A program made the translations under genes and the position numbers. Source: Chloroflexota bacterium (GTDB taxonomy: Bacteria; Chloroflexota; Dormibacteria; Dormibacterales; Dormibacteraceae). Taken from it: DNA of 64,000 nucleotides. Of this stretch, positions 1-64,000 are shown in pieces (the stretch's first letter is position 1; every line of letters starts with the position of its first letter). Location of the stretch: assembly GCA_005880795.1 (NCBI GenBank), contig VBGP01000008.1, forward strand, positions 1 through 64,000. The letters run 5' to 3'. Below the pieces are notes generated by a model. That model had not been told where the DNA came from. It did no database searches and worked only from the letters and a program-made list of their open reading frames with translations.

Positions 1-162
1 CGAACCCGAGCTGTTGCCGACCTGGCTGGTCGTGTTGGCCGAGCCTGCGCCGGTCGAACCCGAGCTGTTGCCGACCTGGCTGGTCGTGTTGGCCGAGCCT
101 GCGCCGGTCGAACCCGAGCTGTTGCCGACCTGGCTGGTCGTGTTGGCCGAGCCTGCGCCGGT
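1..162. repeat. Three identical 54-bp direct tandem repeats
   Basis: Bases 1-54, 55-108 and 109-162 are identical copies and the array continues past the left edge. A diverged 57-bp copy occupies 163-219. Each 54-bp unit is 18 codons, so copy-number change keeps the reading frame of the secreted protein on the minus strand. Confidence 0.95.
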
Positions 163-660
163 CGAACCCGAGCTATTGCCTACCTGGGTGGAGGCCGTTT
201 GCGCCGAGCCGGCTCCGGTCGAGCCTGTGCTGTTGCCTTCGCTCTCCTCAGGCCCTTTGGGCTTGGGATCGCTCTTGGCTTTGCTGGGGCTGCTGCTCGA
301 GCTATTGCCCTTCGAGCTGCTGCTGGTCGGCGCACTGGTACCGCTGCTCGCAGTCGTGCCGCTGTTGGTGTGGCCGCCGCTCGAGCCGCCACTGCCGGTG
401 CCACCTCCGCCGCTGCCCGTTCCGCCACCACCGCCTATGTTTTGCTCATTCTTCGCCGTGGAACTGTCCTGGCGGTGAGCTACTGCGGAAGCACTCGTGT
501 GATCTTGTGCTTTGCCCTGGCCGTGTCCGGTATCCGATGCCAGAGCCGGTGACGTGCGAGCCAGCATGAGAAGAAGTCCGGCCATGAGAATGAATGCATT
601 GACGACCAAACGCCGAGCGAGCGCAGGTCGGCTGGCTAAGAACTCCCCGAACGCTTCCAA
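1..660 (-). CDS. Secreted Ser/Gly/Asn/Thr-rich tandem-repeat protein (C-terminus beyond window)
   Basis: I do not recognise a family. Read on the minus strand, this frame has a basic N-terminus, a hydrophobic stretch at about residues 20-35 and a signal-peptidase-like site PALA-SD near residue 42. A low-complexity region rich in Gly, Ser and Thr follows, then 18-residue repeats of the form NSSGSTGAGSANTTSQVG that run off the left edge. The start is TTG at 660 because a strong Shine-Dalgarno GGAGG lies 7 bases upstream; no ATG serves this frame. The repeats suggest an extended, exported stalk or wall-associated protein, but that is inference. The opposite strand is also open here and gives a Pro/Leu/Glu repeat, which I judge a shadow because it lacks a ribosome site and a signal sequence. 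Confidence 0.7.
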   Translation of the reverse strand, partial: MEAFGEFLASRPALARRLVVNAFILMAGLLLMLARTSPALASDTGHGQGKAQDHTSASAVAHRQDSSTAKNEQNIGGGGGTGSGGGGTGSGGSSGGHTNSGTTASSGTSAPTSSSSKGNSSSSSPSKAKSDPKPKGPEESEGNSTGSTGAGSAQTASTQVGNSSGSTGAGSANTTSQVGNSSGSTGAGSANTTSQVGNSSGSTGAGSANTTSQVGNSSGS

Positions 661-774
661 ATGCCCACCTCCACGTGGAAATGAGCGAATTGCCTTGCCG
701 CCATCCTGGACACGGACCCCGCAGCTCCGGGGATATGTCGCAGAACGCCCCGCTCAGCGTTCCCTAGTAGGGCA

Positions 775-2124
775 ATGCGCTTTGCAATGGAAACGCAAAC
801 TTCATCTTTAGTAACCATGGACGCCGCAACACACGAGGAATCGGTGGCCGCGTTCGTGGACGAAACACTGGCCGGCACGGGCTGGGAGGTCGACTCAATC
901 CGGCACCGGGTGGACCGGGTCGACCCTCCGAACTCCTACTGGTCGCTCTTCAGCATCGACATTAATAAGGACGGGGAGGAGCGGAACCTGCGGCTGGTCG
1001 CCAAGGGGGCATTGAACCCTGAAGCGTGGGAGCAGCTCAGCGCCCGCCTCATCCGGCATGGAGCGGGCAATCCATGTGACCCGATCAACGGCCTTGGCTA
1101 CCCGCGACTCTTTCCCGAGACCCAACACGCCTACTGGTTTTATCCATACGACCCGTCGATGCCGAACCTGCCGCTCGCGAACGACCCGGCGCGGATGGCG
1201 GGCGTCTTGTTTGGACTCGATAAAGCCGAAGACATGCAGGCCGCCGCCGAACGTGTGGAGATCGAGCGCGTGCGCTACCTGCCGGAGGTCGGCGCAATCC
1301 TTCGCTTCACGATTGACGTTGGGGGCGCCCCGACCGTGATCTACGGCAAGGTCCAACCAGGTCAGCGCGGGCTTCGCACAAACCGAATCGTGGAAGGTTT
1401 GTGGCAAGCCTCAGCCAAGTACCCCGGATATCTGAACCTGCCGCGCCCGCTGGGTTATGTCGAAGAGATGGGCATGCTCATCGAGGAAGGCATTCGCGGC
1501 AAACCGGTAGGTGAGAGGCGGACGAGCACCCAGTTCGCGCTCATGCCCGAACCTGCGGCTGAGGCGCTGGCTGTAATTCACGAATCACGCGTGGAGAACG
1601 ACGAGCGAATCACAATCCAGAATGAGCTGGCGCGCCTCGATAAAGTCGCGGAGAAGTTCGCATACGTCCATCCCGAAGGGCATTTCTTGCTCAAGGACCT
1701 CATCACTCACATGCGCGAGCATGTACAGAAGACCCCCGAAGAGGAGTGGTTGCCGACTCATGGCGACCTCAAGTACGACCAGTTCATGTTCCACAACGAC
1801 CGGTTCACGCTGCTGGACTTCGACTATTTCGCAACGGCTGAAACCAGCTACGACCTGGGCAAGTTCTGTGCCTACCTTGTGCCGACGCGCCCCAAGGACT
1901 GGAGGGACTCCGTAGCGGTCGAGGAGGCGCGCGTCCGCTTCATCCGCCGTTACCGAGAGCTGCGACCCCACGCGACCCTGCAACGGTTTGCGGTCTATGA
2001 GGCGCTCCAGTTCGCCCTGCGGTCCATGGCCAGCATGTGGGGGGCGAAGCCTGGGTGGCACCGGACCGCGGAAACCTACCTGGTTCTCGGGTTCGAGCGC
2101 CTCAAGAGCCGGCTGCCCGACTAA
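775..2124 (+). CDS. Phosphotransferase-family (APH/choline-kinase-like) protein
   Basis: A protein of about 449 residues with the aminoglycoside phosphotransferase / choline-kinase fold signature in its C-terminal half. The Brenner-like motif THGDLKYDQF lies near residue 335 and the metal-binding LLDFDYF follows about 18 residues later. The usual HGDLxxxN has Gln or Phe where Asn is normal, so catalysis is uncertain. It probably phosphorylates a small hydroxylated molecule; the substrate cannot be told from sequence. The gene stands alone, divergent from the repeat-protein gene. Starts at 787 and 817 in the same frame are equally possible; none has a good Shine-Dalgarno, which suggests a leaderless message. 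Confidence 0.7.
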   Translation: MRFAMETQTSSLVTMDAATHEESVAAFVDETLAGTGWEVDSIRHRVDRVDPPNSYWSLFSIDINKDGEERNLRLVAKGALNPEAWEQLSARLIRHGAGNPCDPINGLGYPRLFPETQHAYWFYPYDPSMPNLPLANDPARMAGVLFGLDKAEDMQAAAERVEIERVRYLPEVGAILRFTIDVGGAPTVIYGKVQPGQRGLRTNRIVEGLWQASAKYPGYLNLPRPLGYVEEMGMLIEEGIRGKPVGERRTSTQFALMPEPAAEALAVIHESRVENDERITIQNELARLDKVAEKFAYVHPEGHFLLKDLITHMREHVQKTPEEEWLPTHGDLKYDQFMFHNDRFTLLDFDYFATAETSYDLGKFCAYLVPTRPKDWRDSVAVEEARVRFIRRYRELRPHATLQRFAVYEALQFALRSMASMWGAKPGWHRTAETYLVLGFERLKSRLPD

Positions 2125-2217
2125 CCGCTCCTCTCGCAATCAGCGATCCTTTTAACAAGCCTTAACCTAATCCGCACGCGTTAGGCGGCCGACCGCCGTC
2201 AGGCTCTGCCGTCTGCC

Positions 2218-2832
2218 ATGCGGCTTGTTTCGTGGTTCGGGGGATTCCTGGTCGTTGGAGCGCTCCTCGTCGGGGTGATTTCCGCGGTGCAGCTGCACCC
2301 TGCCAGCGGGCACTCGCTTACCGCCTCGCGCCAGGCCTTGGCCTTGTTCGGGGTTCACGACGCGGTCCCGGACCCGCCACACAAGATCCTGCCGCCGAGC
2401 CCGAGCCCGGTCCCCGTTGCGGCGGCTGAATCCGCGCCCGCGCCGGCCCAACCCTCACGCCCGGCGCTTGTAGTCAACTCGACGCAACAGGCCTTGATCA
2501 ACCAGGACCGCGCCCGCAACGGACTCTCAGCGCTCACGTGGAGCAGCTGCCTGTACAACGTCGCGCGGGGCCAGGCCGCGTACCTCGCTTCGCCCAACGT
2601 GGCGTTCCAGCATTACGGCGGCGTGCAGCAGGACCTTGGCTGCCACCTCGGTGCGCAGGTCGGCGAGAACATCGGCTGGTGGTCGGGTGGTGTCGACGAC
2701 TCGCAGCTCAACACGATGTTCATGAACAGCGCCGAACACCGCGCCAACATCCTCGGTCCGTACCGCTACGTGGCGACCGCATGGGCGGTTCGATCTGATG
2801 GTCGAGCCTATATTGCGGTCGAGTTCGGCTAA
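2218..2832 (+). CDS. CAP/SCP-domain extracellular protein (YkwD-like)
   Basis: About 204 residues. An N-terminal signal or anchor helix (residues 3-25) and a Pro/Ala-rich linker precede a C-terminal CAP domain from about residue 85. The domain begins NQDRARNGLSAL and has the conserved GENIGW and HRANILG elements, matching the bacterial YkwD subgroup. CAP proteins are secreted and often stress- or wall-associated; no enzymatic role can be assigned. It lies 105 bases before a PBP gene on the same strand, so a role at the envelope is plausible. No Shine-Dalgarno is visible before the ATG. Confidence 0.8.
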   Translation: MRLVSWFGGFLVVGALLVGVISAVQLHPASGHSLTASRQALALFGVHDAVPDPPHKILPPSPSPVPVAAAESAPAPAQPSRPALVVNSTQQALINQDRARNGLSALTWSSCLYNVARGQAAYLASPNVAFQHYGGVQQDLGCHLGAQVGENIGWWSGGVDDSQLNTMFMNSAEHRANILGPYRYVATAWAVRSDGRAYIAVEFG

Positions 2833-2937
2833 GCCCAACCCGCCGAGTAGGCCCATTTAACCGGGCGTTGTTCTGACGTAGCGCTCCAACGCGGCGCCGA
2901 AACGCCCGGCTGAGCGCTCGGAGGAGGAGCGCGAAGG

Positions 2938-5055
2938 GTGTCGACTGGAACGGTCGCGCGCCGCGGCCAGCATGCGCTCTGGGTGCGACCTCTCGCATGG
3001 ATGTGGGCCAAGCGGGCGTGGATCGCGGCTCTGGTTGGAGTCTTCCTCATCGCTTCGACGCTGTATGTGTTGTGGGCGATCAAGGACCTGCCTGACCCTA
3101 GCCAGAACGTGCTCGCGGCTGGCGACGTGGTGGTGCTCGACCACAACGGCAAGCTGATCGAAGACTGGAGTCCGGCAGGCCACTATCACGTCACCCTCAC
3201 CCTGCAGCAGATGGGCCCGTATGCACCGAATGCGGTGCTCGCGGCAGAGGACCGCAACTTCTACAACCACGGCGCGATCGACCCCGGGTCGACGGCGCGC
3301 GCCGCTTGGGTCGACGTCACCTCGCACGGCCTCAACCAGGGTGGCAGCACCATCACGCAGCAGCTGGTGAAGATCCAGCTGCTCACGCCTCAGAAATCTG
3401 TAACACGCAAGATCCAGGAGGTCGTCCTGGCAATTGCGCTCGAGCAGCGCTACTCCAAAGACCAGATTCTCGGGATGTACCTGAACCGCGTGTACTTCGG
3501 TCACGGCGCGTACGGGGTCGGCGCGGCGGCGCGCACATATTTCAACAAGGACGCGAAGGACCTGTCCGCGGCGCAGGCCGCTTTTCTCGCGGGCCTCATA
3601 CAAGCGCCGACGCTGTACGACCCGGTCGTCCACTTCGACCTCGCGCACGGCCGCGAGGTCTATGTGCTGCAAGGCATGGTCTCGACCGGTGCGCTCAAGC
3701 CCGGCGAGGAGGAGAAAGCCGCCAATGAGGACGTCAAGGCGGAGCTTCAGATCCAGCCATCGGCGCGCCAGAGCCTCGCACCGCACTTTGTCGATTACGT
3801 CCTGAGCCAGCTGGAAAGCCTGTTTGGCGCGGCGGCCGTGCAGCAAGGGGGCATCGTGGTGCACACCACCCTCGACCTCACAGTGCAGCAGGACGCAGAG
3901 GCCGCGATCGCCAACGGGGTGCAGGACCTCAAGCCTTTTAACGTGAACAATTCGGCGCTGCTCGCCGCGGATCCAAAGACAGGCGCGGTTCTTGCTTGGG
4001 TTGGTTCCGCCGACTACGGCAATGACGCGATCGGTGGCCAGTTCGACGTGGTGCTCTCGCCGCGCCAGCCGGGATCTTCGTTCAAGCCTTACGTCTATGA
4101 GGCGGCGCTGCGCGATCACAAGATCACATGGGCGACGGTCCTCCACGACCGGCTGACCAACTTCAACGGCTACCAGCCGCATGACTTCGACAACGGCGGC
4201 ATGGGCGACATCAAGGCGAGCACCGCGATCCTTTACTCCCGGAACATCCCGGCGGTCCAGGTCGGTCAGATGGAAGGCATCAACAACGTCAATAACCTGG
4301 CCCACGCGATGGGCATCAAAAGCAACCTCCAGCCGTACCTGTCGACCGCCATCGGCGCCAGCGACGTCACGCTCTATGAGCACGTTCAGGGCTACGCGAC
4401 CTTCGCCAACCAGGGCCAGCGAGTGGACCTGCGCGTGCTGAACGAGGTAGACGACTCGACCGGCCACGCCGCCTTCAAATACGAGAACCCGACCAGCACT
4501 ACAGTCCTATCGCCCGCCGAGGCGTTCCTGATGTCGGACGTGCTGAAGAATTACCAGAACACGTGGCACTTCGGATGGAACCGCCAGATGGCGAGCAAGA
4601 CCGGCACAAGCGACAACGGGAAAGGCGGCATTCCCGACTCGTGGATCATGGCCTACAACCCCGACATCGTTACCGGCGTGTGGGTGGGCAACACTGCGCC
4701 TAACGGCGGGGGCGGGCTGATTCGGGCTTACGGCGAAAACGTCGGCCTGACCATCATGAAGCGCTTCGTCAACGCGCTGCCTTCGAGCATGCGCGAGTGG
4801 TACACGCGCCCCGCCGGCGTAGTGCAGGGTTGCAGCGGCGACTCGCAAGACCCGTTTCTGCAGGGAGCCTGCACGGCGTCGCCCTCGCCGTCGTCGTCAC
4901 CGAGCTCGTCGCCGTCGGGCAGTCCTTTGGTCCTCCCCTCGATTCTGCCTTCGATTCTCCCGTCGGCCTCGCCGTCCGCCTCGCCGTCGGCGCAGCCATC
5001 ACCCTCCGCGTCAGCTTCACCACCACCACCTCAACCACAGCCGTCGCCGAGCTGA
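2938..5055 (+). CDS. Bifunctional class A penicillin-binding protein (PBP1A type)
   Basis: A 705-residue peptidoglycan synthase that polymerises lipid II and cross-links stem peptides outside the membrane. A transmembrane helix lies at about 28-48. The GT51 domain follows, with catalytic Glu at about 104 in AAEDRNFY and the GGSTITQQLVK motif at 136-145. The transpeptidase has SSFK at about 380-383 (nucleophile Ser380), SRN of YSRNIPAV, and KTG at about 553. The last 60 residues are a Ser/Pro tail. The GTG start at 2938 is supported by GAGGAGG 10 bases upstream; no ATG fits. The stop is followed closely by the trehalose synthase gene. Confidence 0.93.
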   Translation: MSTGTVARRGQHALWVRPLAWMWAKRAWIAALVGVFLIASTLYVLWAIKDLPDPSQNVLAAGDVVVLDHNGKLIEDWSPAGHYHVTLTLQQMGPYAPNAVLAAEDRNFYNHGAIDPGSTARAAWVDVTSHGLNQGGSTITQQLVKIQLLTPQKSVTRKIQEVVLAIALEQRYSKDQILGMYLNRVYFGHGAYGVGAAARTYFNKDAKDLSAAQAAFLAGLIQAPTLYDPVVHFDLAHGREVYVLQGMVSTGALKPGEEEKAANEDVKAELQIQPSARQSLAPHFVDYVLSQLESLFGAAAVQQGGIVVHTTLDLTVQQDAEAAIANGVQDLKPFNVNNSALLAADPKTGAVLAWVGSADYGNDAIGGQFDVVLSPRQPGSSFKPYVYEAALRDHKITWATVLHDRLTNFNGYQPHDFDNGGMGDIKASTAILYSRNIPAVQVGQMEGINNVNNLAHAMGIKSNLQPYLSTAIGASDVTLYEHVQGYATFANQGQRVDLRVLNEVDDSTGHAAFKYENPTSTTVLSPAEAFLMSDVLKNYQNTWHFGWNRQMASKTGTSDNGKGGIPDSWIMAYNPDIVTGVWVGNTAPNGGGGLIRAYGENVGLTIMKRFVNALPSSMREWYTRPAGVVQGCSGDSQDPFLQGACTASPSPSSSPSSSPSGSPLVLPSILPSILPSASPSASPSAQPSPSASASPPPPQPQPSPS

Positions 5056-5138
5056 TGCTTGCCATGAGAAGTTCCGAGACTCCGTTTCTCGACAGTGTGG
5101 AGCGGCGCCGGCCGGGGACGTCGTTGCGAGGCTACGTG

Positions 5139-6611
5139 ATGCGAACGCTGCCCCACAGCTCAGCGATCGTCGTCGCCAACCGCGCCCCGCACGAGCCGCG
5201 TCCGGAGGGGGGCTTCACACGGGGCGCGGGCGGGGTGATCACCGCGCTGCTGACGCTGGCCGAGGTCGCGGCGGCGGATTGGGTCGCGTGCGCCCGAACC
5301 GAGGGTGAGCGCGCGCTGATCGAGGAGAACGGCACGACCTGGAACGCACCCCTCATCCGCAGCGAAACCCGGCTCCACTACGCAACTCCCACACCCGAGC
5401 AGTACGAGCAGTACTACTCGGTGATCTCCAACCCGGTGCTGTGGTTCGTCCAGCACTACCTGTGGGACCTCGCGCATCAACCGGTCATCAACGGCCGGAT
5501 CCACCGGGCCTGGAAGAACGGATACGTGGAGGTCAACAAGCAGGTCGCGCGCAAGGTCGTCGACGTGGCACGAGGACTCCCCGGACGGCCACTGGTCATG
5601 GTCCATGACTATCAGCTCTACCTCGTGCCGAAGCTCGTTCGCGAGCAGCTGCACGGGGCGATCATCCAGCACTTCGTCCACATCCCGTGGCCGACGCCGC
5701 AGTACTGGAAGGTGCTGCCACGTGAGATGAGGGATGCAATCCTCCATGGCTTGCTCGGGTGCGACATCGTCGGCTTCCAGACGAGCCTCGACGTGCGCAA
5801 CTTCCTGATGACGTGCGAGGAGAACGCAGGACTGGCAGTCGACGAGCGTGAAAAGGCGGTGCTGGTGGAGGGGCGCGTCGTCTACGCGCGTGCTTACCCG
5901 ATATCCATCGATGTCGCGAGCACGACCCGCCTTTCCTATTCGCACGGAGTCATGGTCGAGGAACGAAAGCTGCGCGACTGGCGGCCTGAGCACCTGATCG
6001 TCCGGATCGACCGCACCGACCCGTCGAAGAACATCGTGCGCGGATTCCTGTCCTACGAGAAGCTGCTCGCCCATCACCCCGAGCTCAAGGGCAGGGTGCA
6101 GTTCTGGGCGTTTCTCCAGCCGTCCCGCCAGGATGTCGCCGTCTACCGCACCTACGTGCGAAAGGTCCGCCAGACCGTGCAGCGCATCAACGCGCAGTAC
6201 GGCGCGCACGGCTGGCAACCGATCCGGCTCGAGCTGGGCGAGAGCGTACGCAAGGCGATGGCCGCGATGCGCAACTTCGACGTGCTGGTGGTCAACTCGG
6301 TTTACGACGGCCTGAACCTGGTCGCCAAGGAAGGCGCGCTGGTCAATCGCTCAGATGGCGTGATCGTGCTTTCGGAGAACGTGGGCGCGCACGAGGAGCT
6401 GCACTCGCATGTGCTTTCCGTAAACCCGTTCGACATCGAGGCGACGGCCAACGCTATGCATCAGGCGATCGTGATGGGCATCGAGGAGAAGCGGCGGCTG
6501 AACGAGGGGGCGCGCGACGTCGTCCGGACCAACGACATCGCGCGCTGGATCACGCGCCAGGTCCAGGACATCCGCGACCTGGCCGCAGCGCCCGGGCTGA
6601 GGGCAGGCTAG
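5139..6611 (+). CDS. otsA: Trehalose-6-phosphate synthase (GT20)
   Basis: Joins glucose from a nucleotide sugar to glucose-6-phosphate to give trehalose-6-phosphate, the first step of OtsAB osmolyte synthesis. About 490 residues, the usual GT20 length. It opens with SAIVVANRAP and the GGFTRGAGGV glycine loop. It then has MVHDYQLYLVP, the nucleotide-binding RIDRTDPSKN, and DGLNLVAKEGAL with the acceptor-loop Glu of SENVGAHEEL. I chose ATG 5139 because GAGG lies 7 bases upstream and family N-termini begin just before this strand. The frame extends to ATG 5055, which overlaps the PBP stop as TGATG, so translational coupling with a longer N-terminus is possible. No OtsB phosphatase is in the window. 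Confidence 0.88.
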   Translation: MRTLPHSSAIVVANRAPHEPRPEGGFTRGAGGVITALLTLAEVAAADWVACARTEGERALIEENGTTWNAPLIRSETRLHYATPTPEQYEQYYSVISNPVLWFVQHYLWDLAHQPVINGRIHRAWKNGYVEVNKQVARKVVDVARGLPGRPLVMVHDYQLYLVPKLVREQLHGAIIQHFVHIPWPTPQYWKVLPREMRDAILHGLLGCDIVGFQTSLDVRNFLMTCEENAGLAVDEREKAVLVEGRVVYARAYPISIDVASTTRLSYSHGVMVEERKLRDWRPEHLIVRIDRTDPSKNIVRGFLSYEKLLAHHPELKGRVQFWAFLQPSRQDVAVYRTYVRKVRQTVQRINAQYGAHGWQPIRLELGESVRKAMAAMRNFDVLVVNSVYDGLNLVAKEGALVNRSDGVIVLSENVGAHEELHSHVLSVNPFDIEATANAMHQAIVMGIEEKRRLNEGARDVVRTNDIARWITRQVQDIRDLAAAPGLRAG

Positions 6612-6631
6612 GCGAGCATTTGGATATGGCA

Positions 6632-6716
6632 CCCTCTCCCCCCAGGGGAGCGATCAAATGGCGCGCGCCTTCGCGCGCCCTAGACGCGCTTGCGCGCAGG
6701 GATCAGGGGAGAGGGG
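6632..6716. repeat. Long inverted repeat between convergent genes
   Basis: CCCTCTCCCC at 6632-6641 pairs with GGGGAGAGGG at 6706-6715. Inside are GC-only arms (GCGCGCGCC, TTCGCGCGCC, GACGCGCTTGCGCGC) that can form further hairpins. The element fills the 120-base gap between the trehalose synthase and YggT genes. It may act as a bidirectional terminator or be a dispersed palindromic repeat. Confidence 0.6.
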
Positions 6717-6731
6717 CGCTCGTAAGTACTA

Positions 6732-7193
6732 CTAGTAGCCTCTCGGTCGCAAACCGCGTGAGCGTCGCGCCACCGTCACGTTGCGGTAGAAGATGATCGC
6801 GACGAAGCGCGCCACGGCCCACCCCGCGAGAGCGTAGACCAGGATCGCGACCACGACTGACATCTCGAGCTGAGACTGCGTCGTCCCGATCGTGGGAAGG
6901 ATGTTCTTGAACGGCCCGAGGAAGACGGCGGTCACGTTGTAGAGCCAGTTGGAGAAGCCCGCCTCGGGGTTTGCCCCCAGCAGCTTGAGAACCAGCCGCA
7001 GCAGCAGCAGGCCGTCGATGAGGCCGAATACGAGATAAACGAACTGAACCGCGCGCCAGCCGGGGTTGGAGGTGCTCACCACCTCCGCTTCCTCAGCGGG
7101 GCCAACCCCTGGGCCCTCGTTCGTCACGGTCCGGTGCTCCTGGACGTGGCCGGTTACGGGATCGCGTTCGACGTCGGTGTCCCTGTGCTCCAT
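6732..7193 (-). CDS. YggT-family membrane protein with hydrophilic N-terminal extension
   Basis: 153 residues. The first 50 are charged and predicted cytoplasmic. A YggT-type region follows with two hydrophobic hairpins, at about 55-80 and 115-145. Between them lies a short WLYNVTAVFLGPFKNILP segment matching the conserved loop after the first YggT helix. YggT proteins in Gram-positives are linked to division and envelope; the exact job here is unknown. The ATG at 7193 has AAGGGAG 6 bases upstream. The gene lies downstream of the secreted glycosidase gene but is separated from it by a strong terminator, so it has its own promoter. Confidence 0.75.
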   Translation of the reverse strand: MEHRDTDVERDPVTGHVQEHRTVTNEGPGVGPAEEAEVVSTSNPGWRAVQFVYLVFGLIDGLLLLRLVLKLLGANPEAGFSNWLYNVTAVFLGPFKNILPTIGTTQSQLEMSVVVAILVYALAGWAVARFVAIIFYRNVTVARRSRGLRPRGY

Positions 7194-7240
7194 TTGAAAC
7201 TCCCTTTGCCTGGTTAAAAGTTCTGAAACAAGGCCATGAA

Positions 7241-7274
7241 TGAAAACGCCCGGGTGGTTTTTGCCACCCGGGCG
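7241..7274 (-). terminator. Rho-independent terminator of the 7297-9363 gene
   Basis: A perfect 11-bp stem, CGCCCGGGTGG at 7247-7257 and its complement at 7264-7274, encloses a 6-base loop. Read on the minus strand it is followed by GTTTTC. It lies 22 bases past the stop of the secreted glycosidase gene. Confidence 0.85.
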
Positions 7275-7296
7275 CTACGGGGGGAGGTAGGTCAGC

Positions 7297-9363
7297 TCAG
7301 GGAGTGTTCGTGGGGTACCACAGGGGCAGGGTCGAGAGGGCCTCGTCCTGATCGACGTCAGGGTCCGGACCGTTGCTGCCGAGCTCATACTGCCAGGCTT
7401 CGATGTTGCCGGCGCAGCCTGTGTCATACGGGGCGTAGTTGGGTGCAGAAGACTTTGCATAGCCACCCAGGAGCGATGGCTCGAACGACCACAGATCAGA
7501 GCCCGTGGCTATGTTCGGCAGGGACGTGACTGCGGTGCACCACGCTGCGGCAAACTCGCTGCCGGAAGTGCCGTTGCCGTAGAACGCCGGCACATAACCC
7601 GCTCGGCTCACGCCGTCAAACCAGCCTTCGATGAAACCAGAGTCCACGGATCCGGCCCCTGGGCACGCGTCGCCATACGGCTCGATATCGATGGCCAGCA
7701 GGCGACCGTTCGGAATGCCGATCCGCTGTGCAGCGGCAACTGCCTCGGCCGCATAACGGTGACCTGTTTCGTAATAGGAGACGTTCGAGCAGTTGTAGTC
7801 GTTGTAGATGGGGAGTATGCCCATATGGTTGCGGGCTGCCAGCGCCACCTCTGCGGAGCTGATCCCCGGGCAAACCGTGTTGGTGAGATAGCGTCCCCAG
7901 AAATCTGGCACCCCAAGAGTGCTGACCACGGATGGATACACCTCCTGGCCGCTAGGGTCGCCGGTGAAAGCCTTGCACGAATCAACGCCCCAAAGGAGGT
8001 GCGTAGGTTCGACGGCCACCGACCGAGCCTGGATGTCGACCAGGCCTGGAGTTCCAGTGCTGCCCTGGCCGTGTGCCGGCTGTGCGCCTTGCGCCGCTGA
8101 GGGAAGTGCGCCGATGACGGCGGTATAGGTGGGGGTGGTTCCGCCGCTAATCCAGGTGTGCACTCTGCATGTGTCGCCAGACTTGCATGCGTGATCTACG
8201 AGACGTCCTTTGTCGTCGTAGATGCCGACCACCCATGGAGTGTCGGTCAGGTCGGCATTGCTGACCGCCTTCAGGTAGACGGCTCCGCCGGTTGCCGGCC
8301 CGATAGATGTAGCAGACAAACTCACGTTGAGCCACGTCACGTATACAGGAGAGGACACGGCCTCAGGCTGGCCGTTGACATAGCCGACGATCTCGTGAAC
8401 GCCGCCGGACGAGGCCCTCATTGATGTTGTGCAGACCGTGCCGCGGCTGCAGTACGTCAGTCTCGAGTTCGTGGTGAGGTCATAGATCTCCAGCCAGCGC
8501 CCGGTCCCGTAGACGTCGACAGTAGAGGTGGCGACCAGGGTGACGGCTTGGCCCTGGCCCAGAACCGTGCGGCTCGCGGTAATGCTGCTGTTCAACCACC
8601 CGACGCTGACCTTGTTCGACGACACCGCGCTCGCGGCGTCAGGAATTTGCGAGGTAGGTCGAGTGGCGAACGCCGTGAAGTCATGAACGCCGGCGCTGGC
8701 GGAATAGGCGACGCTGCATCGGTTGCCCTGCACGCAGGCCGCCACGACCACTCGTGATGTTTGATCGAATATCTCGATCGCCATGCCGGTCCCTGACGTA
8801 CTGGAGCTGGCGGTCGCACTGAGCAGCACCTGGGCCCCGGCGCGAAGCGTGGTGGCGTCCGCCGTCAGAACCACGTGGTCAGGTCCGTGCACCCCCAGGG
8901 ACGCGCCGGGAACGCTGGGTATGACGAGTGGGCCGGAGGCTCGAGCCTTGCTTGGCCCGTCGGGCTGAATTACTTCATTGCTGCAGGTAGCTGGAGTCGG
9001 CGGTACCTGCTCCGTGCCGGTGGAGGTACAAGCCGTCTGCCCAACTGGTGTGACTGCCGTTCCAGGGGGAGCCGAGGCGGGCGAGGTGGAGGTGCTGCAA
9101 GCGGACGCCGCACCCGAGTCGGGGCAAGGCTGGAGGCCGGATGGAACCGCCAGGCTCGGATCAACGCGATTTGCAGTCTGGACCGTGCAGTCGTTGGACG
9201 ATTCGCAGATTGCAATATCTGAATGAAGCGGAGGGACCGCAAGGACCGCCGGAGCAGCAAACGCCACGATTGTCATGTGATTGGCGATGGCGACCAAGCC
9301 GAATCCGAAATGGGCGGTCGGCCGCGTTCGAAAAGTCGTGAAAAGCCGTCGAATTGAGTGCAC
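7297..9363 (-). CDS. Secreted protein with Ig-like repeats and C-terminal DUF1906 (Rv2525c-like) glycoside-hydrolase fold
   Basis: About 688 residues. The N-terminus has a basic stretch, then a hydrophobic segment ending VLAVP, consistent with a signal peptide. The middle carries at least three repeats of about 95 residues that begin with TASR or ISLSAT-like strands and contain paired cysteines (ACVQGNRC, TYCSRGTVC, HACKSGDTC); I read these as Ig-like beta domains. The last 215 residues, from LLWGVDSCKAF, match the DUF1906 / GH25-like barrel found in Rv2525c, including LLAIDIEPYGDAC. A role in the cell wall is inferred. GTG 9363 is preferred because GGGGG lies 5 bases upstream; the frame continues to GTG 9390 without a ribosome site. 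Confidence 0.75.
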   Translation of the reverse strand: MHSIRRLFTTFRTRPTAHFGFGLVAIANHMTIVAFAAPAVLAVPPLHSDIAICESSNDCTVQTANRVDPSLAVPSGLQPCPDSGAASACSTSTSPASAPPGTAVTPVGQTACTSTGTEQVPPTPATCSNEVIQPDGPSKARASGPLVIPSVPGASLGVHGPDHVVLTADATTLRAGAQVLLSATASSSTSGTGMAIEIFDQTSRVVVAACVQGNRCSVAYSASAGVHDFTAFATRPTSQIPDAASAVSSNKVSVGWLNSSITASRTVLGQGQAVTLVATSTVDVYGTGRWLEIYDLTTNSRLTYCSRGTVCTTSMRASSGGVHEIVGYVNGQPEAVSSPVYVTWLNVSLSATSIGPATGGAVYLKAVSNADLTDTPWVVGIYDDKGRLVDHACKSGDTCRVHTWISGGTTPTYTAVIGALPSAAQGAQPAHGQGSTGTPGLVDIQARSVAVEPTHLLWGVDSCKAFTGDPSGQEVYPSVVSTLGVPDFWGRYLTNTVCPGISSAEVALAARNHMGILPIYNDYNCSNVSYYETGHRYAAEAVAAAQRIGIPNGRLLAIDIEPYGDACPGAGSVDSGFIEGWFDGVSRAGYVPAFYGNGTSGSEFAAAWCTAVTSLPNIATGSDLWSFEPSLLGGYAKSSAPNYAPYDTGCAGNIEAWQYELGSNGPDPDVDQDEALSTLPLWYPTNTP

Positions 9364-9482
9364 TGATACCCCCGTTTGGCGCGCACCCACGGATCGGGTC
9401 GCGCTAGATGTCAGGGGGAACCTAAGGGCGGTGGGCCAGTGCGCCCACGGCGCTTGGGTTAATTAGCCTGAAGCGTTGTCAA

Positions 9483-9501
9483 TTGCCCTGAATCAGGGCA
9501 A
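9483..9501. promoter_or_regulatory. 19-bp perfect palindrome, candidate operator
   Basis: TTGCCCTGAATCAGGGCAA is a perfect 9-1-9 dyad. It lies 120 bases upstream of the secreted glycosidase start and is not followed by a T-run on either strand, so it looks more like a protein-binding site than a terminator. A related half (GCCTGA) sits at 9468-9473. The regulator is unknown. Confidence 0.45.
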
Positions 9502-9592
9502 AGAAGGGGGCTTTTGCAACTTCCGGCTCCAGCCGGTGCGGGTGCCGGTGGCGGAGGCATTCTGACTGAAACGCCGCCGCTTGACCAGTCCC

Positions 9593-9629
9593 GCAAAAAG
9601 CGAAGCAGCCCGGGGCAGTGGGCTGCTTC
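9593..9629 (-). terminator. Rho-independent terminator of the 9659-9883 gene
   Basis: GAAGCAGCCC at 9602-9611 pairs perfectly with GGGCTGCTTC at 9620-9629. On the minus strand the stem is followed by GCTTTTTGCGG, a proper U-tract. It lies 30 bases past the stop of the small membrane protein gene, which supports that gene being real. Confidence 0.85.
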
Positions 9630-9658
9630 TGTCAGTTAGAACGTCGGGCCGAGGGCGA

Positions 9659-9883
9659 CTACGGGCTCGCGTGCACGGCGCCCAGCACGTTCCCGTACAT
9701 GACTCCCAGCGCGAGCAAACCAAGGAGCGAAAGCAGGACGAGCACGAAGGCCCGCGCGCATGCGTCCATCAGCCAGGAGTCCTCGGTCGAGTCCGAATCG
9801 GCGACGTTCCAACGCCGCCCGTAGAGGCCGGCCCTCACGGACAGGGCGATGGTCGCCAGCAGGATGATGAATAGAACAGCCAT
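9659..9883 (-). CDS. Small two-helix membrane protein
   Basis: 74 residues, not recognised. Two hydrophobic helices (about 2-18 and 46-68) flank a hydrophilic acidic loop containing RRWNVADSDSTEDSW. The frame is open much further upstream, but codon use and residue composition look natural only from the ATG at 9883. The gene is followed by a perfect hairpin with U-tract, which supports transcription from this strand. It is divergent from the membrane protein that precedes the second PBP. Its function is unknown; a small envelope regulator is one possibility. Confidence 0.55.
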   Translation of the reverse strand: MAVLFIILLATIALSVRAGLYGRRWNVADSDSTEDSWLMDACARAFVLVLLSLLGLLALGVMYGNVLGAVHASP

Positions 9884-9962
9884 GAGATGAGTCGAGGGCG
9901 TGGACGCCGAGCGGGTCAGCCTCCACGCCATCCAGACAACGCGCCGCGGACCGAATGTGAAC

Positions 9963-10973
9963 ATGTCGGGCGCAGTCAGTTTGTGCCCGATGGCACGTGC
10001 CATTAAGGACGCGAGCGCGCCTGCGCCGGCCAATACTCGCGCCGGGGGAGGCGTTCTTCTAGGCGTGGGAGTCCCGCTGCTATTGCAATTTTCGATCGCC
10101 TTGTTCACCGGCATGGTGGCGGCCACTTTTGTGCCGCCCGTCAGGAGATCGATTCCCAAGCTCGTGGAGATCCTGCTTTGGGCGGGCTTCGTGAGCGTGT
10201 GCGTGCTCGGTGTGGCGAGCATCACGGATCCCAACGCTCGTGAGCTCAGCGCATCGGCGGCATGGGGCGCGGACCAGATCATCAACACCGTGGTCGGCCT
10301 GACCCTGGGAGGGTTTGGCGGCTGGATCCTGGACCATCGCTTTCCAATCGCGAGCTGGTTGGTGATCCTCGCCGGCGCCGACATTTTTGCCCTCATGTTT
10401 CTCCGCTCGATGCGCAGCGCCCAGCCATGGCGGCCGCGGGTCAGGCTGCGTGAGTGGATGGAGCTGCCGGTCGCCGAGCCGACCGCGGTCGTGGCGCGTC
10501 GCCGGCTTGCCCTGGCGGACCCGCTAGCTGATGTGAACCGAAGGCTTGTCGCCGCCGGCGCGATCGCTGGGACGGTGGCACTGGCGGCGCTCATCGATCT
10601 TTCGATCTGGGTGCGCGACGTCATGGTCCCGCGAGAGGCTCGCCGGCTGGCGGAGGTCGCGGTCGCCGGCCGGGTCGAATCCCAGGCTCGCCTGGAAGGA
10701 CTGCGTGACGCGACCGCGCACCTCCAGTACGCGGCGCGCTCCTGGTATGCGGCCGCGGGCGGGCCCGCGATCAACGGTCTCGCCGTCAAGGCGCGCGCGG
10801 CAAAGCAAGGCCTGAGCCCAGGCGCTCTGCGACCGGGTCAGGTGATCGACTTCCACGCGCTCATGAGCGCGCAATCGCTCGGCTGGTACGGACCCTTGAA
10901 CACCGCACCGAAAGAGTCACCGGGGGAACAAGATGACGCTGAATCACAACGACCAGATAGTCTGGCCTCGTAG
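9963..10973 (+). CDS. Multi-pass membrane protein of unknown function upstream of a PBP
   Basis: About 336 residues, not recognised. Hydrophobic segments lie roughly at residues 28-50, 68-85, 100-120, 125-145 and near 200-220. A soluble, helix-rich C-terminal part of about 100 residues is rich in Ala, Arg and Glu. The 3' end overlaps the start of the second PBP gene by 41 bases in another frame, so the two are almost certainly one operon and an envelope role is likely. The start is uncertain: GTG 9900 and ATG 9990 share the frame and none has a convincing Shine-Dalgarno. Confidence 0.6.
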   Translation: MSGAVSLCPMARAIKDASAPAPANTRAGGGVLLGVGVPLLLQFSIALFTGMVAATFVPPVRRSIPKLVEILLWAGFVSVCVLGVASITDPNARELSASAAWGADQIINTVVGLTLGGFGGWILDHRFPIASWLVILAGADIFALMFLRSMRSAQPWRPRVRLREWMELPVAEPTAVVARRRLALADPLADVNRRLVAAGAIAGTVALAALIDLSIWVRDVMVPREARRLAEVAVAGRVESQARLEGLRDATAHLQYAARSWYAAAGGPAINGLAVKARAAKQGLSPGALRPGQVIDFHALMSAQSLGWYGPLNTAPKESPGEQDDAESQRPDSLAS

Positions 10974-13017
10974 GGGAAACGGAACACGTCGGCGCGCCAG
11001 CGCGCCGCAGGTTCTGAGCAAGGGCAGGGTTTCGCGACCAGCCAGCTGGCTCGTCCGGCTGTTCATCCTGCTCGTGATCGCCGTGCCCAGCCTGATCATT
11101 ACTTCACCGGGCTACGTCGCGTTCGCGGACAAGCTGCCCGACCCGAGCCAGGTGGACTCGGCCGTTGCAGAGGACACCCTGATCTATGCGTCCGACAACA
11201 AGACGCTGCTCGCGGACCTGCACCCGCCGGGTTACCAGAGCTACTACGAACCGCTGACGGAGATGGGCACCCTTCTCCCTGAGGCGGTCATCTCGATCGA
11301 GGACCACAACTTCTATTCGGAGCCGGGCATCGACCCGCAGGGAATCATGCGCGCATCGATCGTCGACTATCAGTCCGGGTCCGCGGTCGAAGGCGCCTCG
11401 ACGATCACCCAGCAATTGGTAAAGCTGCGTCTGGTCGGCAGCAAGGCGTCGCTTGACCGCAAGATGCGCGAGGCGCTGCTCGCGTTCGAGATCGAGCGCC
11501 ACTATACGAAGGCGCAGATCCTCGAGTGGTACTTGAACAGCGTGTTCTTCGCTAACACCGCATGGGGCACCGCGGCCGCGTCGAAGATCTATTTCCACAA
11601 GGCGACCAAGGACCTCGACCTGGCGCAGGCGTCGATGCTCGCCGGGATCATCCGCGGTCCGACGATCTACAACCCGCTCGTCAACTGGACGTCCGCCAAG
11701 AACCGGCAGAAGATCGTGCTCGACGCGATGATCCGCGACGGCAAGATCACCGCGTCGGACGCCGCTCAGGCCTTCGCGGAAGACCTCTCGCATCCGATCC
11801 ACATGTTCATGCCCACGAACTCGGTCTCGGCCCCGGCTTTCGTGAACTACGTGACGGCAGAGCTGATCGCGCGGTTCGGCAAGGAGGCCACGTACAGTGG
11901 CGGGCTCCGGGTCGTTACAACGCTCAACGTCCAGCTGCAGTCGATCGGTCAGAGCATCGTCGGCGGCACGATTGCGTCGCTGGCGTACCGCAGGGTCACC
12001 CAGGGCGCGCTCGTCGCGCTGGACCCGACCTCGGGCGCGATCGTGACCATGGTTGGCTCGGCGAATGCCTACGCCTACGGTGGGCAGTACAACCTCGCCG
12101 TCTGGCCGCCCCGCAACCCGGGATCCTCGATGAAGATCTTTACGTACACGGCGGCCATTGCGAGCGGCAAGTACACGATGACCACGCCGATCGTCGACAG
12201 CCGGTTCTCCTATCGCGATCCGATTTCAGGCGAGGTATACGCGCCGCAGAACTATGACGGGCGGACTCATGGTACGTGCCAGCTGCAGGCATGCATGGGC
12301 AACTCGCTCAACATCCCGGCGGTGAAGGTCGAGCTCGGCATCGGCGTCTCGACCGTCGTGCAGATGGCGCGGACAATGGGAGCTCCGCCATACCAGCTTC
12401 ACGGAACCGATGCCAACGGCTTTCCGAACTACACCAGCGACGACCCGATCAACACCTTCGGTCCATCGCTGACGCTCGGCGGCTACGGCGAGACTCCGCT
12501 GCAGATGGCCACGGGCGCCTCGGTGCTCGCCACGCAGGGCATCCTCCGTCAGCCGTATTCGATCACCGTCGTCACCAAAAACGACAGTCTCGTGTACGCG
12601 CACCAGTACAGCGCGGGCCAGCAAGTGATCGATCCGCGAGTCGCATACATCATGGAGCAGATCATGTCCAACGACAACAACCGCGCCATGATCTTCGGCC
12701 GCAACTCGCTGCTCACTCTTCCAGGACGTCACGTCGGCACGAAGACGGGAACCTCTGACTCGTTCGCCGACGCCTGGACGGTCGGTTACACGCCGCACCT
12801 TGTCACTGCCGTGTGGGGTGGCAACGCCAACTGGAACCTGAAGATGACCAAGAACTCGGACAGCTACTACATCGCGGCGCCGATGTGGCACCCCTTCATG
12901 CAGCAGGCGCTCGACACCCTCGGCCTCGGCGACGAGTGGTACAGCGAACCGGCTGGCCTGATCAACCAGAGCTGTCACGGCCAGATGGCGTACTACCTGC
13001 CGGGCACCCACTGCTAG
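10933..13017 (+). CDS. Bifunctional class A penicillin-binding protein, second copy
   Basis: A 694-residue peptidoglycan glycosyltransferase/transpeptidase. A cytoplasmic basic tail and a transmembrane helix (about 40-58) precede GT51, with catalytic Glu123 in SIEDHNFY and GASTITQQLVK. The transpeptidase has SSMK (nucleophile Ser398), SLN of MGNSLNIPAV and KTG at about 604-606. The end, SCHGQMAYYLPGTHC, carries two cysteines and lacks the Ser/Pro tail of the first PBP. The two PBPs share domain order but differ clearly in sequence. ATG 10933 has GGGGGA 6 bases upstream and lies inside the preceding gene. Confidence 0.93.
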   Translation: MTLNHNDQIVWPRRGNGTRRRASAPQVLSKGRVSRPASWLVRLFILLVIAVPSLIITSPGYVAFADKLPDPSQVDSAVAEDTLIYASDNKTLLADLHPPGYQSYYEPLTEMGTLLPEAVISIEDHNFYSEPGIDPQGIMRASIVDYQSGSAVEGASTITQQLVKLRLVGSKASLDRKMREALLAFEIERHYTKAQILEWYLNSVFFANTAWGTAAASKIYFHKATKDLDLAQASMLAGIIRGPTIYNPLVNWTSAKNRQKIVLDAMIRDGKITASDAAQAFAEDLSHPIHMFMPTNSVSAPAFVNYVTAELIARFGKEATYSGGLRVVTTLNVQLQSIGQSIVGGTIASLAYRRVTQGALVALDPTSGAIVTMVGSANAYAYGGQYNLAVWPPRNPGSSMKIFTYTAAIASGKYTMTTPIVDSRFSYRDPISGEVYAPQNYDGRTHGTCQLQACMGNSLNIPAVKVELGIGVSTVVQMARTMGAPPYQLHGTDANGFPNYTSDDPINTFGPSLTLGGYGETPLQMATGASVLATQGILRQPYSITVVTKNDSLVYAHQYSAGQQVIDPRVAYIMEQIMSNDNNRAMIFGRNSLLTLPGRHVGTKTGTSDSFADAWTVGYTPHLVTAVWGGNANWNLKMTKNSDSYYIAAPMWHPFMQQALDTLGLGDEWYSEPAGLINQSCHGQMAYYLPGTHC

Positions 13018-13031
13018 ACGCACAGAAGAAG

Positions 13032-13220
13032 GTGCAGGCCAGGTTCGACAAGGCGGGCAGAAGGCTTCCCGACACGGGTTATGGCTGCGGCTGCCAGCTG
13101 TGCGCCGACTCGAACGCGCCGCGATACGAGCGCCGGGAGGATCCGGGCCGTGAGTCTCGAGTGTGGAGTCCGCTGCGCCGGCGCCTTATCGGCATGTTCA
13201 GGAGCGAAGCGGCGGGCTGA
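13032..13220 (+). CDS. Possible small Cys-containing protein
   Basis: A 62-codon frame starting with GTG 14 bases after the PBP stop. It has natural-looking composition, G/C-rich third positions and a CGCQLC cysteine cluster that could bind metal. AGAAGAAG abuts the GTG directly, which is a poor Shine-Dalgarno spacing. It may be a third gene of the PBP operon or chance. A weak hairpin (CGCGCGC at 13224, complement at 13236) follows directly. Confidence 0.3.
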   Translation: MQARFDKAGRRLPDTGYGCGCQLCADSNAPRYERREDPGRESRVWSPLRRRLIGMFRSEAAG

Positions 13221-13256
13221 TTTCGCGCGCCGGACGCGCGCGGTTCTCTCTTCGGG

Positions 13257-13865
13257 TCAGCCCCCTACGGCGAAGCCACGTTCCGCGACGCTCTCTTCGA
13301 GGGCGGCCTGCGGACCATATGAGTGCTTCAGCATCACGCGCAGCCGCTCCTTCGCCACGGCGAGCCTCGAAGCCACCGTACGCTCCGGAATACCGAGGGC
13401 CTGCGCGATTGCGCGGTTGGTGTAGCCGTGGTAGTGGCGCAGCACGATGGCGGCGGCCTGCTTCGGCGGCAGCTTGGCCAGGGCGATTGCCAGGTCGCGG
13501 TGTTCGACGACCTCTTGCGGATCGGGCGCCAGGCCCGGCCGGCCCAACCGGCGAATCACCTCGCCGACCTCGCGCAGTCGCATCTTGCGCTGGTACGAGA
13601 CAGCGGCGTTGATCGCGATGCGATGGACCCACGCTTCGGCCGGTGCGATTGGCTGCCACGTAGCCCACTTCTTGTACGCACGCTCAAACGCGTCCTGGGC
13701 GCAGTCCTCTGCTGCGGCCCTGTCGCCGAGCATGCCCGTGAGCGTGCCGAGGATCTTGCCGTACGACGCTTGATAGAGACGCTCGAAGTCCGCTTCGTTG
13801 CCGGCCCGGTAGCTGGTCGTTGGCTCTTTCGTCTCGCCGGGGCTCGCAGAGATCGGGTCCGCCAT
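13257..13865 (-). CDS. ECF-type RNA polymerase sigma factor (SigE-like)
   Basis: 202 residues. Region 2 spans about 25-95, with the core-binding element AEDCAQDAFERAYKKW and HRIAINAAVSYQRK. Region 4 spans about 130-180, with LPPKQAAAIVLRHYHGYT and the recognition helix of IPERTVASRL. It directs RNA polymerase to a specific promoter set. About 25 C-terminal residues extend past region 4. No anti-sigma gene lies downstream, where the next gene is the convergent PBP operon. A close paralogue lies at 58853-59404. ATG 13865 has GGGGGG about 12 bases upstream, a loose spacing. Confidence 0.88.
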   Translation of the reverse strand: MADPISASPGETKEPTTSYRAGNEADFERLYQASYGKILGTLTGMLGDRAAAEDCAQDAFERAYKKWATWQPIAPAEAWVHRIAINAAVSYQRKMRLREVGEVIRRLGRPGLAPDPQEVVEHRDLAIALAKLPPKQAAAIVLRHYHGYTNRAIAQALGIPERTVASRLAVAKERLRVMLKHSYGPQAALEESVAERGFAVGG

Positions 13866-14024
13866 ATCGTTCGTTAACCCCCCGTGAGTTCGGTGAGCAC
13901 GCGCTCCGCCTGGCTCTAACTTTCCGCCTGAGAAAGGGTTTGGGTCGCCGTACCGATGGGCGGATTTTGGCTAACTCAGTTGCAGTAGCAGGTGTCGGGG
14001 TGCCCCGCGACGTTTTCAAGAGAG

Positions 14025-15521
14025 ATGAATCCTGGGGCAGACTCCGGCGGAACGTACGCGGCGGAGGTGCTGGCAACCCTCGCCAGCGGCCTCAGCGTGG
14101 ACGCAACCGAGAGTGGCCGGAAGGCTCTCGAGGTCGTTCGCGCACGTTCGCCCGAGCTGATCGCGATCGGCGAACAGACCGGCGAGGACCTCGTCACGAC
14201 CTCCGCGGGCTTCATCGACATGATGCTCGCCGCGCTGCGCAACGACATCGAGCTGCCGTGGCTGGACTTCGAGCAGCGATCGCGAGACTACGGCCGGCTC
14301 CGGGCGGCGCAGGGGCTGCCGCTCGAGTTGCTGATCGATGTGCTCGCCGTCTACAGGCGAGCGACGATAGAGCTCCTTTCGCGGCCCATCCAGGGCAAGG
14401 CGCACTACGACGAGATCATCGCCATGGCGCAGGGCCGACTCGAGGACGTCACCGAGCGATTGACCACCGCGATCGCGCGCGGCTACCTCGACCACATCGA
14501 CGAAGAACACCGCGCGCGCGAAAGCGAGATGTACGGCCTGGCCGCGATTGTGAACGCCATGGGACGCTCCCTCGACCTGGGCGAAACCGCGGAGGTCGCG
14601 CTGATCGAAGCCCTCGCCGCGCTTCGGTTGAGCACCGGGGCATTGTGGCTGCGGGAGCGCTCGTCAAACAAGCTCATCCATACGGTCGGCCTCGACGCAG
14701 ACCAGGTCGATGACTTCGCGCGTCAGGTCGGACCGCATGTCAAGGCGTCGGCGTCGGCGGTCGGTAGGGCGGAGTCGCAGGTGGACCGCATCTCCGGCCA
14801 GGAATGGAACGCGCTGCGCGCGCAGCTTCGCGTGCGCGGCCGGACGGTGGGAATGATGACCGTCGCGACGATGGTCGATCGCGTGTTTGGCGCATCCGAC
14901 CTGCTCTTCATGGCGGCTGTCGCGGACCAGGTGGCCATCGCAATCGACCGCGCACGGCAGTTCGCCAGCGAGGCGCGCACCGACCATCTCACCGGCCTTG
15001 CGAACCGCCGCGAGTTCGAGCGGGTGATGGAGCGTGAGGTCGCTCTAGCTGAGCGGCACAATCGCCGGCTTTCGCTGATGATGATCGACCTCGACAACCT
15101 GAAGCGGATCAATGACCGGCTCGGGCACAGCGCCGGCGACGGAGCGCTGAAGATCGTCGCCCAGCAGCTGCAGCGGGTCGTACGCGCGTCCGATGTATGC
15201 GCCCGCGTGGGAGGCGACGAGTTCGCGGTCGCGATGCCGGAGACGGACCTGGACCGGGCTCGTGATGTGGCGCTCCGGCTGCGCCGTGCGATCGACCAGG
15301 CCGCGTTGGGGATGCGCGCACCGGAGCACGTGGAGGTCAGCGTCGGCATCGCCGCGTGGCGGCCCGGTCAGGACTGGCAAGCGATCTACCAGGCCTCGGA
15401 CAGCGACCTGTACGAGGACAAGCGGCGGCGCAAGACGGTGCGGCGCTGGCAGCAGGAGGACCAACCGACGATTCGGGTCCTGGGCCGCGGCGGGAGCCGG
15501 CGGAGGGTGTCGGGGGCGTAG
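14025..15521 (+). CDS. Diguanylate cyclase with GAF domain (GGDEF protein)
   Basis: About 498 residues. It makes cyclic di-GMP from two GTP. The N-terminal 150 residues are a helical, RsbR/PucR-like sensor region. A GAF-like domain follows at about 175-315, then GGDEF at about 320-480. The active-site loop is VGGDEFAV, intact, and an RASD inhibitory I-site sits five residues before it, so product feedback is expected. No EAL domain is present. The protein lacks transmembrane helices and is probably cytosolic. A longer start at GTG 13992 is possible; ATG 14025 has only a weak purine-rich site. The gene is divergent from the sigma factor. Confidence 0.9.
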   Translation: MNPGADSGGTYAAEVLATLASGLSVDATESGRKALEVVRARSPELIAIGEQTGEDLVTTSAGFIDMMLAALRNDIELPWLDFEQRSRDYGRLRAAQGLPLELLIDVLAVYRRATIELLSRPIQGKAHYDEIIAMAQGRLEDVTERLTTAIARGYLDHIDEEHRARESEMYGLAAIVNAMGRSLDLGETAEVALIEALAALRLSTGALWLRERSSNKLIHTVGLDADQVDDFARQVGPHVKASASAVGRAESQVDRISGQEWNALRAQLRVRGRTVGMMTVATMVDRVFGASDLLFMAAVADQVAIAIDRARQFASEARTDHLTGLANRREFERVMEREVALAERHNRRLSLMMIDLDNLKRINDRLGHSAGDGALKIVAQQLQRVVRASDVCARVGGDEFAVAMPETDLDRARDVALRLRRAIDQAALGMRAPEHVEVSVGIAAWRPGQDWQAIYQASDSDLYEDKRRRKTVRRWQQEDQPTIRVLGRGGSRRRVSGA

Positions 15522-15615
15522 TTAGGGCGTAGTTAGGGGTTTGAGTCTGCCCTCCCCCTCCGTGCCCCGCAGGGGCGCGGCCCCCATGAATCGGGAGGAG
15601 ACTTTTCTATTCTCT

Positions 15616-16254
15616 TTATTCCACCAGGGCTAGTTCGCGCGCTTTGACGATTGCTTCTAGTTTTGAGTGCACTCCCAGTTTGCTGCCCAGGCTGCGGATG
15701 TGCGTGCGCACGGTCGTATAGCTGATCCCGAGCCGGCTCGCAATCTCGCGGCTGGACGTGCCTTCCGCCATGAGGCGAAGCACTTCTTTCTCTCGGGGAG
15801 TGAGCCGCTCGAGCTGCGATTCGACCTCGCGCCGGCTGTTCAGCAGCTGCGCGATGGAGCGCGGCGTGAAAAGAGTGCCTCCCTGGGCGACGGTGCGAAT
15901 CGCGTCGACCACCTCCTGCGCGGCGCGGGACTTGTGGATGAACGCGCTGGCGCCCGCCTCGAGTGCGGCGAACCGCGCCGCGTCGCTGTCCTCCCGGGTC
16001 AGGAAGATGAGCTTGGTCTCAGGCCGCAGCTGGCGGATGCCGGTCGCGGCGTCGGCGCCGGTCCCGTCCGTCAGCCGGAAGTCGATCAACACCAGGTCGG
16101 GTTTGAGCTCCGCGGCACGAGCGATCGACTCCGAGACCGAACCCGAGTGCCCTATCACCGTCATGTCTTCCTGGTCGTTGATGAGCGCTGCCAGACCTTC
16201 GGCCACCACCTGGTGGTCCTCGACGATGAGCACGCGAGTCGTTGCGCTCTTCAT
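15616..16254 (-). CDS. NarL/FixJ-family response regulator
   Basis: 212 residues. The receiver domain (about 5-120) has acidic VEDHQ, phospho-acceptor Asp in LVLIDFRL, Thr in IFLTRED and Lys in FIHKS. The LuxR-type helix-turn-helix (about 145-205) carries LTPREKEVLRLMAEG and SYTTVRTHIRSL. It starts at ATG 16254, 13 bases after the histidine kinase stop, with GACGGGA in front, so kinase and regulator form one operon. The signal and targets are not visible from sequence. Confidence 0.92.
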   Translation of the reverse strand: MKSATTRVLIVEDHQVVAEGLAALINDQEDMTVIGHSGSVSESIARAAELKPDLVLIDFRLTDGTGADAATGIRQLRPETKLIFLTREDSDAARFAALEAGASAFIHKSRAAQEVVDAIRTVAQGGTLFTPRSIAQLLNSRREVESQLERLTPREKEVLRLMAEGTSSREIASRLGISYTTVRTHIRSLGSKLGVHSKLEAIVKARELALVE

Positions 16255-16267
16255 TCCCGTCGCCACT

Positions 16268-18046
16268 CTACAGAGGCATCCAGAACTCGACCGTCGTGCC
16301 AAGTCCAGGCTCGCTTTCGATCTTGTTCCATCCCCCCGCGAGGAGAGCGCGTTCGTGAAGCGCGAGCAGGCCGAGATGTCCTGGCAGGCGACTGCGTTCG
16401 GCGACCACAAAGCCACGGCCGTTGTCCTGCACGACGCCGCGCACCCCGCCGTCCTCGACCTTCAGCGAGACCCGCACGAGGGTGGCCGAAGCGTGCTTCT
16501 CGACGTTGGTCAGGGCCTCGGTGAGCTGGCGGAAGAGCATCGACCGGTCGTCATATGAGAGGTCGTCGGGGATCTCGACCTCGACCTCGACCTCGGCGCC
16601 CGACAGCGACCTCAGAATCTGGACGCGATCGCGGATGGTCTCCTCAAACCCGCCCGGCACCTCGAGCGCGGGCGGCCGAACCTCAAACAGCAGCCTGCGC
16701 AGCGCTTCTTCGGTCTGAGCCAGCATCACCTGCGCCTCGGCCAGGAGCTCGCCGGCATCCCCGTTTGGATCTTTCAGCCTTTGGAGCTGCAGCTCGACTG
16801 CGGTCAGCTTCTGGAGCGCGTCGTCATGGAGGTCGCCCGCGAAGCGCTTGCGCGCCTTGTCGACCGCTGTCGAGACGTTCTTCAGCAGCATCTGTCGTGC
16901 GGCGTCCACCTTCTGGAGGCGCTCAGCGGTTTTCTTCAAGTCTGTGTCCGCGTACTTCAGCTGCCAGACCAGGCCCGCCGCAAGACCTGCTTTCTGCAGG
17001 ACCCAAGCATCCTCGCGGGAGAAACCTTCGCGGCGCCGGGAGTCGTAAGCCGCGACGAGGCCGAGGCGCTGGTCTCCCGCCCGCCATGGGACGGAGATCG
17101 CGCTGTCGACATTGAGCTCGTCGAGCACGAAGCGAAAGTCGCCTGAGTCGTCGGCGCGTGAGGCCCTGAACATCAGGTCGTGGAACACCACGCGGCTCGC
17201 CAGGTCATCGCGGTCCGGCCCGCACGGCACTGGTTGCAGGCCGGCGAGAAAAACGTCGTCGACGCCGTGTCCGCCGGCGATCGGAAACAGCATGCCCTCA
17301 TCGCTCCGCTCCCAGAAGAGCACTCGACGAGCGCCGACCAGCTCCGCGATGCTGCGCGTGAGACGGCGGTAGAAATCGGCCAGGCCATCTCCTGACCGGG
17401 CATGACGCGAAACCGCGAGCAGCGCCTGGACCGCTGCCTCATGTGCGTGCTCGACGCGTTCGGCGCTCCGGACCCGCTCGTCGTTGATGAGCCGCCGCCG
17501 CTCGCTGCGGTCGAGGTCGGCTCGGAGGTTCACCAGCGTGTCGACCATCTCCTGGCGCCGCTCCTGGAGCTGGGCCACGGCGATCGTCGAGGCGACTTGA
17601 TGCGCGAAGATCGCAAAGGTCCGCTCCTGGACCGCCGTATATCCGCTCTGGCTGGCGACTCCGAACATGCCGAGCGACCGGCCGCCGGCCTCCAGGGCTT
17701 GTGCGCAGGTCGAGCGGATGCCGGCCGACAAGCCGTCAGACATCCCGCTCCATAGCGCATTCGGCGTCGGACCGGACAATGCCGCCGCCGCGGCGAAGAT
17801 CTTCTCGACCTCGTCGTCGGGCAGGCTCTGCGCCGGGTCGCTGGCCGTGGTGTACACCCGCTTGCCGTCGCCGCCCTCTTCGATGAGGGCGAGGAAGGCG
17901 ACCGACGACCGCGTCAGCTCGATCGCGAGCCGGAGCGCGTGCTCGGCTACCTCGGGCACCGTCTTGAAACGAGACAGCTCCGCCGAGGCGTTCTGGAACG
18001 ACTCGAGAACATCGCCGTAACCGGCCGCGGCGCCGACGGTTTCCAA
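16268..18046 (-). CDS. GAF-domain sensor histidine kinase (HisKA_3, NarL-type)
   Basis: About 592 residues, cytosolic, partner of the adjacent response regulator. Two GAF-like regions (about 20-165 and 220-365) are joined by a coiled-coil stretch. The dimerisation/phosphotransfer box FAGDLHDDALQKL follows, with His at about residue 405. The HATPase domain has TNVEKHA (N box) and DNGRGF (G1). No transmembrane segment is seen, so the sensor probably binds a diffusible ligand or gas. TTG 18046 is chosen because AAGGGGGGAG lies just upstream; GTG 18064 is the alternative. A potential regulatory leader extends upstream through the sparse 18.05-18.2 kb stretch. Confidence 0.9.
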   Translation of the reverse strand: METVGAAAGYGDVLESFQNASAELSRFKTVPEVAEHALRLAIELTRSSVAFLALIEEGGDGKRVYTTASDPAQSLPDDEVEKIFAAAAALSGPTPNALWSGMSDGLSAGIRSTCAQALEAGGRSLGMFGVASQSGYTAVQERTFAIFAHQVASTIAVAQLQERRQEMVDTLVNLRADLDRSERRRLINDERVRSAERVEHAHEAAVQALLAVSRHARSGDGLADFYRRLTRSIAELVGARRVLFWERSDEGMLFPIAGGHGVDDVFLAGLQPVPCGPDRDDLASRVVFHDLMFRASRADDSGDFRFVLDELNVDSAISVPWRAGDQRLGLVAAYDSRRREGFSREDAWVLQKAGLAAGLVWQLKYADTDLKKTAERLQKVDAARQMLLKNVSTAVDKARKRFAGDLHDDALQKLTAVELQLQRLKDPNGDAGELLAEAQVMLAQTEEALRRLLFEVRPPALEVPGGFEETIRDRVQILRSLSGAEVEVEVEIPDDLSYDDRSMLFRQLTEALTNVEKHASATLVRVSLKVEDGGVRGVVQDNGRGFVVAERSRLPGHLGLLALHERALLAGGWNKIESEPGLGTTVEFWMPL

Positions 18047-18227
18047 ACAGCTCCCCCCTTGCACCCGAAAGTGTGCCTAACAGGATTTTACTTCTCTACT
18101 CCGTAGGCGAGTGAACCATCGCCACAGGTACGCACGAGTACTGTGGGCCCGGGGCCGCGTTGATCAATCGAGGGGGCTTGCACTGGCTGCTTCAGTGGAG
18201 CTCCTCAGGAAGGGAGATGGGTGGCCC

Positions 18228-18530
18228 ATGGAAGCAATCGAGCGATCTTCGGTCCCGCGGTACTCGGCGACGCGACGGCGTTCTCTAATCGCGATGGTTA
18301 GCCGCCGAGCCCTCCAGCGAATGAACGGCTCGGCAAGCCTGGTCCTGGTCAAGCCGTTCGTGGTCATGGCGGCCAGGGTTCTTGGTCCCGGCCCAACGCG
18401 GCTGCGGCTCGTCAAGCTCGCGCACCACCTCGGCCAGAACGGCGTCGTCGCGCCACCGCGCACCTCCCAGAAAGACGAGTACGATGAGACCCAGGGACCG
18501 GCTGCACAGCCCACCCGGCGCGCGGCGTAG
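18228..18530 (+). CDS. Possible small basic protein, unrecognised
   Basis: A 100-codon frame from ATG 18228, preceded by AGGAAGGGAG at a long spacing of about 12 bases. Third positions become strongly G/C-biased after codon 35. It has a hydrophobic patch (SLVLVKPFVVMAARVL) and a polar tail. The minus strand is also partly open here. This is the only stretch of more than 300 bases in the window without a convincing gene (18065-18628), and I hold this call lightly. Confidence 0.25.
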   Translation: MEAIERSSVPRYSATRRRSLIAMVSRRALQRMNGSASLVLVKPFVVMAARVLGPGPTRLRLVKLAHHLGQNGVVAPPRTSQKDEYDETQGPAAQPTRRAA

Positions 18531-18628
18531 GCTGGTCTTAGGGGCGTTTCCGTCGCCTTCGGGCGATCGGTTGCGGAAAAACATGAGGGTCTCAGGTAGT
18601 CCTGTTGTGGGAGGCGTTTCTGCTACAG

Positions 18629-18811
18629 ATGAACGACTTCGACCAGATTCTGGAACTCAAGCTGCGCCAGATGCTCGACCCGGTGGTGGCCAGCCCTCCG
18701 CCCCGGCGACGGCGGGACAAGAGGTTTCGTAGGCCAATCCTGGCGGTCGAACCGGTCTCGTTAGAGGCCGTCCCGGTCGCCGTCCCGGTCGTCAGCGCGC
18801 CGCCGCTCTAG
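18629..18811 (+). CDS. Small hypothetical protein with Arg-rich core
   Basis: 60 residues: an acidic amphipathic helix start (MNDFDQILELKLRQML), an Arg/Pro cluster (PPPRRRRDKRFRR) and a Val/Pro tail. Third positions are G/C-rich and the gene is followed at once by a hairpin element. A TTG start at 18605 shares the frame. It has no recognised family; the basic core could bind nucleic acid. Confidence 0.45.
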   Translation: MNDFDQILELKLRQMLDPVVASPPPRRRRDKRFRRPILAVEPVSLEAVPVAVPVVSAPPL

Positions 18812-18862
18812 ACCAGAACCCCTTCCTTCCTCTCGCGAGGCCGGGTCGCAAGGCTCGGCCTC
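18811..18862 (+). terminator. Hairpin element, copy A of a duplicated motif
   Basis: ACCAGA, then CCCCTTCC, then a stem GAGGCCG at 18837-18843 pairing with CGGCCTC at 18856-18862 around a 12-base loop. It has no T-run. A second copy with the same order of blocks lies at 60051-60105. Both follow short plus-strand genes. Confidence 0.5.
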
Positions 18863-18911
18863 TCCACCCCCCCGGTCGCCGGAGCGGGCATTGGTTACTG
18901 TTGGGAGCAGC

Positions 18912-20036
18912 GTGAGCTCTCGCACCTCCACCATCAAGTTCGCCATCAGCCACGTGCCGGAGCGCCTGCCTGTCGCGGAGCGTGAGCGCCGGCTGGCGAA
19001 CCCAGGTTTCGGCCGGATCTTCACAGAGCACATGGTCCGGATCCTCTGGGACTCTGAGCACGGTTGGCACGACGCCAACCTGATGCCTTACGCGCCGCTC
19101 TCGCTCGACCCCGGCACCTCGGTGCTGCACTACGCGCAGGCTGTGTTCGAAGGCCTGAAGGCGTTTCGGCAGGCAGCCGGCGGCGTCTCCGCATTCCGCG
19201 CCGAGGCGCACGCGGCGCGCTTTCGCAACTCGGCCCGCAGGCTTGCGCTTCCAGAGCTTCCTGAAGAGACGTTTCTCGATGCCATCGACGTGCTGCTCGC
19301 GGCGGACCACAAGTGGGTCCCTTCAGCCGCCGAGCACAGCCTGTACCTGCGACCTCTGATGTACGCAAGCGAGGTCAGCCTCTCTGTCCATCCCTCCAGC
19401 GAAGTCACGTTCCTTTTGATCGCATCGCCGTCGGGCTCGTACTTTCCGCGCGGCGTCAAGCCGGTGACGGTGTGGCTTTCCGAAGACTTCAGCCGAGCCG
19501 CACCCGGCGGTACCGGCGCCGCGAAGACGGGCGGCAACTACGCAGGCGGACTGCTCGCACAGGCCGAGGCCGCGGAGCAGGGATGCGACCAGGTCGTGTG
19601 GCTGGACTCGAGCGAGCATCGCTGGGTGGAGGAGATGGGCGGCATGAACCTCTTCTTCGTCTTCGGCAGCGGCCCGGCCGCGCGACTCATGACGCCGGCC
19701 CTGACCGGAACGCTCCTGCCCGGAATCACGCGCGACTCGCTGTTGGTGTTGGGGCGTGACCTCGGCTACACGGTCGAGGAGGGTCGGATAAGCGTGGAGG
19801 ACTGGCGGGCCGGTTGCGAGGACGGATCTCTGACTGAGGTCTTCGCGTGTGGGACGGCTGCTGTCATCACGCCGGTGGCGGCGGTCAAGTCTTCGCGTGG
19901 GTCATGGGCGGTGGGGAACGGCGAACCGGGCCAGGTCAGCATGCGCCTGCGCAAGGAGCTGGTCGACATCCAGCGGGGGGCCGCGCCGGACCGGCATGGC
20001 TGGCTGTACCCCGGCCGCGTATCGTCAAAGAGCTGA
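18912..20036 (+). CDS. ilvE: Branched-chain amino acid aminotransferase
   Basis: 374 residues, class IV PLP-dependent aminotransferase, the last step of leucine, isoleucine and valine synthesis. Family features include LHYAQAVFEGLKAFR near residue 75, LYLRPLMY, and GAAKTGGNYAGG with the PLP-binding Lys. The MGGMNLFFV and SLTEVFACGTAA loops contact the cofactor phosphate. It starts at GTG 18912 with GGGAG just upstream, giving the usual IlvE N-terminus; the frame runs back to 18891. The TGA overlaps the ATG of the FAD oxidoreductase (TGATG), so the two are translationally coupled. Confidence 0.92.
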   Translation: MSSRTSTIKFAISHVPERLPVAERERRLANPGFGRIFTEHMVRILWDSEHGWHDANLMPYAPLSLDPGTSVLHYAQAVFEGLKAFRQAAGGVSAFRAEAHAARFRNSARRLALPELPEETFLDAIDVLLAADHKWVPSAAEHSLYLRPLMYASEVSLSVHPSSEVTFLLIASPSGSYFPRGVKPVTVWLSEDFSRAAPGGTGAAKTGGNYAGGLLAQAEAAEQGCDQVVWLDSSEHRWVEEMGGMNLFFVFGSGPAARLMTPALTGTLLPGITRDSLLVLGRDLGYTVEEGRISVEDWRAGCEDGSLTEVFACGTAAVITPVAAVKSSRGSWAVGNGEPGQVSMRLRKELVDIQRGAAPDRHGWLYPGRVSSKS

Positions 20037-21262
20037 TGTCGCGCGTGGTCATCGTCGGGGGCGGAGGTACGGGCGACGCCACCGCATTCGCGCTGCGCAA
20101 GCGTGGCTTCGACGGCGAGATCGTCATTCTCAGCGCGGACCACGACCGGCCCTACGACCGCCCGTATCTCTCCAAAGAGTTCCTTCGCGGCGAGGTCGAT
20201 GTGCCGAAAGTGTTTCTCCACGACGAGGCCGACTATGCAAACGAACGCATCGAGCTGCGTCTCGAGCAGCGCGTGACAGGCGGGTCCCTGCGCGACCGCC
20301 GGCTCACGATGTCCGGGTCGGATGCCGTCGGTTTCGACGTGCTGGTGCTCGGCTTGGGCGGAACTCCGCGCCGCCTGCCCCAGATGCCGAGCGCCGAAAA
20401 CGTCCGGACGCTTCGCTCACTTCACGACAGCCACGAGCTGCGCGCGGCACTGCGCCGATCGAGCCGACTGCTCCTGATCGGGGCCGGCTTCATCGGTGCG
20501 GAGGTTGCAGCCTCAGCCCGACAGCTGGGCAAGGACGTGTTGATCGTCGAGGCGCTACCGGTCCCGCTGCAGCGGGCGTTGGGCGGCGACGTGGGTGCGG
20601 CATACGCACAGATCCACCGCAGCCACGGTGTCGACCTCCGCACCGGCACTTCCGTCCAGGAGTGGCACACGAACGCGGGGCAGGTCGTTGCCGTGACCTT
20701 GTCAGATGGAACGCGGGAAGAGGTCGATCTGGTGCTGGTTGCGATCGGCATCGATCCAAACCTCGAGCTGCCGCAAGCTCTAGGCCTGCCCATCGCGGGC
20801 GGGGGCGTTCAAGTCAACCAGGCCCTGGGGGCGGCGCAAGACGTCTACGTCGGCGGCGATATCGCGTACCACGATCACCCGGTCCTTGCGCGCTCGGTTC
20901 GCGTCGAGCACTGGGAGGTGGCCAAGGGACAGGGCCGCGGCATCGCCGCGAGCATCGCGGGCGGCGATACGCCCTACACCAAGCTGCCGTATTTCTGGTC
21001 GGACCAGTACGACATCAGCCTCGAATACCGGGGACACGCCTCAGGCGACGATAGGGCAGTGTGGCGCGGCGACCGCGACGCTCTGAAGTTCTCGGTGTTC
21101 TACCTCCGCGACAGCGTGGTCGAGGCTGTGCTCTCCCTGAACGACGCCAAGACCAACGAGGCGGGTGGCAAGCTGATCGAGGGTAGGCGCCGAGTCAGCG
21201 CTGCTGCACTCGAGGACCCCGCGATCGAGATCTCGGAGCTCCTGGGAGCAGCCGCCTCCTAG
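20036..21262 (+). CDS. FAD-dependent pyridine nucleotide-disulfide-family reductase (ferredoxin/rubredoxin reductase-like)
   Basis: 408 residues. The N-terminal FAD Rossmann motif is VIVGGGGTGDATA at about 5-17. The NAD(P) site is LLIGAGFIGAEVAASA at about 145-160, and a second FAD contact is VYVGGDIAYH. The C-terminal 80 residues form the dimerisation/interface domain seen in BphA4-like ferredoxin reductases. It transfers electrons from NAD(P)H to a small redox protein; no ferredoxin or oxygenase gene is near, so the partner is unknown. The ATG overlaps the ilvE stop by one base. Confidence 0.82.
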   Translation: MSRVVIVGGGGTGDATAFALRKRGFDGEIVILSADHDRPYDRPYLSKEFLRGEVDVPKVFLHDEADYANERIELRLEQRVTGGSLRDRRLTMSGSDAVGFDVLVLGLGGTPRRLPQMPSAENVRTLRSLHDSHELRAALRRSSRLLLIGAGFIGAEVAASARQLGKDVLIVEALPVPLQRALGGDVGAAYAQIHRSHGVDLRTGTSVQEWHTNAGQVVAVTLSDGTREEVDLVLVAIGIDPNLELPQALGLPIAGGGVQVNQALGAAQDVYVGGDIAYHDHPVLARSVRVEHWEVAKGQGRGIAASIAGGDTPYTKLPYFWSDQYDISLEYRGHASGDDRAVWRGDRDALKFSVFYLRDSVVEAVLSLNDAKTNEAGGKLIEGRRRVSAAALEDPAIEISELLGAAAS

Positions 21263-21266
21263 ATCA

Positions 21267-21710
21267 CTAGGCGACCGGCTGGTTCTCCTCCGGCAGCAGC
21301 CACGGCAGGGCTTCAGCCAGCGGCCGCATGAGGGTGGCCTGCTGCTCCTTGTCGATGAGGTTTCCGGCGACCAGGCCAAGAGCGGCCGCGAAAGCCGCGT
21401 CCTCTGCTTTGTGCCCGATGTCGCCGTGCTCGGCCTTCCAGCTGACGAGCGCCCCGCCTGACTCAGTAAGGCCGAAAAGGTTCCGCCGGACCTCGTCCCA
21501 AGCCGGGCCGCGGCCCTCGGCTTCGATGGCGTGGGTAGCCGCCTTCTCCGCGGCGTGGATCGCATCGAGACCGTGAAGTCGCGCGTGGCGGTCCCAGCCC
21601 TGCGCGGCGCGCTCGACGCCGGCCGGCGACAGCACCCGGATGTCGTCGACGAGGCGAGACAGCGTGCGCTGATGCTCGGGGAATCCATAGCCCTCGGCGT
21701 CGACGCTCAC
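21267..21710 (-). CDS. Hypothetical soluble protein, last gene of the glycosyltransferase/radical SAM operon
   Basis: 147 residues, not recognised. It is mostly alpha-helical and acidic, with conserved-looking patches GYGFPEHQRTL, GPAWDEVRRNLFGL and WKAEHGDIGHKAEDA. It has no signal peptide, membrane helix or cysteine motif. It begins 24 bases after DoxX ends and is probably co-transcribed with it. It converges on the FAD oxidoreductase with only 4 bases between the two stop codons. Confidence 0.6.
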   Translation of the reverse strand: MSVDAEGYGFPEHQRTLSRLVDDIRVLSPAGVERAAQGWDRHARLHGLDAIHAAEKAATHAIEAEGRGPAWDEVRRNLFGLTESGGALVSWKAEHGDIGHKAEDAAFAAALGLVAGNLIDKEQQATLMRPLAEALPWLLPEENQPVA

Positions 21711-21734
21711 GGTGACTAGGCTATCAGGCGAGTC

Positions 21735-22172
21735 CTACTTCAACCACGCGGGAACCCAGCCGAACCGACCGAGCGCGAATGAACCTGGCCCTGAGACGAT
21801 GATCTGCGCGTTGGCGATGACGGCGAGGTAGTAGAGCCAGCGGAAGCCAACGTCGTTGAGTGCGAAAGCGACGGTCAGCGCCAAATTGGCGGCGAGCAGT
21901 AAGCCGAGGATTCCGGCCCACCGGGCGGCCAGGCCGAGGATCAGCAGCACCGCGACGACGGTCTCGCCCACGGCCTGCGCGAGCGCGAACGGCAGCCAGT
22001 TGGGCACCACCACCGAGGTCAGGAGCTCATGCAATCCTGGGATTGGGTTTGCCTTCGCCGTGGCGATCATCAGCGAGTGCATCCATCCGACACCTTGCCA
22101 CTTCTGGCTCGCGAAGTAGAGCCAGTAGATCCCAACCACGATTCGGAACACGCTCGGCCACGCTTCCTGCAC
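21735..22172 (-). CDS. DoxX-family membrane protein
   Basis: 145 residues with four predicted helices. The N-terminal RIVVGIYWLYFASQKWQG matches the DoxX start, including the FAxxK-like element, and LLTSVVVPNW and AVLLILGLAARWAGILG follow. DoxX proteins are quinone- or thiosulfate-related membrane subunits or of unknown role. GTG start, 16 bases after the radical SAM stop, so it is probably in the same operon. Confidence 0.8.
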   Translation of the reverse strand: MQEAWPSVFRIVVGIYWLYFASQKWQGVGWMHSLMIATAKANPIPGLHELLTSVVVPNWLPFALAQAVGETVVAVLLILGLAARWAGILGLLLAANLALTVAFALNDVGFRWLYYLAVIANAQIIVSGPGSFALGRFGWVPAWLK

Positions 22173-22188
22173 GTTCAGGCGATGGTAT

Positions 22189-23523
22189 CTACTTCAGTAC
22201 GCGCAGCACCGGGTCGGTGGCGAGCTGGAAGGCTCGAGCCGCGGGCCGCATGTGCATGCGGTTCAGGCGGTGCTGGATGGCGCCCTTCAATATCGCGGCG
22301 CGGAGCTTGTGCTCCGAAAAGTCGGTGTTGAAGAGCAGGCGATTGTGCCGCACCTTGTGCCACTCGCCATGCAGGCGGCGCTCACGCACCCGCTCGTAGA
22401 AGCCCGTGCCGGGCAGCGGATACGCGATCGTGTAGCTGACATAGTCGAGCGGAAGGCTGCTCGAGAAGTTGATGCTGCGGATCAAAGAGTCGGTCGTCTC
22501 GCCGATGTAACCGACCATGAAGAATCCCGCAGCCTTGATTCCCGCCGCGACGCACGCCTCGACCGCCGCTCGGGCCTGGTCGGGCGTGATGCCCTTCTTC
22601 ATCTCTTTCAGTACGCGTTCATCGCCCGACTCGATGCCGAAGAAGATTCGCTTGCAGCCGGCGCGGTGCATCTGCTCGAAGAGCTGCTGGTCGACGTGCG
22701 TGACGCGGCTGAGGCACTCCCAGGTCAGGGGCAGATGAGCGTCCTCGATCGCCTTCGCGAGCTCGAAAGTGCGCTTGTAGTTGAGCGTGAAAAGGTCGTC
22801 CGACATCCAGATGTGGTCGTATCCGAGCTCAGCAATCTCGCGCATCTCGTCCACGACCGATTCGACCGGCCGCGCGCTGAAGAGATCGCCAAAGACGGAT
22901 TTATGGCAGAAGTCACAGCGAAACGGACAACCTCGAGTCGACATCAAGGGCGTGGTCGCGTCCTTCCAGTGCTTGCGCCAGTAGCGGATGTACTCGTCGT
23001 TCGGCACATCTCCGCGATATGGCAGCGGCAGGTCGGACATGTCCTTGGTGCGCTGCAGCACGGTGCTTTTGATCACCTCGCCGTCGCGCTTGAAAACGAG
23101 CCCGGGGATCTCCTCGAAGCGCCGATCGTCCAGGTGCTGCATGATCGAGACGATCGTCTGCTCGCCCTCGCCGACGGCGACGAGGTCGAAGTCGTCGACA
23201 AATGTCTCGGGCTCACCCGAGGGATATGGTCCGCCAACGACTGTCAGCGCCTTGCCGCGGACCTGTCCGGCCAGCGAGAGTGCCTCGTCCTGCATCGTGA
23301 TCATGCAGTAGATTCCGATCACCGAAGGCTGGAGCTGTTCGATCTCTTCGAGGACCTCGTGGCGCTCGAGGAACGTGTGGTCTAAATGACGCACCGAGTA
23401 ACCCGCTCGGCGCAGCGAGGCGCTCAGGTACATCAGGCCGAGCGAAGGCATGATCCAGTGCCGCCCCTGCTTCGGCGCACGCTGGGGATAGACGAGCACG
23501 ACATCAACTCGTTCGTTGGTCAC
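22189..23523 (-). CDS. B12-binding-domain radical SAM protein
   Basis: 444 residues. An N-terminal cobalamin-binding-like domain (about 8-130) begins VVLVYPQRAP and contains VVGGPYPSG. The cobalamin DxHxxG signature is not obvious, so the cofactor may be absent. The radical SAM core follows with the cluster motif CPFRCDFC (Cys199, 203, 206), then GGE-like and ESGDERVL elements. The C-terminus has a short basic helix. Members methylate, cyclise or modify lipids, sugars or cofactors. The GTG start overlaps the glycosyltransferase stop (GTGA) and AAGGAGG lies upstream, so the two proteins are coupled, hinting that it modifies the same product. Confidence 0.88.
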   Translation of the reverse strand: MTNERVDVVLVYPQRAPKQGRHWIMPSLGLMYLSASLRRAGYSVRHLDHTFLERHEVLEEIEQLQPSVIGIYCMITMQDEALSLAGQVRGKALTVVGGPYPSGEPETFVDDFDLVAVGEGEQTIVSIMQHLDDRRFEEIPGLVFKRDGEVIKSTVLQRTKDMSDLPLPYRGDVPNDEYIRYWRKHWKDATTPLMSTRGCPFRCDFCHKSVFGDLFSARPVESVVDEMREIAELGYDHIWMSDDLFTLNYKRTFELAKAIEDAHLPLTWECLSRVTHVDQQLFEQMHRAGCKRIFFGIESGDERVLKEMKKGITPDQARAAVEACVAAGIKAAGFFMVGYIGETTDSLIRSINFSSSLPLDYVSYTIAYPLPGTGFYERVRERRLHGEWHKVRHNRLLFNTDFSEHKLRAAILKGAIQHRLNRMHMRPAARAFQLATDPVLRVLK

Positions 23524-26500
23524 TGCGCCTCCTTGACATTGATGTGATACGACGTGCCGGCGAATGAGCCGGCAAAGATGTAGTCCAGACCTGCCCAGTC
23601 GAAGTCGGGTGCGCTGAGCTCGCGCCCGCCATGCAGCGATGCACCCGCGAGCGAAGGCACGGACCATTCGACTCCAAGCAGTGACGACCGAACGCGGGCC
23701 CAGCTGCCGGTCACGAGGACCCAGTTTCCGAACTGAGAGCCTTTGAGAGTCGCCTCGTTCTCGGCGGCGAAGTCGTCGAACGCCGATGACTGCTCGTTGA
23801 GGATGCCGACCTCTGAATATCCCGGCGCCAACCAGATCGTCCTCACCGTCACCGACACGCCCGTCCCATCGACCGTATACGTGACCTCGATTGCACCTCG
23901 TGACGCGATCAGCGCGAACCGGTAGCCATGCGCGGCGTCGCCGCCGATCTCGTCGAGCTGGAATGTGCGCCGCCAGACGGCGCTGGTCGGAGTGGACAGA
24001 TCGACGTCGGCGACTGTCCGCGAGTAGACCCATCCGTCGGCGTAGTGGACGATCGGGACCCCGAACCCCATACCTTCGCCCGTCGCCTGCCTCGAGTCGA
24101 CCTGCAGCGCGAGACCCTTGGCGAGCGATGCGGTCTTGCCCTGAGCGGGCATGGGCGAGAGCGCCACGTCGGCCCCGGGATAGATCGACTGGAGGAGCCG
24201 TGCCTGGCCGAGCCGATAGACATAGACGGTCTTGCCGCCGCTGACCTGGTAGCTGCTCTGCTCGCCCAATGACGCAAAAGGCGGGGAGGGCGACCCGCGC
24301 GCGAGGTCCGGGAACACTTCGGTCGCGCGGTAGTAGCTGATGTTCTCCACGACGACGACGTTGACTCCGTGCGAGCGCATCCACTCCAGGGCGCTGGCAC
24401 GGTCGATTGGCAGCGACTGTGAGCCGGCGATGTCGGATGGCCGCTTTCCGCTGTAGTACGCGGTAGCCGGAGAATCGGTCAGCAGCACACCCGGCGCACC
24501 CGCCGAGGCGCGGCCGGCCGCGACCAGTCCGGCGTTGGCGTTGGCGAAGCCCCAGAAGACGGGTAGGAAGGCGACCGCCAGCATCGCAGTCGCACCGACG
24601 GCGACCAGCCTGACGACCCTTGTGTGCCTGTCCAGCGCGGCCGCCGCCAGCAGCGCCATGGCGGGCAAGGCCGGGTAGAGATAGCGGTGGCTTCCGCTGT
24701 AGACCCCGATCGCGACCAGCCCGAACACGGCGGCGAGGTAGACCACGGCAGGGAAGTAGACGAAACGCCATACGGCGGCGGCGTGGGTACGTAAGGCGGC
24801 CACGGCTCCGACCACCCCGAACGCGAAGAGCGGGAGAGCGGCCAGGCCGAAAGTCGCAGCGAGCTCGCTCAGCCGATCCATGCCACCGGCGGGGACGCTG
24901 CCTCGCGCCGACGCGGACAGCACCTCGACCGCGCCCCGAGCCACGGAATGGCTGGCGGGGGCAAAGCCCAACTGCAGGAACAGCAGCACGGCCAGTGACG
25001 GGACCGCCCACGCCACCGCTGCGCCGCGGGACCTGGCGCCGGCGCGCGCCCGGATGATCTCGACCACGGCGAAAGCTGCCGCCGCCACGACCCATATCCA
25101 CGCCTTGGTGGAGGTCACGCAGGCGAGCGCCGCGAGGAGCGCCGCGACCTTCATCCGCCCGCGCACGGCGGCGAGAGCGGCGCCGGTCAGCAGCGCGGTG
25201 AGCAGGGGCTCGATGACGGCCGATCCGGAGGTGAACAGGAAGACCGGGTTCAGGACCAGAAGCGCCACCGCCAGCCGCGCCTGGCGCACGTTTGGTGCGA
25301 GCGCATAGACGCATGCCGCGGTCGCTGCGCCCAGCAGCGCGCTCATTGCTTTCAGAGCGCCGAGCTGCTGCAGGCCGAAGAGCTTCAGCACGCCCGCCGC
25401 CAGCAAGTGGTAAGCGGGCAGCCAGGTGTCCTCCATGCCGAACAGCGGGTCGTGCAGGTGGCCGGTCGCGGCGAAGTTGGCCGCGATGAGCCAGTGGCCG
25501 TAGCCGTCCTCGAATGGCTCGGACAGCTGGGCGGCGAGCAGCAAAAGGATGGCCGCGAGCCCGAGCAGCGCCACGACCGGTGCGCCCGTCTGCACCTGCG
25601 ACAGGGCGCGCCGGCCGAGCCGGCGGAGCGTCAGCACTTCGAGGAAGTCGACGATGCTCAGCGCTGCCACGACCAGGAAGCCGAGCGCGAACATCGTGGC
25701 GTACACGGCGATGAGCGTCTGGCCCCGGGAGAGCGCGATGGGGACGAGGCCGAGCGCTATGAGACCCGCCGCGCCGTCGATCAACGCGCGCGGATCTCCC
25801 ACGCGCACGTAGGCCTGATCCCTCCACTCCTGGCCTCGCTGCACGATGCGGTGCTTGGGCGTTCGCACGAAGACTCCGCCCGGCCGCACCGAACGGCTCA
25901 GCGCGATAAGCGTGTTCAAGGACATCCCCGCGCCGACCACCTGGCAGAGGAGCGACGGAATGCCAGACCACCACTTCCGGCCGCGCCTGGTCTGCGCCGC
26001 CATGAAGCCCACCCACGGCGCGATGCCGACGAGGATCGCGATCGCGGACGAGTCGGACAGGTACCACGGCAGGCGCAGGCCCGCGGCGCCGAACGCCAGC
26101 AGTACCAGTGGGTAGCACGCGAGCTGGACGAGCATCACGGGCCCCACGCCGTAGGCGAGCAGGTGCACCGCGGCCTGGAACTTGACGGCTGCGCGGCTCC
26201 GGCTGCGCAACACCGGACCCAACAGCCGGAACGCGGTCTGAAAGCTGCCCGTCGCCCAGCGCGATTGCTGGCGCCGGTAGGCATCGATCGAGACGGGCAG
26301 CTCTTCCGGCACGACGAGGTCTTCGACGTACGCGGCCTTCCATCCGCGCAGCTGCGCCCGGTAGCTCAGGTCCAGGTCCTCGGTCAGGGTCCGCGCGCTC
26401 CATCCGCCCGCATCCTCGATCGCGGTCCGCCTCCATACGCCCGCGGTTCCGGTGAAGTTGGTGAAAAAGCCTCCGGTGGAACGCACGGCCTGTTCGACCA

Positions 26501-27080
26501 GGAAGTGAAAGTCGATCGCCATCGCCTGCAGGCGAGTGAACAGCGAATAACCCTCGTCGAGGTGACCCCATCGCGCCTGTGCAAAGGCGACGGAGGGGTC
26601 GTCGAAGGCGCCCATGATCCGGCGCAGAAAATCAGGCGGCGGCACGAAGTCGGCGTCGAAGATTGCGATGTATGGCGTATGCGTCTCCGTGAGTCCGGAG
26701 GCCAGCGCGCCCGCTTTGAAGCCGGCTCGGGAACCGCGTCGCACATGGGTGATGTGGATTTGCTTTCGGCGCCAGTGCGCCGCACGCTTGGCGATGATCT
26801 GTGTCGTCTCGTCATCCGAGTCGTCGAGAACCTGGACTTCGAAGCGGCCGTGCGGCCAGTCCATTGCGCAGACCGCGTCGATGACGCGCTCCGCGACGTA
26901 TCGCTCATTGAAGATGGGGATCTGGACGCATACGTCAGGTTCGTCGGTCACGATCGGGCGGATCAGGGCTGACTTTTTGAGTCGCACCGCGCGAAGGGTC
27001 AGGTAAAGGAGGTTCAGGCCAAACACGAAGAGCAGGACGCTGGTGGTCGCCAGGACCGCGACGGCGATGAAACCGATCAA
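23520..27080 (-). CDS. Fusion of GT2 processive glycosyltransferase and GT39/ArnT-like membrane glycosyltransferase
   Basis: 1,186 residues. One membrane helix (about 2-30) precedes a GT2 cellulose/glucomannan-synthase-like domain. That domain has LDDSDD at 85-90, FDADF at 141-145, TED at 233-235 and QQSRW at 271-275, the set needed for beta-glycan polymerisation. Helices to about 480 complete the synthase channel. The rest is a polytopic region like GT39/GT83 lipid-linked sugar transferases (HDPLFGMEDTWLPAYH loop with acidic residues), then about 250 residues of mostly beta extracellular domain. TTG 27080 overlaps the nucleotidyltransferase stop; no stronger start exists downstream. The open frame continues upstream but its composition is unnatural there. 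Confidence 0.85.
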   Translation of the reverse strand: MIGFIAVAVLATTSVLLFVFGLNLLYLTLRAVRLKKSALIRPIVTDEPDVCVQIPIFNERYVAERVIDAVCAMDWPHGRFEVQVLDDSDDETTQIIAKRAAHWRRKQIHITHVRRGSRAGFKAGALASGLTETHTPYIAIFDADFVPPPDFLRRIMGAFDDPSVAFAQARWGHLDEGYSLFTRLQAMAIDFHFLVEQAVRSTGGFFTNFTGTAGVWRRTAIEDAGGWSARTLTEDLDLSYRAQLRGWKAAYVEDLVVPEELPVSIDAYRRQQSRWATGSFQTAFRLLGPVLRSRSRAAVKFQAAVHLLAYGVGPVMLVQLACYPLVLLAFGAAGLRLPWYLSDSSAIAILVGIAPWVGFMAAQTRRGRKWWSGIPSLLCQVVGAGMSLNTLIALSRSVRPGGVFVRTPKHRIVQRGQEWRDQAYVRVGDPRALIDGAAGLIALGLVPIALSRGQTLIAVYATMFALGFLVVAALSIVDFLEVLTLRRLGRRALSQVQTGAPVVALLGLAAILLLLAAQLSEPFEDGYGHWLIAANFAATGHLHDPLFGMEDTWLPAYHLLAAGVLKLFGLQQLGALKAMSALLGAATAACVYALAPNVRQARLAVALLVLNPVFLFTSGSAVIEPLLTALLTGAALAAVRGRMKVAALLAALACVTSTKAWIWVVAAAAFAVVEIIRARAGARSRGAAVAWAVPSLAVLLFLQLGFAPASHSVARGAVEVLSASARGSVPAGGMDRLSELAATFGLAALPLFAFGVVGAVAALRTHAAAVWRFVYFPAVVYLAAVFGLVAIGVYSGSHRYLYPALPAMALLAAAALDRHTRVVRLVAVGATAMLAVAFLPVFWGFANANAGLVAAGRASAGAPGVLLTDSPATAYYSGKRPSDIAGSQSLPIDRASALEWMRSHGVNVVVVENISYYRATEVFPDLARGSPSPPFASLGEQSSYQVSGGKTVYVYRLGQARLLQSIYPGADVALSPMPAQGKTASLAKGLALQVDSRQATGEGMGFGVPIVHYADGWVYSRTVADVDLSTPTSAVWRRTFQLDEIGGDAAHGYRFALIASRGAIEVTYTVDGTGVSVTVRTIWLAPGYSEVGILNEQSSAFDDFAAENEATLKGSQFGNWVLVTGSWARVRSSLLGVEWSVPSLAGASLHGGRELSAPDFDWAGLDYIFAGSFAGTSYHINVKEAQ

Positions 27081-27985
27081 TTGGAATCGAACAACGTATA
27101 GGGCCGCATGGTGGCGCGGACGAATGCCACCCGCGCCAGCGCGTCCGGCCGGTTGCGTCGAGTCCATTGCATGTAGTGCCACGCAGACTCGCCCAACATC
27201 CGCGCGGGCCAATCGAGGGCGGACGGGTAAAGCCTCTTCGGAACGCGACGTCGCGGGGGATCGATCAGAAGTGGCGCAGGCCTCTGTGCGAGCTGCGGAA
27301 AGTGGTCGAGCAGGATTGGATTGGCGTTGATCACGCCACGGATGGCGTCGAGGCCGAAGACAGGTTCGCCGATGAGGAGCTCGAATGCCATGTCCTCGTC
27401 CTGTCGCACGAGCGGCAGGCACTGAGACCGCTCGAGGATGAGGTTGGCGGTCATCAGGCGTGGGGCGATCGGACGGCGGGTCAGGTCGTCCACCGGCTTG
27501 TGCCGATGCCTGAGCGCGTGCAGGACGCCGAGGACGTTCACGATCACGTACGCGAGGTGGCGGTGGGCGTCATCGACGATCAGGTTCAGGTCGACGTCGT
27601 CGGACTCACGAAAGCCGCCGCTCGCCAGCGACCCCGCGATCGAAACGCTGGTGATGAACGGCGCAACCGATACCAGAGTGCGAATGAAATCGACGGTGAG
27701 GCCGATATAGGCGCCTGAATCTCTGTTGTGCGTCAGAGAGCGACCGCGGATCGCAGGCGCACGATCGATGGCGGCCCGCTCGACGACGAGATCCTCGGCG
27801 ATCGCCAGCTCGGGGTCGGCGGCGATCGCCCACCGGACGTCGGCTTCCGCGACTGGCCCGCCAAGACACAGCTCCGCGAGCCGCCCGGGCGGAACGGCAT
27901 ACCCACGCCGGTCGAGCAGCGCGATCGTGCGCCGAACGCGCTCCCCGACAGGGCGCGCGGCCACCGCCGCGTAGCCGACGCTCAC
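27077..27985 (-). CDS. Nucleotidyltransferase-fold protein
   Basis: 302 residues. At about 112-130 lies the nucleotidyltransferase signature GSLASGGFRESDDVDL, with the metal-binding DxD preserved. The flanks are helical, with no membrane segment. Members transfer a nucleotide to sugars, proteins or RNA. Being first in an operon with a polymerising glycosyltransferase, it could activate or adenylylate a component of that pathway, which is inference. GTG start without Shine-Dalgarno, divergent from pruA with a gap of 67 bases. Its stop overlaps the next start as TTGA. Confidence 0.75.
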   Translation of the reverse strand: MSVGYAAVAARPVGERVRRTIALLDRRGYAVPPGRLAELCLGGPVAEADVRWAIAADPELAIAEDLVVERAAIDRAPAIRGRSLTHNRDSGAYIGLTVDFIRTLVSVAPFITSVSIAGSLASGGFRESDDVDLNLIVDDAHRHLAYVIVNVLGVLHALRHRHKPVDDLTRRPIAPRLMTANLILERSQCLPLVRQDEDMAFELLIGEPVFGLDAIRGVINANPILLDHFPQLAQRPAPLLIDPPRRRVPKRLYPSALDWPARMLGESAWHYMQWTRRNRPDALARVAFVRATMRPYTLFDSN

Positions 27986-28052
27986 GGGGTGGGATACGGG
28001 TTTGGGTTACGTGCCATCATCGAATCGCAGATCAACACGCGGAGGAGGCCAG

Positions 28053-29705
28053 ATGACCGCCGACGGACACTTCGAGGTCCCCCAGCCGACGAACGAGCCG
28101 GTCCGTTCCTACGCACCATCTGACCCGCACCGCACGAGCCTCAAGTCTCGCTTGGCCGAGCTCACCGACGCAAGGACCGAGGTTCCCATGCTGATCGGCG
28201 GCGAGCGGCGCTGGGGCGCGTCGAGAGCCGACATCCGAGCGCCGCACCGGCACGAGCTTGCCGTCGCCGAGTACGCGGTCGGCGGGGCAAAGGATATCGA
28301 CGACGCGATCAAGGCGGCCCTCGGAGCCCGCAGGATGTGGGCGGCCACCGCCTTTCACGAGCGAGCGGCGGTTCTGCTCCGTGCGGCGTCGCTGCTGGCC
28401 GGTCCGTGGCGCGACACCATCAACGCCGCAACGATGCTCGGCCAGTCGAAGACTGTGCATCAGGCGGAGATTGACGCCGCGTGCGAGACGATCGACTTCT
28501 GGCGCTACAACGCCTTCTTCGGTGACCAGCTGCTCCGCAACCAGCCGTACAACGACGGCAGCGCTTGGAACCGCCTCGAGTACCGCCCGCTCGAGGGCTT
28601 CATCTTTGCCGTCAGCCCGTTCAACTTCACATCCATCGCGGGCAACCTTCCGACCGCGCCGATGCTCATGGGCAACACCGTGATTTTCAAGCCGGCGACC
28701 CAGACCCTGCTCGTCAGCCACTTCCTGATGGAGGTTCTCATCGAGGCCGGCATGCCGCCCGGGGTGATCAACATGGTCAGCGGCAGCGCCGCCGAGATCT
28801 CGAGCAAGGTGCTAAACCACCCCGAGCTCGCCGGGATCCACTTCACCGGCTCGACCGAAGTGTTCCACGGAATGTGGCGAGAGGTCGGACAGAACATCGA
28901 CCGCTACCGGACATATCCGCGGCTCGTGGGCGAGACCGGTGGAAAGGATTTCGTCGTTGCGCATGACTCGGCCGACACCGATGCGCTCCGCACAGCCCTG
29001 ATCCGCGGCGCCTTCGAATATCAGGGCCAGAAGTGTTCTGCCGCATCGCGCGCCTACATTCCACAGTCGATGTGGAAGGAGATGAAGCCCGAGCTGGTCG
29101 ATCTGGTGGAGGCGATTCCACAGGGTGACGTCGCCGACTTCCGCAACTTCATGGGCGCGGTGATCGACGGTCGTGCGTACGCGAACCACATGAGCGCCAT
29201 CGAATATGCCCGCAAGACCGACACTGCGAAGGTCGTTGCGGGCGGCAAGGGCGATGACAAGGTGGGATGGTTCATCCGGCCGACGGTCATCGAGACGACG
29301 GACCCGGATTTCAAGCTGCTGCGCGAGGAGCTGTTCGGTCCGATCCTCACCGTCTATCCGTACGCGGACGGGAAATTCGAGGAGACGCTGGACCTCTGTG
29401 ACCGGACCAGCCCTTACGGGTTGACCGGGGCGGTGTTCGCCCGCGACAGGCAGGCCATCCGCAAGGCATCGGAGAAGCTGGTCAACGCCGCCGGCAACTT
29501 CTACATCAACGACAAGCCGACCGGCGCGGTGGTCGGGCTCCAGCCGTTCGGGGGCGCCCGGGCCTCGGGGACCAACGACAAGGCGGGGTCATTTCTCAAC
29601 CTCATCCGCTGGGTGAGCCCCCGCGTGATCAAGGAGACCTACGCGCCGCCCACGGAGCACCGCTATCCGTTCATGGAAGACGACCACGAGCGAGGGGCGC
29701 TCTAA
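28053..29705 (+). CDS. pruA: L-glutamate gamma-semialdehyde (1-pyrroline-5-carboxylate) dehydrogenase
   Basis: 550 residues, the usual length of the monofunctional enzyme. It oxidises glutamate semialdehyde to glutamate with NAD+, the second step of proline breakdown. It contains the NAD-site FAVSPFNFTSIAGNL, the general-base Glu in VGETGGKDF and the catalytic Cys in YQGQKCSAASRAYIP. It ends with a family-typical LQPFGGARASGTNDKAGS. ATG 28053 has GGAGGAGG 5 bases upstream. No proline dehydrogenase is in the window. A crotonase frame begins at the stop. Confidence 0.93.
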   Translation: MTADGHFEVPQPTNEPVRSYAPSDPHRTSLKSRLAELTDARTEVPMLIGGERRWGASRADIRAPHRHELAVAEYAVGGAKDIDDAIKAALGARRMWAATAFHERAAVLLRAASLLAGPWRDTINAATMLGQSKTVHQAEIDAACETIDFWRYNAFFGDQLLRNQPYNDGSAWNRLEYRPLEGFIFAVSPFNFTSIAGNLPTAPMLMGNTVIFKPATQTLLVSHFLMEVLIEAGMPPGVINMVSGSAAEISSKVLNHPELAGIHFTGSTEVFHGMWREVGQNIDRYRTYPRLVGETGGKDFVVAHDSADTDALRTALIRGAFEYQGQKCSAASRAYIPQSMWKEMKPELVDLVEAIPQGDVADFRNFMGAVIDGRAYANHMSAIEYARKTDTAKVVAGGKGDDKVGWFIRPTVIETTDPDFKLLREELFGPILTVYPYADGKFEETLDLCDRTSPYGLTGAVFARDRQAIRKASEKLVNAAGNFYINDKPTGAVVGLQPFGGARASGTNDKAGSFLNLIRWVSPRVIKETYAPPTEHRYPFMEDDHERGAL

Positions 29706-30462
29706 GACCGTTCGGTTCGAGGTCGATGGGGCGGTCGTCACCGTCACCATCGAGCGCCCGCAGGTCCGGAACGCGGTCGACGCCGGGACGGCGGCGGCGC
29801 TGGCCGAGAGCTTCCGCCGCTTCGACGCCGATGACAGCCTGTCGGTCGCGATCCTCACAGGGGCGGGCGGCAACTTCTGTGCGGGCTTTGACCTGAAGGC
29901 GCTCGCGGCCGGCGCGGGCAACAGGTTGAGCGAAACGGGTGAGGGTCCGATGGGCCCGACGCGGATGATGCTGGGCAAGCCGGTGATCGCGGCGATCGAG
30001 GGCTACGCCGTCGCCGGTGGGTTGGAGCTTGCGCTGTGGTGCGACCTCAGGGTGGCCGCGCGTGGCGCGACGCTGGGCGTCTTCAATCGCCGGTTTGGCG
30101 TGCCCCTGATCGACCTGGGCACGGTGCGCCTGCCCCGCCTCGTCGGGCACGGTCGGGCCCTCGACCTGATCCTTACTGGCCGCCCCGTGCCGGCCGAGGA
30201 AGCGCTGCAAATCGGTCTCATCGAGCGGTTGGTCGAGCCCGGCCGCGCGCTTCCCGAGGCGCAAGAGCTCGGCCGGCAGATCGCTGGAATGCCCCAGGCC
30301 GGGCTGCGCGCCGACCGGCTAAGCGCAGTGAACCAGTGGTCGCTCAGCTGGGGGGAGGCGATGCGCCAGGAGCACCGGGGTGGGATCGAAGTCATCGCCT
30401 CGGGCGAAGCTCAAGAGGGCGCGCGTCGATTTGCCGAAGGGTCAGGACGTCACGGGAAGTGA
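29701..30462 (+). CDS. Enoyl-CoA hydratase/isomerase (crotonase) family protein, start codon unresolved
   Basis: 254 codons, normal crotonase length. The N-terminus VRFEVDGAVVTVTIERP, the oxyanion loop NFCAGFDLKAL and GYAVAGGLELALWCDLRVAA are all present. The first catalytic Glu (GGLEL) is kept. The second, normally in QPEINLG, is replaced (GVPLIDLG), so hydratase activity is doubtful. No ATG, GTG or TTG lies in frame between the upstream TGA (about 29626) and 29926, which is 75 codons inside the domain. The frame begins at the pruA stop, offset by one. Either a rare start codon, a +1 shift or a sequence error is involved. The coordinate 29701 marks where homology begins. Confidence 0.75.
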   Translation, partial: SKTVRFEVDGAVVTVTIERPQVRNAVDAGTAAALAESFRRFDADDSLSVAILTGAGGNFCAGFDLKALAAGAGNRLSETGEGPMGPTRMMLGKPVIAAIEGYAVAGGLELALWCDLRVAARGATLGVFNRRFGVPLIDLGTVRLPRLVGHGRALDLILTGRPVPAEEALQIGLIERLVEPGRALPEAQELGRQIAGMPQAGLRADRLSAVNQWSLSWGEAMRQEHRGGIEVIASGEAQEGARRFAEGSGRHGK

Positions 30463-31555
30463 AAGCCACGACAGAGAGCAGCGCAACCGCGCCCAGCTCC
30501 GCCGCGATCACCGGGACAGGGCCCCAGATGGGTTCGCCTTCCACGGCCACCACGCCGGCCAGGAGGTAGATCCAGGTCCACGCCGGCGCGTTCGCGCGCA
30601 GGCAGAGCCAAGCGGCGAGGCCCAGCATGGCGAGGTCGTCGAGATGAACGTACGGGGTGGCGAGCATGCCACCGACGAGCGCACAGACGTAAATCCACTC
30701 GATGCCGCGGCGGCGCAGGCGGTATGCGAGCGCCAGGGTCCAGATCCCGATGGCCACCTGGAGCGGACGTGCGCCATCGCCGAGCAAGTAGGCGAGCGTG
30801 AGCTCACGGTTCACCGGCACGCTTGCGGCGAAGCTGAGGCGCGCCTGGTACGCGCCGAGGCCGTCGCTGCCCAGCGCGATGGCCGAGGCAGCGGCAAGCA
30901 CACCCAGCGCGATCACGCTGCCGAGAAATGCACGGTCATGCCGCCCTGCCAGCAGGGCAAGGGGTGCCAGGAAAGCGAGCTGCGGCTTGAGCGCGAGCAG
31001 TCCGAGCACGATGCCTGCGAGGAGCGGTCGATTCGCGCGCAGGAGCGCGTAAGAGCCGGCCACGCCTAGCGCCACGAACATTCCAGGCTGGCCGAGCTGC
31101 AAGCCGTAGATGACCGGCAGCCATCCCACCGCAGCGGCGAGGTAGATCACGCGCGCGCGACCGGCGCCAGGTGCGGCCAGGTACCACGTGCAGACCAGGG
31201 CTGCCGCGAGCAGGGTGCTCCAGATCCAGTACGCGACCGGATATGGCAGCGGCGTCAAGGGCAGGGCCGCCCAAGCCACAGGCGGTGGGCTGATGTAACG
31301 GGCAAGCTCGGCAACCTTGATCCCAGACCCGAGCAAGTCGAGCTGCGCTTGCTGGATCGAAAGGTCGTAGATCGAGGCCCAGCCGTGCGCGAGCCCGATC
31401 TTCGCGGCCACGTAATAGAAGGTGAAGTCGTTGTGGAAGTGATCCGCCGCATAGGCCGCCGCCCACTGGTACAGGTCGAAGATGGCGAAGAGGGCGGCGG
31501 CGGCCCCGCCGGCGGCAGCGCCGAGGTTCCGCCACCGTGTCGACGCCCTAACCAC
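30392..31555 (-). CDS. GT87/DUF2029-like polyprenyl-phosphate-sugar glycosyltransferase
   Basis: 387 residues with about ten predicted helices. The first extracytoplasmic loop carries HNDFTFYYVAAKIG, with Asp and Tyr placed as in the DUF2029/GT87 mannosyltransferases. YISPPPVAWAALPLTPLPY follows, then LQLGQPGMFVALG and LLALKPQL, which are typical of the family. These enzymes move a sugar from a polyprenyl phosphate to a wall or lipid acceptor outside the membrane. Its 3' end overlaps the convergent crotonase gene by 71 bases. The substrate is unknown. Confidence 0.75.
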   Translation of the reverse strand: MVRASTRWRNLGAAAGGAAAALFAIFDLYQWAAAYAADHFHNDFTFYYVAAKIGLAHGWASIYDLSIQQAQLDLLGSGIKVAELARYISPPPVAWAALPLTPLPYPVAYWIWSTLLAAALVCTWYLAAPGAGRARVIYLAAAVGWLPVIYGLQLGQPGMFVALGVAGSYALLRANRPLLAGIVLGLLALKPQLAFLAPLALLAGRHDRAFLGSVIALGVLAAASAIALGSDGLGAYQARLSFAASVPVNRELTLAYLLGDGARPLQVAIGIWTLALAYRLRRRGIEWIYVCALVGGMLATPYVHLDDLAMLGLAAWLCLRANAPAWTWIYLLAGVVAVEGEPIWGPVPVIAAELGAVALLSVVAFTSRDVLTLRQIDARPLELRPRR

Positions 31556-31579
31556 GCGCGGAGGTTACCTTTTGTAGCG

Positions 31580-32110
31580 GTGGTTTCTACCGGATTCGAG
31601 ACACGAACGGTCGAGCTGCGTGATGGCACGAAGGTGCACCTGCGTCCGATCGTTCCCGAGGACGAGCCGCTGCTCCACGAGGCGGTGGCCTCGATGTCGG
31701 AGAGGACCGTCTACTTCAGGTTCTTCTCGCCCATCAAGCGGATGTCCGACGCGCTGGCGCACCGGCTCGCGGTTGTCGATTACCACGATCGCTTCGCCCT
31801 CGTGGCGACCACCCACAGGCCCAATGGAAGGGAGCGCATCGTCGGGGTCGCACGATATGACCGCGCCCGCGACACCGATGTGGCGGAGGTCGCCCTCGCC
31901 GTGATCGATGAGTTTCAGCGCCGCGGCTTGGGCAGCATGCTTCTGGGAGAGCTCGCGCGCGTGGCGAAAAAGCACGGCATCCAGAGCTTCCAGCTCATCG
32001 TCCTTCCCGAGAATCGCGAGATGCTCGGCCTCCTGCGCAAGATGGGCTGGATCCACCAGGCGAGACTGAGTGGCGGCGTCTACGAGATATCGTTCGACGT
32101 GCCCTCGTGA
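31580..32110 (+). CDS. GNAT-family N-acetyltransferase (Pat-like)
   Basis: 176 residues. A GNAT domain starts at VELRDGTKVHLRPI; its acetyl-CoA loop is DEFQRRGLGSMLLGEL and its final strand begins NREMLGLLRKMGW. The SERTVYFRFF segment near residue 45 is characteristic of the acetyltransferase domains linked to protein lysine acetylation (Pat/PatZ). A single-domain form like this may acetylate proteins or a metabolite. The start is placed at GTG 31580. The stop overlaps the lysE start as GTGA. Confidence 0.78.
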   Translation: MVSTGFETRTVELRDGTKVHLRPIVPEDEPLLHEAVASMSERTVYFRFFSPIKRMSDALAHRLAVVDYHDRFALVATTHRPNGRERIVGVARYDRARDTDVAEVALAVIDEFQRRGLGSMLLGELARVAKKHGIQSFQLIVLPENREMLGLLRKMGWIHQARLSGGVYEISFDVPS

Positions 32111-32733
32111 TCGACACCCAGCTCCTTGCTTTCGCGGGAGTGTCCCTCTTGCTTGCCGTGACGCCTGGGCCTGACATGGCGGTGGTGACCAAGAATGCGC
32201 TCGCGCACGGCCGAAGAGGAGTCGTCCTCACCACCAGCGGTATCGCACTCGCGCTGGTGATCTGGGTCACCGCGACCGCGGTCGGCCTCTCCGCGCTGCT
32301 GCGAGCTTCGAGTGAGGTGCTGTTCGCGCTCAAGCTGGCCGGCGCGTGCTATCTGGCGTATCTCGGGATACAGACGCTGCTCGCATCGCGTTCGCGGCCA
32401 GCCGATCTTCTTGCGGGGATCCCGCCCGCGGCTCCTGCCCACGCTGTGTTCAGGCAGGGATTTCTTTCCGCGATCAGCAACCCGAAGCTCGGCGTGTTCT
32501 TCGTCACGTTCCTTCCGCAGTTCGTGCTGCCAGGCCAGTCGGTGCTGCCGCGACTGCTGGTGCTGGGCGTTACCTTCGCCGTGATCGGGTGGATCTGGAT
32601 GAACGTTTACGGGCTTTTCGTGACGCGGCTCCGCAGCGTGATCACCGAGCCGCGCGTTCGGCAGTGGATGCAGCGAGTGACCGCGGTCGTGCTGCTCGGA
32701 TTCGGCGCGCGATTGGCGCTCGAGAGAATCTAG
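32107..32733 (+). CDS. LysE/RhtB-family amino acid exporter
   Basis: 208 residues and six predicted helices. The first helix carries LLLAVTPGPDMAVV, the family signature, followed by GRRGVVLTTSGIALAL and SNPKLGVFFVTFLPQFV. It exports amino acids or related metabolites using the proton gradient. It is coupled to the GNAT gene by a 4-base overlap. Its TAG shares bases with the stop of the convergent zinc-ribbon gene within CTAG at 32730-32733. Confidence 0.88.
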   Translation: MIDTQLLAFAGVSLLLAVTPGPDMAVVTKNALAHGRRGVVLTTSGIALALVIWVTATAVGLSALLRASSEVLFALKLAGACYLAYLGIQTLLASRSRPADLLAGIPPAAPAHAVFRQGFLSAISNPKLGVFFVTFLPQFVLPGQSVLPRLLVLGVTFAVIGWIWMNVYGLFVTRLRSVITEPRVRQWMQRVTAVVLLGFGARLALERI

Positions 32734-33512
32734 GCCCAGCCGAACTCCGTGCAGAGATAGTCGAACGCCTGGCCCTCTGGCATCCCGTAAGGGAAGTTCT
32801 TCGGGTCGGCCGGTCCGAGCGCGAAGATCGCCACCGTCACTCCCCCGTGACTGGCCACGATGACCGCGAAACGGACTTTGGCCGCGGTCTGCGATGAGCC
32901 GACCAGGTTCGCGGCATAGACCTCGCCCACCCCGTCCTGGTTGCCGATATGCGCTCCTTTCAAGGTCCCCACCAGCGTGACGTCTTGCCATTGGGAAGTC
33001 GGAAGGCTCGAAACGGTCGAGCGCAGAATCTGATCGGGGTTGCCACCGGTGGAACCGGTGACCTGGACCTGGCCGAGCTTCGTGCCGAGCGTGATGCCGT
33101 GGGCGTCCTGCGTCCGGACGGTCCACTGGGAGAAATAGTTGACCTGGAACCTGTACGCCGAGCTCACGTAAGTCGCTTCAGCAGGCAGTGGCGTGACGAA
33201 TTTCGGAGAGCAGTTCGACGTGCACGGCGTGTGGTTGCCCCCGACGAATTGCGAGATCGCGATACCACCGACGACGACAGCGACGACGATCAAGATCAGC
33301 ACGAGTCCGCCGGCGATCAGGGCGGGCGCCAGCTTGTACTGGCGGGCGGTGGGATACGCCGCCCGGGGCGCCAGCGGGTAGCCGTAGAACGGCTGCGTGG
33401 CGGCCGCCTGCATCAGCACCGGCGTCCCGCACCGGCCGCAGAACGTTGCGTTGGGGGGAAGTGGTGCACCGCACCGCCCGCAGTAGCGCAGCGGTGCCTG
33501 CGATGCGATCAC
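32730..33512 (-). CDS. Zinc-ribbon membrane-anchored protein with extracellular domain
   Basis: 260 residues, no known family. Residues 11-30 form a zinc ribbon (YCGRCGAPL and TFCGRCGTPV). A Pro/Tyr/Ala-rich stretch follows, then one transmembrane helix at about 60-82. About 170 residues of mostly beta extracellular domain complete it, beginning YRFQVNYFSQWTV, with a CTSNC pair. It resembles PsbP/DUF1795-like lipoprotein domains in pattern, weakly. The GTG start overlaps the upstream stop (GTGA), so it is the last gene of a five-gene coupled operon. Confidence 0.65.
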   Translation of the reverse strand: MIASQAPLRYCGRCGAPLPPNATFCGRCGTPVLMQAAATQPFYGYPLAPRAAYPTARQYKLAPALIAGGLVLILIVVAVVVGGIAISQFVGGNHTPCTSNCSPKFVTPLPAEATYVSSAYRFQVNYFSQWTVRTQDAHGITLGTKLGQVQVTGSTGGNPDQILRSTVSSLPTSQWQDVTLVGTLKGAHIGNQDGVGEVYAANLVGSSQTAAKVRFAVIVASHGGVTVAIFALGPADPKNFPYGMPEGQAFDYLCTEFGWA

Positions 33513-34699
33513 GCGCCACCGACCAGTCTGGGTCGGCCCTGCTTCGACGCCGCCGCTCGGGCCGCGCCGCAGGCTGGGCAGAACGCCATCGTCGGCACGA
33601 TCCGATGGCACTCCGGACATGGCGCATCTGGTCCGATCTCGTGCTCGGCGCCTTCTGCCAGCAGCGCCTCATGGATGACCAGGCGCAGGTAGAGAAGGAG
33701 CCCGGCCGTGGCCACCCCCAGGATCGCCACGTCGAAGATGAGGTCCTGTATCACGAACGTGACCATCCCGAGCAGGACCTGAACGCCAAACGCGACAACC
33801 AGCGCCGCCGTCACTGAAGACCGCCGCGGCCGGCCGCTCCGACGCCGGTCGTAGCGGCGCAGCCACGCCGCCGCGGCCACCAGCCCGCTGGTGCAGGCGT
33901 TGATCAGCATCACCAGCAGTCCCGCACGCGTGAGCCGCACCGCCCAATCGAGCGTCGAACCGGCGCCGACGAGAGGTCCGGTGAGCAGCGGCCAGAAGCG
34001 GGTCAAGGCGCTGGCCAGCGTGAAACCGAGGGCCGAAGCGGCGCCAAAGCTCAACCCGTCAAGCGGTTCCCGAAAGCGCTCGCGGAACATATAGAGGAAG
34101 AGGGGGCCCGCCAGCATGAGTGCCTGCGCTGCCACCGGGATGACGATGCCGGCCAGCACAAACGCCGTTGCCCGATCGCCGGTGATGAGCAGCTGCTCCA
34201 GCGATTCGCCGGAGAGCCTCGTGAATGCGATGCCCAGCGCTGCGCCGATCACCATCGTGGCGCCGATCACCAGCCACGGCTCGGACTCGTAGACCTCGAC
34301 CTCGTAGAGATAAATGAGATAAAGGACGGGCACGACGAGAACCGCCGCCACGGTGGCAAGTGCAAAGAGGTGTAACGCGGCGAGCACGGCGACGAGCGCC
34401 GCGCCCGCGAGCAACGCCAGGCGAAACGAGGCGCCGCGACGATGCGGCAGGTGCGGCAAGAGGGTGCTTATGATCGCGAGCTGAACCACGCGCTCGTTGG
34501 GCACCGCCGCGAAGGCATGGCTCCGGCGCCTGTTGTTCATCGTCAGATGCGCGCCGCAGTGGCCGCAGAACTCACCGGCCGGCACGATCGAACCGCAGTG
34601 CGGACACGTCTCGAGCGGCGGCCGCTCGAACGGTCGCGCGCCTGTTTCACCCGCGCGCCTGCCCGGGCTCTGTCTTCGCTCCGGCCCGCGCTGCTTCAT
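33509..34699 (-). CDS. PrsW-superfamily membrane protein with degenerate active site and two zinc ribbons
   Basis: 396 residues. An N-terminal zinc ribbon (CPHCG and CGHCG) is followed by seven or eight helices and a C-terminal zinc ribbon (CPECH and CPACG). The membrane part follows the PrsW/CAAX-like protease layout: YEVEVYESEPW before the first core helix and EPLDGLSFGAASALGF later. In PrsW the helix between them carries the catalytic EExxK; here the matching stretch is IPVAAQALMLAG, with no acidic residue. It is probably a non-proteolytic relative. ATG 34699 overlaps the sedolisin stop (ATGA). Confidence 0.65.
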   Translation of the reverse strand: MKQRGPERRQSPGRRAGETGARPFERPPLETCPHCGSIVPAGEFCGHCGAHLTMNNRRRSHAFAAVPNERVVQLAIISTLLPHLPHRRGASFRLALLAGAALVAVLAALHLFALATVAAVLVVPVLYLIYLYEVEVYESEPWLVIGATMVIGAALGIAFTRLSGESLEQLLITGDRATAFVLAGIVIPVAAQALMLAGPLFLYMFRERFREPLDGLSFGAASALGFTLASALTRFWPLLTGPLVGAGSTLDWAVRLTRAGLLVMLINACTSGLVAAAAWLRRYDRRRSGRPRRSSVTAALVVAFGVQVLLGMVTFVIQDLIFDVAILGVATAGLLLYLRLVIHEALLAEGAEHEIGPDAPCPECHRIVPTMAFCPACGAARAAASKQGRPRLVGGA

Positions 34700-36339
34700 C
34701 CCCCACCCTTGATGTAGCGCACCCATGCCGCGTCGAGCGCGCCCGCGTCCATGCTGCCCCAGCCCGTGGCGAAGTCCCAACCGGTCCCAGCGTCGTAGAA
34801 GAGGTTGTTCCCGGACGTCACGTCGTGGAAGGGTTTCGGGCTGAGCCGCGAAGAGTTCTCGCCCATCCAGTAAAGCGCCGGGTTGGCGAAACCAATCTCG
34901 TGCAGGCCTTTTTGCTTCAGGTCCTGGTTGATCAACGCGGCCGTGCCGGCCCACAGAGGCGTTGCCGCCGACGTTCCACCGACCTGCTCGTCCCGGCCGC
35001 CGAAGATGATGTGAAACCCCGTCAGCGGGTCGGCATCTGCGGAGACGTCGGGGACCTGGCGCTGCCCGTGCGCGCCCGGCTGACCCTCGCTCTTCTGGTA
35101 GTTCGGCATGGCGTAAAACTGGCTCGCACCCCCGCCCCCGCCGCTCTGGTCGAGGGGGCTGCCCCATGCGTACTCCTTGAAATACACGCCTTGTTGAGAC
35201 TCGAAGACGGTGGTGCCGCCGACGGTTGTGACCGTCGGCAGCGTCGACGGGAAGCTGCCCGCGGGATTTTGGTCGAGGCCGCACGTATACGCGCCGTTGT
35301 CTCCGCTGGCGACGAAATGCGACATGCCCAGTGCCACGGCTCGATCCTGGATCGCCGCGTAGTTGTCGCGAGCGCCGCTTGGCGTGTCGGGCTCGCAAGA
35401 CCCCAGGCTCTCGGAGATGATCGAGCCAAGGTGATCCGTGACCATCTGGTCGAACGCCCGATCGCTGTGGCCGAAGTCCGGTGACGAGAAGTAGACGACC
35501 AGCTTGGCGTTGGGCGCCACCTCATGGAGGATCTCCAGGTCGAGTGCGGTCTCGCCCTGCGCCTTCTCGGGCGTACCCCAGTTCGAGTCGCGCTTCAGGG
35601 TGAGCACCGATTCGAACGCGGGAAGCCCGAACTTCGCGGCGAACTTGTCCAGGTCGGTCATGTTCGGCAGGTCGTCGATCTCGGGCAGCATGATCGTCTG
35701 TCCGGTGCCGTCGAGACCGGCGTCGCGAAGCGGCTTGAGGTTGTAGTAGCTCAACACATCGACGGGGACGAGGCCGCCGGGGCGGACGGCGTAGCCGTGG
35801 TCACGGCGGTAGCTGTCCAGGCCGCTGACCGCGGCGGCGGCGGCGGCGATCGTCGCCGGGAGACGTGGCTGATCGAGCGTGGCGTAAAAGATCATGCCGT
35901 CGGACATCCGGTAGTTTTCGATGTCCACGCCGAGCAGCTGGGAGGCAGCTGGTGCGGGGCCGTCGGCGGCGATGAGGCTCGATGGTGGCCGCCAGACCGC
36001 GCGCAGACCGGCGGTCTCCAGCGTCGCCATGGCTCTCTGGACTAGAACCGGTTCGGGTCCGAATCGGGCTGCGTACTCGGATGCGGATACCGTCTTCCCA
36101 GATGTGAGAAGTGCATCGAGCTGGCCCTGGTTGCGGACCTTGAGGCCGAAGCTGAGAAAAATGGTCGTGGACGAGTCGGCGGCTCCAAGGCGAGTTGACC
36201 GGCTGATCGCCTGAGCCAAAGTAGGAGGGGGCTTCTCCAGACCCCTCCCCACTTGCTGGGGAGGGCTAGGGTGGGGGGACTGGCAACCCGAAAGCGCAAC
36301 AAGGCAAATCGCTGCCGCCGCTGCTGCTGGCAATTTCAC
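34696..36339 (-). CDS. Sedolisin (S53) serine-carboxyl peptidase, predicted lipoprotein
   Basis: 547 residues. A lipobox LVALSGC at 14-20 precedes a linker, then a pro-kumamolisin domain (about 45-170) and the S53 catalytic domain. The triad is visible as Glu and Asp in GETALDLE and Ser in GGTSAATPLWAG; oxyanion Asp lies in ASGDNGAY. The calcium site near the C-terminus is DVTSGNN and GWDFATGWGSMD. Such enzymes work at acidic pH outside the cell. The linker just after the Cys is encoded by a GC-rich palindrome. The GTG start overlaps the GNAT stop. Confidence 0.9.
   Translation of the reverse strand: MKLPAAAAAAICLVALSGCQSPHPSPPQQVGRGLEKPPPTLAQAISRSTRLGAADSSTTIFLSFGLKVRNQGQLDALLTSGKTVSASEYAARFGPEPVLVQRAMATLETAGLRAVWRPPSSLIAADGPAPAASQLLGVDIENYRMSDGMIFYATLDQPRLPATIAAAAAAVSGLDSYRRDHGYAVRPGGLVPVDVLSYYNLKPLRDAGLDGTGQTIMLPEIDDLPNMTDLDKFAAKFGLPAFESVLTLKRDSNWGTPEKAQGETALDLEILHEVAPNAKLVVYFSSPDFGHSDRAFDQMVTDHLGSIISESLGSCEPDTPSGARDNYAAIQDRAVALGMSHFVASGDNGAYTCGLDQNPAGSFPSTLPTVTTVGGTTVFESQQGVYFKEYAWGSPLDQSGGGGGASQFYAMPNYQKSEGQPGAHGQRQVPDVSADADPLTGFHIIFGGRDEQVGGTSAATPLWAGTAALINQDLKQKGLHEIGFANPALYWMGENSSRLSPKPFHDVTSGNNLFYDAGTGWDFATGWGSMDAGALDAAWVRYIKGGG
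36217..36281. repeat. Palindromic GC-rich element inside the sedolisin coding sequence
   Basis: CCCTCCCC at 36243-36250 and GGGGAGGG at 36258-36265 form a perfect stem around a 7-base loop, next to CTAGGGTGGGG. It resembles the intergenic element at 6632-6716 (CCCTCTCCCC arms). Here it is translated as the Pro-rich linker directly after the lipoprotein cysteine, in frame. Confidence 0.55.
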
Positions 36340-37217
36340 GGGAAGGTAGCTTCCCAGACCTCGGCTTCGAACATCACCGCAAAGCCAAGCTTTCCGTACA
36401 CGTCGTACGCCCGCATCGGGCTCAATCCGTCGACATACAACGACGCGTGACGCGCGCCGGCGCGGCGGAGACGGTGGAGCGATTCAGCCACCAACCATCC
36501 GGCAAGACCACGCCGCCTGTGCTCCGGCACCGTGCCGACCGAGCTCACGAGCCCGACCGGCTGGGGCCGCGTGTCGCCGGGATAAGCCTCGATCTCGGCC
36601 AGCGTCATCGCGGCGGGTGCGCCGCCCTCCGATGTCACCGCCATCAGGCTCAGCTCGCGCAGCTTGCCGGCGAGGATCTCGCCCTCGGCCCGGGGCACGA
36701 AGCGCCAATGGTCCACGAACGTCCGGTTGAACATCTCCGACCAGCGGCCGGGCGGCACAGAAGTTCCGTCGATCATCCGGTAGCCGGGCACCGGCGCCAC
36801 GTCCGGCAGTCGGTCTTCCACGCTGCGGTCCATTCGCCACCATGGGCGGACCACTTTCAAGCCCGAGTCCGCGAGGCCGTCACCGCGGCCCTTGGCGACG
36901 GTGGTCTGGACGATGCTCGCGCCGGCCGCGCGCGCGAACTGCACGCCCCAGCGCACCATGTCGCGATACCTGTCGCCGTGACCCGCCGCATACACGGTCG
37001 CGATCAAGCCGTCGGTCGAAGGCCGGCTCATCACGAGTACGGAGCCTGCGATCCGGTCGCCAACTTCGATGACTCGCGACTTGGTCTCCCAATCGAAACG
37101 CGCCAGCACGCGCCGTAAGAAGCCTTCGCTCGGCACGATGTCCTGGCGACCTTCGACCACCTCGCTGCGCATGAGCTCGATCAGCCCGGGCAGGTCCGCC
37201 TCGCGTCCGGACCTCAT
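36336..37217 (-). CDS. Tandem-GNAT acetyltransferase (mycothiol-synthase-like architecture)
   Basis: 293 residues containing two GNAT folds. The C-terminal one has the clear acetyl-CoA loop TVPEHRRRGLAGWLVAESL and YDVYGKLGF. The N-terminal one is degenerate. Layout resembles mycothiol synthase and other double-GNAT enzymes, but no mycothiol genes are near, so the substrate is open. ATG 37217 overlaps the CDF stop and its own stop overlaps the sedolisin start, so it sits mid-operon. Confidence 0.72.
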   Translation of the reverse strand: MRSGREADLPGLIELMRSEVVEGRQDIVPSEGFLRRVLARFDWETKSRVIEVGDRIAGSVLVMSRPSTDGLIATVYAAGHGDRYRDMVRWGVQFARAAGASIVQTTVAKGRGDGLADSGLKVVRPWWRMDRSVEDRLPDVAPVPGYRMIDGTSVPPGRWSEMFNRTFVDHWRFVPRAEGEILAGKLRELSLMAVTSEGGAPAAMTLAEIEAYPGDTRPQPVGLVSSVGTVPEHRRRGLAGWLVAESLHRLRRAGARHASLYVDGLSPMRAYDVYGKLGFAVMFEAEVWEATFP

Positions 37218-38587
37218 GCCGTGACGCGTGTCACAACCTCATGCACTTCAGGAATCTCTCGGCGGATGGTCTCCTCGAGCTGGCTCTCGATCTCGTGCGC
37301 GTGCTCGAGGCTGATTTCGCCGGAGACCTCGGCCACGACGTGGGCATAGATGCGATTGTTTCGGTCGCTGAGCTCGAGGTCGAGGCAGCGCCGCACCTCC
37401 GGATGAGCTTCAACGATCTCGCGCATGCGAGCCGCGAGCTGGGCCCGGCGGCTCGTCACGTCTTCACCGGGCACGACTTCCGGCTCCATGGGCTCGAGGT
37501 GGATGTCGATGCGCGTCACCTCGGGGAGCTCCGCGCGAATCGACCGCTCCAGCCGGCGGCTGGTGCCGGACGCGGTGGCCAGGGTCTGGTCGCCCGGCAG
37601 CTTCGCATGCATGGTGAGGTGCAGCGACCCGTCGGCCTCGCGCTCCACCGTCACGTTGTGTAGGTCGCGAACACCTCCGTTTCGCGCCGCAGCGGCGTGG
37701 ATGCGCTCCACGATGTCGCTTTGCTGAGCCTGACCTTCCACCGCGACGGCCAGGTCGAGTCCCGGCAGCACCGAGCGGGCGTGCATCTTCACAGCGTCCA
37801 CCAGCGCGCCGGCCGCCTCGACGGAGAGCATGCGACCGGTGGCGATGCTGGCGTCGCCGATCATGGTGGGTCCAGACCTTCGCACCCGCACTGACCGCAC
37901 CTCGCGCACGCCGTCGACGTCGCGAATCGCATCGCGCAGCTGCTTTTCGGCGCCGGCCGGCGCGCGGTCGATCAGGATGTCGCCCGAGCGCCACGCCAGC
38001 TGTCCCGCCGCGCGCGCGACGATCCCCGCGACCAGCAGCGCCGCCACCGAGTCGGCCCAGGTGAAACCAATCCGCACTCCGATGAGGCCGGCGATCACGC
38101 CCAGCGTGGCCAGCACGTCGGAGAGCCGGTTGGTGGCGTCGGCGAGCATGGCTTCGCTGGAGGCGAGGCGGCCGACGCGCCGCAGGACGCCGGCCCGCCC
38201 GGCTTCGATCACGAGCGTGACGATGAGCAACCCGAACGCATAGCCGGCGGGATTGACGGCGGAGCCACCCTCGACGAGCCGGCGGATCGCTTCGAAGGCG
38301 ATGAACGCAGCGGTGACCAGCAGCAGGATGCCCTCGGCGAACGCGGCCAGGTTTTCGGTCCGGCCATGCCCATAGGGGTGCTCGGTGTCGGCAGGCTTGT
38401 GGGACGTGCGGACCGCGGCCAACGTGAATCCGCTGGCCGCCAGGTCGAGGAAAGAGTGCGCGGCCTCACTCAGGATGCCGAGGCTCCCGGTGAGGACACC
38501 GACCACGAGCTTGGCGACGACGAGCGCCACGCCGATGGCGAGGGAGCCCAAAGCGACGAGCTCTGGACGCCGTTCCACCCTTCTCAC
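37214..38587 (-). CDS. Cation diffusion facilitator with extended repeated C-terminal domain
   Basis: 457 residues, against roughly 300 for a typical CDF. The six-helix core has metal-site SEAAHSFLDLAA and HPYGHGRTENLAA, then ATNRLSDVLATLG. After about residue 205 come three successive ferredoxin-like cation-binding dimerisation domains, each opening with an IRDVDGV or HPEVR-like strand. It exports a divalent metal such as Zn, Mn or Fe using protons. It heads the coupled operon that includes the metal-binding zinc-ribbon proteins. A GTG start is used. Confidence 0.85.
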   Translation of the reverse strand: MRRVERRPELVALGSLAIGVALVVAKLVVGVLTGSLGILSEAAHSFLDLAASGFTLAAVRTSHKPADTEHPYGHGRTENLAAFAEGILLLVTAAFIAFEAIRRLVEGGSAVNPAGYAFGLLIVTLVIEAGRAGVLRRVGRLASSEAMLADATNRLSDVLATLGVIAGLIGVRIGFTWADSVAALLVAGIVARAAGQLAWRSGDILIDRAPAGAEKQLRDAIRDVDGVREVRSVRVRRSGPTMIGDASIATGRMLSVEAAGALVDAVKMHARSVLPGLDLAVAVEGQAQQSDIVERIHAAAARNGGVRDLHNVTVEREADGSLHLTMHAKLPGDQTLATASGTSRRLERSIRAELPEVTRIDIHLEPMEPEVVPGEDVTSRRAQLAARMREIVEAHPEVRRCLDLELSDRNNRIYAHVVAEVSGEISLEHAHEIESQLEETIRREIPEVHEVVTRVTA

Positions 38588-38639
38588 GGCTCCACTTTAA
38601 GGGGACGTTTAGCGCCCCCCGCGACGAGCGCGCTCTTCT

Positions 38640-39641
38640 TTATCTCAGCCTGGACGCGGACTCAAAAAGCTGATCCTCGGTGCCGAGGGCGATGACAAGG
38701 TCGCCCTCCTCGAGCCTTGCGCTCGCCGGTGGATTGACATTCACCGTCCCATCGGTCTTGCGCACCGCCAGCACCCTCGCCGCGCTGGGCGCCAGCAGTC
38801 CGGCCTCCTCGAGCGTGCTGCCGATCGCTTTGCTCGCCGGCGTCATGACCATCTCTTCGACGCCGATCCCGGCCTCGCCGTGGTGCAGCGTGTCGAGCAG
38901 GTCGACCATCGCCGGCCGGATGGCGAGCTCGGCCATGCGGTGCCCGGCCATGACGTAAGGCGAGATCGTGCGCGTGGCTCCGGCCAGCTCGAGGCGCCGG
39001 ATGGAGTCGGGCCGTCCGGCCCGGGCGACGATGTAGAGCTTGGGGTTGAAGGCGCGCGCGGCGAGCACGATGTAAACCGCGCGCTCGTCTGAGTCGACCG
39101 CGGAGACGAGTCCACGCGCGCGCTCGATCCCGGCTTGCAGGAGCACGTCCTCCTTCGACGCGTCGCCTTCGATGTGGAGCCTGCCTTCGGCGCGAATCCG
39201 CTCCAGCGCCTCCTCCGTCTGATCAATCACGACGAAAGGGACTTTGTGTTCTTCGAACTCCGCCACGATCTGCGTGCCGATTCGGCCGTAGCCACAGATG
39301 ATGAAGTGGTCGCGTAAATGTTTGAGATCTCGTTGCAACTGTCGCTCTCTCCGGTACCTGCCGAATGCATTGTCCGCCAGCGTCTCAGCGAAAACACCAA
39401 AGCCGTAAAGCATCGTCGCCACGCCGATCACGATCAGGCCGGACGTGAACAGCCGTCCCGCCGGGCCCTGCGGATGAACCTCCGTGTACCCGACGGTGCT
39501 GATCGTGATGATGACCATGTAGAACGAGTCGAGCAGGTCCCAGCCGTTGATCAGCCTGTAACCGATGATCCCGACCACGATCACGATGCCGAGCAGCACC
39601 GCCGGGAGTCGAAAACGGCGGAGCGGGTGCTCCATTTTCAT
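38640..39641 (-). CDS. Two-helix K+ channel with RCK/TrkA domains
   Basis: 333 residues. Helices at about 12-30 and 63-87 flank a pore with selectivity filter TVGYTEV. TrkA-N follows, with the nucleotide-binding IICGYGRIG and the acidic end of FVVIDQTEE, then TrkA-C from about 255. It passes K+ across the membrane under NAD(H), ATP or cyclic dinucleotide control; with a diguanylate cyclase in the window c-di-GMP is noted only as a possibility. It follows the fumarase gene by 11 bases and is probably co-transcribed. Confidence 0.9.
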   Translation of the reverse strand: MKMEHPLRRFRLPAVLLGIVIVVGIIGYRLINGWDLLDSFYMVIITISTVGYTEVHPQGPAGRLFTSGLIVIGVATMLYGFGVFAETLADNAFGRYRRERQLQRDLKHLRDHFIICGYGRIGTQIVAEFEEHKVPFVVIDQTEEALERIRAEGRLHIEGDASKEDVLLQAGIERARGLVSAVDSDERAVYIVLAARAFNPKLYIVARAGRPDSIRRLELAGATRTISPYVMAGHRMAELAIRPAMVDLLDTLHHGEAGIGVEEMVMTPASKAIGSTLEEAGLLAPSAARVLAVRKTDGTVNVNPPASARLEEGDLVIALGTEDQLFESASRLR

Positions 39642-39652
39642 GGGTCGAGCAG

Positions 39653-41065
39653 TCAGCCGCCCCCGCCTGGACCCTCTAGACCTGGCCTGGTCATCTTGCC
39701 GAGGTCGAGGACCTTGTTCAGCTCCTTTTCACCGACGCCTCGCGCGCGGGCCAGCTGGCGGATCGATCGCCCGGTCCGCATCGACTCCTTGGCCAGCTTC
39801 GCAGCCTCGTCGTACCCGATTACGGGGTTGAGCGCAGTGGCGAGCATCGGACTTCGCTCGACCAGCTCGGGTCCGCGGTCGGTCGCCTGCAGGCCTTCGA
39901 CGCAGCGTTCGGAGAAATTGCTCGTCGCCGCGGCGAGCAGTGTGATCGACTCGAGAATGGCCTGCGCCGCGACCGGCATCATCACATTGAGCTCGAACAG
40001 GCTGCCTGCCTGTCCGGCCACAACGACCGTGGTGTCGTTGCCGTAGACGCGCGCGATCACCATCAGCAGCGACTCGATGATCACAGGGTTGACCTTGCCC
40101 GGCATGATGCTGGAGCCGGGCTGCGTCTCGGGCAGCCGCAGCTCGCCGAGACCGGCGATCGGACCCGTCCCCATCAGCCGTATGTCCGAGCCGACCTTCC
40201 ACAGGCTCGTCGCAATTGTCCGCAGCGCGCCGTGCGCGGCGACCACTGCATCGATCGTGGCCTGCGCGTGGAAGTGGTTGGTCGATTCCTTGACAGGCAC
40301 GCCGCTCGCTTTCGCGAGGCGAGCCGCCGCGATGCGCGCGTACTGAGGGTGCGTATTGATGCCGGTGCCTACCGCGGTGCCGCCGAGTGGCACCCGCGCC
40401 AGCTCGTCGACCGCGCCACCAGCGCGGCGGATCGACTCCTCGACCTGGCCCGCGTAGCCCTTGAATTCCTGGCCGAGGCGGATCGGAGTGGCGTCCTGGA
40501 GATGTGTGCGCCCGGTCTTGACCACCGGCCAGAACTCCTTGCTTTTCGCTTCGAGCGCGCCCTGCAGACGTTCCAGCGCGGGGATGAGCTCGTCCTGGAT
40601 CGCCATCGCGGCGGCGAGCTGGATCGCGGTCGGGATGACGTCGTTCGATGATTGGCCGAGGTTGACGTGGTCGTTGGGATGGACCAGCTTGGAGCCGCGC
40701 TCGCCGCCGAGGATCTCAGTGGCCCGGTTTGCGATGACCTCATTGGCGTTCGTGTTAGTCGACGTGCCCGAACCCGTCTGGTAGACGTCGATCGGAAACT
40801 GATCGTCGAGCTTCCCATCGATTACTTCCTGGGCCGCCGCCGCGACCGCGCGGGCGCGCCTCCGTGGCAGGAGGCCCAGCTCCCGGTTCGTCTGCGCTGC
40901 CGCACGCTTGACCATCCCCAGGGCGCGGATGAAACGGCGTGGCATCGGCCGGCCGGAGATGGGGAAGTTGATGACCGCACGCTGGGTCGAGGCGCCGTAA
41001 TAGGCGTCGGCTGGGACCTGCATCTCGCCCATCGAGTCGCGCTCGATACGAGTGCGTTTCGCCAC
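39653..41065 (-). CDS. fumC: Class II fumarate hydratase
   Basis: 470 residues. It interconverts fumarate and malate in the TCA cycle. The signature GSSIMPGKVNP lies near residue 320, with YQTGSGTSTNTNANEVIANRA near 95 and HPNDHVNLGQSSND near 130. The C-terminus (LNKVLDLGKMTRPG) is fumarase type. FPIDVYQTGSG is shared with aspartate ammonia-lyases, so aspartase is the main alternative. It begins 25 bases from the divergent ppx gene. Confidence 0.88.
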   Translation of the reverse strand: MAKRTRIERDSMGEMQVPADAYYGASTQRAVINFPISGRPMPRRFIRALGMVKRAAAQTNRELGLLPRRRARAVAAAAQEVIDGKLDDQFPIDVYQTGSGTSTNTNANEVIANRATEILGGERGSKLVHPNDHVNLGQSSNDVIPTAIQLAAAMAIQDELIPALERLQGALEAKSKEFWPVVKTGRTHLQDATPIRLGQEFKGYAGQVEESIRRAGGAVDELARVPLGGTAVGTGINTHPQYARIAAARLAKASGVPVKESTNHFHAQATIDAVVAAHGALRTIATSLWKVGSDIRLMGTGPIAGLGELRLPETQPGSSIMPGKVNPVIIESLLMVIARVYGNDTTVVVAGQAGSLFELNVMMPVAAQAILESITLLAAATSNFSERCVEGLQATDRGPELVERSPMLATALNPVIGYDEAAKLAKESMRTGRSIRQLARARGVGEKELNKVLDLGKMTRPGLEGPGGGG

Positions 41066-41090
41066 GCCGTGATTCTAGAGTTCCAAATGA

Positions 41091-42005
41091 ATGCGTCTCG
41101 CCGCGCTGGACATCGGGTCGAATACGGTCCATGTCTTGGTCGCCGACGTCGTGAGGGGCCGGCTCGAGGAGGTGGCCCACTACGTCGAGATGCCGGAGCT
41201 CGGTCCCCAGGTCGCCCGCAGCGGAGCTATCGGCAGCCGCGCCAGCATCGCTCTCCGCGCGCTGCGGAAGGTCTGCGGGCAGGCCCGCTCACATGGCTAC
41301 GACCACCTCATCGCGTGCGCCACCCAGGCCGTGCGTCAGGCATCCGACGGACGGGCCTTCGTCCGCCAGGCCAGCTCGGCGATCGGGGTGCCGGTCCGGA
41401 TCATTTCCTCGAAGCGCGAGGCCGAGCTCAGCTTTCTCGGCGCGGCGAGCCGCCACGCCACCCGCCGCGAGTGGGCGCTGGTCGACCTCGGCGGCGCCTC
41501 CACTGAGGTCGTCATCGCGAGAGGCGAGAAGATGCTGCGATCCGCCGGCCTCGCGATCGGCTCCGGGGTGCTGGCCGCGACGTACCTCTCAGATCCGCCC
41601 AGACCCCAGGAGCGCGCCCGCCTGCGCAGGGCAGCCCTCCGTGAGCTGGCCCGGGCACCGGATGGGGACGTGGAGCGGCTGGTCGCCACGGGCGGCACGG
41701 CCTCGAACCTGCCCGGGTTGCTGGCCCGGCGCAACCCGCCGCCGGTCCTGACGACCGCCGACCTGCTGACCTGCGAGTCTCGCCTCGACGGACATCGGGC
41801 AAGCCACCTGGCGACCCTGTACAGCATGCCGGTGAACCGGATCAAGGCGCTACGGGCGGGCGTGGAGGCCCTGCTCCTCCTCCTCGACTGGTACGGCCTG
41901 GCGCTGCTTCACGTCAGCCACGAGGGTGTGCGCCACGGGATGCTGCTGGCCTACGTGGAACGTGGAGAGAACTGGTGGCGGGACCCACCCCACGAAATCA
42001 CGTGA
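41091..42005 (+). CDS. Ppx/GppA-family phosphatase
   Basis: 304 residues, one ASKHA-fold module without the C-terminal HD domain of E. coli Ppx. ATPase-like motifs are ALDIGSNTVHVLV at the N-terminus, ALVDLGGASTEVV in the middle and LVATGGTASNLPG. It hydrolyses polyphosphate or pppGpp, so it affects phosphate storage or the stringent response. A second ATG sits 4 bases upstream in another frame. Its neighbour downstream is a CDF transporter, 39 bases away. Confidence 0.85.
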   Translation: MRLAALDIGSNTVHVLVADVVRGRLEEVAHYVEMPELGPQVARSGAIGSRASIALRALRKVCGQARSHGYDHLIACATQAVRQASDGRAFVRQASSAIGVPVRIISSKREAELSFLGAASRHATRREWALVDLGGASTEVVIARGEKMLRSAGLAIGSGVLAATYLSDPPRPQERARLRRAALRELARAPDGDVERLVATGGTASNLPGLLARRNPPPVLTTADLLTCESRLDGHRASHLATLYSMPVNRIKALRAGVEALLLLLDWYGLALLHVSHEGVRHGMLLAYVERGENWWRDPPHEIT

Positions 42006-42044
42006 TTTCGTTGGGACCCCTGAGGCGATGGGTAGAGTGAATTC

Positions 42045-43013
42045 ATGGAGCGTGTGAACCGCCGGGGCGCCGCCCTCAGGACGGCGCTGGCGCTGACCTG
42101 CCTCATCCTGCTGGTCGAGTTCGCTGGGGGGCTGGTCTCGCACTCCCTGGCGCTCCTGTCGGACGCCGGCCATGTCCTGACGGACGTCTTTGCCCTCGGC
42201 CTGGCCTGGTTCGCCGTCGAACAGTCGAAACGCCCCGCTGACCGTCGCCGCAGCTACGGCTACCAGCGCGTGAGCATCCTGGCCGCCCTGGTCAACTCGG
42301 TGACCTTGATCGTGATCGTGATCGCCATCGCTTACGAGGCCGTGCGCCGTCTGGCCAGCCCGGAGCCTGTGCAAGGGTGGGTGGTGATCGCCACGGCGAC
42401 GATCGGCCTGGCCATCAACTCGTACGTCATCTTCGGGCTGCGCGGAGAAACGAGGAGCCTGAACATGCGAGCGGCACTTCTGCACGCAGCGGGCGATATT
42501 GGCGCCTCGGTCGGGGTCGTCATCGCAGGTGCCGTGATCCTGCTGACCGGCTGGCTCTATATCGACCCGATCCTCTCGCTCGGCATAGCCGCCTTGATTG
42601 CCTTCGGAGCCTGGAGGATCGTGCGGGAAACCGTCAACTTGCTCCTGGAGGGGACGCCGCCCGACATCGACCTGTCCGCGGTGACCGACGAGATCACGCA
42701 TACGTCCAGGGTCGTGAGCCTCCATGACCTGCACGTCTGGGCGTTGTCCTCGGAAGATACAGCCCTCAGCGTCCATGTAGTGGTCGGGGACTGTCCGCTG
42801 GGCGACGCCGAGCATCTGGTCCGCGACCTGGAGCAGCGCCTATGCGGGCACTTTGCGATCGGGCATACCACGATCCAGGTCGAGAGCTGCCACCCCTGCG
42901 GCGAGATCCATCACGGCGCGGGCGAGCACAACCACCCGCACGAACATTTGACCTTTACTTCTGGGGAACCAGCGCCTCCTCGCGCTGCAAGATCCTCCGC
43001 GCCACCGCGATAG
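42045..43013 (+). CDS. Zinc/cadmium cation diffusion facilitator (CzcD/ZitB-like)
   Basis: 322 residues. Six helices carry LLSDAGHVLTDVFALG and LHAAGDIGASVGVV, the paired His/Asp metal sites of the Zn-type CDF. The cytoplasmic C-terminal domain includes HDLHVWALSSEDTALSVH, and a His-rich tail (HPCGEIHHGAGEHNHPHEH) binds metal. It exports Zn2+ or similar ions. It is of a different subgroup from the CDF at 37214. Its last 59 bases overlap the convergent 42955 gene. Confidence 0.9.
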   Translation: MERVNRRGAALRTALALTCLILLVEFAGGLVSHSLALLSDAGHVLTDVFALGLAWFAVEQSKRPADRRRSYGYQRVSILAALVNSVTLIVIVIAIAYEAVRRLASPEPVQGWVVIATATIGLAINSYVIFGLRGETRSLNMRAALLHAAGDIGASVGVVIAGAVILLTGWLYIDPILSLGIAALIAFGAWRIVRETVNLLLEGTPPDIDLSAVTDEITHTSRVVSLHDLHVWALSSEDTALSVHVVVGDCPLGDAEHLVRDLEQRLCGHFAIGHTTIQVESCHPCGEIHHGAGEHNHPHEHLTFTSGEPAPPRAARSSAPPR

Positions 43014-44652
43014 CCGAGGCGTACGTCGAGTCCATCCCGCGATAGCTGAGGCCGCGCGCTCCGAGCGTGCGCGCCTGGGTGTACGGGGTGTCTGACGCGT
43101 AGTGGACGATGCCGAGGTCGAAGTGTGCCTGTGCCATGTTGACGCTCTCATTGACGGGGTAGCGATCTGGCTGGCCGATCTCGTAGCAAGCGTCGAGGTA
43201 GGGCCCCGCCTCCATCTCGACCACCGTGTAGCGTCCCTGGTAGTAGAAGTCGAGGTAGTCGCGGTTCTGCAGGAAAGTCCCGCGCACCGTCACCGCACGC
43301 TGGTTGTCCAGCGCTGATCCGTAGACAAGGTTGGGCTGCACGTCGCTTGCGGTAAAACAGTTGTCCAGCCAATACGTGTTGCCGGAGTGCTCGTTGTAGA
43401 CCGCGTTTGGGATCATCACGTCTCCGACGTCGGCGTTGAGGGTGGCCGCCTTGCCGAGCACGTACACGCCGGCGACCCATGCGGCCTGCTCCGCGACCTG
43501 ACGCAGGATGTGATACGCGGCTTCACCGAGCGGGTAGTCCACGTTGAGAATGCAGGCGTCCGACTCGCGCAGCTTTCCCTCGTCGACGGCGCCGACTCGC
43601 GGGTCAATCGCGGAGGCATCCAGCTTGGACAGCATGAATACCTGCGCCGCCGAGTCGACGCCGGTGCCGACGGCTGGAATGTGGCGGACGCCATTCGCCG
43701 CCTCCAGCTCCGCGCGCCACTTGCGCAGCCGCTCGCGCTCGGGGTGCACGTCGAAGACCTGGCGGGCTCCGTAGTAGAGCCAGTTCTGGCGTGATGCCCG
43801 GCTGTGCCCGGCCTCGAGCTTGCGCCTTTCGGAGTCGAGGTCTCGGTCCGACTTGCCGATCCAGTCGACGATCTCGTTCTCGATCCGTCGGGCCACGCCG
43901 GTCAGCACGTTGACCAGGCTGTGCGCGTTGGACGAGACGAAGTAGACCGGCGCGTCGCGCGCGCCCAGGTCGTCCATCGCCGCCGCGATAGGCAGCCACC
44001 AGCGGCTCGCGTTGCGCGCAAACCCGAGGTGACTGCCGCCGATGAGGCGAAGGACGACGCGGCACTCTTCGCGCTTTATGACGGCGAGGTTGGCGTCGAA
44101 GCCGTCGCCCCATGCGTCGTGCAGGCGCCGCCAGTCGTCCTGGGTGGCGCCTGCGGCATGCCTGGCCTCGTCCTCCGAAAGATCGACATCCTGCAACAGC
44201 CGGTGCAGCTTGTTCCACTCGATCTGAAACGCGACGAGGGTGGGCACGAGGTCGTCGATGTCAGAGGCGGACGCAATTAGCACCGCCAGCGTGTTCTTGC
44301 CGTCGTGGTACCAGCGCCGGCGTCGGGCGGGGGCCTTGACGGCCTGCCAGCCCATGATGTCCTCGCCGAGCACCGCTTTGAAGCCCTGCGGGCTCTGGCC
44401 CATGATCACCCTCCGGCAGTGGTTGATCGCGGCCGGCAGGCGCCGCACCGCATAGAGCAGCGCGCCCATGTCGGTCTGGGGCTCCGCGGCCATCGGATGC
44501 AGCACCGAGCCCATGAGGAGATGGGCCTGGACGAGCGACTCGACCTTGATGTCGCCCGAGCTCTGCAGCATGGTCGTGTACGTGCGGACGTACAGCTCGA
44601 CCGCGTGCTTGCCGCTCCAGCCCGCGCTTGGCGACCCTGGGGGAGCTTCCAT
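42955..44652 (-). CDS. Large uncharacterised protein with nucleoside-phosphorylase-like C-terminal region
   Basis: 565 residues. I do not know the family with confidence. The N-terminal half is helical with Trp/His-rich patches (NHCRRVIMGQSP, RRRRWYHDGKNTLAVLIAS). The C-terminal half, from about 340, has alternating strands and helices. TVVEMEAGPYLDACYEIG resembles the MEA-containing substrate loop of purine-nucleoside phosphorylases, and GDVMIPNAVYNEHSGNTYW resembles their early loops. It may bind a nucleoside or its analogue. It has no signal peptide and stands alone on this strand. Confidence 0.6.
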   Translation of the reverse strand: MEAPPGSPSAGWSGKHAVELYVRTYTTMLQSSGDIKVESLVQAHLLMGSVLHPMAAEPQTDMGALLYAVRRLPAAINHCRRVIMGQSPQGFKAVLGEDIMGWQAVKAPARRRRWYHDGKNTLAVLIASASDIDDLVPTLVAFQIEWNKLHRLLQDVDLSEDEARHAAGATQDDWRRLHDAWGDGFDANLAVIKREECRVVLRLIGGSHLGFARNASRWWLPIAAAMDDLGARDAPVYFVSSNAHSLVNVLTGVARRIENEIVDWIGKSDRDLDSERRKLEAGHSRASRQNWLYYGARQVFDVHPERERLRKWRAELEAANGVRHIPAVGTGVDSAAQVFMLSKLDASAIDPRVGAVDEGKLRESDACILNVDYPLGEAAYHILRQVAEQAAWVAGVYVLGKAATLNADVGDVMIPNAVYNEHSGNTYWLDNCFTASDVQPNLVYGSALDNQRAVTVRGTFLQNRDYLDFYYQGRYTVVEMEAGPYLDACYEIGQPDRYPVNESVNMAQAHFDLGIVHYASDTPYTQARTLGARGLSYRGMDSTYASAIAVARRILQREEALVPQK

Positions 44653-44723
44653 GGGCCGAATATAGCCCGCCGACTTACAAAACCATGAGGAAGGCGGGAT
44701 CGGATGTGTGCGTAATTGAATTC

Positions 44724-45452
44724 ATGACAAGCCTCTTGAAAGCCCGACCCCTTCGCATCGCCGGCCTCGCCTTCGGCGCGGTCGCGGTGGCCGGCGCCGC
44801 CATCGTGATCACAGCCTCGGCCTCGGGCATGACCTTCAACCTTCGGCCTTCCGGGTCGGCACCGCAGGGAGACGCCGCAGTGACCGCGGCCGGCCCTTCA
44901 TCCACCGCCTGCAGCGATTTCATGAAGCACTTTGCGGTCGAGATCGGCAAGACACAGGCCCAGATCAATGCCGCCTTTCAGAAAGCCATCGCCGAAACCC
45001 TGGCCGACGAGGTGAAGAGCGGTCAGCTCACACAGGCCCAGGCCGACGCGCTTAAGAAGAAGCTCGCTAACCAGACGCCGTGCACGCTGCCGGCGGCGGG
45101 TCACAGCGGCTCGACGGCCAAGCCCGCAATCGCCGCGTACATGCAGCAGTACATTGCGGCTGCCGCTTCGGCGCTGGGGATCACCCAGGCGCAGCTCACT
45201 GCGGACCTCAAGGCCGGCCAGTCGCTCTCCCAGGTGGCGGCGGCCCAGCACGTTTCGGAAGCGGACTTCCGGACGAAGGTGATCGCGAACCTCAAGCCTG
45301 TGCTTGACCAGGCGGTGAGCAACAAGACGATCACCGCCCCCCAGGAGCAAGAGCTGCTGAACCGATTGCAGACCGGAACGCTCCCGCTTTGGAACACGCC
45401 GGCGAAAAGGGTGAAGCCGACGCCCGCAGCGTCGCCAAAAGCCTCGGCTTAA
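44724..45452 (+). CDS. Secreted or membrane-anchored helical repeat protein
   Basis: 242 residues. An N-terminal hydrophobic helix (about 12-32) acts as anchor or signal. Two helical modules follow, one at about 70-130 (VKSGQLTQAQADALKKKLA) and one at about 150-215 (ALGITQAQLTADLKAGQSL, then SVNKTI-like). Both share a pattern of short helices with ITQAQL/LTQAQ. A Pro-rich tail ends it. This pattern recurs in many high-GC environmental genomes with no assigned function. Alternative starts at 44628 and 44685 exist. Its stop shares TTAA with the convergent gene. Confidence 0.65.
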   Translation: MTSLLKARPLRIAGLAFGAVAVAGAAIVITASASGMTFNLRPSGSAPQGDAAVTAAGPSSTACSDFMKHFAVEIGKTQAQINAAFQKAIAETLADEVKSGQLTQAQADALKKKLANQTPCTLPAAGHSGSTAKPAIAAYMQQYIAAAASALGITQAQLTADLKAGQSLSQVAAAQHVSEADFRTKVIANLKPVLDQAVSNKTITAPQEQELLNRLQTGTLPLWNTPAKRVKPTPAASPKASA

Positions 45453-45817
45453 TTCAACTCTTCAGGAGGCGGGGTTCCGCCGAGACGGCGCATCAGCTCC
45501 TCGAGGAGCTGGCGGGTCTCCGGGTCGGCCATCAGCCGCTCCTGCATCTGTTCGGCCGAGCGGCGGATCTCGGGGTCGGACATCAGGCGCTCGGACATCG
45601 CCTCGAACCGCGTTGTCATGTCCTTCATCGCGCTCTCCTGCGCCACCTGGATCAGGATCGGTTGGCTCGCCGCGGCTGCCACGGCCTCAGCCTGAGCGCG
45701 GACCATCTCGATCCCTTTGCAGCCCAGGCACTCGCCCTTGAGCCCGCAGTGACAGAGCTGGGGACGCAGGCGATCGAGCGCTGCGTGAAGGTCGGAAAGG
45801 TCGATGGGTCCGGCCAC
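45449..45817 (-). CDS. Hypothetical protein with CxC...CxxC cluster
   Basis: About 122 residues, not recognised. Residues 20-35 contain CHCGLKGECLGCKG, a likely metal-binding cluster. A long amphipathic helix rich in Met, Glu and Arg follows (MKDMTTRFEAMSERLMSDP and two similar steps), suggestive of oligomerisation. GTG 45817 is my best start; the frame is open further but composition is unnatural. It begins 10 bases after the acyl-CoA synthetase stop and is probably co-transcribed. Confidence 0.55.
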   Translation of the reverse strand: MAGPIDLSDLHAALDRLRPQLCHCGLKGECLGCKGIEMVRAQAEAVAAAASQPILIQVAQESAMKDMTTRFEAMSERLMSDPEIRRSAEQMQERLMADPETRQLLEELMRRLGGTPPPEELN

Positions 45818-45827
45818 GCCAGCAAAT

Positions 45828-47510
45828 CTACGAGGGTTTCGACTTCCCCGTGTACATGGCCTCGATCTGGTCGTGATAGTGCTCGGCCACCGGCTTGCGC
45901 TTGACATCCATCTTCAGCGAGAGCTCGCCCGCCTCTTCGGTGAAGTCGTGCGGAAGCAAGGTGAAGTACTTGACCGTCTCCCAATGTCCAAGCTGGGTGT
46001 TGACCTCGTCGAGCGTCGCCTGGATGGAGGACTTGAGAGCAGCCTCGTCGAGCCCCTGCTTGCGGGCGGCATCCCAGTCGGGCACCACCAGCGCGGTGAT
46101 GTAGGGCTTACCCTCGCCGACGACGATGGCCCGGAGCACCAGCGGGTTGCGCTGCATCGCGTGCTCGATTGGCATCGGCGCGATGTACTTGCCGCCCGCG
46201 GTCTTGAACAGGGACTTCTTGCGGTCGGTGATCTTGAGGAAGCCGTCGCTGTCGAACTCGCCGATGTCCCCGCTGTAGACCCAGCCGTCCCTGAGCATCT
46301 CGGCCGTCTCCGCCGACTTGTTGTGGTAGCCGACCATGTTGCCAGGGCCCTTGACCAGGATCTCCCCGTCATCCGCGATCTTGATCTCCACGCCAGGAAA
46401 CGGCTTTCCGACGGTCAGGAACCTGTGTTCGTAGAGGGTGTTGGAACACACCCCTGACGACGTTTCGGTCATACCCCACCCATTGAGGATCGGCACGCCT
46501 ATCGACCAGAAGAACTCCTCGATCTCTCGGGCGAGTCCTGCGCCTCCGCTGATGTAGAAACGGAGCCGTCCGCCGGTGAGCCGCTTGCGCAGCGACTTCA
46601 GGACTAGCCGCTCGGCCAGCGCGTGCTGCGCGCTGAGCAGCGGTCCAGCTTGGCGAGCGTGGAATCGGCGCGACCCGGTGCGGATCGCCCAGTTGAACAA
46701 CCTGCGCTGCAGCGGGCTCGCCTCTCGCACGCGAGCCATCACCGCCGCGTACATCTTTTCGTACACCCGGGGGACGCTGCACATGATGGTCGGCTGCACC
46801 TCGGCCAGCTCTTCGACGAGGTGGTCGGAGCCACGCGAGATCCACGTTTCAGCGCCGTACACGATGCCGATGAAGATTTCGTTGATCCGGCCGAAAACGT
46901 GTGCGTACGGAAGGTAAGACAGCGACACGTCCTGGTCGGTGACAGGGTGGACCTTCACCGCGGCCCGGCTGATGTCGACCAGGTTGCGGTGGGCAAGCTC
47001 GACGCCCTTGGGCACCCCGGTCGTGCCCGACGTGTAGACGATCGTGCACAGGTCGTCGGGACGGAGTCTGGCGAGGCGGGCGCCAATCTCGCCGAGCTGC
47101 GTCGGGCCCGCTTCAATCCAGGCTGGAACGTCCCGCTCGATCAGCGCAATCTGCTGCATGGGCCCGCCGACCTTGAGCTTTGCCGCTAGCTTGGAATCCG
47201 ACGCGATGGCGAACGTGGCGTCGCAATCCTCTGCGATCGTCTGCGTTGTCTCCGCGGTGAGGTTGGTGTAGATGGGGACCGTGACCGCGCCGATCGCCTG
47301 AATTGCAAAGTCGCAGTAGAGCCACTCATAGCGGTTCTCCGCAAGCAGGACCACGCAGTCGCCCGCCTTCACGCCGGCGCCCACCAGCGCAGATGCGATC
47401 GACAGGACGTGGCGGATCGAGTCGCTCCAGGACTTGACCTGCCAGCTCTCGCCTTGACGGTGGTGCAGAAGCGCACGGCTTCCGTATCTCGCCGCCTGGC
47501 GGAAGAGCAC
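45828..47510 (-). CDS. Long-chain acyl-CoA synthetase (AMP-binding, FadD15-like)
   Basis: At least 560 residues. It activates fatty acids to acyl-CoA through an acyl-adenylate. Motifs are the P-loop YTSGTTGVPKG, GWGMTETSSGV, YSGDIGEFDSDG and the hinge ITDRKKSLFKTAGGKYI with the catalytic region past it. It lies directly downstream of greA. Homology appears to begin about 15 residues before GTG 47510, but no ATG, GTG or TTG lies in frame in the gap after greA; the next upstream in-frame start is GTG 47681, deep inside greA. An ACG after AAGGA near 47565 is a speculative alternative. Confidence 0.85.
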   Translation of the reverse strand: MLFRQAARYGSRALLHHRQGESWQVKSWSDSIRHVLSIASALVGAGVKAGDCVVLLAENRYEWLYCDFAIQAIGAVTVPIYTNLTAETTQTIAEDCDATFAIASDSKLAAKLKVGGPMQQIALIERDVPAWIEAGPTQLGEIGARLARLRPDDLCTIVYTSGTTGVPKGVELAHRNLVDISRAAVKVHPVTDQDVSLSYLPYAHVFGRINEIFIGIVYGAETWISRGSDHLVEELAEVQPTIMCSVPRVYEKMYAAVMARVREASPLQRRLFNWAIRTGSRRFHARQAGPLLSAQHALAERLVLKSLRKRLTGGRLRFYISGGAGLAREIEEFFWSIGVPILNGWGMTETSSGVCSNTLYEHRFLTVGKPFPGVEIKIADDGEILVKGPGNMVGYHNKSAETAEMLRDGWVYSGDIGEFDSDGFLKITDRKKSLFKTAGGKYIAPMPIEHAMQRNPLVLRAIVVGEGKPYITALVVPDWDAARKQGLDEAALKSSIQATLDEVNTQLGHWETVKYFTLLPHDFTEEAGELSLKMDVKRKPVAEHYHDQIEAMYTGKSKPS

Positions 47511-47592
47511 GCCGACGGTCGTGCGGTCGGAGATAGTCTCAGGATCGATTTCGGGCGCTGCGGCCGGCGTGGTCCTTAGAGAGGACGTGGTG

Positions 47593-48057
47593 TTACTTGA
47601 CCGCCTTGACCGTGAGGGTGAGAGTCCCGGCTGGCACGCCCACCGTGACCTTGTCGCCTTTCTTCTTGCCGACCAGCGCACGCCCCACAGGAGAGTCGAC
47701 CGAGATTCGGCCGGCCGACGGATCGCTCTCCACGGCGCCCACGAGGTGATATGTCTCGGTCTCGCCTTCGTTGTCGACCACCTCGATCGTCGAACCAGGA
47801 CCGATGACGCTCGAATGCGTGTCCCTGATGATCTGAGCGCGACCGATCATCTCCTGGAGCTCGTAGATGCGGCCGTCCAGAAGTCCGACTTCCTCTTTCG
47901 CCTGCTCGTACTCGGGGTTGTCCTCGATGTCGCCAGGCTGAAACGCTTCCTTCAATCGCTCGCCGGCTTCGGCGCGCCGTTTCAGCGCAACATCGAGGTC
48001 GCGCTTGAGCTTCTCGAGCCCCTCGGGCGTCAGCAAAACAGGTTCGGTTAGATCCAT
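47593..48057 (-). CDS. greA: Transcription elongation factor GreA
   Basis: 154 residues. The N-terminal coiled coil (about 8-75) includes GDIEDNPEYEQAKEE with the acidic tip that enters the RNA polymerase secondary channel. The C-terminal FKBP-like domain has VESDPSAGRISVDSPVGRALVGKKKGD. It rescues backtracked polymerase by stimulating transcript cleavage. ATG 48057 has TAAGG 8 bases upstream; TTG 48063 is two codons earlier. Confidence 0.92.
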   Translation of the reverse strand: MDLTEPVLLTPEGLEKLKRDLDVALKRRAEAGERLKEAFQPGDIEDNPEYEQAKEEVGLLDGRIYELQEMIGRAQIIRDTHSSVIGPGSTIEVVDNEGETETYHLVGAVESDPSAGRISVDSPVGRALVGKKKGDKVTVGVPAGTLTLTVKAVK

Positions 48058-48089
48058 TCCCAAGCCTTAACTGAATAATAGCCCGGCGT

Positions 48090-48398
48090 ATGGACCCCTC
48101 CGATCTCAGGGCCGAGCTCGCCGAACGGCTGGCGAATAGTACGCCAATCGATGCTGAAACGTTCAACGCGGCCTGCTTCATGCTGACCCGCGCGCTCGAG
48201 CAGCTGGAGCTCAGTGTGCCCGACGCTGCGCCTCTGGTGCGCCGGCTGCTGCGGGTGGCCGGTCGCGTCGTGATCGACACGGGAATGCCGGATTCGTCAT
48301 CGGACACCTGGCCCAACACGAGGGAGATGGCGCTGCAGTGGATCGACGAAGCGCTGCGGGCTCTCGGCTACGAGGCGCGCCCGGCCGAACCCGCTTAG
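48090..48398 (+). CDS. Small hypothetical helical protein
   Basis: 102 residues, not recognised. It is mostly helical and acidic, with leucine-rich stretches (AELAERLANS, LTRALEQLEL, LVRRLLRVAGRVV). It is divergent from greA with a 32-base gap and has no membrane helix. The C-terminus (MALQWIDEALRALGYEARP) looks like a compact helix pair. Its TAG shares TTAG with the stop of the convergent TadG-like gene. Confidence 0.55.
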   Translation: MDPSDLRAELAERLANSTPIDAETFNAACFMLTRALEQLELSVPDAAPLVRRLLRVAGRVVIDTGMPDSSSDTWPNTREMALQWIDEALRALGYEARPAEPA

Positions 48399-50584
48399 TT
48401 GATCAGCCGCGCGGCCGGCGGGGCCGGCGAGTAGTTCGGGTTGAAGTCGATCCCGGCGTTCGCGCTACCTGTGACCTTGGCCGCGTATGCGATCACCTGG
48501 CCGGCCAGGGGCGAGGTGTCGGAGCCGAGGATGTCCCAGCTCGCCGTCGGCGAGTAGATGGTTCCGATGTACTGCGTGAAAGCATTGCCGTTGAGCTTCT
48601 GGTAAGAGCAGGTGCTGCCGGGCTGCTGGTAGATGATGATCCAGTTGTACTGCTCGCCCGAGAACACGTGGGTCGAGCCGTTGCCGTTCTGGTCGAGGCA
48701 GTTGTTGCCGGCGGGAAACCAGAACTGCACGGCTCCCGGCGTGACCTTGGAGTTGGCGCAGGGCGCGTTGACATCGCCCGTCCCGGAGGCCGGTGTGATC
48801 TGGCAGTAGTTCTCATTGGCGACGTCGCCACCGTTGTACGGCGACCATTCGAGCGACATCGCGTTGTTGTCCTGGGGAACCGTGGCCGCGGGCGGGCAGT
48901 TGGCGAAGCACTGCGGCGTGATCTCGGGCGCGGGCGGCCGGCACTGGGTGCCGCGGCTCTGCGCATCGCAGGTGAACGTCGCCGTGATGTTGTTGGCGGC
49001 GATCTTGCATACCGAGACTGTCACGACCGGGCAGATCCACCCGCCCCGTCCAAGGAGAAGCGTCCCTGTGTACGGCCCGACTCCGACCGCCGGCGGTCCG
49101 CCACCGTCTGTCCAACCGGGTGCCAGGTAAGTCCCGACGAACGAGAAGTTGTTGCCGTTGCCGCCGGGGTAGGTCTCGCATCCAGACGGGTCGACGTACA
49201 CGTTGTAGTACTGGGCGCCGGGTGCGTTCTGGGTGATGTTGACGTTGATGCCGGTGTCGTTCGAGTCCAGGTTGCTGGCTTGAACGCACGCTGAGGGCGC
49301 GCTCTCCCGGCGGCAGCCGGCCCCACCGAAGCAGGAGTTCCCAGCTACGGTCGGGTCGACGAAGCGGTCATAACGGACCGACGTGAGCTCAACACCCCAG
49401 TTGCCGCCGCTGCCGTTGTGCTTCAGTCCGTTGCCCACTGGCACCACGGCCACGGACACGTTGAAGCTTCCATCGCATCCGCCCCAGAACGAAGAGGTGG
49501 GCCCGTTCGTCGAGCCTGGCTTGCTCCAGAGCACCTCGCCGGGCGGCTTGAGCTCGTTCGAGGTCATCCCACCGTGGGACGTATAGCCGCCGTTCCAGGT
49601 GTAGACACCCGCGTCGAGGAAGTAGCACGTTCCGCCGTTGATCGACCAGTTGTTGTACGTCCCAGGCGTCATCTCCACGTAACCGCCACGGTTGAACGTG
49701 GCTCCGCCCAGGCCGTAGTAGGCCTGTGACGTCGCGGTGTAACCCGGGTCGGGCAGGGTGGGCGCGGGCACGACCGGGTTCCCGATCGTGTCACCTCCGT
49801 TGCACCCGAGAGGGCCCGGCGGGTAGGGGATGAAGCCTGGCGTCGAGTTGTAGCAGTAGTACTGCGCCGCGTTGCAGTTGGAACCGGCCTGTCCGTAGCA
49901 GTTGCCGGCAAGGTGCAGGTTGGCGTCGACGCACGCCGTCCCGTTCGTGTAAGCGTCGCCCAGGATCGTCAGTGTGCCGGCCCCCTGGAGCTGCGTCGCG
50001 CAAGCGTTGGGGCTCAACGTCAGAAGGGCAGGCGTCTGCCGCTGGTTGCCGACGATGGAGGTCGCCGTGGCGCTGATCCCGACCGCGGGCGAGCCGCCGA
50101 AGATCTGGATGAACGCCAGGGGCAGGTTGTGATTCGTCGTGTAGGAGAACTGATAGCCGTTGAACTGCGTGTTCGTTGCGGTGATATCCAGCGTGTAGCC
50201 GCCTGCGAAGGTGTCGTGCCAGCTGTCTTGCGGCAGGTTGTTGTTGGGCGGGACGCCGACGGTGGTCGACGTGTGGCTGCTGGACGAGAGTCCCGAGTAG
50301 ATGCGCAGGTTGGCTTCGTACACCGCCACCGACTGCGGGATGACGGTGTTGACAAGGTCGTTGTAGTCGGGATAGTTGTCGTACCAGTCGCCCGCGGCAA
50401 GAGCTGCAGCGTCGACCGCGGTCTGCTGGTCGCGACGGTCGACATAGGCGCGGCCGGAGTCGATCGCGAGGCCGAGCATGCCGAACAGCACGAGGATCAG
50501 CAGCGCGATCAAGACGATCGCCTGGCCCTCCTGCAGGCTCCGCTTCGGAGACTTAGTTCGAATATTCGGCACGGTAAATCGCAT
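48395..50584 (-). CDS. TadG-like (Flp pilus assembly) membrane-anchored protein, cassette B
   Basis: 729 residues. The N-terminal Tad module has QEGQAIVLIALLILVLFGMLGLAIDSGRAYV (split here for length: the helix spans about 20-42) and the RRDQQTAVDAAALAAG run typical of TadG. The rest is a large extracytoplasmic domain rich in Asn, Gly, Thr and paired Cys with no VWA MIDAS visible. It contains ECM-like repeats such as TNGTACVDANLHLAG. Such proteins sit at the cell surface. The start, ATG 50584 (or GTG 50575 or 50614), overlaps the upstream TadE gene by 32 bases. Confidence 0.75.
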   Translation of the reverse strand: MRFTVPNIRTKSPKRSLQEGQAIVLIALLILVLFGMLGLAIDSGRAYVDRRDQQTAVDAAALAAGDWYDNYPDYNDLVNTVIPQSVAVYEANLRIYSGLSSSSHTSTTVGVPPNNNLPQDSWHDTFAGGYTLDITATNTQFNGYQFSYTTNHNLPLAFIQIFGGSPAVGISATATSIVGNQRQTPALLTLSPNACATQLQGAGTLTILGDAYTNGTACVDANLHLAGNCYGQAGSNCNAAQYYCYNSTPGFIPYPPGPLGCNGGDTIGNPVVPAPTLPDPGYTATSQAYYGLGGATFNRGGYVEMTPGTYNNWSINGGTCYFLDAGVYTWNGGYTSHGGMTSNELKPPGEVLWSKPGSTNGPTSSFWGGCDGSFNVSVAVVPVGNGLKHNGSGGNWGVELTSVRYDRFVDPTVAGNSCFGGAGCRRESAPSACVQASNLDSNDTGINVNITQNAPGAQYYNVYVDPSGCETYPGGNGNNFSFVGTYLAPGWTDGGGPPAVGVGPYTGTLLLGRGGWICPVVTVSVCKIAANNITATFTCDAQSRGTQCRPPAPEITPQCFANCPPAATVPQDNNAMSLEWSPYNGGDVANENYCQITPASGTGDVNAPCANSKVTPGAVQFWFPAGNNCLDQNGNGSTHVFSGEQYNWIIIYQQPGSTCSYQKLNGNAFTQYIGTIYSPTASWDILGSDTSPLAGQVIAYAAKVTGSANAGIDFNPNYSPAPPAARLIN

Positions 50585-51170
50585 ATGCGGTGATGACGAT
50601 GTTGTTGCCGACAACTTGCTGGATGATCGGAGTGACAGGCTGGAACGTGTACCAGAGCGTCACCTTGATGGCCTCATTGCCCACGGCGGGTGTGACGACG
50701 TTGCAGCCCGCGCCGAGGTTGGGCGGCGGGTAGGTGCCCAATCCACCGCGAGGACCGTTGGGTGTTCCGTTGCCGGCTTGGCTGGGATCGGTGATGAAGA
50801 TCCAGCCCGTGTTGGCCGCAGGGAGCGAGGGTGACCCCAGCGCGACGCCGTTGTTGGGCAGGGGACCGTTGGGGCACGCGGGGTTGTTGGCCAGGTTCAT
50901 GATCACGGCGTGGCCTGTGATCGCGGTGGCCACGTCGCTGTCGGTTGGCCACGTATGCGTCGCGCCGTTGGGGTCGACGAAGTAAGAGGCCCGGACCGCG
51001 ACACGCGCACCTTCGTTGGCCGCCTGCTGCAAAGTTATGTAGAGGTAGAGCGCTCGTCCGAAGTCGATGATCCCGAAGGTGAGCAGCAGGATGATCGGTG
51101 CGATGATCGCGAACTCGGTCAGGCCCTGCGACCGCTGGCTTCGGGAATACGACGCAGCTTTCTCTTTCAT
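50553..51170 (-). CDS. TadE-family protein, cassette B, second copy
   Basis: 205 residues. The TadE signature lies near the N-terminus: SQGLTEFAIIAPIILLLTFG, then DFGRALYLYITLQQAANEGARVAVR. Such proteins have one membrane helix with the conserved Glu 5 residues in, and act as pseudopilins in Tad systems. ATG 51170 overlaps the upstream stop (ATGA). A GC-poor insert follows the helix. The long N-terminal extension visible in the open frame is not supported by composition. Confidence 0.8.
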   Translation of the reverse strand: MKEKAASYSRSQRSQGLTEFAIIAPIILLLTFGIIDFGRALYLYITLQQAANEGARVAVRASYFVDPNGATHTWPTDSDVATAITGHAVIMNLANNPACPNGPLPNNGVALGSPSLPAANTGWIFITDPSQAGNGTPNGPRGGLGTYPPPNLGAGCNVVTPAVGNEAIKVTLWYTFQPVTPIIQQVVGNNIVITAYAIYRAEYSN

Positions 51171-51769
51171 GGTTTGCCCTGAATGGTGAAGTGCTCGTTG
51201 TAGGCGAGATTGAGGGTGTTGCCGAAAATGCTCTGGATGAACGGCGTGATGAGTTGGAACCTCATCAGGATCTGGACGTTGATGTCGCCGAGTCGCCAAG
51301 CGTTGTCGGTTGGAGCGACCAGGTTCGTGCCCGATTGCGAACCCCCTGGCGTCGTGTAGCAGGCGTAGACGTAGGCGGTCTGCGCGGTCACCGGATAGGC
51401 CGCCGCCGGATAGGGCTTGTCCCCCGACGCGTTGCTGTCGGAGGGAACCAGGCAGCCGGCGGTGGGGATGAATGTCACCTGGGCATTGGTGAAGCCGGCC
51501 CCGGTGAGAGCCAGCTGGACGGTGCTGGCGATCTCGGAATCCTTGAGATAGAGGTTGGCTCTGGCCGCGGTGTTGAACCAGGCGGCGTGACGCGCGCCCT
51601 CTCTTGCCGCACCCTGGAGGGCGACGGAATAGTAGAAGGCGCGCGAGAGGTCGATCAGACCCATCGCAAGGAGCAGCAGGACCGTCGAGGAGATCGCGAA
51701 CTCGACCAGCGACTGCCCGCGCTGCTTTCGGCGGTACTCGCCGGTTCTACCTTCAGGCACTTTGGCCAC
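51167..51769 (-). CDS. TadE-family protein, cassette B, first copy
   Basis: 200 residues. QRGQSLVEFAISSTVLLLL with conserved Glu, then DLSRAFYYSVALQGAAREGAR, the classic TadE pattern. The extracytoplasmic part includes a Cys pair (GCLVPSDS and YACYTT). GTG 51769 is chosen because the N-terminus then begins with the basic VAKVPEGRTGEYRRK; the frame continues to 51844 without ribosome site. It begins the second cassette, 116 bases after the end of the first TadG-like gene, so a separate promoter is possible there. Confidence 0.78.
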   Translation of the reverse strand: MAKVPEGRTGEYRRKQRGQSLVEFAISSTVLLLLAMGLIDLSRAFYYSVALQGAAREGARHAAWFNTAARANLYLKDSEIASTVQLALTGAGFTNAQVTFIPTAGCLVPSDSNASGDKPYPAAAYPVTAQTAYVYACYTTPGGSQSGTNLVAPTDNAWRLGDINVQILMRFQLITPFIQSIFGNTLNLAYNEHFTIQGKP

Positions 51770-51884
51770 GACATTTAAGCAATCGGGAAGCCATTCTGTT
51801 GGCGCTAACGAGGAAAAAGCTGTTTTCGTTCGTGAAAAGGGCAAGGAATCTGTAATTGCCCATCCCGGCGCGGCGGCGGCGGCC

Positions 51885-53969
51885 CTAGCTGATCAGCAGG
51901 TGGGCCGGGTTTCCCTTGAGGCCGACGGCGAAGGTCAGGGTGTCGGTCGAGGTGACGTTGGTGGTGATCTGATAGCGCAGCGACCACCACCAGTTGTTCG
52001 GGTTGGCGCCTGGGTTGTAGCCGCCCGGAATCGGGATCTCGAAGCGGAGCCAGTGGCCGTTGAAGTTCAACGAGCCGCCCGAGGTCGCCCGGACGGTGGC
52101 GGTCTGCGGCTGGCCCGTCTGCGCCAGACAGGGCACTGGCGGGTTGGTCAGGCCGCCGGAGCCTGTGCAGTTGACTGCGGGGCCGCTGTTGGTCCGCGTC
52201 AGACCCACGTCCCAAACATGGATCACGCTCGGTGCGGCCACCGTGACGACGGCGCCGTTGTTGTCGAGGATGAACAGGTCGACACTTCCGCCACCGGAGA
52301 TGTCGCCGGGGTCGTAGACGTCAAGCGTCACCGTCTGTCCGGCGTAGTCGGGTGGAACCTTGAACATGGGGACGTCGAAGTGACCGCCCGCGGCGACTGC
52401 GACCGGCGTGTAGACCGCCATGTCGTCCCAGGCGCCGAGCGAGCAGCCCGAGCACGAGCCCGATCCGCCCATGAACCCGTTCTGGTCGACGACCCGGACT
52501 GCGTAGCCCTTGTGCGCCTGGCCGCCTGAGCTGCCGCCGTTGGTTGGTGGGTTGGTGCCGTCAAACCCGAGCGTGTCGACCCGCAGTCGGTACTGGCCGG
52601 GCGGCAGCAGGCCCCCGGCGGGAGTGACCAGGCGCTGGAAGGTCCCGCCGTCACCCGCACCGGTGTAGTTCGTGACGTCGACCCATGCGTGGTACGTCTG
52701 CATGTTGATGGGGTTGCCGTTGGCATCCCACTGCTGCGTGATGTAGCTGCCAAGGCTGTTGATCGGGTTGTAGTTCTTCGCCGGAGCGCACCCTCCGCTG
52801 CAGTTGGCGGGCGTTTGGTAGTAGCCGGTCGCGTCGATCGGGTAGACCTTGACCTTGCTGATCTCCTGGTCGCTCGCGCGGATGAAAGGAGTGTTCACGA
52901 CGTACACCGCGTACTCCATGGTCGAGTACAGGTTCTGCTGGGCTCCGCTGTAGCCGTTGAGGTCCATCGAATCCTCTTCGTGGAGGTAGTAGCTCTGGCC
53001 TGCGCTGCACTGGTCGAGCTGCTTGTTCCCGGGCAGCTTGATGTGGTTGTCGCAGTTGTTGTGATAGGTGGGACCCGCGCCGGCCCATGACTCCGACGCC
53101 GGCAGCGCGCCGCCGCGGCCGCCGCCGGATCTGGTCGGGCAGTACGCGGTTCCGTTGACATCTTGGCCGGTGCTGGTGCAGTTGTCCGGCGCGAAGATCG
53201 CGTTGTAGACCTGGATGTAGCCGCCGTTCGGCAGGTTGACCAGGTAGTTGTAGCCGCCGCGATTCGGAAGCGAGGGATCCACAGTGTCGCTGCCCTGAGT
53301 GCTGCTGATGGCATGCACGTCGTTCGACACGCCGGCCGACCCGCCGGCCGGGTTGGGGGTGAAGGCATCTCCCTGCACCCGGTCGGTCGACCAACCCTCG
53401 GTGCGCATGAAGAAGTAGCTGTTGCCGCCGGTGCCGAGCTGCGAGGTGACGGACCCCGTCTGAGTGCCGGGCTGTCCCAGCGAAAGCGGAGGGAGATAGG
53501 TCGCGATCGCGGTGCGTGCAACCTTGAAGCTTGGGACGCCGAACATGCCCATGAAGAATGTCCCCACGTCGCGCGTCACCGTGACCAGCAGCTTGTTGTC
53601 GTAGCCGGCAACCGGTGAGGTGGTCACGACGACGCCACCCGGACCCGACGCTGTGCAGGTCCCTCCGGAGCACGATATCGGGCCGTTGGCGTCGAAGCCG
53701 TTCTTGCGCGCTTCGACCAGCGCGCGGTCAGTCGCATCGTTGCCCGAGCCGGCGGGGATCGCCTGCGAGGGCGTGAACTGCCCCGGCATGAACACCACAC
53801 CCGAAAGGGCGGCCGCTCCCGCCGCTCGCTCGGCGAGGTTGTTGTAGTAGTAGCCGATACCTCCATCCACGGCGAGGCCGATCAGGCCGATGAGCACCAC
53901 TAGCATGAAGGCGATGATCACGACCGCCTGCCCCGACTGCTTGCGCAATTGCGAGCTTGCGTGCGTCAC
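51885..53969 (-). CDS. TadG-like membrane-anchored protein, cassette A
   Basis: 694 residues. It opens with QSGQAVVIIAFMLVVLIGLIG-type helix (about 10-35), then DGGIGYYYNNLAERAAGAAALSG-like Tad sequence. A secreted region follows with Cys pairs (CSGGTC, CSGGCAP, CSGCSLG) and a beta-rich C-terminus (VDLFILDNNGAVVTVAAP). No VWA MIDAS is seen. The GTG start at 53969 abuts the TadE stop (TGACGTG), so it is coupled to the TadE genes. It aligns in layout, not closely in sequence, with the cassette B protein. Confidence 0.75.
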   Translation of the reverse strand: MTHASSQLRKQSGQAVVIIAFMLVVLIGLIGLAVDGGIGYYYNNLAERAAGAAALSGVVFMPGQFTPSQAIPAGSGNDATDRALVEARKNGFDANGPISCSGGTCTASGPGGVVVTTSPVAGYDNKLLVTVTRDVGTFFMGMFGVPSFKVARTAIATYLPPLSLGQPGTQTGSVTSQLGTGGNSYFFMRTEGWSTDRVQGDAFTPNPAGGSAGVSNDVHAISSTQGSDTVDPSLPNRGGYNYLVNLPNGGYIQVYNAIFAPDNCTSTGQDVNGTAYCPTRSGGGRGGALPASESWAGAGPTYHNNCDNHIKLPGNKQLDQCSAGQSYYLHEEDSMDLNGYSGAQQNLYSTMEYAVYVVNTPFIRASDQEISKVKVYPIDATGYYQTPANCSGGCAPAKNYNPINSLGSYITQQWDANGNPINMQTYHAWVDVTNYTGAGDGGTFQRLVTPAGGLLPPGQYRLRVDTLGFDGTNPPTNGGSSGGQAHKGYAVRVVDQNGFMGGSGSCSGCSLGAWDDMAVYTPVAVAAGGHFDVPMFKVPPDYAGQTVTLDVYDPGDISGGGSVDLFILDNNGAVVTVAAPSVIHVWDVGLTRTNSGPAVNCTGSGGLTNPPVPCLAQTGQPQTATVRATSGGSLNFNGHWLRFEIPIPGGYNPGANPNNWWWSLRYQITTNVTSTDTLTFAVGLKGNPAHLLIS

Positions 53970-53970
53970 G

Positions 53971-54504
53971 TCAGACCAGCACCGGCGCGGCTTTGTACAC
54001 CGCATGCTCGTTGAGGTTGATCGTGAATCCCAGTACCCCTGTCGGGGGCGTGTACGTCCAGTCGAGGCGAACGCCGATCGACGTCTCGGCCGGCGGGATC
54101 TGGTTGCGCGCCGTCAGTGGAAAACCGGAGTGAAGTGTGTTGCCGCTCGCGTCGAACTGGTCGTATGGATCGGTGGCGGCGTTGAAGTCGCCGCCAGAGC
54201 TCGACGGGCTGTAGATCGTGATCGTCCTGAGGGTCGAATAGTTCATCGACCCGGCGACGGCCAGCACGTTGCGAACGATGTCTTGATCGACTTGGGCGGT
54301 GGTGAGCAGAGGATTGGTGATCGTTCCGCCGATCTCCGCGGCGAGGCGCGCTCCCTGCCTGCATGCGCTTCCCGCGACCACCTTGTCCGAGATCATCACT
54401 GCGGTGTTGAAGACCCCGAAGAGCATGAAGATCAGGACCGGGGACGCCACCGCCAGCTCGATCAGGGACTGGCCCGTCTGCGACTTCCGACCCCTCGCCA
54501 CCAT
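53971..54504 (-). CDS. TadE-family protein, cassette A, second copy
   Basis: 177 residues. KSQTGQSLIELAVASPVLIF with conserved Glu16 and a single helix, then DKVVAGSACRQGARLAAEIGG. The rest is extracytoplasmic. ATG 54504 overlaps the upstream TGA (TGATG). A cysteine next to the helix is absent from the other three TadE copies. It probably assembles with the adjacent TadE and TadG-like proteins. Confidence 0.8.
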   Translation of the reverse strand: MVARGRKSQTGQSLIELAVASPVLIFMLFGVFNTAVMISDKVVAGSACRQGARLAAEIGGTITNPLLTTAQVDQDIVRNVLAVAGSMNYSTLRTITIYSPSSSGGDFNAATDPYDQFDASGNTLHSGFPLTARNQIPPAETSIGVRLDWTYTPPTGVLGFTINLNEHAVYKAAPVLV

Positions 54505-55037
54505 CAGTAGGTCTGCGGCTCAAGCCGGATATCGAAGGTCTGGCTCAGATTGATCGCGGTCGGTGCGATGAAGATGCCTGTCTTCCACTTGTACTTGTAC
54601 TGGAGCGTGACGCCGAGAAAATCGCTCTGGCCGTTGGTCACGTTCCGACTGCTGGGGGGCCACATCACCGCACCGATGGGTGTTCCGTCAAGCTGGTAGC
54701 GGTTGTAATGAAGCGCGTCCACCAACAGCGCACCGTTGCCCTGTTCGATCAGGTGGTAGATGTCGATTTCGGTCACCTGGGCAAGGGTCGTGGTGCCGAT
54801 TGCGGTGCGCTGGAGCTGTTGAATCGAAATCGCATCGGCGTTGGCCGCATTGCCCGACTCTGATTCCTGTCGAGCAATCTCGCCGGCCCCGAAGCGCGCC
54901 GATCCCACCACGAACAGCAGCAGGCCGCTCTCGACGATGCCCAGGAGAAGGAAAAACAGGATAGGTGCGACGATCGCGAACTCGGTCATGGCTTGAGCCC
55001 GCGACCCTTCTCGGCGGCGCGTTAAGTTCTTTTTCAA
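54504..55037 (-). CDS. TadE-family protein, cassette A, first copy
   Basis: 177 residues. SRAQAMTEFAIVAPILFFLLLG with conserved Glu, then VGSARFGAGEIARQESESGN. TTG 55037 is the only start near the basic N-terminus MKKNLTRRREG; a GAGGGG lies about 17 bases upstream, so spacing is poor. It heads the first cassette. The 170 bases upstream, to the exonuclease stop, hold no gene and are the likely promoter region. Confidence 0.78.
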   Translation of the reverse strand: MKKNLTRRREGSRAQAMTEFAIVAPILFFLLLGIVESGLLLFVVGSARFGAGEIARQESESGNAANADAISIQQLQRTAIGTTTLAQVTEIDIYHLIEQGNGALLVDALHYNRYQLDGTPIGAVMWPPSSRNVTNGQSDFLGVTLQYKYKWKTGIFIAPTAINLSQTFDIRLEPQTY

Positions 55038-55208
55038 TATGCCCGCAACCCCTCGCTCGACTTAACGTGGAGCGGATTCACCGATTGCGATGAATTTGCA
55101 TTCTTAGGGGTCATCACTGGGCCTCGCTTAAAAAAGCCATCAGCCTCCACGGCTCCGCGACCGGTGACGACCGCGGGATCGAGTTCGATCCCGGCGGTGG
55201 TTGGCGCG

Positions 55209-56492
55209 CTAGGCCGTGCCGTCCAGGATCGGAGCCTCGAGCTGAACCTGCCTGACATCGCGCTGCCCGCGGTCAGTGTTGCGCCGGAAGTCGTCGCCGT
55301 TTCTTGAGCTGACCTTTCGTACCAGGCGCGCCCGGCGCTGTTCGAGCTCGAGCGCCGCCTCCGGCATCCGCCGCTGTGCGTCCTCGACCACAGACAGTGC
55401 CTTTTGTGGATCGCGACGGCGCCATTCCAGGAGACGCGCCCGCGCCACCGATACCCGAACGTCATCGCGGGCGCTCGACTCGAGCCAGTCGAGCAACGCG
55501 TCGGCGCTTGTGATCGAGCCCTTTCGGACCAGGCGCCGAGTGAGTAGAAGGCCCGCAGTCGCCGCGGCCTCTCCACTCGCGAATGCTGTTGCGTTACGCA
55601 GCGCGCGCCATCCGTCGGCCCGCGCGCCTCGTCGCCAGCGGTGTCGGCCCAACGCGAGCCAATCGTCCGCGTCCATGTCGATGTCTCCGCCCTGGAGGCG
55701 TCGCAACAGTCGCGAGTGCAGATGGACGAGGCTCATGACGTCCAGCCGGTTGTGCTCGAGCGCGGCCTCGAGAAAATCTCGCGCGCCGGCGCGCAGGTAG
55801 TCGAAGTAAGCGTCCGGGACAAGCGCGCTCGGCAGCGGATCGTCGCGCTCATATCCGAGCACGCGCTGTTCCACGTAGCGCAGCGTGCAAGTCTCCAGGC
55901 GATGTCGGTACAGCGCGCGGACCAGAGTCAGGAGGTCGACATGCGCTGAGTGCGTGAACTCGCCCGGCATTCGAGCCATCACCCATCGAGTGCGCAGCAC
56001 CGGAAGGTCGAACGAGCCGCCGTTGAAAGTGGCGACGCCAGTCGCCGCAACCAATTCGTCGTGCAGAGCCAGCAGGAAGGCCGACTCCATCCCCGGCTCG
56101 GGCAGAAAGAATTGAGCGACGCGAAGACCGCATTCCTGCGGTGTCGCGATTGCCGCGGCGAAAACGTAGGTGCCCGCGCCGCCGGTCAAGCCGGTGGTCT
56201 CGGTATCGAGATACGCGATTGTGCCGGGGTCGGGATCCAACCGCGGCAGCGCGAGCACCTCCTGGCGAACCGCCGCCGTCCCGTACGGAGTCATCACCTC
56301 GTCGAACCCTCGCGGAAGCTCGTAGCTCCGCTGTGGTCGAGGACGTGGTGGCGCGCCTAGACGGGTAAGGCGCTCGCGGAGCGGGGAGGCCTGCGCCGGG
56401 CGCGTGGGCGGAGCTTCGGCGTCCAGCGCCCCGAAGCCTTCGGCTTGGGGACCCCGAAGGTTCGTTGCCGCCTGCGCTGCTCGCACACGCAT
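55209..56492 (-). CDS. mrfB: YprB/MrfB-like DnaQ-fold exonuclease
   Basis: 427 residues. The RNase H-like/DnaQ domain (about 85-265) has the DEDD residues: Asp and Glu in YLDTETTGL, Asp in GGSFDLP, Asp in AHVDLL region and Asp in EHNRLDVMSLVHLH. C-terminal helical repeats (about 270-400) resemble TPRs. In Bacillus subtilis MrfB works with helicase MrfA in repair of mitomycin C adducts. It follows mrfA by 12 bases on the same strand. The N-terminus (1-70) is a Pro/Ala-rich linker. Confidence 0.85.
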   Translation of the reverse strand: MRVRAAQAATNLRGPQAEGFGALDAEAPPTRPAQASPLRERLTRLGAPPRPRPQRSYELPRGFDEVMTPYGTAAVRQEVLALPRLDPDPGTIAYLDTETTGLTGGAGTYVFAAAIATPQECGLRVAQFFLPEPGMESAFLLALHDELVAATGVATFNGGSFDLPVLRTRWVMARMPGEFTHSAHVDLLTLVRALYRHRLETCTLRYVEQRVLGYERDDPLPSALVPDAYFDYLRAGARDFLEAALEHNRLDVMSLVHLHSRLLRRLQGGDIDMDADDWLALGRHRWRRGARADGWRALRNATAFASGEAAATAGLLLTRRLVRKGSITSADALLDWLESSARDDVRVSVARARLLEWRRRDPQKALSVVEDAQRRMPEAALELEQRRARLVRKVSSRNGDDFRRNTDRGQRDVRQVQLEAPILDGTA

Positions 56493-56504
56493 CGACGGAT
56501 GCGC

Positions 56505-58823
56505 TTAGCTGCGCTGCTCGGCGGCGCCTAGCAGCTCACGCACCTGGGCCGCCGAATCTCTCGCCCCTGTCCCGGCGCCGGCCTCCAGGAGTCGCAGACA
56601 CGCGTCTTTAGCTCCTTCGACGAGATGCAGCGGTCCGACGCACGACGGACATCCCGCGGCGCAAGGGCAATCGCGGACAAGCGCAGACGCGTCGTCGAGG
56701 AGCTCGCAATGGAGCTCATGAAGACGGGCGGCAAAGCCGACGCCGCCTGGGTAGACCTCGTACACCGTGACGGTCGGAAGCTGTGTCGTGATGGACCGGA
56801 CCTCGGCCACCGACCCGAGGTCTCGCGGGTCACACATCAACCTCAGGCTCGCAACGTGGCGCAGCGAATGCGCCATCCCCTGCAGGCCTGCTTCCAACGT
56901 TTCCTTGCCGAGCGTCCGCCACAGGCCTTCGTCGACCGTGATCCAGTAGCCGGTCGTGTGCAGCGTCTGCTCGGGAAGATGGATCGGTCCGGCGCCGATG
57001 TTCTCGTGGGTGTGAAAGCGGATCTTTTTGAACATCGACGCGAGGCTGGTGATTTTCACCTCACCGTGACTGCGCGAGAGCGGGTCGCCATGCGGTCCGT
57101 CGAATGTGTCGAGCACCTGCACGGTCACCGATGCGAGCGCGTCGGTGTAGTAGTCGACGTCGACCGGTCGCACATATGCCTTCTTCTCGGACCAGTCGAG
57201 CCGGTCGACGTGGTACTGGGCGCCCTCGTGCAGATAGACCGCCTCTTCGTGCAGCAGCACCGGCGCAGTGAACTGGTCCATCTCGCCGATCACCTGAGGG
57301 CGAGGCTGCGAGGTGTCGATGATGACGACGTTGTCGGCGAGTATCCGGCGCAGGTGCACCTCCTCGGCCGGAAAAGCCTGCCGGCTCCAGAACCACCGGC
57401 CCGCCGAACGTGTCGCCGAACCGTCCTCTTCGAAAAGATGCAGCAGCTCCTGAACGTCAGCCCCGCCCAGACGCTCGTCATCCAGGAACGGAAGCTCGAA
57501 CAGTCCAGCTTGAAGATGCGCGGCGAGGAGCAGCAGATTGTCCGGGTCGATGAGGCCTTCTTCGGGAGCGGTGCCGAGGAAATATTCGGGGTGGCGAACG
57601 ATGAACTGGTCGAGCGGTGAGCTGGACGCCACAAAGACACCGACGGATCCCGACCTACGCCCCGCGCGGCCCAGCTGCTGCCACGTCGAAGCGATGGTGC
57701 CCGGGTAACCGACCAGCACCGCGCACTGCAGGGTCCCGATGTCGATCCCCAGCTCCAGCGCGTTGGTGCTCACCACCCCGGTGATGTCTCCATTGCGCAG
57801 TCCGGCTTCGATCTCTCGGCGATGCAGCGGCAGGTAGCCCGCGCGGTAGCCGCGGACGCGCCGCGACGAGTCAAGTCGCGGATCGAGGTCTTGCCGGAGA
57901 TAGCTGAGCATCACCTCGACCTGCAGGCGGCTGCGGCAGAAGACGATTGTCTGCACCCCGGCCCGAATCCAGGGCGCGGCGACTCGACGCGCCTCGAGCA
58001 TCGAGCTGCGACGAACGCCCAGGTCTCGATTGAGGAGCGGCGGGTTGTAAAAGACCAGGCGCCTCTCGCCGCGCGGCGCGCCACTACGGTCGACCAGCGC
58101 GATGTTGTCTTCCTCGAGGAGGCGCTGCGCCAGCTCGAGTGGGTTGCGGATCGTCGCCGATGCACAGATGAAAGTCGGGTTCGAGCCGTAGAAGTTGCAG
58201 ATCCGCTTCAGCCGGCGGATGACGTTCGCCACCTGGCTCCCGAAGAGACCTCGATAGGTGTGCAGCTCGTCGATGACGACGAACTCGAGGCTCGAAAAGA
58301 GGCGCCGCCAACGCGTGTGATGGGGCAGCAGCCCGGTATGGAGCATGTCTGGATTCGTCATCACGATGTGGCCGCCTTCGCGGATGGCGGTGCGCCTGCC
58401 AGGAGGCGTGTCGCCGTCATAGGTGTCGACGCGAACGTCGATCGGCAGGCCCGATTTCAGCGCCCCGAGCTCTGCCAGCTGGTCCTGCGCCAGGGCTTTG
58501 GTCGGATATACATATAGGGCGCGCTTTTCGGGGTTCTCCAGAAGTCGCTGGAGGATGGGAAGGTTGTAACAGAGCGTTTTTCCGCTTGCGGTGGGCGTGA
58601 CGACCACCAGGTGCCGCCCGCGACGGACCGCTTCGTACGCCTCGGCCTGGTGCGAGTAAAGCCGCTGGACGCCGCGACCGGCGAGGGCGGCGACAAGCTC
58701 GGGGCGGAGATCGGCGGGTAGAGGCACGAAATCGGCGGCGGTTGCCGGAATCAGGTGATCCAGCGTTATCTCACCTGAAAACTCGGCGGGGTCGAACCGA
58801 GGCATCAGGATGCGATCGGACAT
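56505..58823 (-). CDS. mrfA: MrfA/YprA-like DEAD/DEAH helicase with DUF1998
   Basis: 772 residues. Walker A is TPTASGKT at about 75, motif II is VVIDELHTYRG (DELH), motif III is CASATIRNP and motif VI is QQLGRAGRRSG. The C-terminal DUF1998 region has CDPRDLG and the cluster CPCAAGCPSCVG, a four-Cys metal site conserved in MrfA. In B. subtilis it unwinds DNA for MrfB during excision-type repair independent of UvrABC. ATG 58823 gives a normal length; no Shine-Dalgarno is seen. A LexA-like box lies 19 bases upstream. Confidence 0.88.
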   Translation of the reverse strand: MSDRILMPRFDPAEFSGEITLDHLIPATAADFVPLPADLRPELVAALAGRGVQRLYSHQAEAYEAVRRGRHLVVVTPTASGKTLCYNLPILQRLLENPEKRALYVYPTKALAQDQLAELGALKSGLPIDVRVDTYDGDTPPGRRTAIREGGHIVMTNPDMLHTGLLPHHTRWRRLFSSLEFVVIDELHTYRGLFGSQVANVIRRLKRICNFYGSNPTFICASATIRNPLELAQRLLEEDNIALVDRSGAPRGERRLVFYNPPLLNRDLGVRRSSMLEARRVAAPWIRAGVQTIVFCRSRLQVEVMLSYLRQDLDPRLDSSRRVRGYRAGYLPLHRREIEAGLRNGDITGVVSTNALELGIDIGTLQCAVLVGYPGTIASTWQQLGRAGRRSGSVGVFVASSSPLDQFIVRHPEYFLGTAPEEGLIDPDNLLLLAAHLQAGLFELPFLDDERLGGADVQELLHLFEEDGSATRSAGRWFWSRQAFPAEEVHLRRILADNVVIIDTSQPRPQVIGEMDQFTAPVLLHEEAVYLHEGAQYHVDRLDWSEKKAYVRPVDVDYYTDALASVTVQVLDTFDGPHGDPLSRSHGEVKITSLASMFKKIRFHTHENIGAGPIHLPEQTLHTTGYWITVDEGLWRTLGKETLEAGLQGMAHSLRHVASLRLMCDPRDLGSVAEVRSITTQLPTVTVYEVYPGGVGFAARLHELHCELLDDASALVRDCPCAAGCPSCVGPLHLVEGAKDACLRLLEAGAGTGARDSAAQVRELLGAAEQRS

Positions 58824-58841
58824 GTGTTCGGGGAGGTTAGA

Positions 58842-58855
58842 CGAACATTCGTTTG
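58842..58855. promoter_or_regulatory. LexA (SOS) box-like operator between mrfA and the sigma gene
   Basis: CGAACATTCGTTTG matches the Gram-positive LexA consensus CGAACRNRYGTTYG at 13 of 14 positions; the mismatch is the third spacer base. It lies 19 bases upstream of mrfA (minus strand) and overlaps the TTG of the sigma gene (plus strand), so LexA could control one or both. Confidence 0.55.
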
Positions 58856-59404
58856 CAGTCAAGTGAGCTGGAGGGGGCTGAGCCCGCCGCCAGGCAGGCC
58901 GAGACAGAGCGCTACGAGCCGGGCTCGGACGCGGATTTCGAGCGGCTCTACCGAAACACCTACCGCAGGATCGTCGGCACCCTGATCACGATCGTGCGCG
59001 ACGTGTCGACGGCCGAAGACTGCGCCCAGGAGACCTACGAGCGCGCGTATCGAGGTTGGGCCAAGTGGCGGCCTGACGCCCCCGTGGAGGCCTGGCTGCA
59101 CCGCATCGCGATCAACGTGGCTATCTCAGACCGGCGGTACCAGCGGCTTCGCCAGGCCGGCGAGGTGATCCGAAGGCTGGGCCGGCCCGCCCCGGGGGCC
59201 GATCCGGCCGTCGTCGCGGAGCGCTCGGTGATGGTTCAGGCCCTTAAGAAGCTTCCCCCCAAACAGGCGGCTGCACTTGTCCTGCGCCATTACCACGGCT
59301 ACACCAACCGCGAGATTGCGGCAGCGCTGGACGTCCCCGAACAGACGGTCGCCTCACGGCTGGCCGCGGCGCGCAAGCACCTACAGGTCGTGCTGGGTAG
59401 TTAG
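58853..59404 (+). CDS. ECF-type RNA polymerase sigma factor, paralogue of the 13257 gene
   Basis: 183 residues. Region 2 has AEDCAQETYERAYRGW and HRIAINVAISDRRY; region 4 has LPPKQAAALVLRHYHGYT and VPEQTVASRLAAAR. Several segments are nearly identical to the sigma at 13257-13865. TTG 58853 lies in the LexA-like box; GGGGAGG is 16 bases upstream, too far for a normal site, so the true start is uncertain. It precedes a membrane protein gene by 55 bases, likely a regulator partner. Confidence 0.85.
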   Translation: MQSSELEGAEPAARQAETERYEPGSDADFERLYRNTYRRIVGTLITIVRDVSTAEDCAQETYERAYRGWAKWRPDAPVEAWLHRIAINVAISDRRYQRLRQAGEVIRRLGRPAPGADPAVVAERSVMVQALKKLPPKQAAALVLRHYHGYTNREIAAALDVPEQTVASRLAAARKHLQVVLGS

Positions 59405-59459
59405 TCGGGGAAGCAAGAATGGTTGGCGGCAGCCTGGTCGGCGTTATGGCTTCTTACAG

Positions 59460-60035
59460 ATGAGCGAACTCGAGCGCGAGCTGGAGCAGGAGCTGCACCG
59501 GGTCCTCGACGCCGTCGCGGCCCGGCCTATTCCGCTGCGTCGGGCGGTGCATCCGCGCGTCGGTCTCAGGGCCCTGGTAGGCGGCGCCGGCGCAGCGCTG
59601 GCGGTCAAGGTGCTGACAGGGGTTGCCGTCGCAGCCGCCGCGGTGACGGTGGCGGGCGCGGCGACGACCGGCAGCTTGAACCCGGCCGTCTGGGGCCAGG
59701 CGGTCTCGGACCAGGTGGTCAAATGCAAGCAGCAGGTCGCGAACAGCAGCCAGCACGGCATCGGTGATTGCGTCAGCTCGTTTGCCAGCCAGCACGGGGC
59801 GGCCGTGTCCAGCGCCGCTCGCCACAACGGCAACGGGAACCCCAATGGGAATGGCCAGGCCAACGGAAACGGAAGCTCGAACGGCAATGGCAATGCCAAC
59901 GGGCACAGCAAGGACAAGAGCAAAGACCACACCGCACCTCCCAAGACCTCATCGACTTCGATCCCGACTTTCGATCCGGAACCGATCGACCAGGTGAACA
60001 CCCATCCACCGGTGACGATCTCCCCGGAGCCCTAG
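59460..60035 (+). CDS. Membrane protein with Asn/Gly-rich tail next to an ECF sigma gene
   Basis: 191 residues. It opens with an acidic helix (MSELERELEQELHRVLD), then a basic patch, then one hydrophobic helix (about 45-70). The second half is a low-complexity tail of repeated NGNGN and SNGNGNANG, then a Pro/Thr end. The order sigma then single-pass membrane protein suggests an anti-sigma factor, but no ZAS/RsiW motif is visible, so that is inference. ATG 59460 has no strong ribosome site. It ends 16 bases before a hairpin element. Confidence 0.6.
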   Translation: MSELERELEQELHRVLDAVAARPIPLRRAVHPRVGLRALVGGAGAALAVKVLTGVAVAAAAVTVAGAATTGSLNPAVWGQAVSDQVVKCKQQVANSSQHGIGDCVSSFASQHGAAVSSAARHNGNGNPNGNGQANGNGSSNGNGNANGHSKDKSKDHTAPPKTSSTSIPTFDPEPIDQVNTHPPVTISPEP

Positions 60036-60050
60036 CGGGAGGTCGGTTCA

Positions 60051-60105
60051 ACCAGACCCCTTCCTCTCGTGGGGCCGGGCCGAAAGGTTCGGCTCCTTAC
60101 TTTTC
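60051..60105. terminator. Hairpin element, copy B of a duplicated motif
   Basis: ACCAGA, CCCCTTCC, TCTCG, then GGGGCCG (60071-60077) pairing with CGGCTCC (60090-60096) around loop GGCCGAAAGGTT, then TTACTTTTC. The stem differs from copy A at 18811 by compensating or G-U changes, while the loop is similar (GGTCGCAAGGCT). The T-rich end favours termination of the plus-strand gene; it also overlaps the end of cysS. Confidence 0.55.
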
Positions 60106-61476
60106 TATGGACCTGTCGGATACCTCGACGCCAAGTGCCTTTAGCTCTTGCCGGAGCTGATCCGACCTCGCGAAGTCTCTTTCCGCTCGTGCCTTCTCCC
60201 GCTCAGCGATCAGCTGCTCGGCGCCGGCCGGCACGGCTCGCTCGAAGCCGGTCCGCCCCAGGTCGAGACCGAGGACGTTGTCCCAATGTCTGAGCAAGGC
60301 AGACTTGACCGATCGCGGGACTGCGGAGTGGACAAGCTCGGCCACGAGCGCCATCACCCGCGGAAAGTCGAGGTCATCCGCGATCGCGTCGCGGAATCGG
60401 GAGCCCCACTCCCCCGGTGTGGATTGCATCTCATCGGCTCCATCTTGAGACCAATCGGCGGCGTGCTCGCGCAGGTGCCGCAGAGCCTTATCGGCCCCTG
60501 CCAGGCCTTCGACGCTGAAGTTCAGCGGCGACCGGTACTTGGCCTGCAGCGCGAGATAGCGGAAGGCCAGCGGGTCATGGCCCTGCTCCTCGATCTCGGT
60601 GACGCGCAGGAAGTTTCCCGCAGACTTCGCCATCCGCGCGCCCGAAAGCATGAGCAGACCCCCGTGCATCCAGGCACCGACGACACGGTGCCCCGTCACC
60701 GCCTCCGACTGCGCGATCTCGGCCTCATGGTGCGGGAAGACGTTGTCCGCGCCGCCGGTGTGGATGTCGAATCGCTCGCCGAGGAGCGACATCGACATCG
60801 CCGAGCACTCGATGTGCCAGCCCGGATATCCCGGTCCCCACGGACTCGGCCAGACCTGCAGCCGGTGCTCGCCGGCCGCCTTCCAGAGCGTGAAGTCGCC
60901 GGGATGGAGCTTGCGTGGGTCAGGCTCGCCGCGCGCGCCCGCGATCAGCTTCTCTGTCGAGTTGCGCGAGAGCCGCCCGTACGGCGGGAAGCTGGCGATG
61001 TCGAAGTAGACGGTCCCATCGACCTCGTAGGCGTGGCGCTTCTCGAGCAGCGCCGCGATCAGCTCGATCATTTGCGGGATGTACTGCGTCGCACGCGGGT
61101 ACGTGTCCGCTGGCCGGATGTTGAGCTTCCGGACGTCGTCCATGAACGCCGCGGTGTAGTGCGCCGCGATGTCCTCTGGTGATCTGTTCTCCAGCCGCGC
61201 CGCCACCAGCATCTTGTCTTCGCCGCGGTCGAAGGTGTCGTCGGTCAGGTGACCGACGTCGGTGATGTTCATCACCTGCTGCGTTTGGTAACCGAGGTAC
61301 TCGAGACTTCGGCGGAGCAGGTCGGGGAGCATGAAGGTGCGCAGGTTGCCGATATGGACGTACCGGTACACGGTGGGCCCGCACGAGTAGATACGCACGA
61401 CGCCCTCGCCAAGCGGGCGCAGCTCCTCCTTCTTTCGCGTCAACGTGTTGTAGAGGCGAACCGAGGGCTGGCTCAT
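60097..61476 (-). CDS. cysS: Cysteinyl-tRNA synthetase
   Basis: 459 residues, class I synthetase charging tRNA-Cys. The HIGH-type motif is CGPTVYRYVHIGN near residue 35. Zinc ligands include the Cys in SCGPTVY, WHIECSAMS and HHEAEIAQSE. The KMSKS-like loop is RMAKSAGN. The C-terminal helical DALR region and ERDFARSDQLRQELKALG are typical. It lacks the features of MshC. ATG 61476 is divergent from the molybdopterin-domain gene with 22 bases between them. Confidence 0.92.
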   Translation of the reverse strand: MSQPSVRLYNTLTRKKEELRPLGEGVVRIYSCGPTVYRYVHIGNLRTFMLPDLLRRSLEYLGYQTQQVMNITDVGHLTDDTFDRGEDKMLVAARLENRSPEDIAAHYTAAFMDDVRKLNIRPADTYPRATQYIPQMIELIAALLEKRHAYEVDGTVYFDIASFPPYGRLSRNSTEKLIAGARGEPDPRKLHPGDFTLWKAAGEHRLQVWPSPWGPGYPGWHIECSAMSMSLLGERFDIHTGGADNVFPHHEAEIAQSEAVTGHRVVGAWMHGGLLMLSGARMAKSAGNFLRVTEIEEQGHDPLAFRYLALQAKYRSPLNFSVEGLAGADKALRHLREHAADWSQDGADEMQSTPGEWGSRFRDAIADDLDFPRVMALVAELVHSAVPRSVKSALLRHWDNVLGLDLGRTGFERAVPAGAEQLIAEREKARAERDFARSDQLRQELKALGVEVSDRSIEK

Positions 61477-61498
61477 GCCATCTCTATCCTCTCAATTG

Positions 61499-62491
61499 AT
61501 GCGTGCGGTTCGTCTCGACGGCGGGTCCCTGTCAGCCGGCGACATTAAAGGACGCGTGCTGGTCCACGACCTCGGCCCCGACCTGCGCAAGGGGACGATC
61601 CTCGGCGAGGATCATCTCGACCGGGCACGACAGTTCGGCGAGATCCACGTCGTGGAGCTGGAGGCCGGCGATCTGCACGAGGACGAGGCCGCCCGCCGGC
61701 TGGCAGCGGCGCTGGCTGCGCCAGGCTTGAAGGCGACCCCGCCCGTCCAGAGCCAGGCCCGACTGCTGGCGCGCCGGCGAGGCCTGGTCAGGGTTCGCAG
61801 CGAGGTCGTCGATGCGATCAACGCGCTCGGCTCGGTTTCGGTCTTCACGCTCATGGACGGCCAGGCCGTTGGCGATGGCGAAGAGGTCGCCGGCTGCAAG
61901 GTGACGCCTGTCGCCGTCCCCGGCCGGTTGATCGAGGAGGCCGAACGCATCTGCCTCGAGCGAGGACCTGTGATCGAGGTGCTCCCTTTCCGGCCGTTGA
62001 AGACTTTCGTCGTCGCCACCGAACGCCTGAAGCCAAAAGCCCGCGACCTGTTCAGGTCGGCCGTCACCGCCAAGCTCGGTTGGTACGGCGCCGACCTGCT
62101 CGCGGTGCGTGAGGTGGCGCGGACCGGCGAAGCGGTCGCCGCGGCCTACCGCGAGGCGATCGCCGGCGGCGCGGACCTGGTCCTGTTCGCCGGCGCCTCC
62201 GCGATCGATCCGCTCGATCCCGCCTACGCGGAGCTCAACCACGCCGGCGGCGAGCTGCTGCAGCTCGGGGCCCCGATGCATCCGGGCAGCATGCTGTGGC
62301 TGGGCCGGCTGGGCAAGGCCGCCGTGGTCGGCGTCGCTTCTTGCGCGGGTTTCGGACGCAACAGCTCGCTCGACCTTCTGCTGCCGTTCGTCTTCGCCTA
62401 CGGCCGGGCCGACGCCGGCGATCTGCGGCGCCTGGGTCACGGCGGCCTGATCGAAGCGGCGGCAGGGAGACGCTTCCCGCCTTACACCTGA
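61499..62491 (+). CDS. Molybdopterin-binding (MoaB/MoeA-like) domain protein
   Basis: 330 residues. The C-terminal half has the molybdopterin-binding fold: ADLVLFAGASAIDPLDPAY (in place of the classical GGTGxxxxD), then GAPMHPGSMLWLGRLG and VVGVASCAGFGRNSS. The N-terminal half is a distinct alpha/beta domain with RVLVHDLGPDLRKGTIL and DGQAVGDGEEVAG. Proteins with this pair are annotated as molybdopterin-binding in several high-GC phyla; a role in MoCo metabolism is inferred. ATG 61499 has no Shine-Dalgarno. Its last 10 bases overlap the convergent DUF309 gene. Confidence 0.75.
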   Translation: MRAVRLDGGSLSAGDIKGRVLVHDLGPDLRKGTILGEDHLDRARQFGEIHVVELEAGDLHEDEAARRLAAALAAPGLKATPPVQSQARLLARRRGLVRVRSEVVDAINALGSVSVFTLMDGQAVGDGEEVAGCKVTPVAVPGRLIEEAERICLERGPVIEVLPFRPLKTFVVATERLKPKARDLFRSAVTAKLGWYGADLLAVREVARTGEAVAAAYREAIAGGADLVLFAGASAIDPLDPAYAELNHAGGELLQLGAPMHPGSMLWLGRLGKAAVVGVASCAGFGRNSSLDLLLPFVFAYGRADAGDLRRLGHGGLIEAAAGRRFPPYT

Positions 62492-62826
62492 CCTATGCGT
62501 GGCATTGACAGGTCCGGCCAATCGTCCTCGTTCATTGCAGCGAGGAATCCATCCACTCGTGCGACAAGGGGCGCCAGGCGCAGTCCTCGGTGACTGGGCA
62601 GGTACGGGCGGAGATAGTCCGTCCCGCTGCGCCACTTGTTGACCGCGCCGCGGCGGTTGTGCCGTGTGTAGTGCAGGCAGCCCGCCGCAACCTGGATCAA
62701 ACCCTTGTAGAACCCGGAGTCGGGACCCTTGCGGTCAGGCGTCCAATCCCTCTCCCACACCTCGTGGGCGTCCCAGTAGCGACCGTTGTTAAAAAGGTCG
62801 ACTCCCTCCGTCAACAAGTCGGTCAT
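62482..62826 (-). CDS. DUF309-family protein
   Basis: 114 residues. LFNNGRYWDAHEVWERDW is the DUF309 signature (a helix hairpin with conserved HEVWE), and FYKGLIQVAAGCLHYTRHN follows, also conserved. The function of DUF309 is unknown; the fold is a helical bundle. It is divergent from the HD-domain gene with 15 bases between the starts. It overlaps the end of the molybdopterin-domain gene by 10 bases. Confidence 0.85.
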   Translation of the reverse strand: MTDLLTEGVDLFNNGRYWDAHEVWERDWTPDRKGPDSGFYKGLIQVAAGCLHYTRHNRRGAVNKWRSGTDYLRPYLPSHRGLRLAPLVARVDGFLAAMNEDDWPDLSMPRIGQV

Positions 62827-62841
62827 CGTGATAATCGGTTC

Positions 62842-64000
62842 ATGGACGAGGCTCGTTCGGAATACTCGCGTGTCAACTTATCGAGCGATCCCATCTATCG
62901 CTACCTTCGCATCACCAAAGGCGGCGCCGGGGGAGTCGCCGGGCAGGCGGCGGAGCAGGACCTGGTCGATGCCGCTTGGCTGCAGCGCCTGCGCCGGATC
63001 CACCAGCTGCAGAGCGCGTGGTGGGTGTTCGCGACCGCGGAGCACTCGCGCTTCCAGCACGCGCTCGGCGCCATGCACCTCGCCGGCGAGTGGACGCAGC
63101 ACCTTTACCGGTCGCTCAGGGTGGCAATGGGCGATGTGCCGTCGCCTCAGCTCGTGGAGGAGACGATGCGCATCGCGGGGCTGCTTCACGACGTGGGCCA
63201 CGGGCCGTTCGGCCACTTCTTCGACGAGAACTACCTGGACACGTGGGACCTCGACCACGAGATGATCGGACGCGAGCTGATCACAGGTCCGCTCGCGGAC
63301 CTGGTGGCTGAGCTCGGGGCGTCGCCCACCGCCGACTTCGAGCGCGGCGAACGGATTGACCCGCGGTGGGTCGCCTTTCTCATCTCGTCGCGCGAGCTGG
63401 AGGGATTCCAGCCGCCGCCCTGGCTCGTCGCATTGCGGCCGGCCCTGATCGGCGCGTACTCGGCCGACAACATGGATTACGTCCCGCGCGATTCCTATAT
63501 ATGTGGCGTGTCGGCCGGTCCGGTCGACGTGCAGCGGATCATCCATTACTCCTTCATCTCGGAACGCGGCCTCACTCTCCATGCCCACGCCGCCGAAGCG
63601 CTCTACATGTTCCTCAACTCGCGTCTCTACCTCTATCACCAGGTCTATTTCCACCGCACCGTCCGGCGGATCGACCTCCAGCTTCGCGAGGTGTTCCGGC
63701 CGACCCTCGAGGTCTTGCTGGGAGGGAACCCGCTCGAGCGGCTGGATCGCTACCTCGGGCTCACCGAGTGGTCGCTGCTGTCGGACGTCGATCGTTGGGC
63801 AAAGGGCGACGGAGATGCCCAGCACCGCGAGCTGGGCCAGGCATGGGCGGCCGTGGTCGCACGCAAGCTCAAGTGGAGGCTGATCTACCAGGGCCATACC
63901 GATGCGCGCGACGTTCCCAGCGCCGCCCTGAGCGTGACGCGCGAGCAGTTCGCACGCCAGCTTCGCGAACGCCTGCCTTCGAAGCTCCACGACATCGAGT
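62842..64000 (+). CDS. HD-domain phosphohydrolase (dNTPase/SAMHD1-like), C-terminus beyond window
   Basis: At least 386 residues, running off the right edge. HD motifs are AEHSRFQHALGAMHL (H...H), then GLLHDVGHGPFGHFFDE (HD) and a later Asp in GAYSADNMDYVPRD. The order and the AxxLLHDxGHxPFxH form match the dGTPase/SAMHD1-like family, which strips triphosphate from dNTPs, sometimes in phage defence. ATG 62842 follows GGTTC without a Shine-Dalgarno. The neighbour on the other strand is DUF309. Confidence 0.85.
   Translation, partial: MDEARSEYSRVNLSSDPIYRYLRITKGGAGGVAGQAAEQDLVDAAWLQRLRRIHQLQSAWWVFATAEHSRFQHALGAMHLAGEWTQHLYRSLRVAMGDVPSPQLVEETMRIAGLLHDVGHGPFGHFFDENYLDTWDLDHEMIGRELITGPLADLVAELGASPTADFERGERIDPRWVAFLISSRELEGFQPPPWLVALRPALIGAYSADNMDYVPRDSYICGVSAGPVDVQRIIHYSFISERGLTLHAHAAEALYMFLNSRLYLYHQVYFHRTVRRIDLQLREVFRPTLEVLLGGNPLERLDRYLGLTEWSLLSDVDRWAKGDGDAQHRELGQAWAAVVARKLKWRLIYQGHTDARDVPSAALSVTREQFARQLRERLPSKLHDIE

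Follow-up and report, generated by a model that had tools for sequence, protein, structure and literature searches.

A conserved gene unit of Ca. Dormibacterota joins a glycosyltransferase fusion to a B12-binding radical SAM enzyme

Closest described systems and layout of the locus

The substrates of B12-binding radical SAM enzymes range widely and include proteins, lipids and antibiotics. The described families MgmA (TIGR04014), PhpK, BchE, HpnJ and AprD4 share a B12-binding plus radical SAM architecture with a CxxxCxxC motif. Membrane synthases of the BcsA/CelA and PgaC types carry DAD, TED and QxxRW motifs in a GT2 domain that is followed by membrane helices. The bacteriohopanetetrol cyclitol ether pathway unites both kinds of chemistry: the glycosyltransferase HpnI adds GlcNAc to the lipid, HpnK deacetylates it and the radical SAM enzyme HpnJ forms the cyclitol ether (PMC12583986).

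The window, the whole 64,000-nucleotide stretch analysed, comes from a Ca. Dormibacterota genome of soil origin (95.5% complete). It contains five genes on the minus strand, encoding a putative nucleotidyltransferase (NT), a glycosyltransferase fusion (GT2F), a B12-type radical SAM enzyme (rSAM), a DoxX-family protein and a hypothetical protein. NT and GT2F overlap by four bases (TCAA at 27077-27080, TTGA on the coding strand), as do GT2F and rSAM (TCAC at 23520-23523, GTGA on the coding strand). Gaps of 16 bases between rSAM and DoxX and of 24 bases between DoxX and the hypothetical gene complete the layout. The open reading frames and junction letters thus bear out the first-pass annotation, which had read the genes as one unit with these overlaps and gaps. 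Since both neighbours lie on the plus strand (up to 21262 on one side and from 28002/28053 on the other), the five-gene unit is delimited. Two longer listed frames were discounted: 23520-27422 is the fusion frame extended upstream into NT, and 22189-26571 prolongs the rSAM frame out of frame into the fusion. No RNA families or tRNAs were found within the window. Literature searches gave no description of this gene set, and the annotation likewise knew of no characterised locus with it.

The order NT-GT2F-rSAM-DoxX was kept in all 20 neighbourhoods fetched from relatives (nine genera, one family), and the fusion and rSAM were adjacent in 13 of 14 genera sampled within the family. Homologues are therefore not scattered, and the gene order is conserved across several genera. 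The NT/GT2F and GT2F/rSAM overlaps of four bases recur in 15/20 and 16/20 relatives, respectively. Identity across relatives is 49-91% for the fusion and 73-96% for rSAM. That order and overlaps persist while the fusions are only 49-91% identical indicates more than chance. DoxX (21735..22172, minus strand, 145 aa; PF07681 above cut-off, 6.7e-6) is the fourth core gene. The 147 aa hypothetical protein (21267..21710, minus strand) matched no family in Pfam or NCBIfam, and its gene occurs in 16/20 neighbourhoods, conserved in the nearer genera only. Because divergent genera lack the fifth gene and the flanks but retain the other four genes, the core is those four; the operon proposed at first, with five members, holds as a delimited same-strand unit in which the hypothetical gene is accessory. 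Between rSAM and DoxX, many genera carry beta-propeller-like lipoproteins or other exported proteins, and these insertions differ by genus.

The glycosyltransferase fusion

GT2F (23520..27080, minus strand) is a protein of 1186 aa with a TTG start overlapping the NT stop. It consists of a GT2 domain, a GT-C-like polytopic membrane half and a C-terminal beta domain. Its length is 1158-1201 aa in relatives and it is intact in 20/20 of them, so the fusion is real, as first annotated, and a missed stop codon was rejected. In one further relative (G033/L099) a short gap with a change of frame interrupts the fusion close to the junction; this has the look of a local defect, not of two genes.

The GT2 catalytic domain (residues 40-335, 26076..26963, minus strand) is BcsA/PgaC-like, with PF13641 and PF13632 above cut-off (PF13641, E 7.6e-27). 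The motifs DAD (142-144), TED (233-235) and QxxRW (271-275) are invariant in the 20 relatives and are accompanied by membrane helices, as in membrane GT2 synthases. None of the NCBIfam equivalogs for CelA, PgaC and HpnI was reached (122.6 against 699.1 bits, 82.1 against 422.3 and 38.8 against 310, respectively), CelA being the best NCBIfam match though far below its cut-off. The best PDB match was BcsA; another membrane GT2 (6yv7) also matched. Unlike BcsA/CelA and PgaC, however, the GT2 domain is joined to a GT-C-like half and a beta domain, and a Pfam search found no PilZ domain.

The second half (residues 497-960, 24201..25592, minus strand) was described from hydropathy, loop charge and invariant columns over 20 sequences. 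It comprises a first helix, an acidic external loop, many helices, a loop with SGSHRYLYP and a soluble segment. The first external loop is rich in D/E and poor in K/R throughout the 20 sequences, and PFED (522-525) in that loop and TDSP in the soluble segment are invariant. This layout suggests that the half is GT-C-like. It had earlier been assigned to GT39, as a lipid-linked-sugar-type transferase; the GT39 assignment was rejected, with no PMT or PMT_2 profile matching. The half of the window protein matched nothing in Pfam and no GT-C family significantly. Among 19 members, this half gave only stray single-member Pfam matches to other families (E 0.035-0.079), and comparison by hhalign with PMT_2-type proteins of the same genome was not significant (E 0.05-0.22).

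The beta domain (residues 976-1186, 23523..24155, minus strand) bears the signatures EGxGxG, LNE and R-x-E. No Pfam or NCBIfam family matched it. Its AF2 model (pLDDT 91.7, pTM 0.90) matched galactose-mutarotase-like supersandwich folds in Foldseek (E 1e-4 to 1e-2), with modest TM-scores of 0.39-0.56 over the query for the best matches. This predicted fold is shared with YeaD, HI1317, GH36, GH97 and PL33 domains; however, the beta domain has no sequence family match to them, is 7-16% identical and shows no sign of the mutarotase catalytic residues. The hallmark of galactose mutarotase enzymes is a catalytic His and Glu. The alignments contain no invariant His; Glu is invariant in LNE and R-x-E. 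The exodomain described at first is thus an unnamed domain with a predicted mutarotase-like fold that elsewhere is a separate protein. Within the fusion, hydropathy suggests that the domain is extracytoplasmic, whereas stand-alone homologues have no obvious signal peptide, so the domain's partner may be cytoplasmic.

The radical SAM enzyme and its partners in other lineages

The rSAM gene (22189..23523, minus strand) encodes 444 aa from a GTG start overlapping the fusion stop. Radical SAM (PF04055, 95.4 bits, 5.6e-27) and B12-binding (PF02310, 60.7 bits, 1.6e-16) domains were both above cut-off, and the CxxxCxxC cluster motif (C199, C203, C206; 22906..22929, minus strand) is invariant in alignments. 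By its domains and cysteines the protein belongs to the B12-binding radical SAM superfamily and is predicted to use cobalamin; the first-pass annotation had recognised the radical SAM enzyme and left its B12-binding domain unmentioned. NCBIfam models for MgmA, HpnJ, PhpK, BchE and AprD4 were all far below cut-off (best 153 against 360 bits). Unlike those enzymes, the window rSAM falls in one clade (97/95) with beta-linked rSAMs of Actinomycetota and NT-linked rSAMs, apart from other B12-binding radical SAM proteins of the same collections.

In Actinomycetota a stand-alone gene for the beta domain lies immediately upstream of the rSAM genes closest to this one, in most cases preceded by a GT-C gene. 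The order GT-C, beta, rSAM is that found within the window fusion and rSAM. In a small class the beta gene was directly upstream of rSAM in 3/3 genomes (overlapping it by 4 bases in two and lying about 2 bases from it in the third), and a GT87-type GT-C gene lay within 5 kb in two of them. In another class the same adjacency held in 8/8 loci, seven of which have a GT-C gene immediately before the pair; the eighth is truncated by the contig end. Homology of the GT-C-like half to these GT-C genes was not shown (hhalign probability 5.7%, E 0.007), so the parallel extends only to the order and type of the genes.

A second linkage involves NT (27077..27985, minus strand), the first core gene, whose 302 aa product is putatively a Pol-beta-type nucleotidyltransferase. 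No family was above cut-off in profile searches, Pfam NTP_transf_2/Polbeta matches being sub-threshold. The best Foldseek matches of its AF2 model (pLDDT 85.3) were all nucleotidyltransferases of AadA/MNT type, though weak (E 0.018 or worse). The motif G118-S119-x10-D130-x-D132 (27590..27634, minus strand) lies in a segment, GSLASGGF...DDxD, that is invariant across the 20 relatives; G118, L120, A121, D130 and D132 are also invariant in distant homologues, to which homology is weak (20-30 bits). Such homologues elsewhere in Chloroflexota lie near the sister clade of the window rSAM in 6/8 loci, in some cases close to genes for a Polysacc_synt flippase (3), Wzy_C (1) or Bac_transf (1).

Proposed function and comparison with known systems

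We propose, with a probability of roughly 0.55, that the locus serves to make a surface or lipid-linked saccharide and to modify it by radical chemistry. We infer its substrate, order of steps, sidedness and type of radical reaction as follows. Working at the cytoplasmic side, the GT2 part would turn a nucleotide sugar into a glycan or lipid-linked sugar; on the outer face, the GT-C-like half would transfer a lipid-linked sugar. The mutarotase-like domain may bind the sugar or glycan under processing. The rSAM would make a radical change to the sugar or lipid, such as C-methylation, ring contraction or deoxygenation. NT would nucleotidylate or sense the substrate, with DoxX as an accessory membrane protein. 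A modified surface glycan or glycolipid had been suggested at first; NT homologues near B12-binding radical SAM genes in Wzx/Wzy-type clusters, and beta and rSAM genes with GT-C genes in Actinomycetota, favour a link to the synthesis of such a product. The proposal also draws on the likeness of the beta domain to mutarotase-like domains that handle sugars, and on the HpnI-HpnK-HpnJ precedent. Against it stand the GT-C-like half, which matches no GT-C family significantly, the stand-alone beta homologues with no obvious signal peptide, the varied substrates of B12-binding radical SAM enzymes and the weakness of the distant NT homology. More tentatively, the GT-C glycosyltransferase, the hitherto unnamed mutarotase-like domain and the B12-binding radical SAM enzyme could be parts of a single conserved machine that occurs in two phyla, fused in one case and unfused in the other. 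Radical chemistry would edit a lipid-linked sugar, and the product of that editing would be recognised by the beta domain. Dormibacterota would have condensed this machine with a GT2 synthase and NT into one operon.

A possible but rather unlikely alternative is a pathway for a membrane glycolipid head group, resembling that of HpnI and HpnJ, with a single sugar on a membrane lipid rearranged by rSAM and no polymer. The HpnI-HpnK-HpnJ pathway is a precedent in which both types of enzyme work on a sugar carried by a lipid (PMC12583986), rSAM and GT2 match the HpnJ and HpnI models, among others, below threshold, and another membrane GT2 (6yv7) matches too. However, the GT2 domain is nearer CelA/BcsA and PgaC than HpnI, and homologues of NT occur within polymer clusters of the Wzx/Wzy type. 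Moreover, the genome has no hopene cyclase above cut-off (TIGR01507 partial, 36.4 against 431.1 bits, at 95.5% completeness), so a hopanoid is unlikely as acceptor and a hopanoid pathway is weakened.

It is improbable that rSAM modifies a lipoprotein or other envelope protein that the fusion glycosylates in the manner of protein O-mannosylation. Some of the nearest rSAM families do modify proteins (TIGR04014/MgmA, ApyD), GT-C enzymes include protein O-mannosyltransferases, and exported proteins such as the lipoproteins lie between rSAM and DoxX in many genera; yet those inserted genes vary by genus, no constant small substrate-peptide gene was found and GT39 membership is unsupported. Housekeeping synteny without shared function is very improbable and already contradicted: the ALDH, BCAT, FAD reductase and GT87 flanks are also syntenic in near genera, but they are lost in divergent genera where the four core genes stay with mostly overlapping junctions, and the parts associate again in other lineages.

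Taken together, parts that recur together in distant bacteria point to an undescribed route by which a surface sugar or glycolipid is made or edited. The locus offers a testable lead to a saccharide or glycolipid in Ca. Dormibacterota, which the analysis encountered as metagenome assemblies only. It also connects an uncharacterised B12-binding radical SAM clade with glycosyltransferases, by two linkages seen in separate lineages, and defines both a protein domain absent from Pfam and NCBIfam and an NT family that travels with that clade. Like the HpnI-HpnK-HpnJ pathway, the window unit pairs a glycosyltransferase with a radical SAM enzyme, and the HpnI and HpnJ models match below threshold; it differs in scores far under the equivalog cut-offs, in having no HpnK-like gene and in its extra GT-C-like half, beta domain and NT. 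It resembles Wzx/Wzy-type polysaccharide clusters of Chloroflexota in bringing NT, or a distant homologue, close to rSAM or its sister clade. Unlike those clusters, however, it has no flippase or polymerase gene, the GT2 and GT-C-like halves are fused, and a beta domain has been added.

Conservation of the operon within its family

The five open reading frames of the minus-strand unit at 21267-27985, with their overlaps and gaps, match both the ORF listing and the sequence of the window, as the first-pass annotation had described them. ORF and domain calls in the window show an aldehyde dehydrogenase gene diverging from the unit on one side and a gene for an FAD-dependent reductase converging on it on the other; the genome measures 3.22 Mb and is 95.5% complete. 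A scan of genome contigs identified the host as Ca. Dormibacterota, with close relatives among soil 'Chloroflexi' CF_ and 'Dormi(i)bacterota' palsa_ assemblies. One Bacillota-labelled contig (JAJPKS010000153.1) also carries the Dormibacterota operon; it matches a genome placed in the operon's own family (G036) and is probably a mislabelled assembly. A GT87-type GT-C gene (30392-31555) lies ~2.4 kb from the operon, a neighbourhood shared with near relatives, and GT87-type genes are likewise found near the actinomycetote beta and radical SAM genes described below.

Sixty-one genomes were searched for orthologues of the GT2 fusion and the radical SAM protein (rSAM). Adjacent orthologues were found in 13 of the 14 genera of the operon's family, and the pair was not found in other families of the class. 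The order nucleotidyltransferase (NT), fusion, rSAM, DoxX was present in all 20 fetched neighbourhoods, spanning nine genera, and 4-base overlaps were kept at the NT/fusion (15/20) and fusion/rSAM (16/20) junctions. The core of the locus is these four genes, since they are retained in loci L080-L083 from divergent genera, which lack the flanks along with the hypothetical gene. Matches were lacking in one genus (both genomes) and in two further genomes among those searched, one of these only 71% complete; the locus therefore appears dispensable in the lineage.

The hypothetical fifth gene (21267-21710) and its counterparts are 69-96% conserved across near genera, and family searches returned no match to it. 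Additional genes separate rSAM from DoxX in many genera. In many Dormibacterota genera the insert is a beta-propeller-like lipoprotein (e.g. L074:11221-12126, L077:11530-12453), one of which weakly matches the NCBIfam MmpL3/TtfA complex stabiliser model (E 4e-4, far below cut-off). Loci L148 and L150 have a GSDH beta-propeller gene after rSAM. In the single genus represented by L080 and L081, the lipoprotein is replaced by a 152-aa membrane protein with a HEGMH motif and no Pfam match, which could be a small integral membrane metalloprotease. At L117:10001-11610, an insertion of about 270 bases interrupts the rSAM gene near residue 264-269.

Domain architecture of the encoded proteins

NT matched no curated family in Pfam and NCBIfam domain searches, with NTP_transf_2 and Polbeta (Pfam) matching below threshold only. 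The block GSLASGGF(x3)DD[VI]DLN is invariant among relatives, and the best matches to the predicted structure are nucleotidyltransferases such as AadA and MNT, with weak E-values.

The GT2 domain of the fusion lies near cellulose and PNAG synthases in profile and structure-database comparisons, and its DAD, TED and QxxRW motifs are all invariant in the alignment of relatives. About five helices separate this domain from a second polytopic half, for which Pfam gave no family match. This half begins with a helix and an acidic, K/R-poor loop bearing an invariant PFED, and terminates in a soluble segment predicted to lie outside; from these features we infer that it is GT-C-like. The C-terminal ~210 residues (976-1186) gave no Pfam or NCBIfam match. 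Their model is confident (pLDDT 91.7) and matches the galactose-mutarotase-like supersandwich of YeaD, HI1317, GH36, GH97 and PL33 in a structure search. Within the fusion this beta domain is predicted to lie outside, yet its free-standing homologues, read by eye, show no obvious signal peptide.

A B12-binding domain was detected in rSAM by domain search. Because non-methylating enzymes such as BchE and AprD4 also carry such a domain, its presence does not imply methylation. The protein falls between known B12-binding radical SAM families in NCBIfam, reaching no family cut-off, and its best PDB neighbour is 9ccb, an entry code mentioned in a publication about the glutamine methylase MgmA.

Two linkages of the radical SAM clade

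The sole rSAM outside the operon's family in the scan of genome contigs was actinomycetote (L119, 41%), and it adjoins a free-standing beta-domain protein (E 1.3e-17). A phylum sample of Actinomycetota yielded three further free-standing beta proteins. In a class sample of 249 genomes there were eight strong and two borderline matches, L119 included. One class comprises three small genomes, in all of which the beta gene is directly upstream of rSAM (with 4-base overlaps in two and a gap of about 2 bases in the third); a GT87-type gene lies within 5 kb in two of them. The other class shows the order GT-C, beta, rSAM and has additional B12-rSAMs close by. All three genes are present in 7/8 loci, the eighth beginning at a contig end. 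The fusion's halves and the rSAM next to it are arranged in this same order. In L168-L173 and L119, as many as three distinct B12-type radical SAM genes lie next to one another downstream of GT-C and beta, which suggests several radical steps on one product.

High-scoring NT was limited to the operon's family among 400 Chloroflexota genomes, with seven weak matches outside it; an eighth locus (G042) was located via its rSAM. A sister-clade rSAM lies near NT in 6/8 of these distant loci, or 5/7 as an unbiased count, since one locus was picked by its rSAM. By position, rSAM directly follows NT on the same strand in four. Polysacc_synt flippases, a Wzy_C protein, a Bac_transf enzyme and glycosyltransferases are encoded nearby. 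The NT motif residues G, LA, D and D are invariant across the family and distant sets; the proposed homology, weak by score alone, is reinforced by the shared context.

In the rSAM tree, the window protein and the beta-linked actinomycetote proteins form one group (support 97/97), which joins the NT-linked rSAMs at 97/95; long branches were flagged by the program. This clade is separate from other B12-rSAMs of the same genomes, and also includes a second rSAM of the actinomycetote clusters. From this grouping, the Dormibacterota operon joins partners, beta and NT, that accompany the rSAM clade separately elsewhere.

A candidate saccharide-modifying pathway

The gene set, conservation, motifs and predicted folds are directly established for the operon, which we rate as a putative glycan or glycolipid biosynthesis locus. 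The most economical reading is that it builds a lipid-linked or surface saccharide and modifies it by radical chemistry; its substrate, reaction and sidedness we infer. No paper describing the gene set was found in the open-licence literature. The enzymes belong to known superfamilies. What appears undescribed is their combination, together with the unnamed beta domain and the two-way linkage. The nearest described logic is that of HpnI-HpnK-HpnJ, in which a glycosyltransferase attaches a sugar to a lipid, and the attached sugar is then remodelled by a radical SAM enzyme (PMC12583986); the operon likewise pairs a glycosyltransferase with a radical SAM enzyme, putatively on a lipid-borne sugar.
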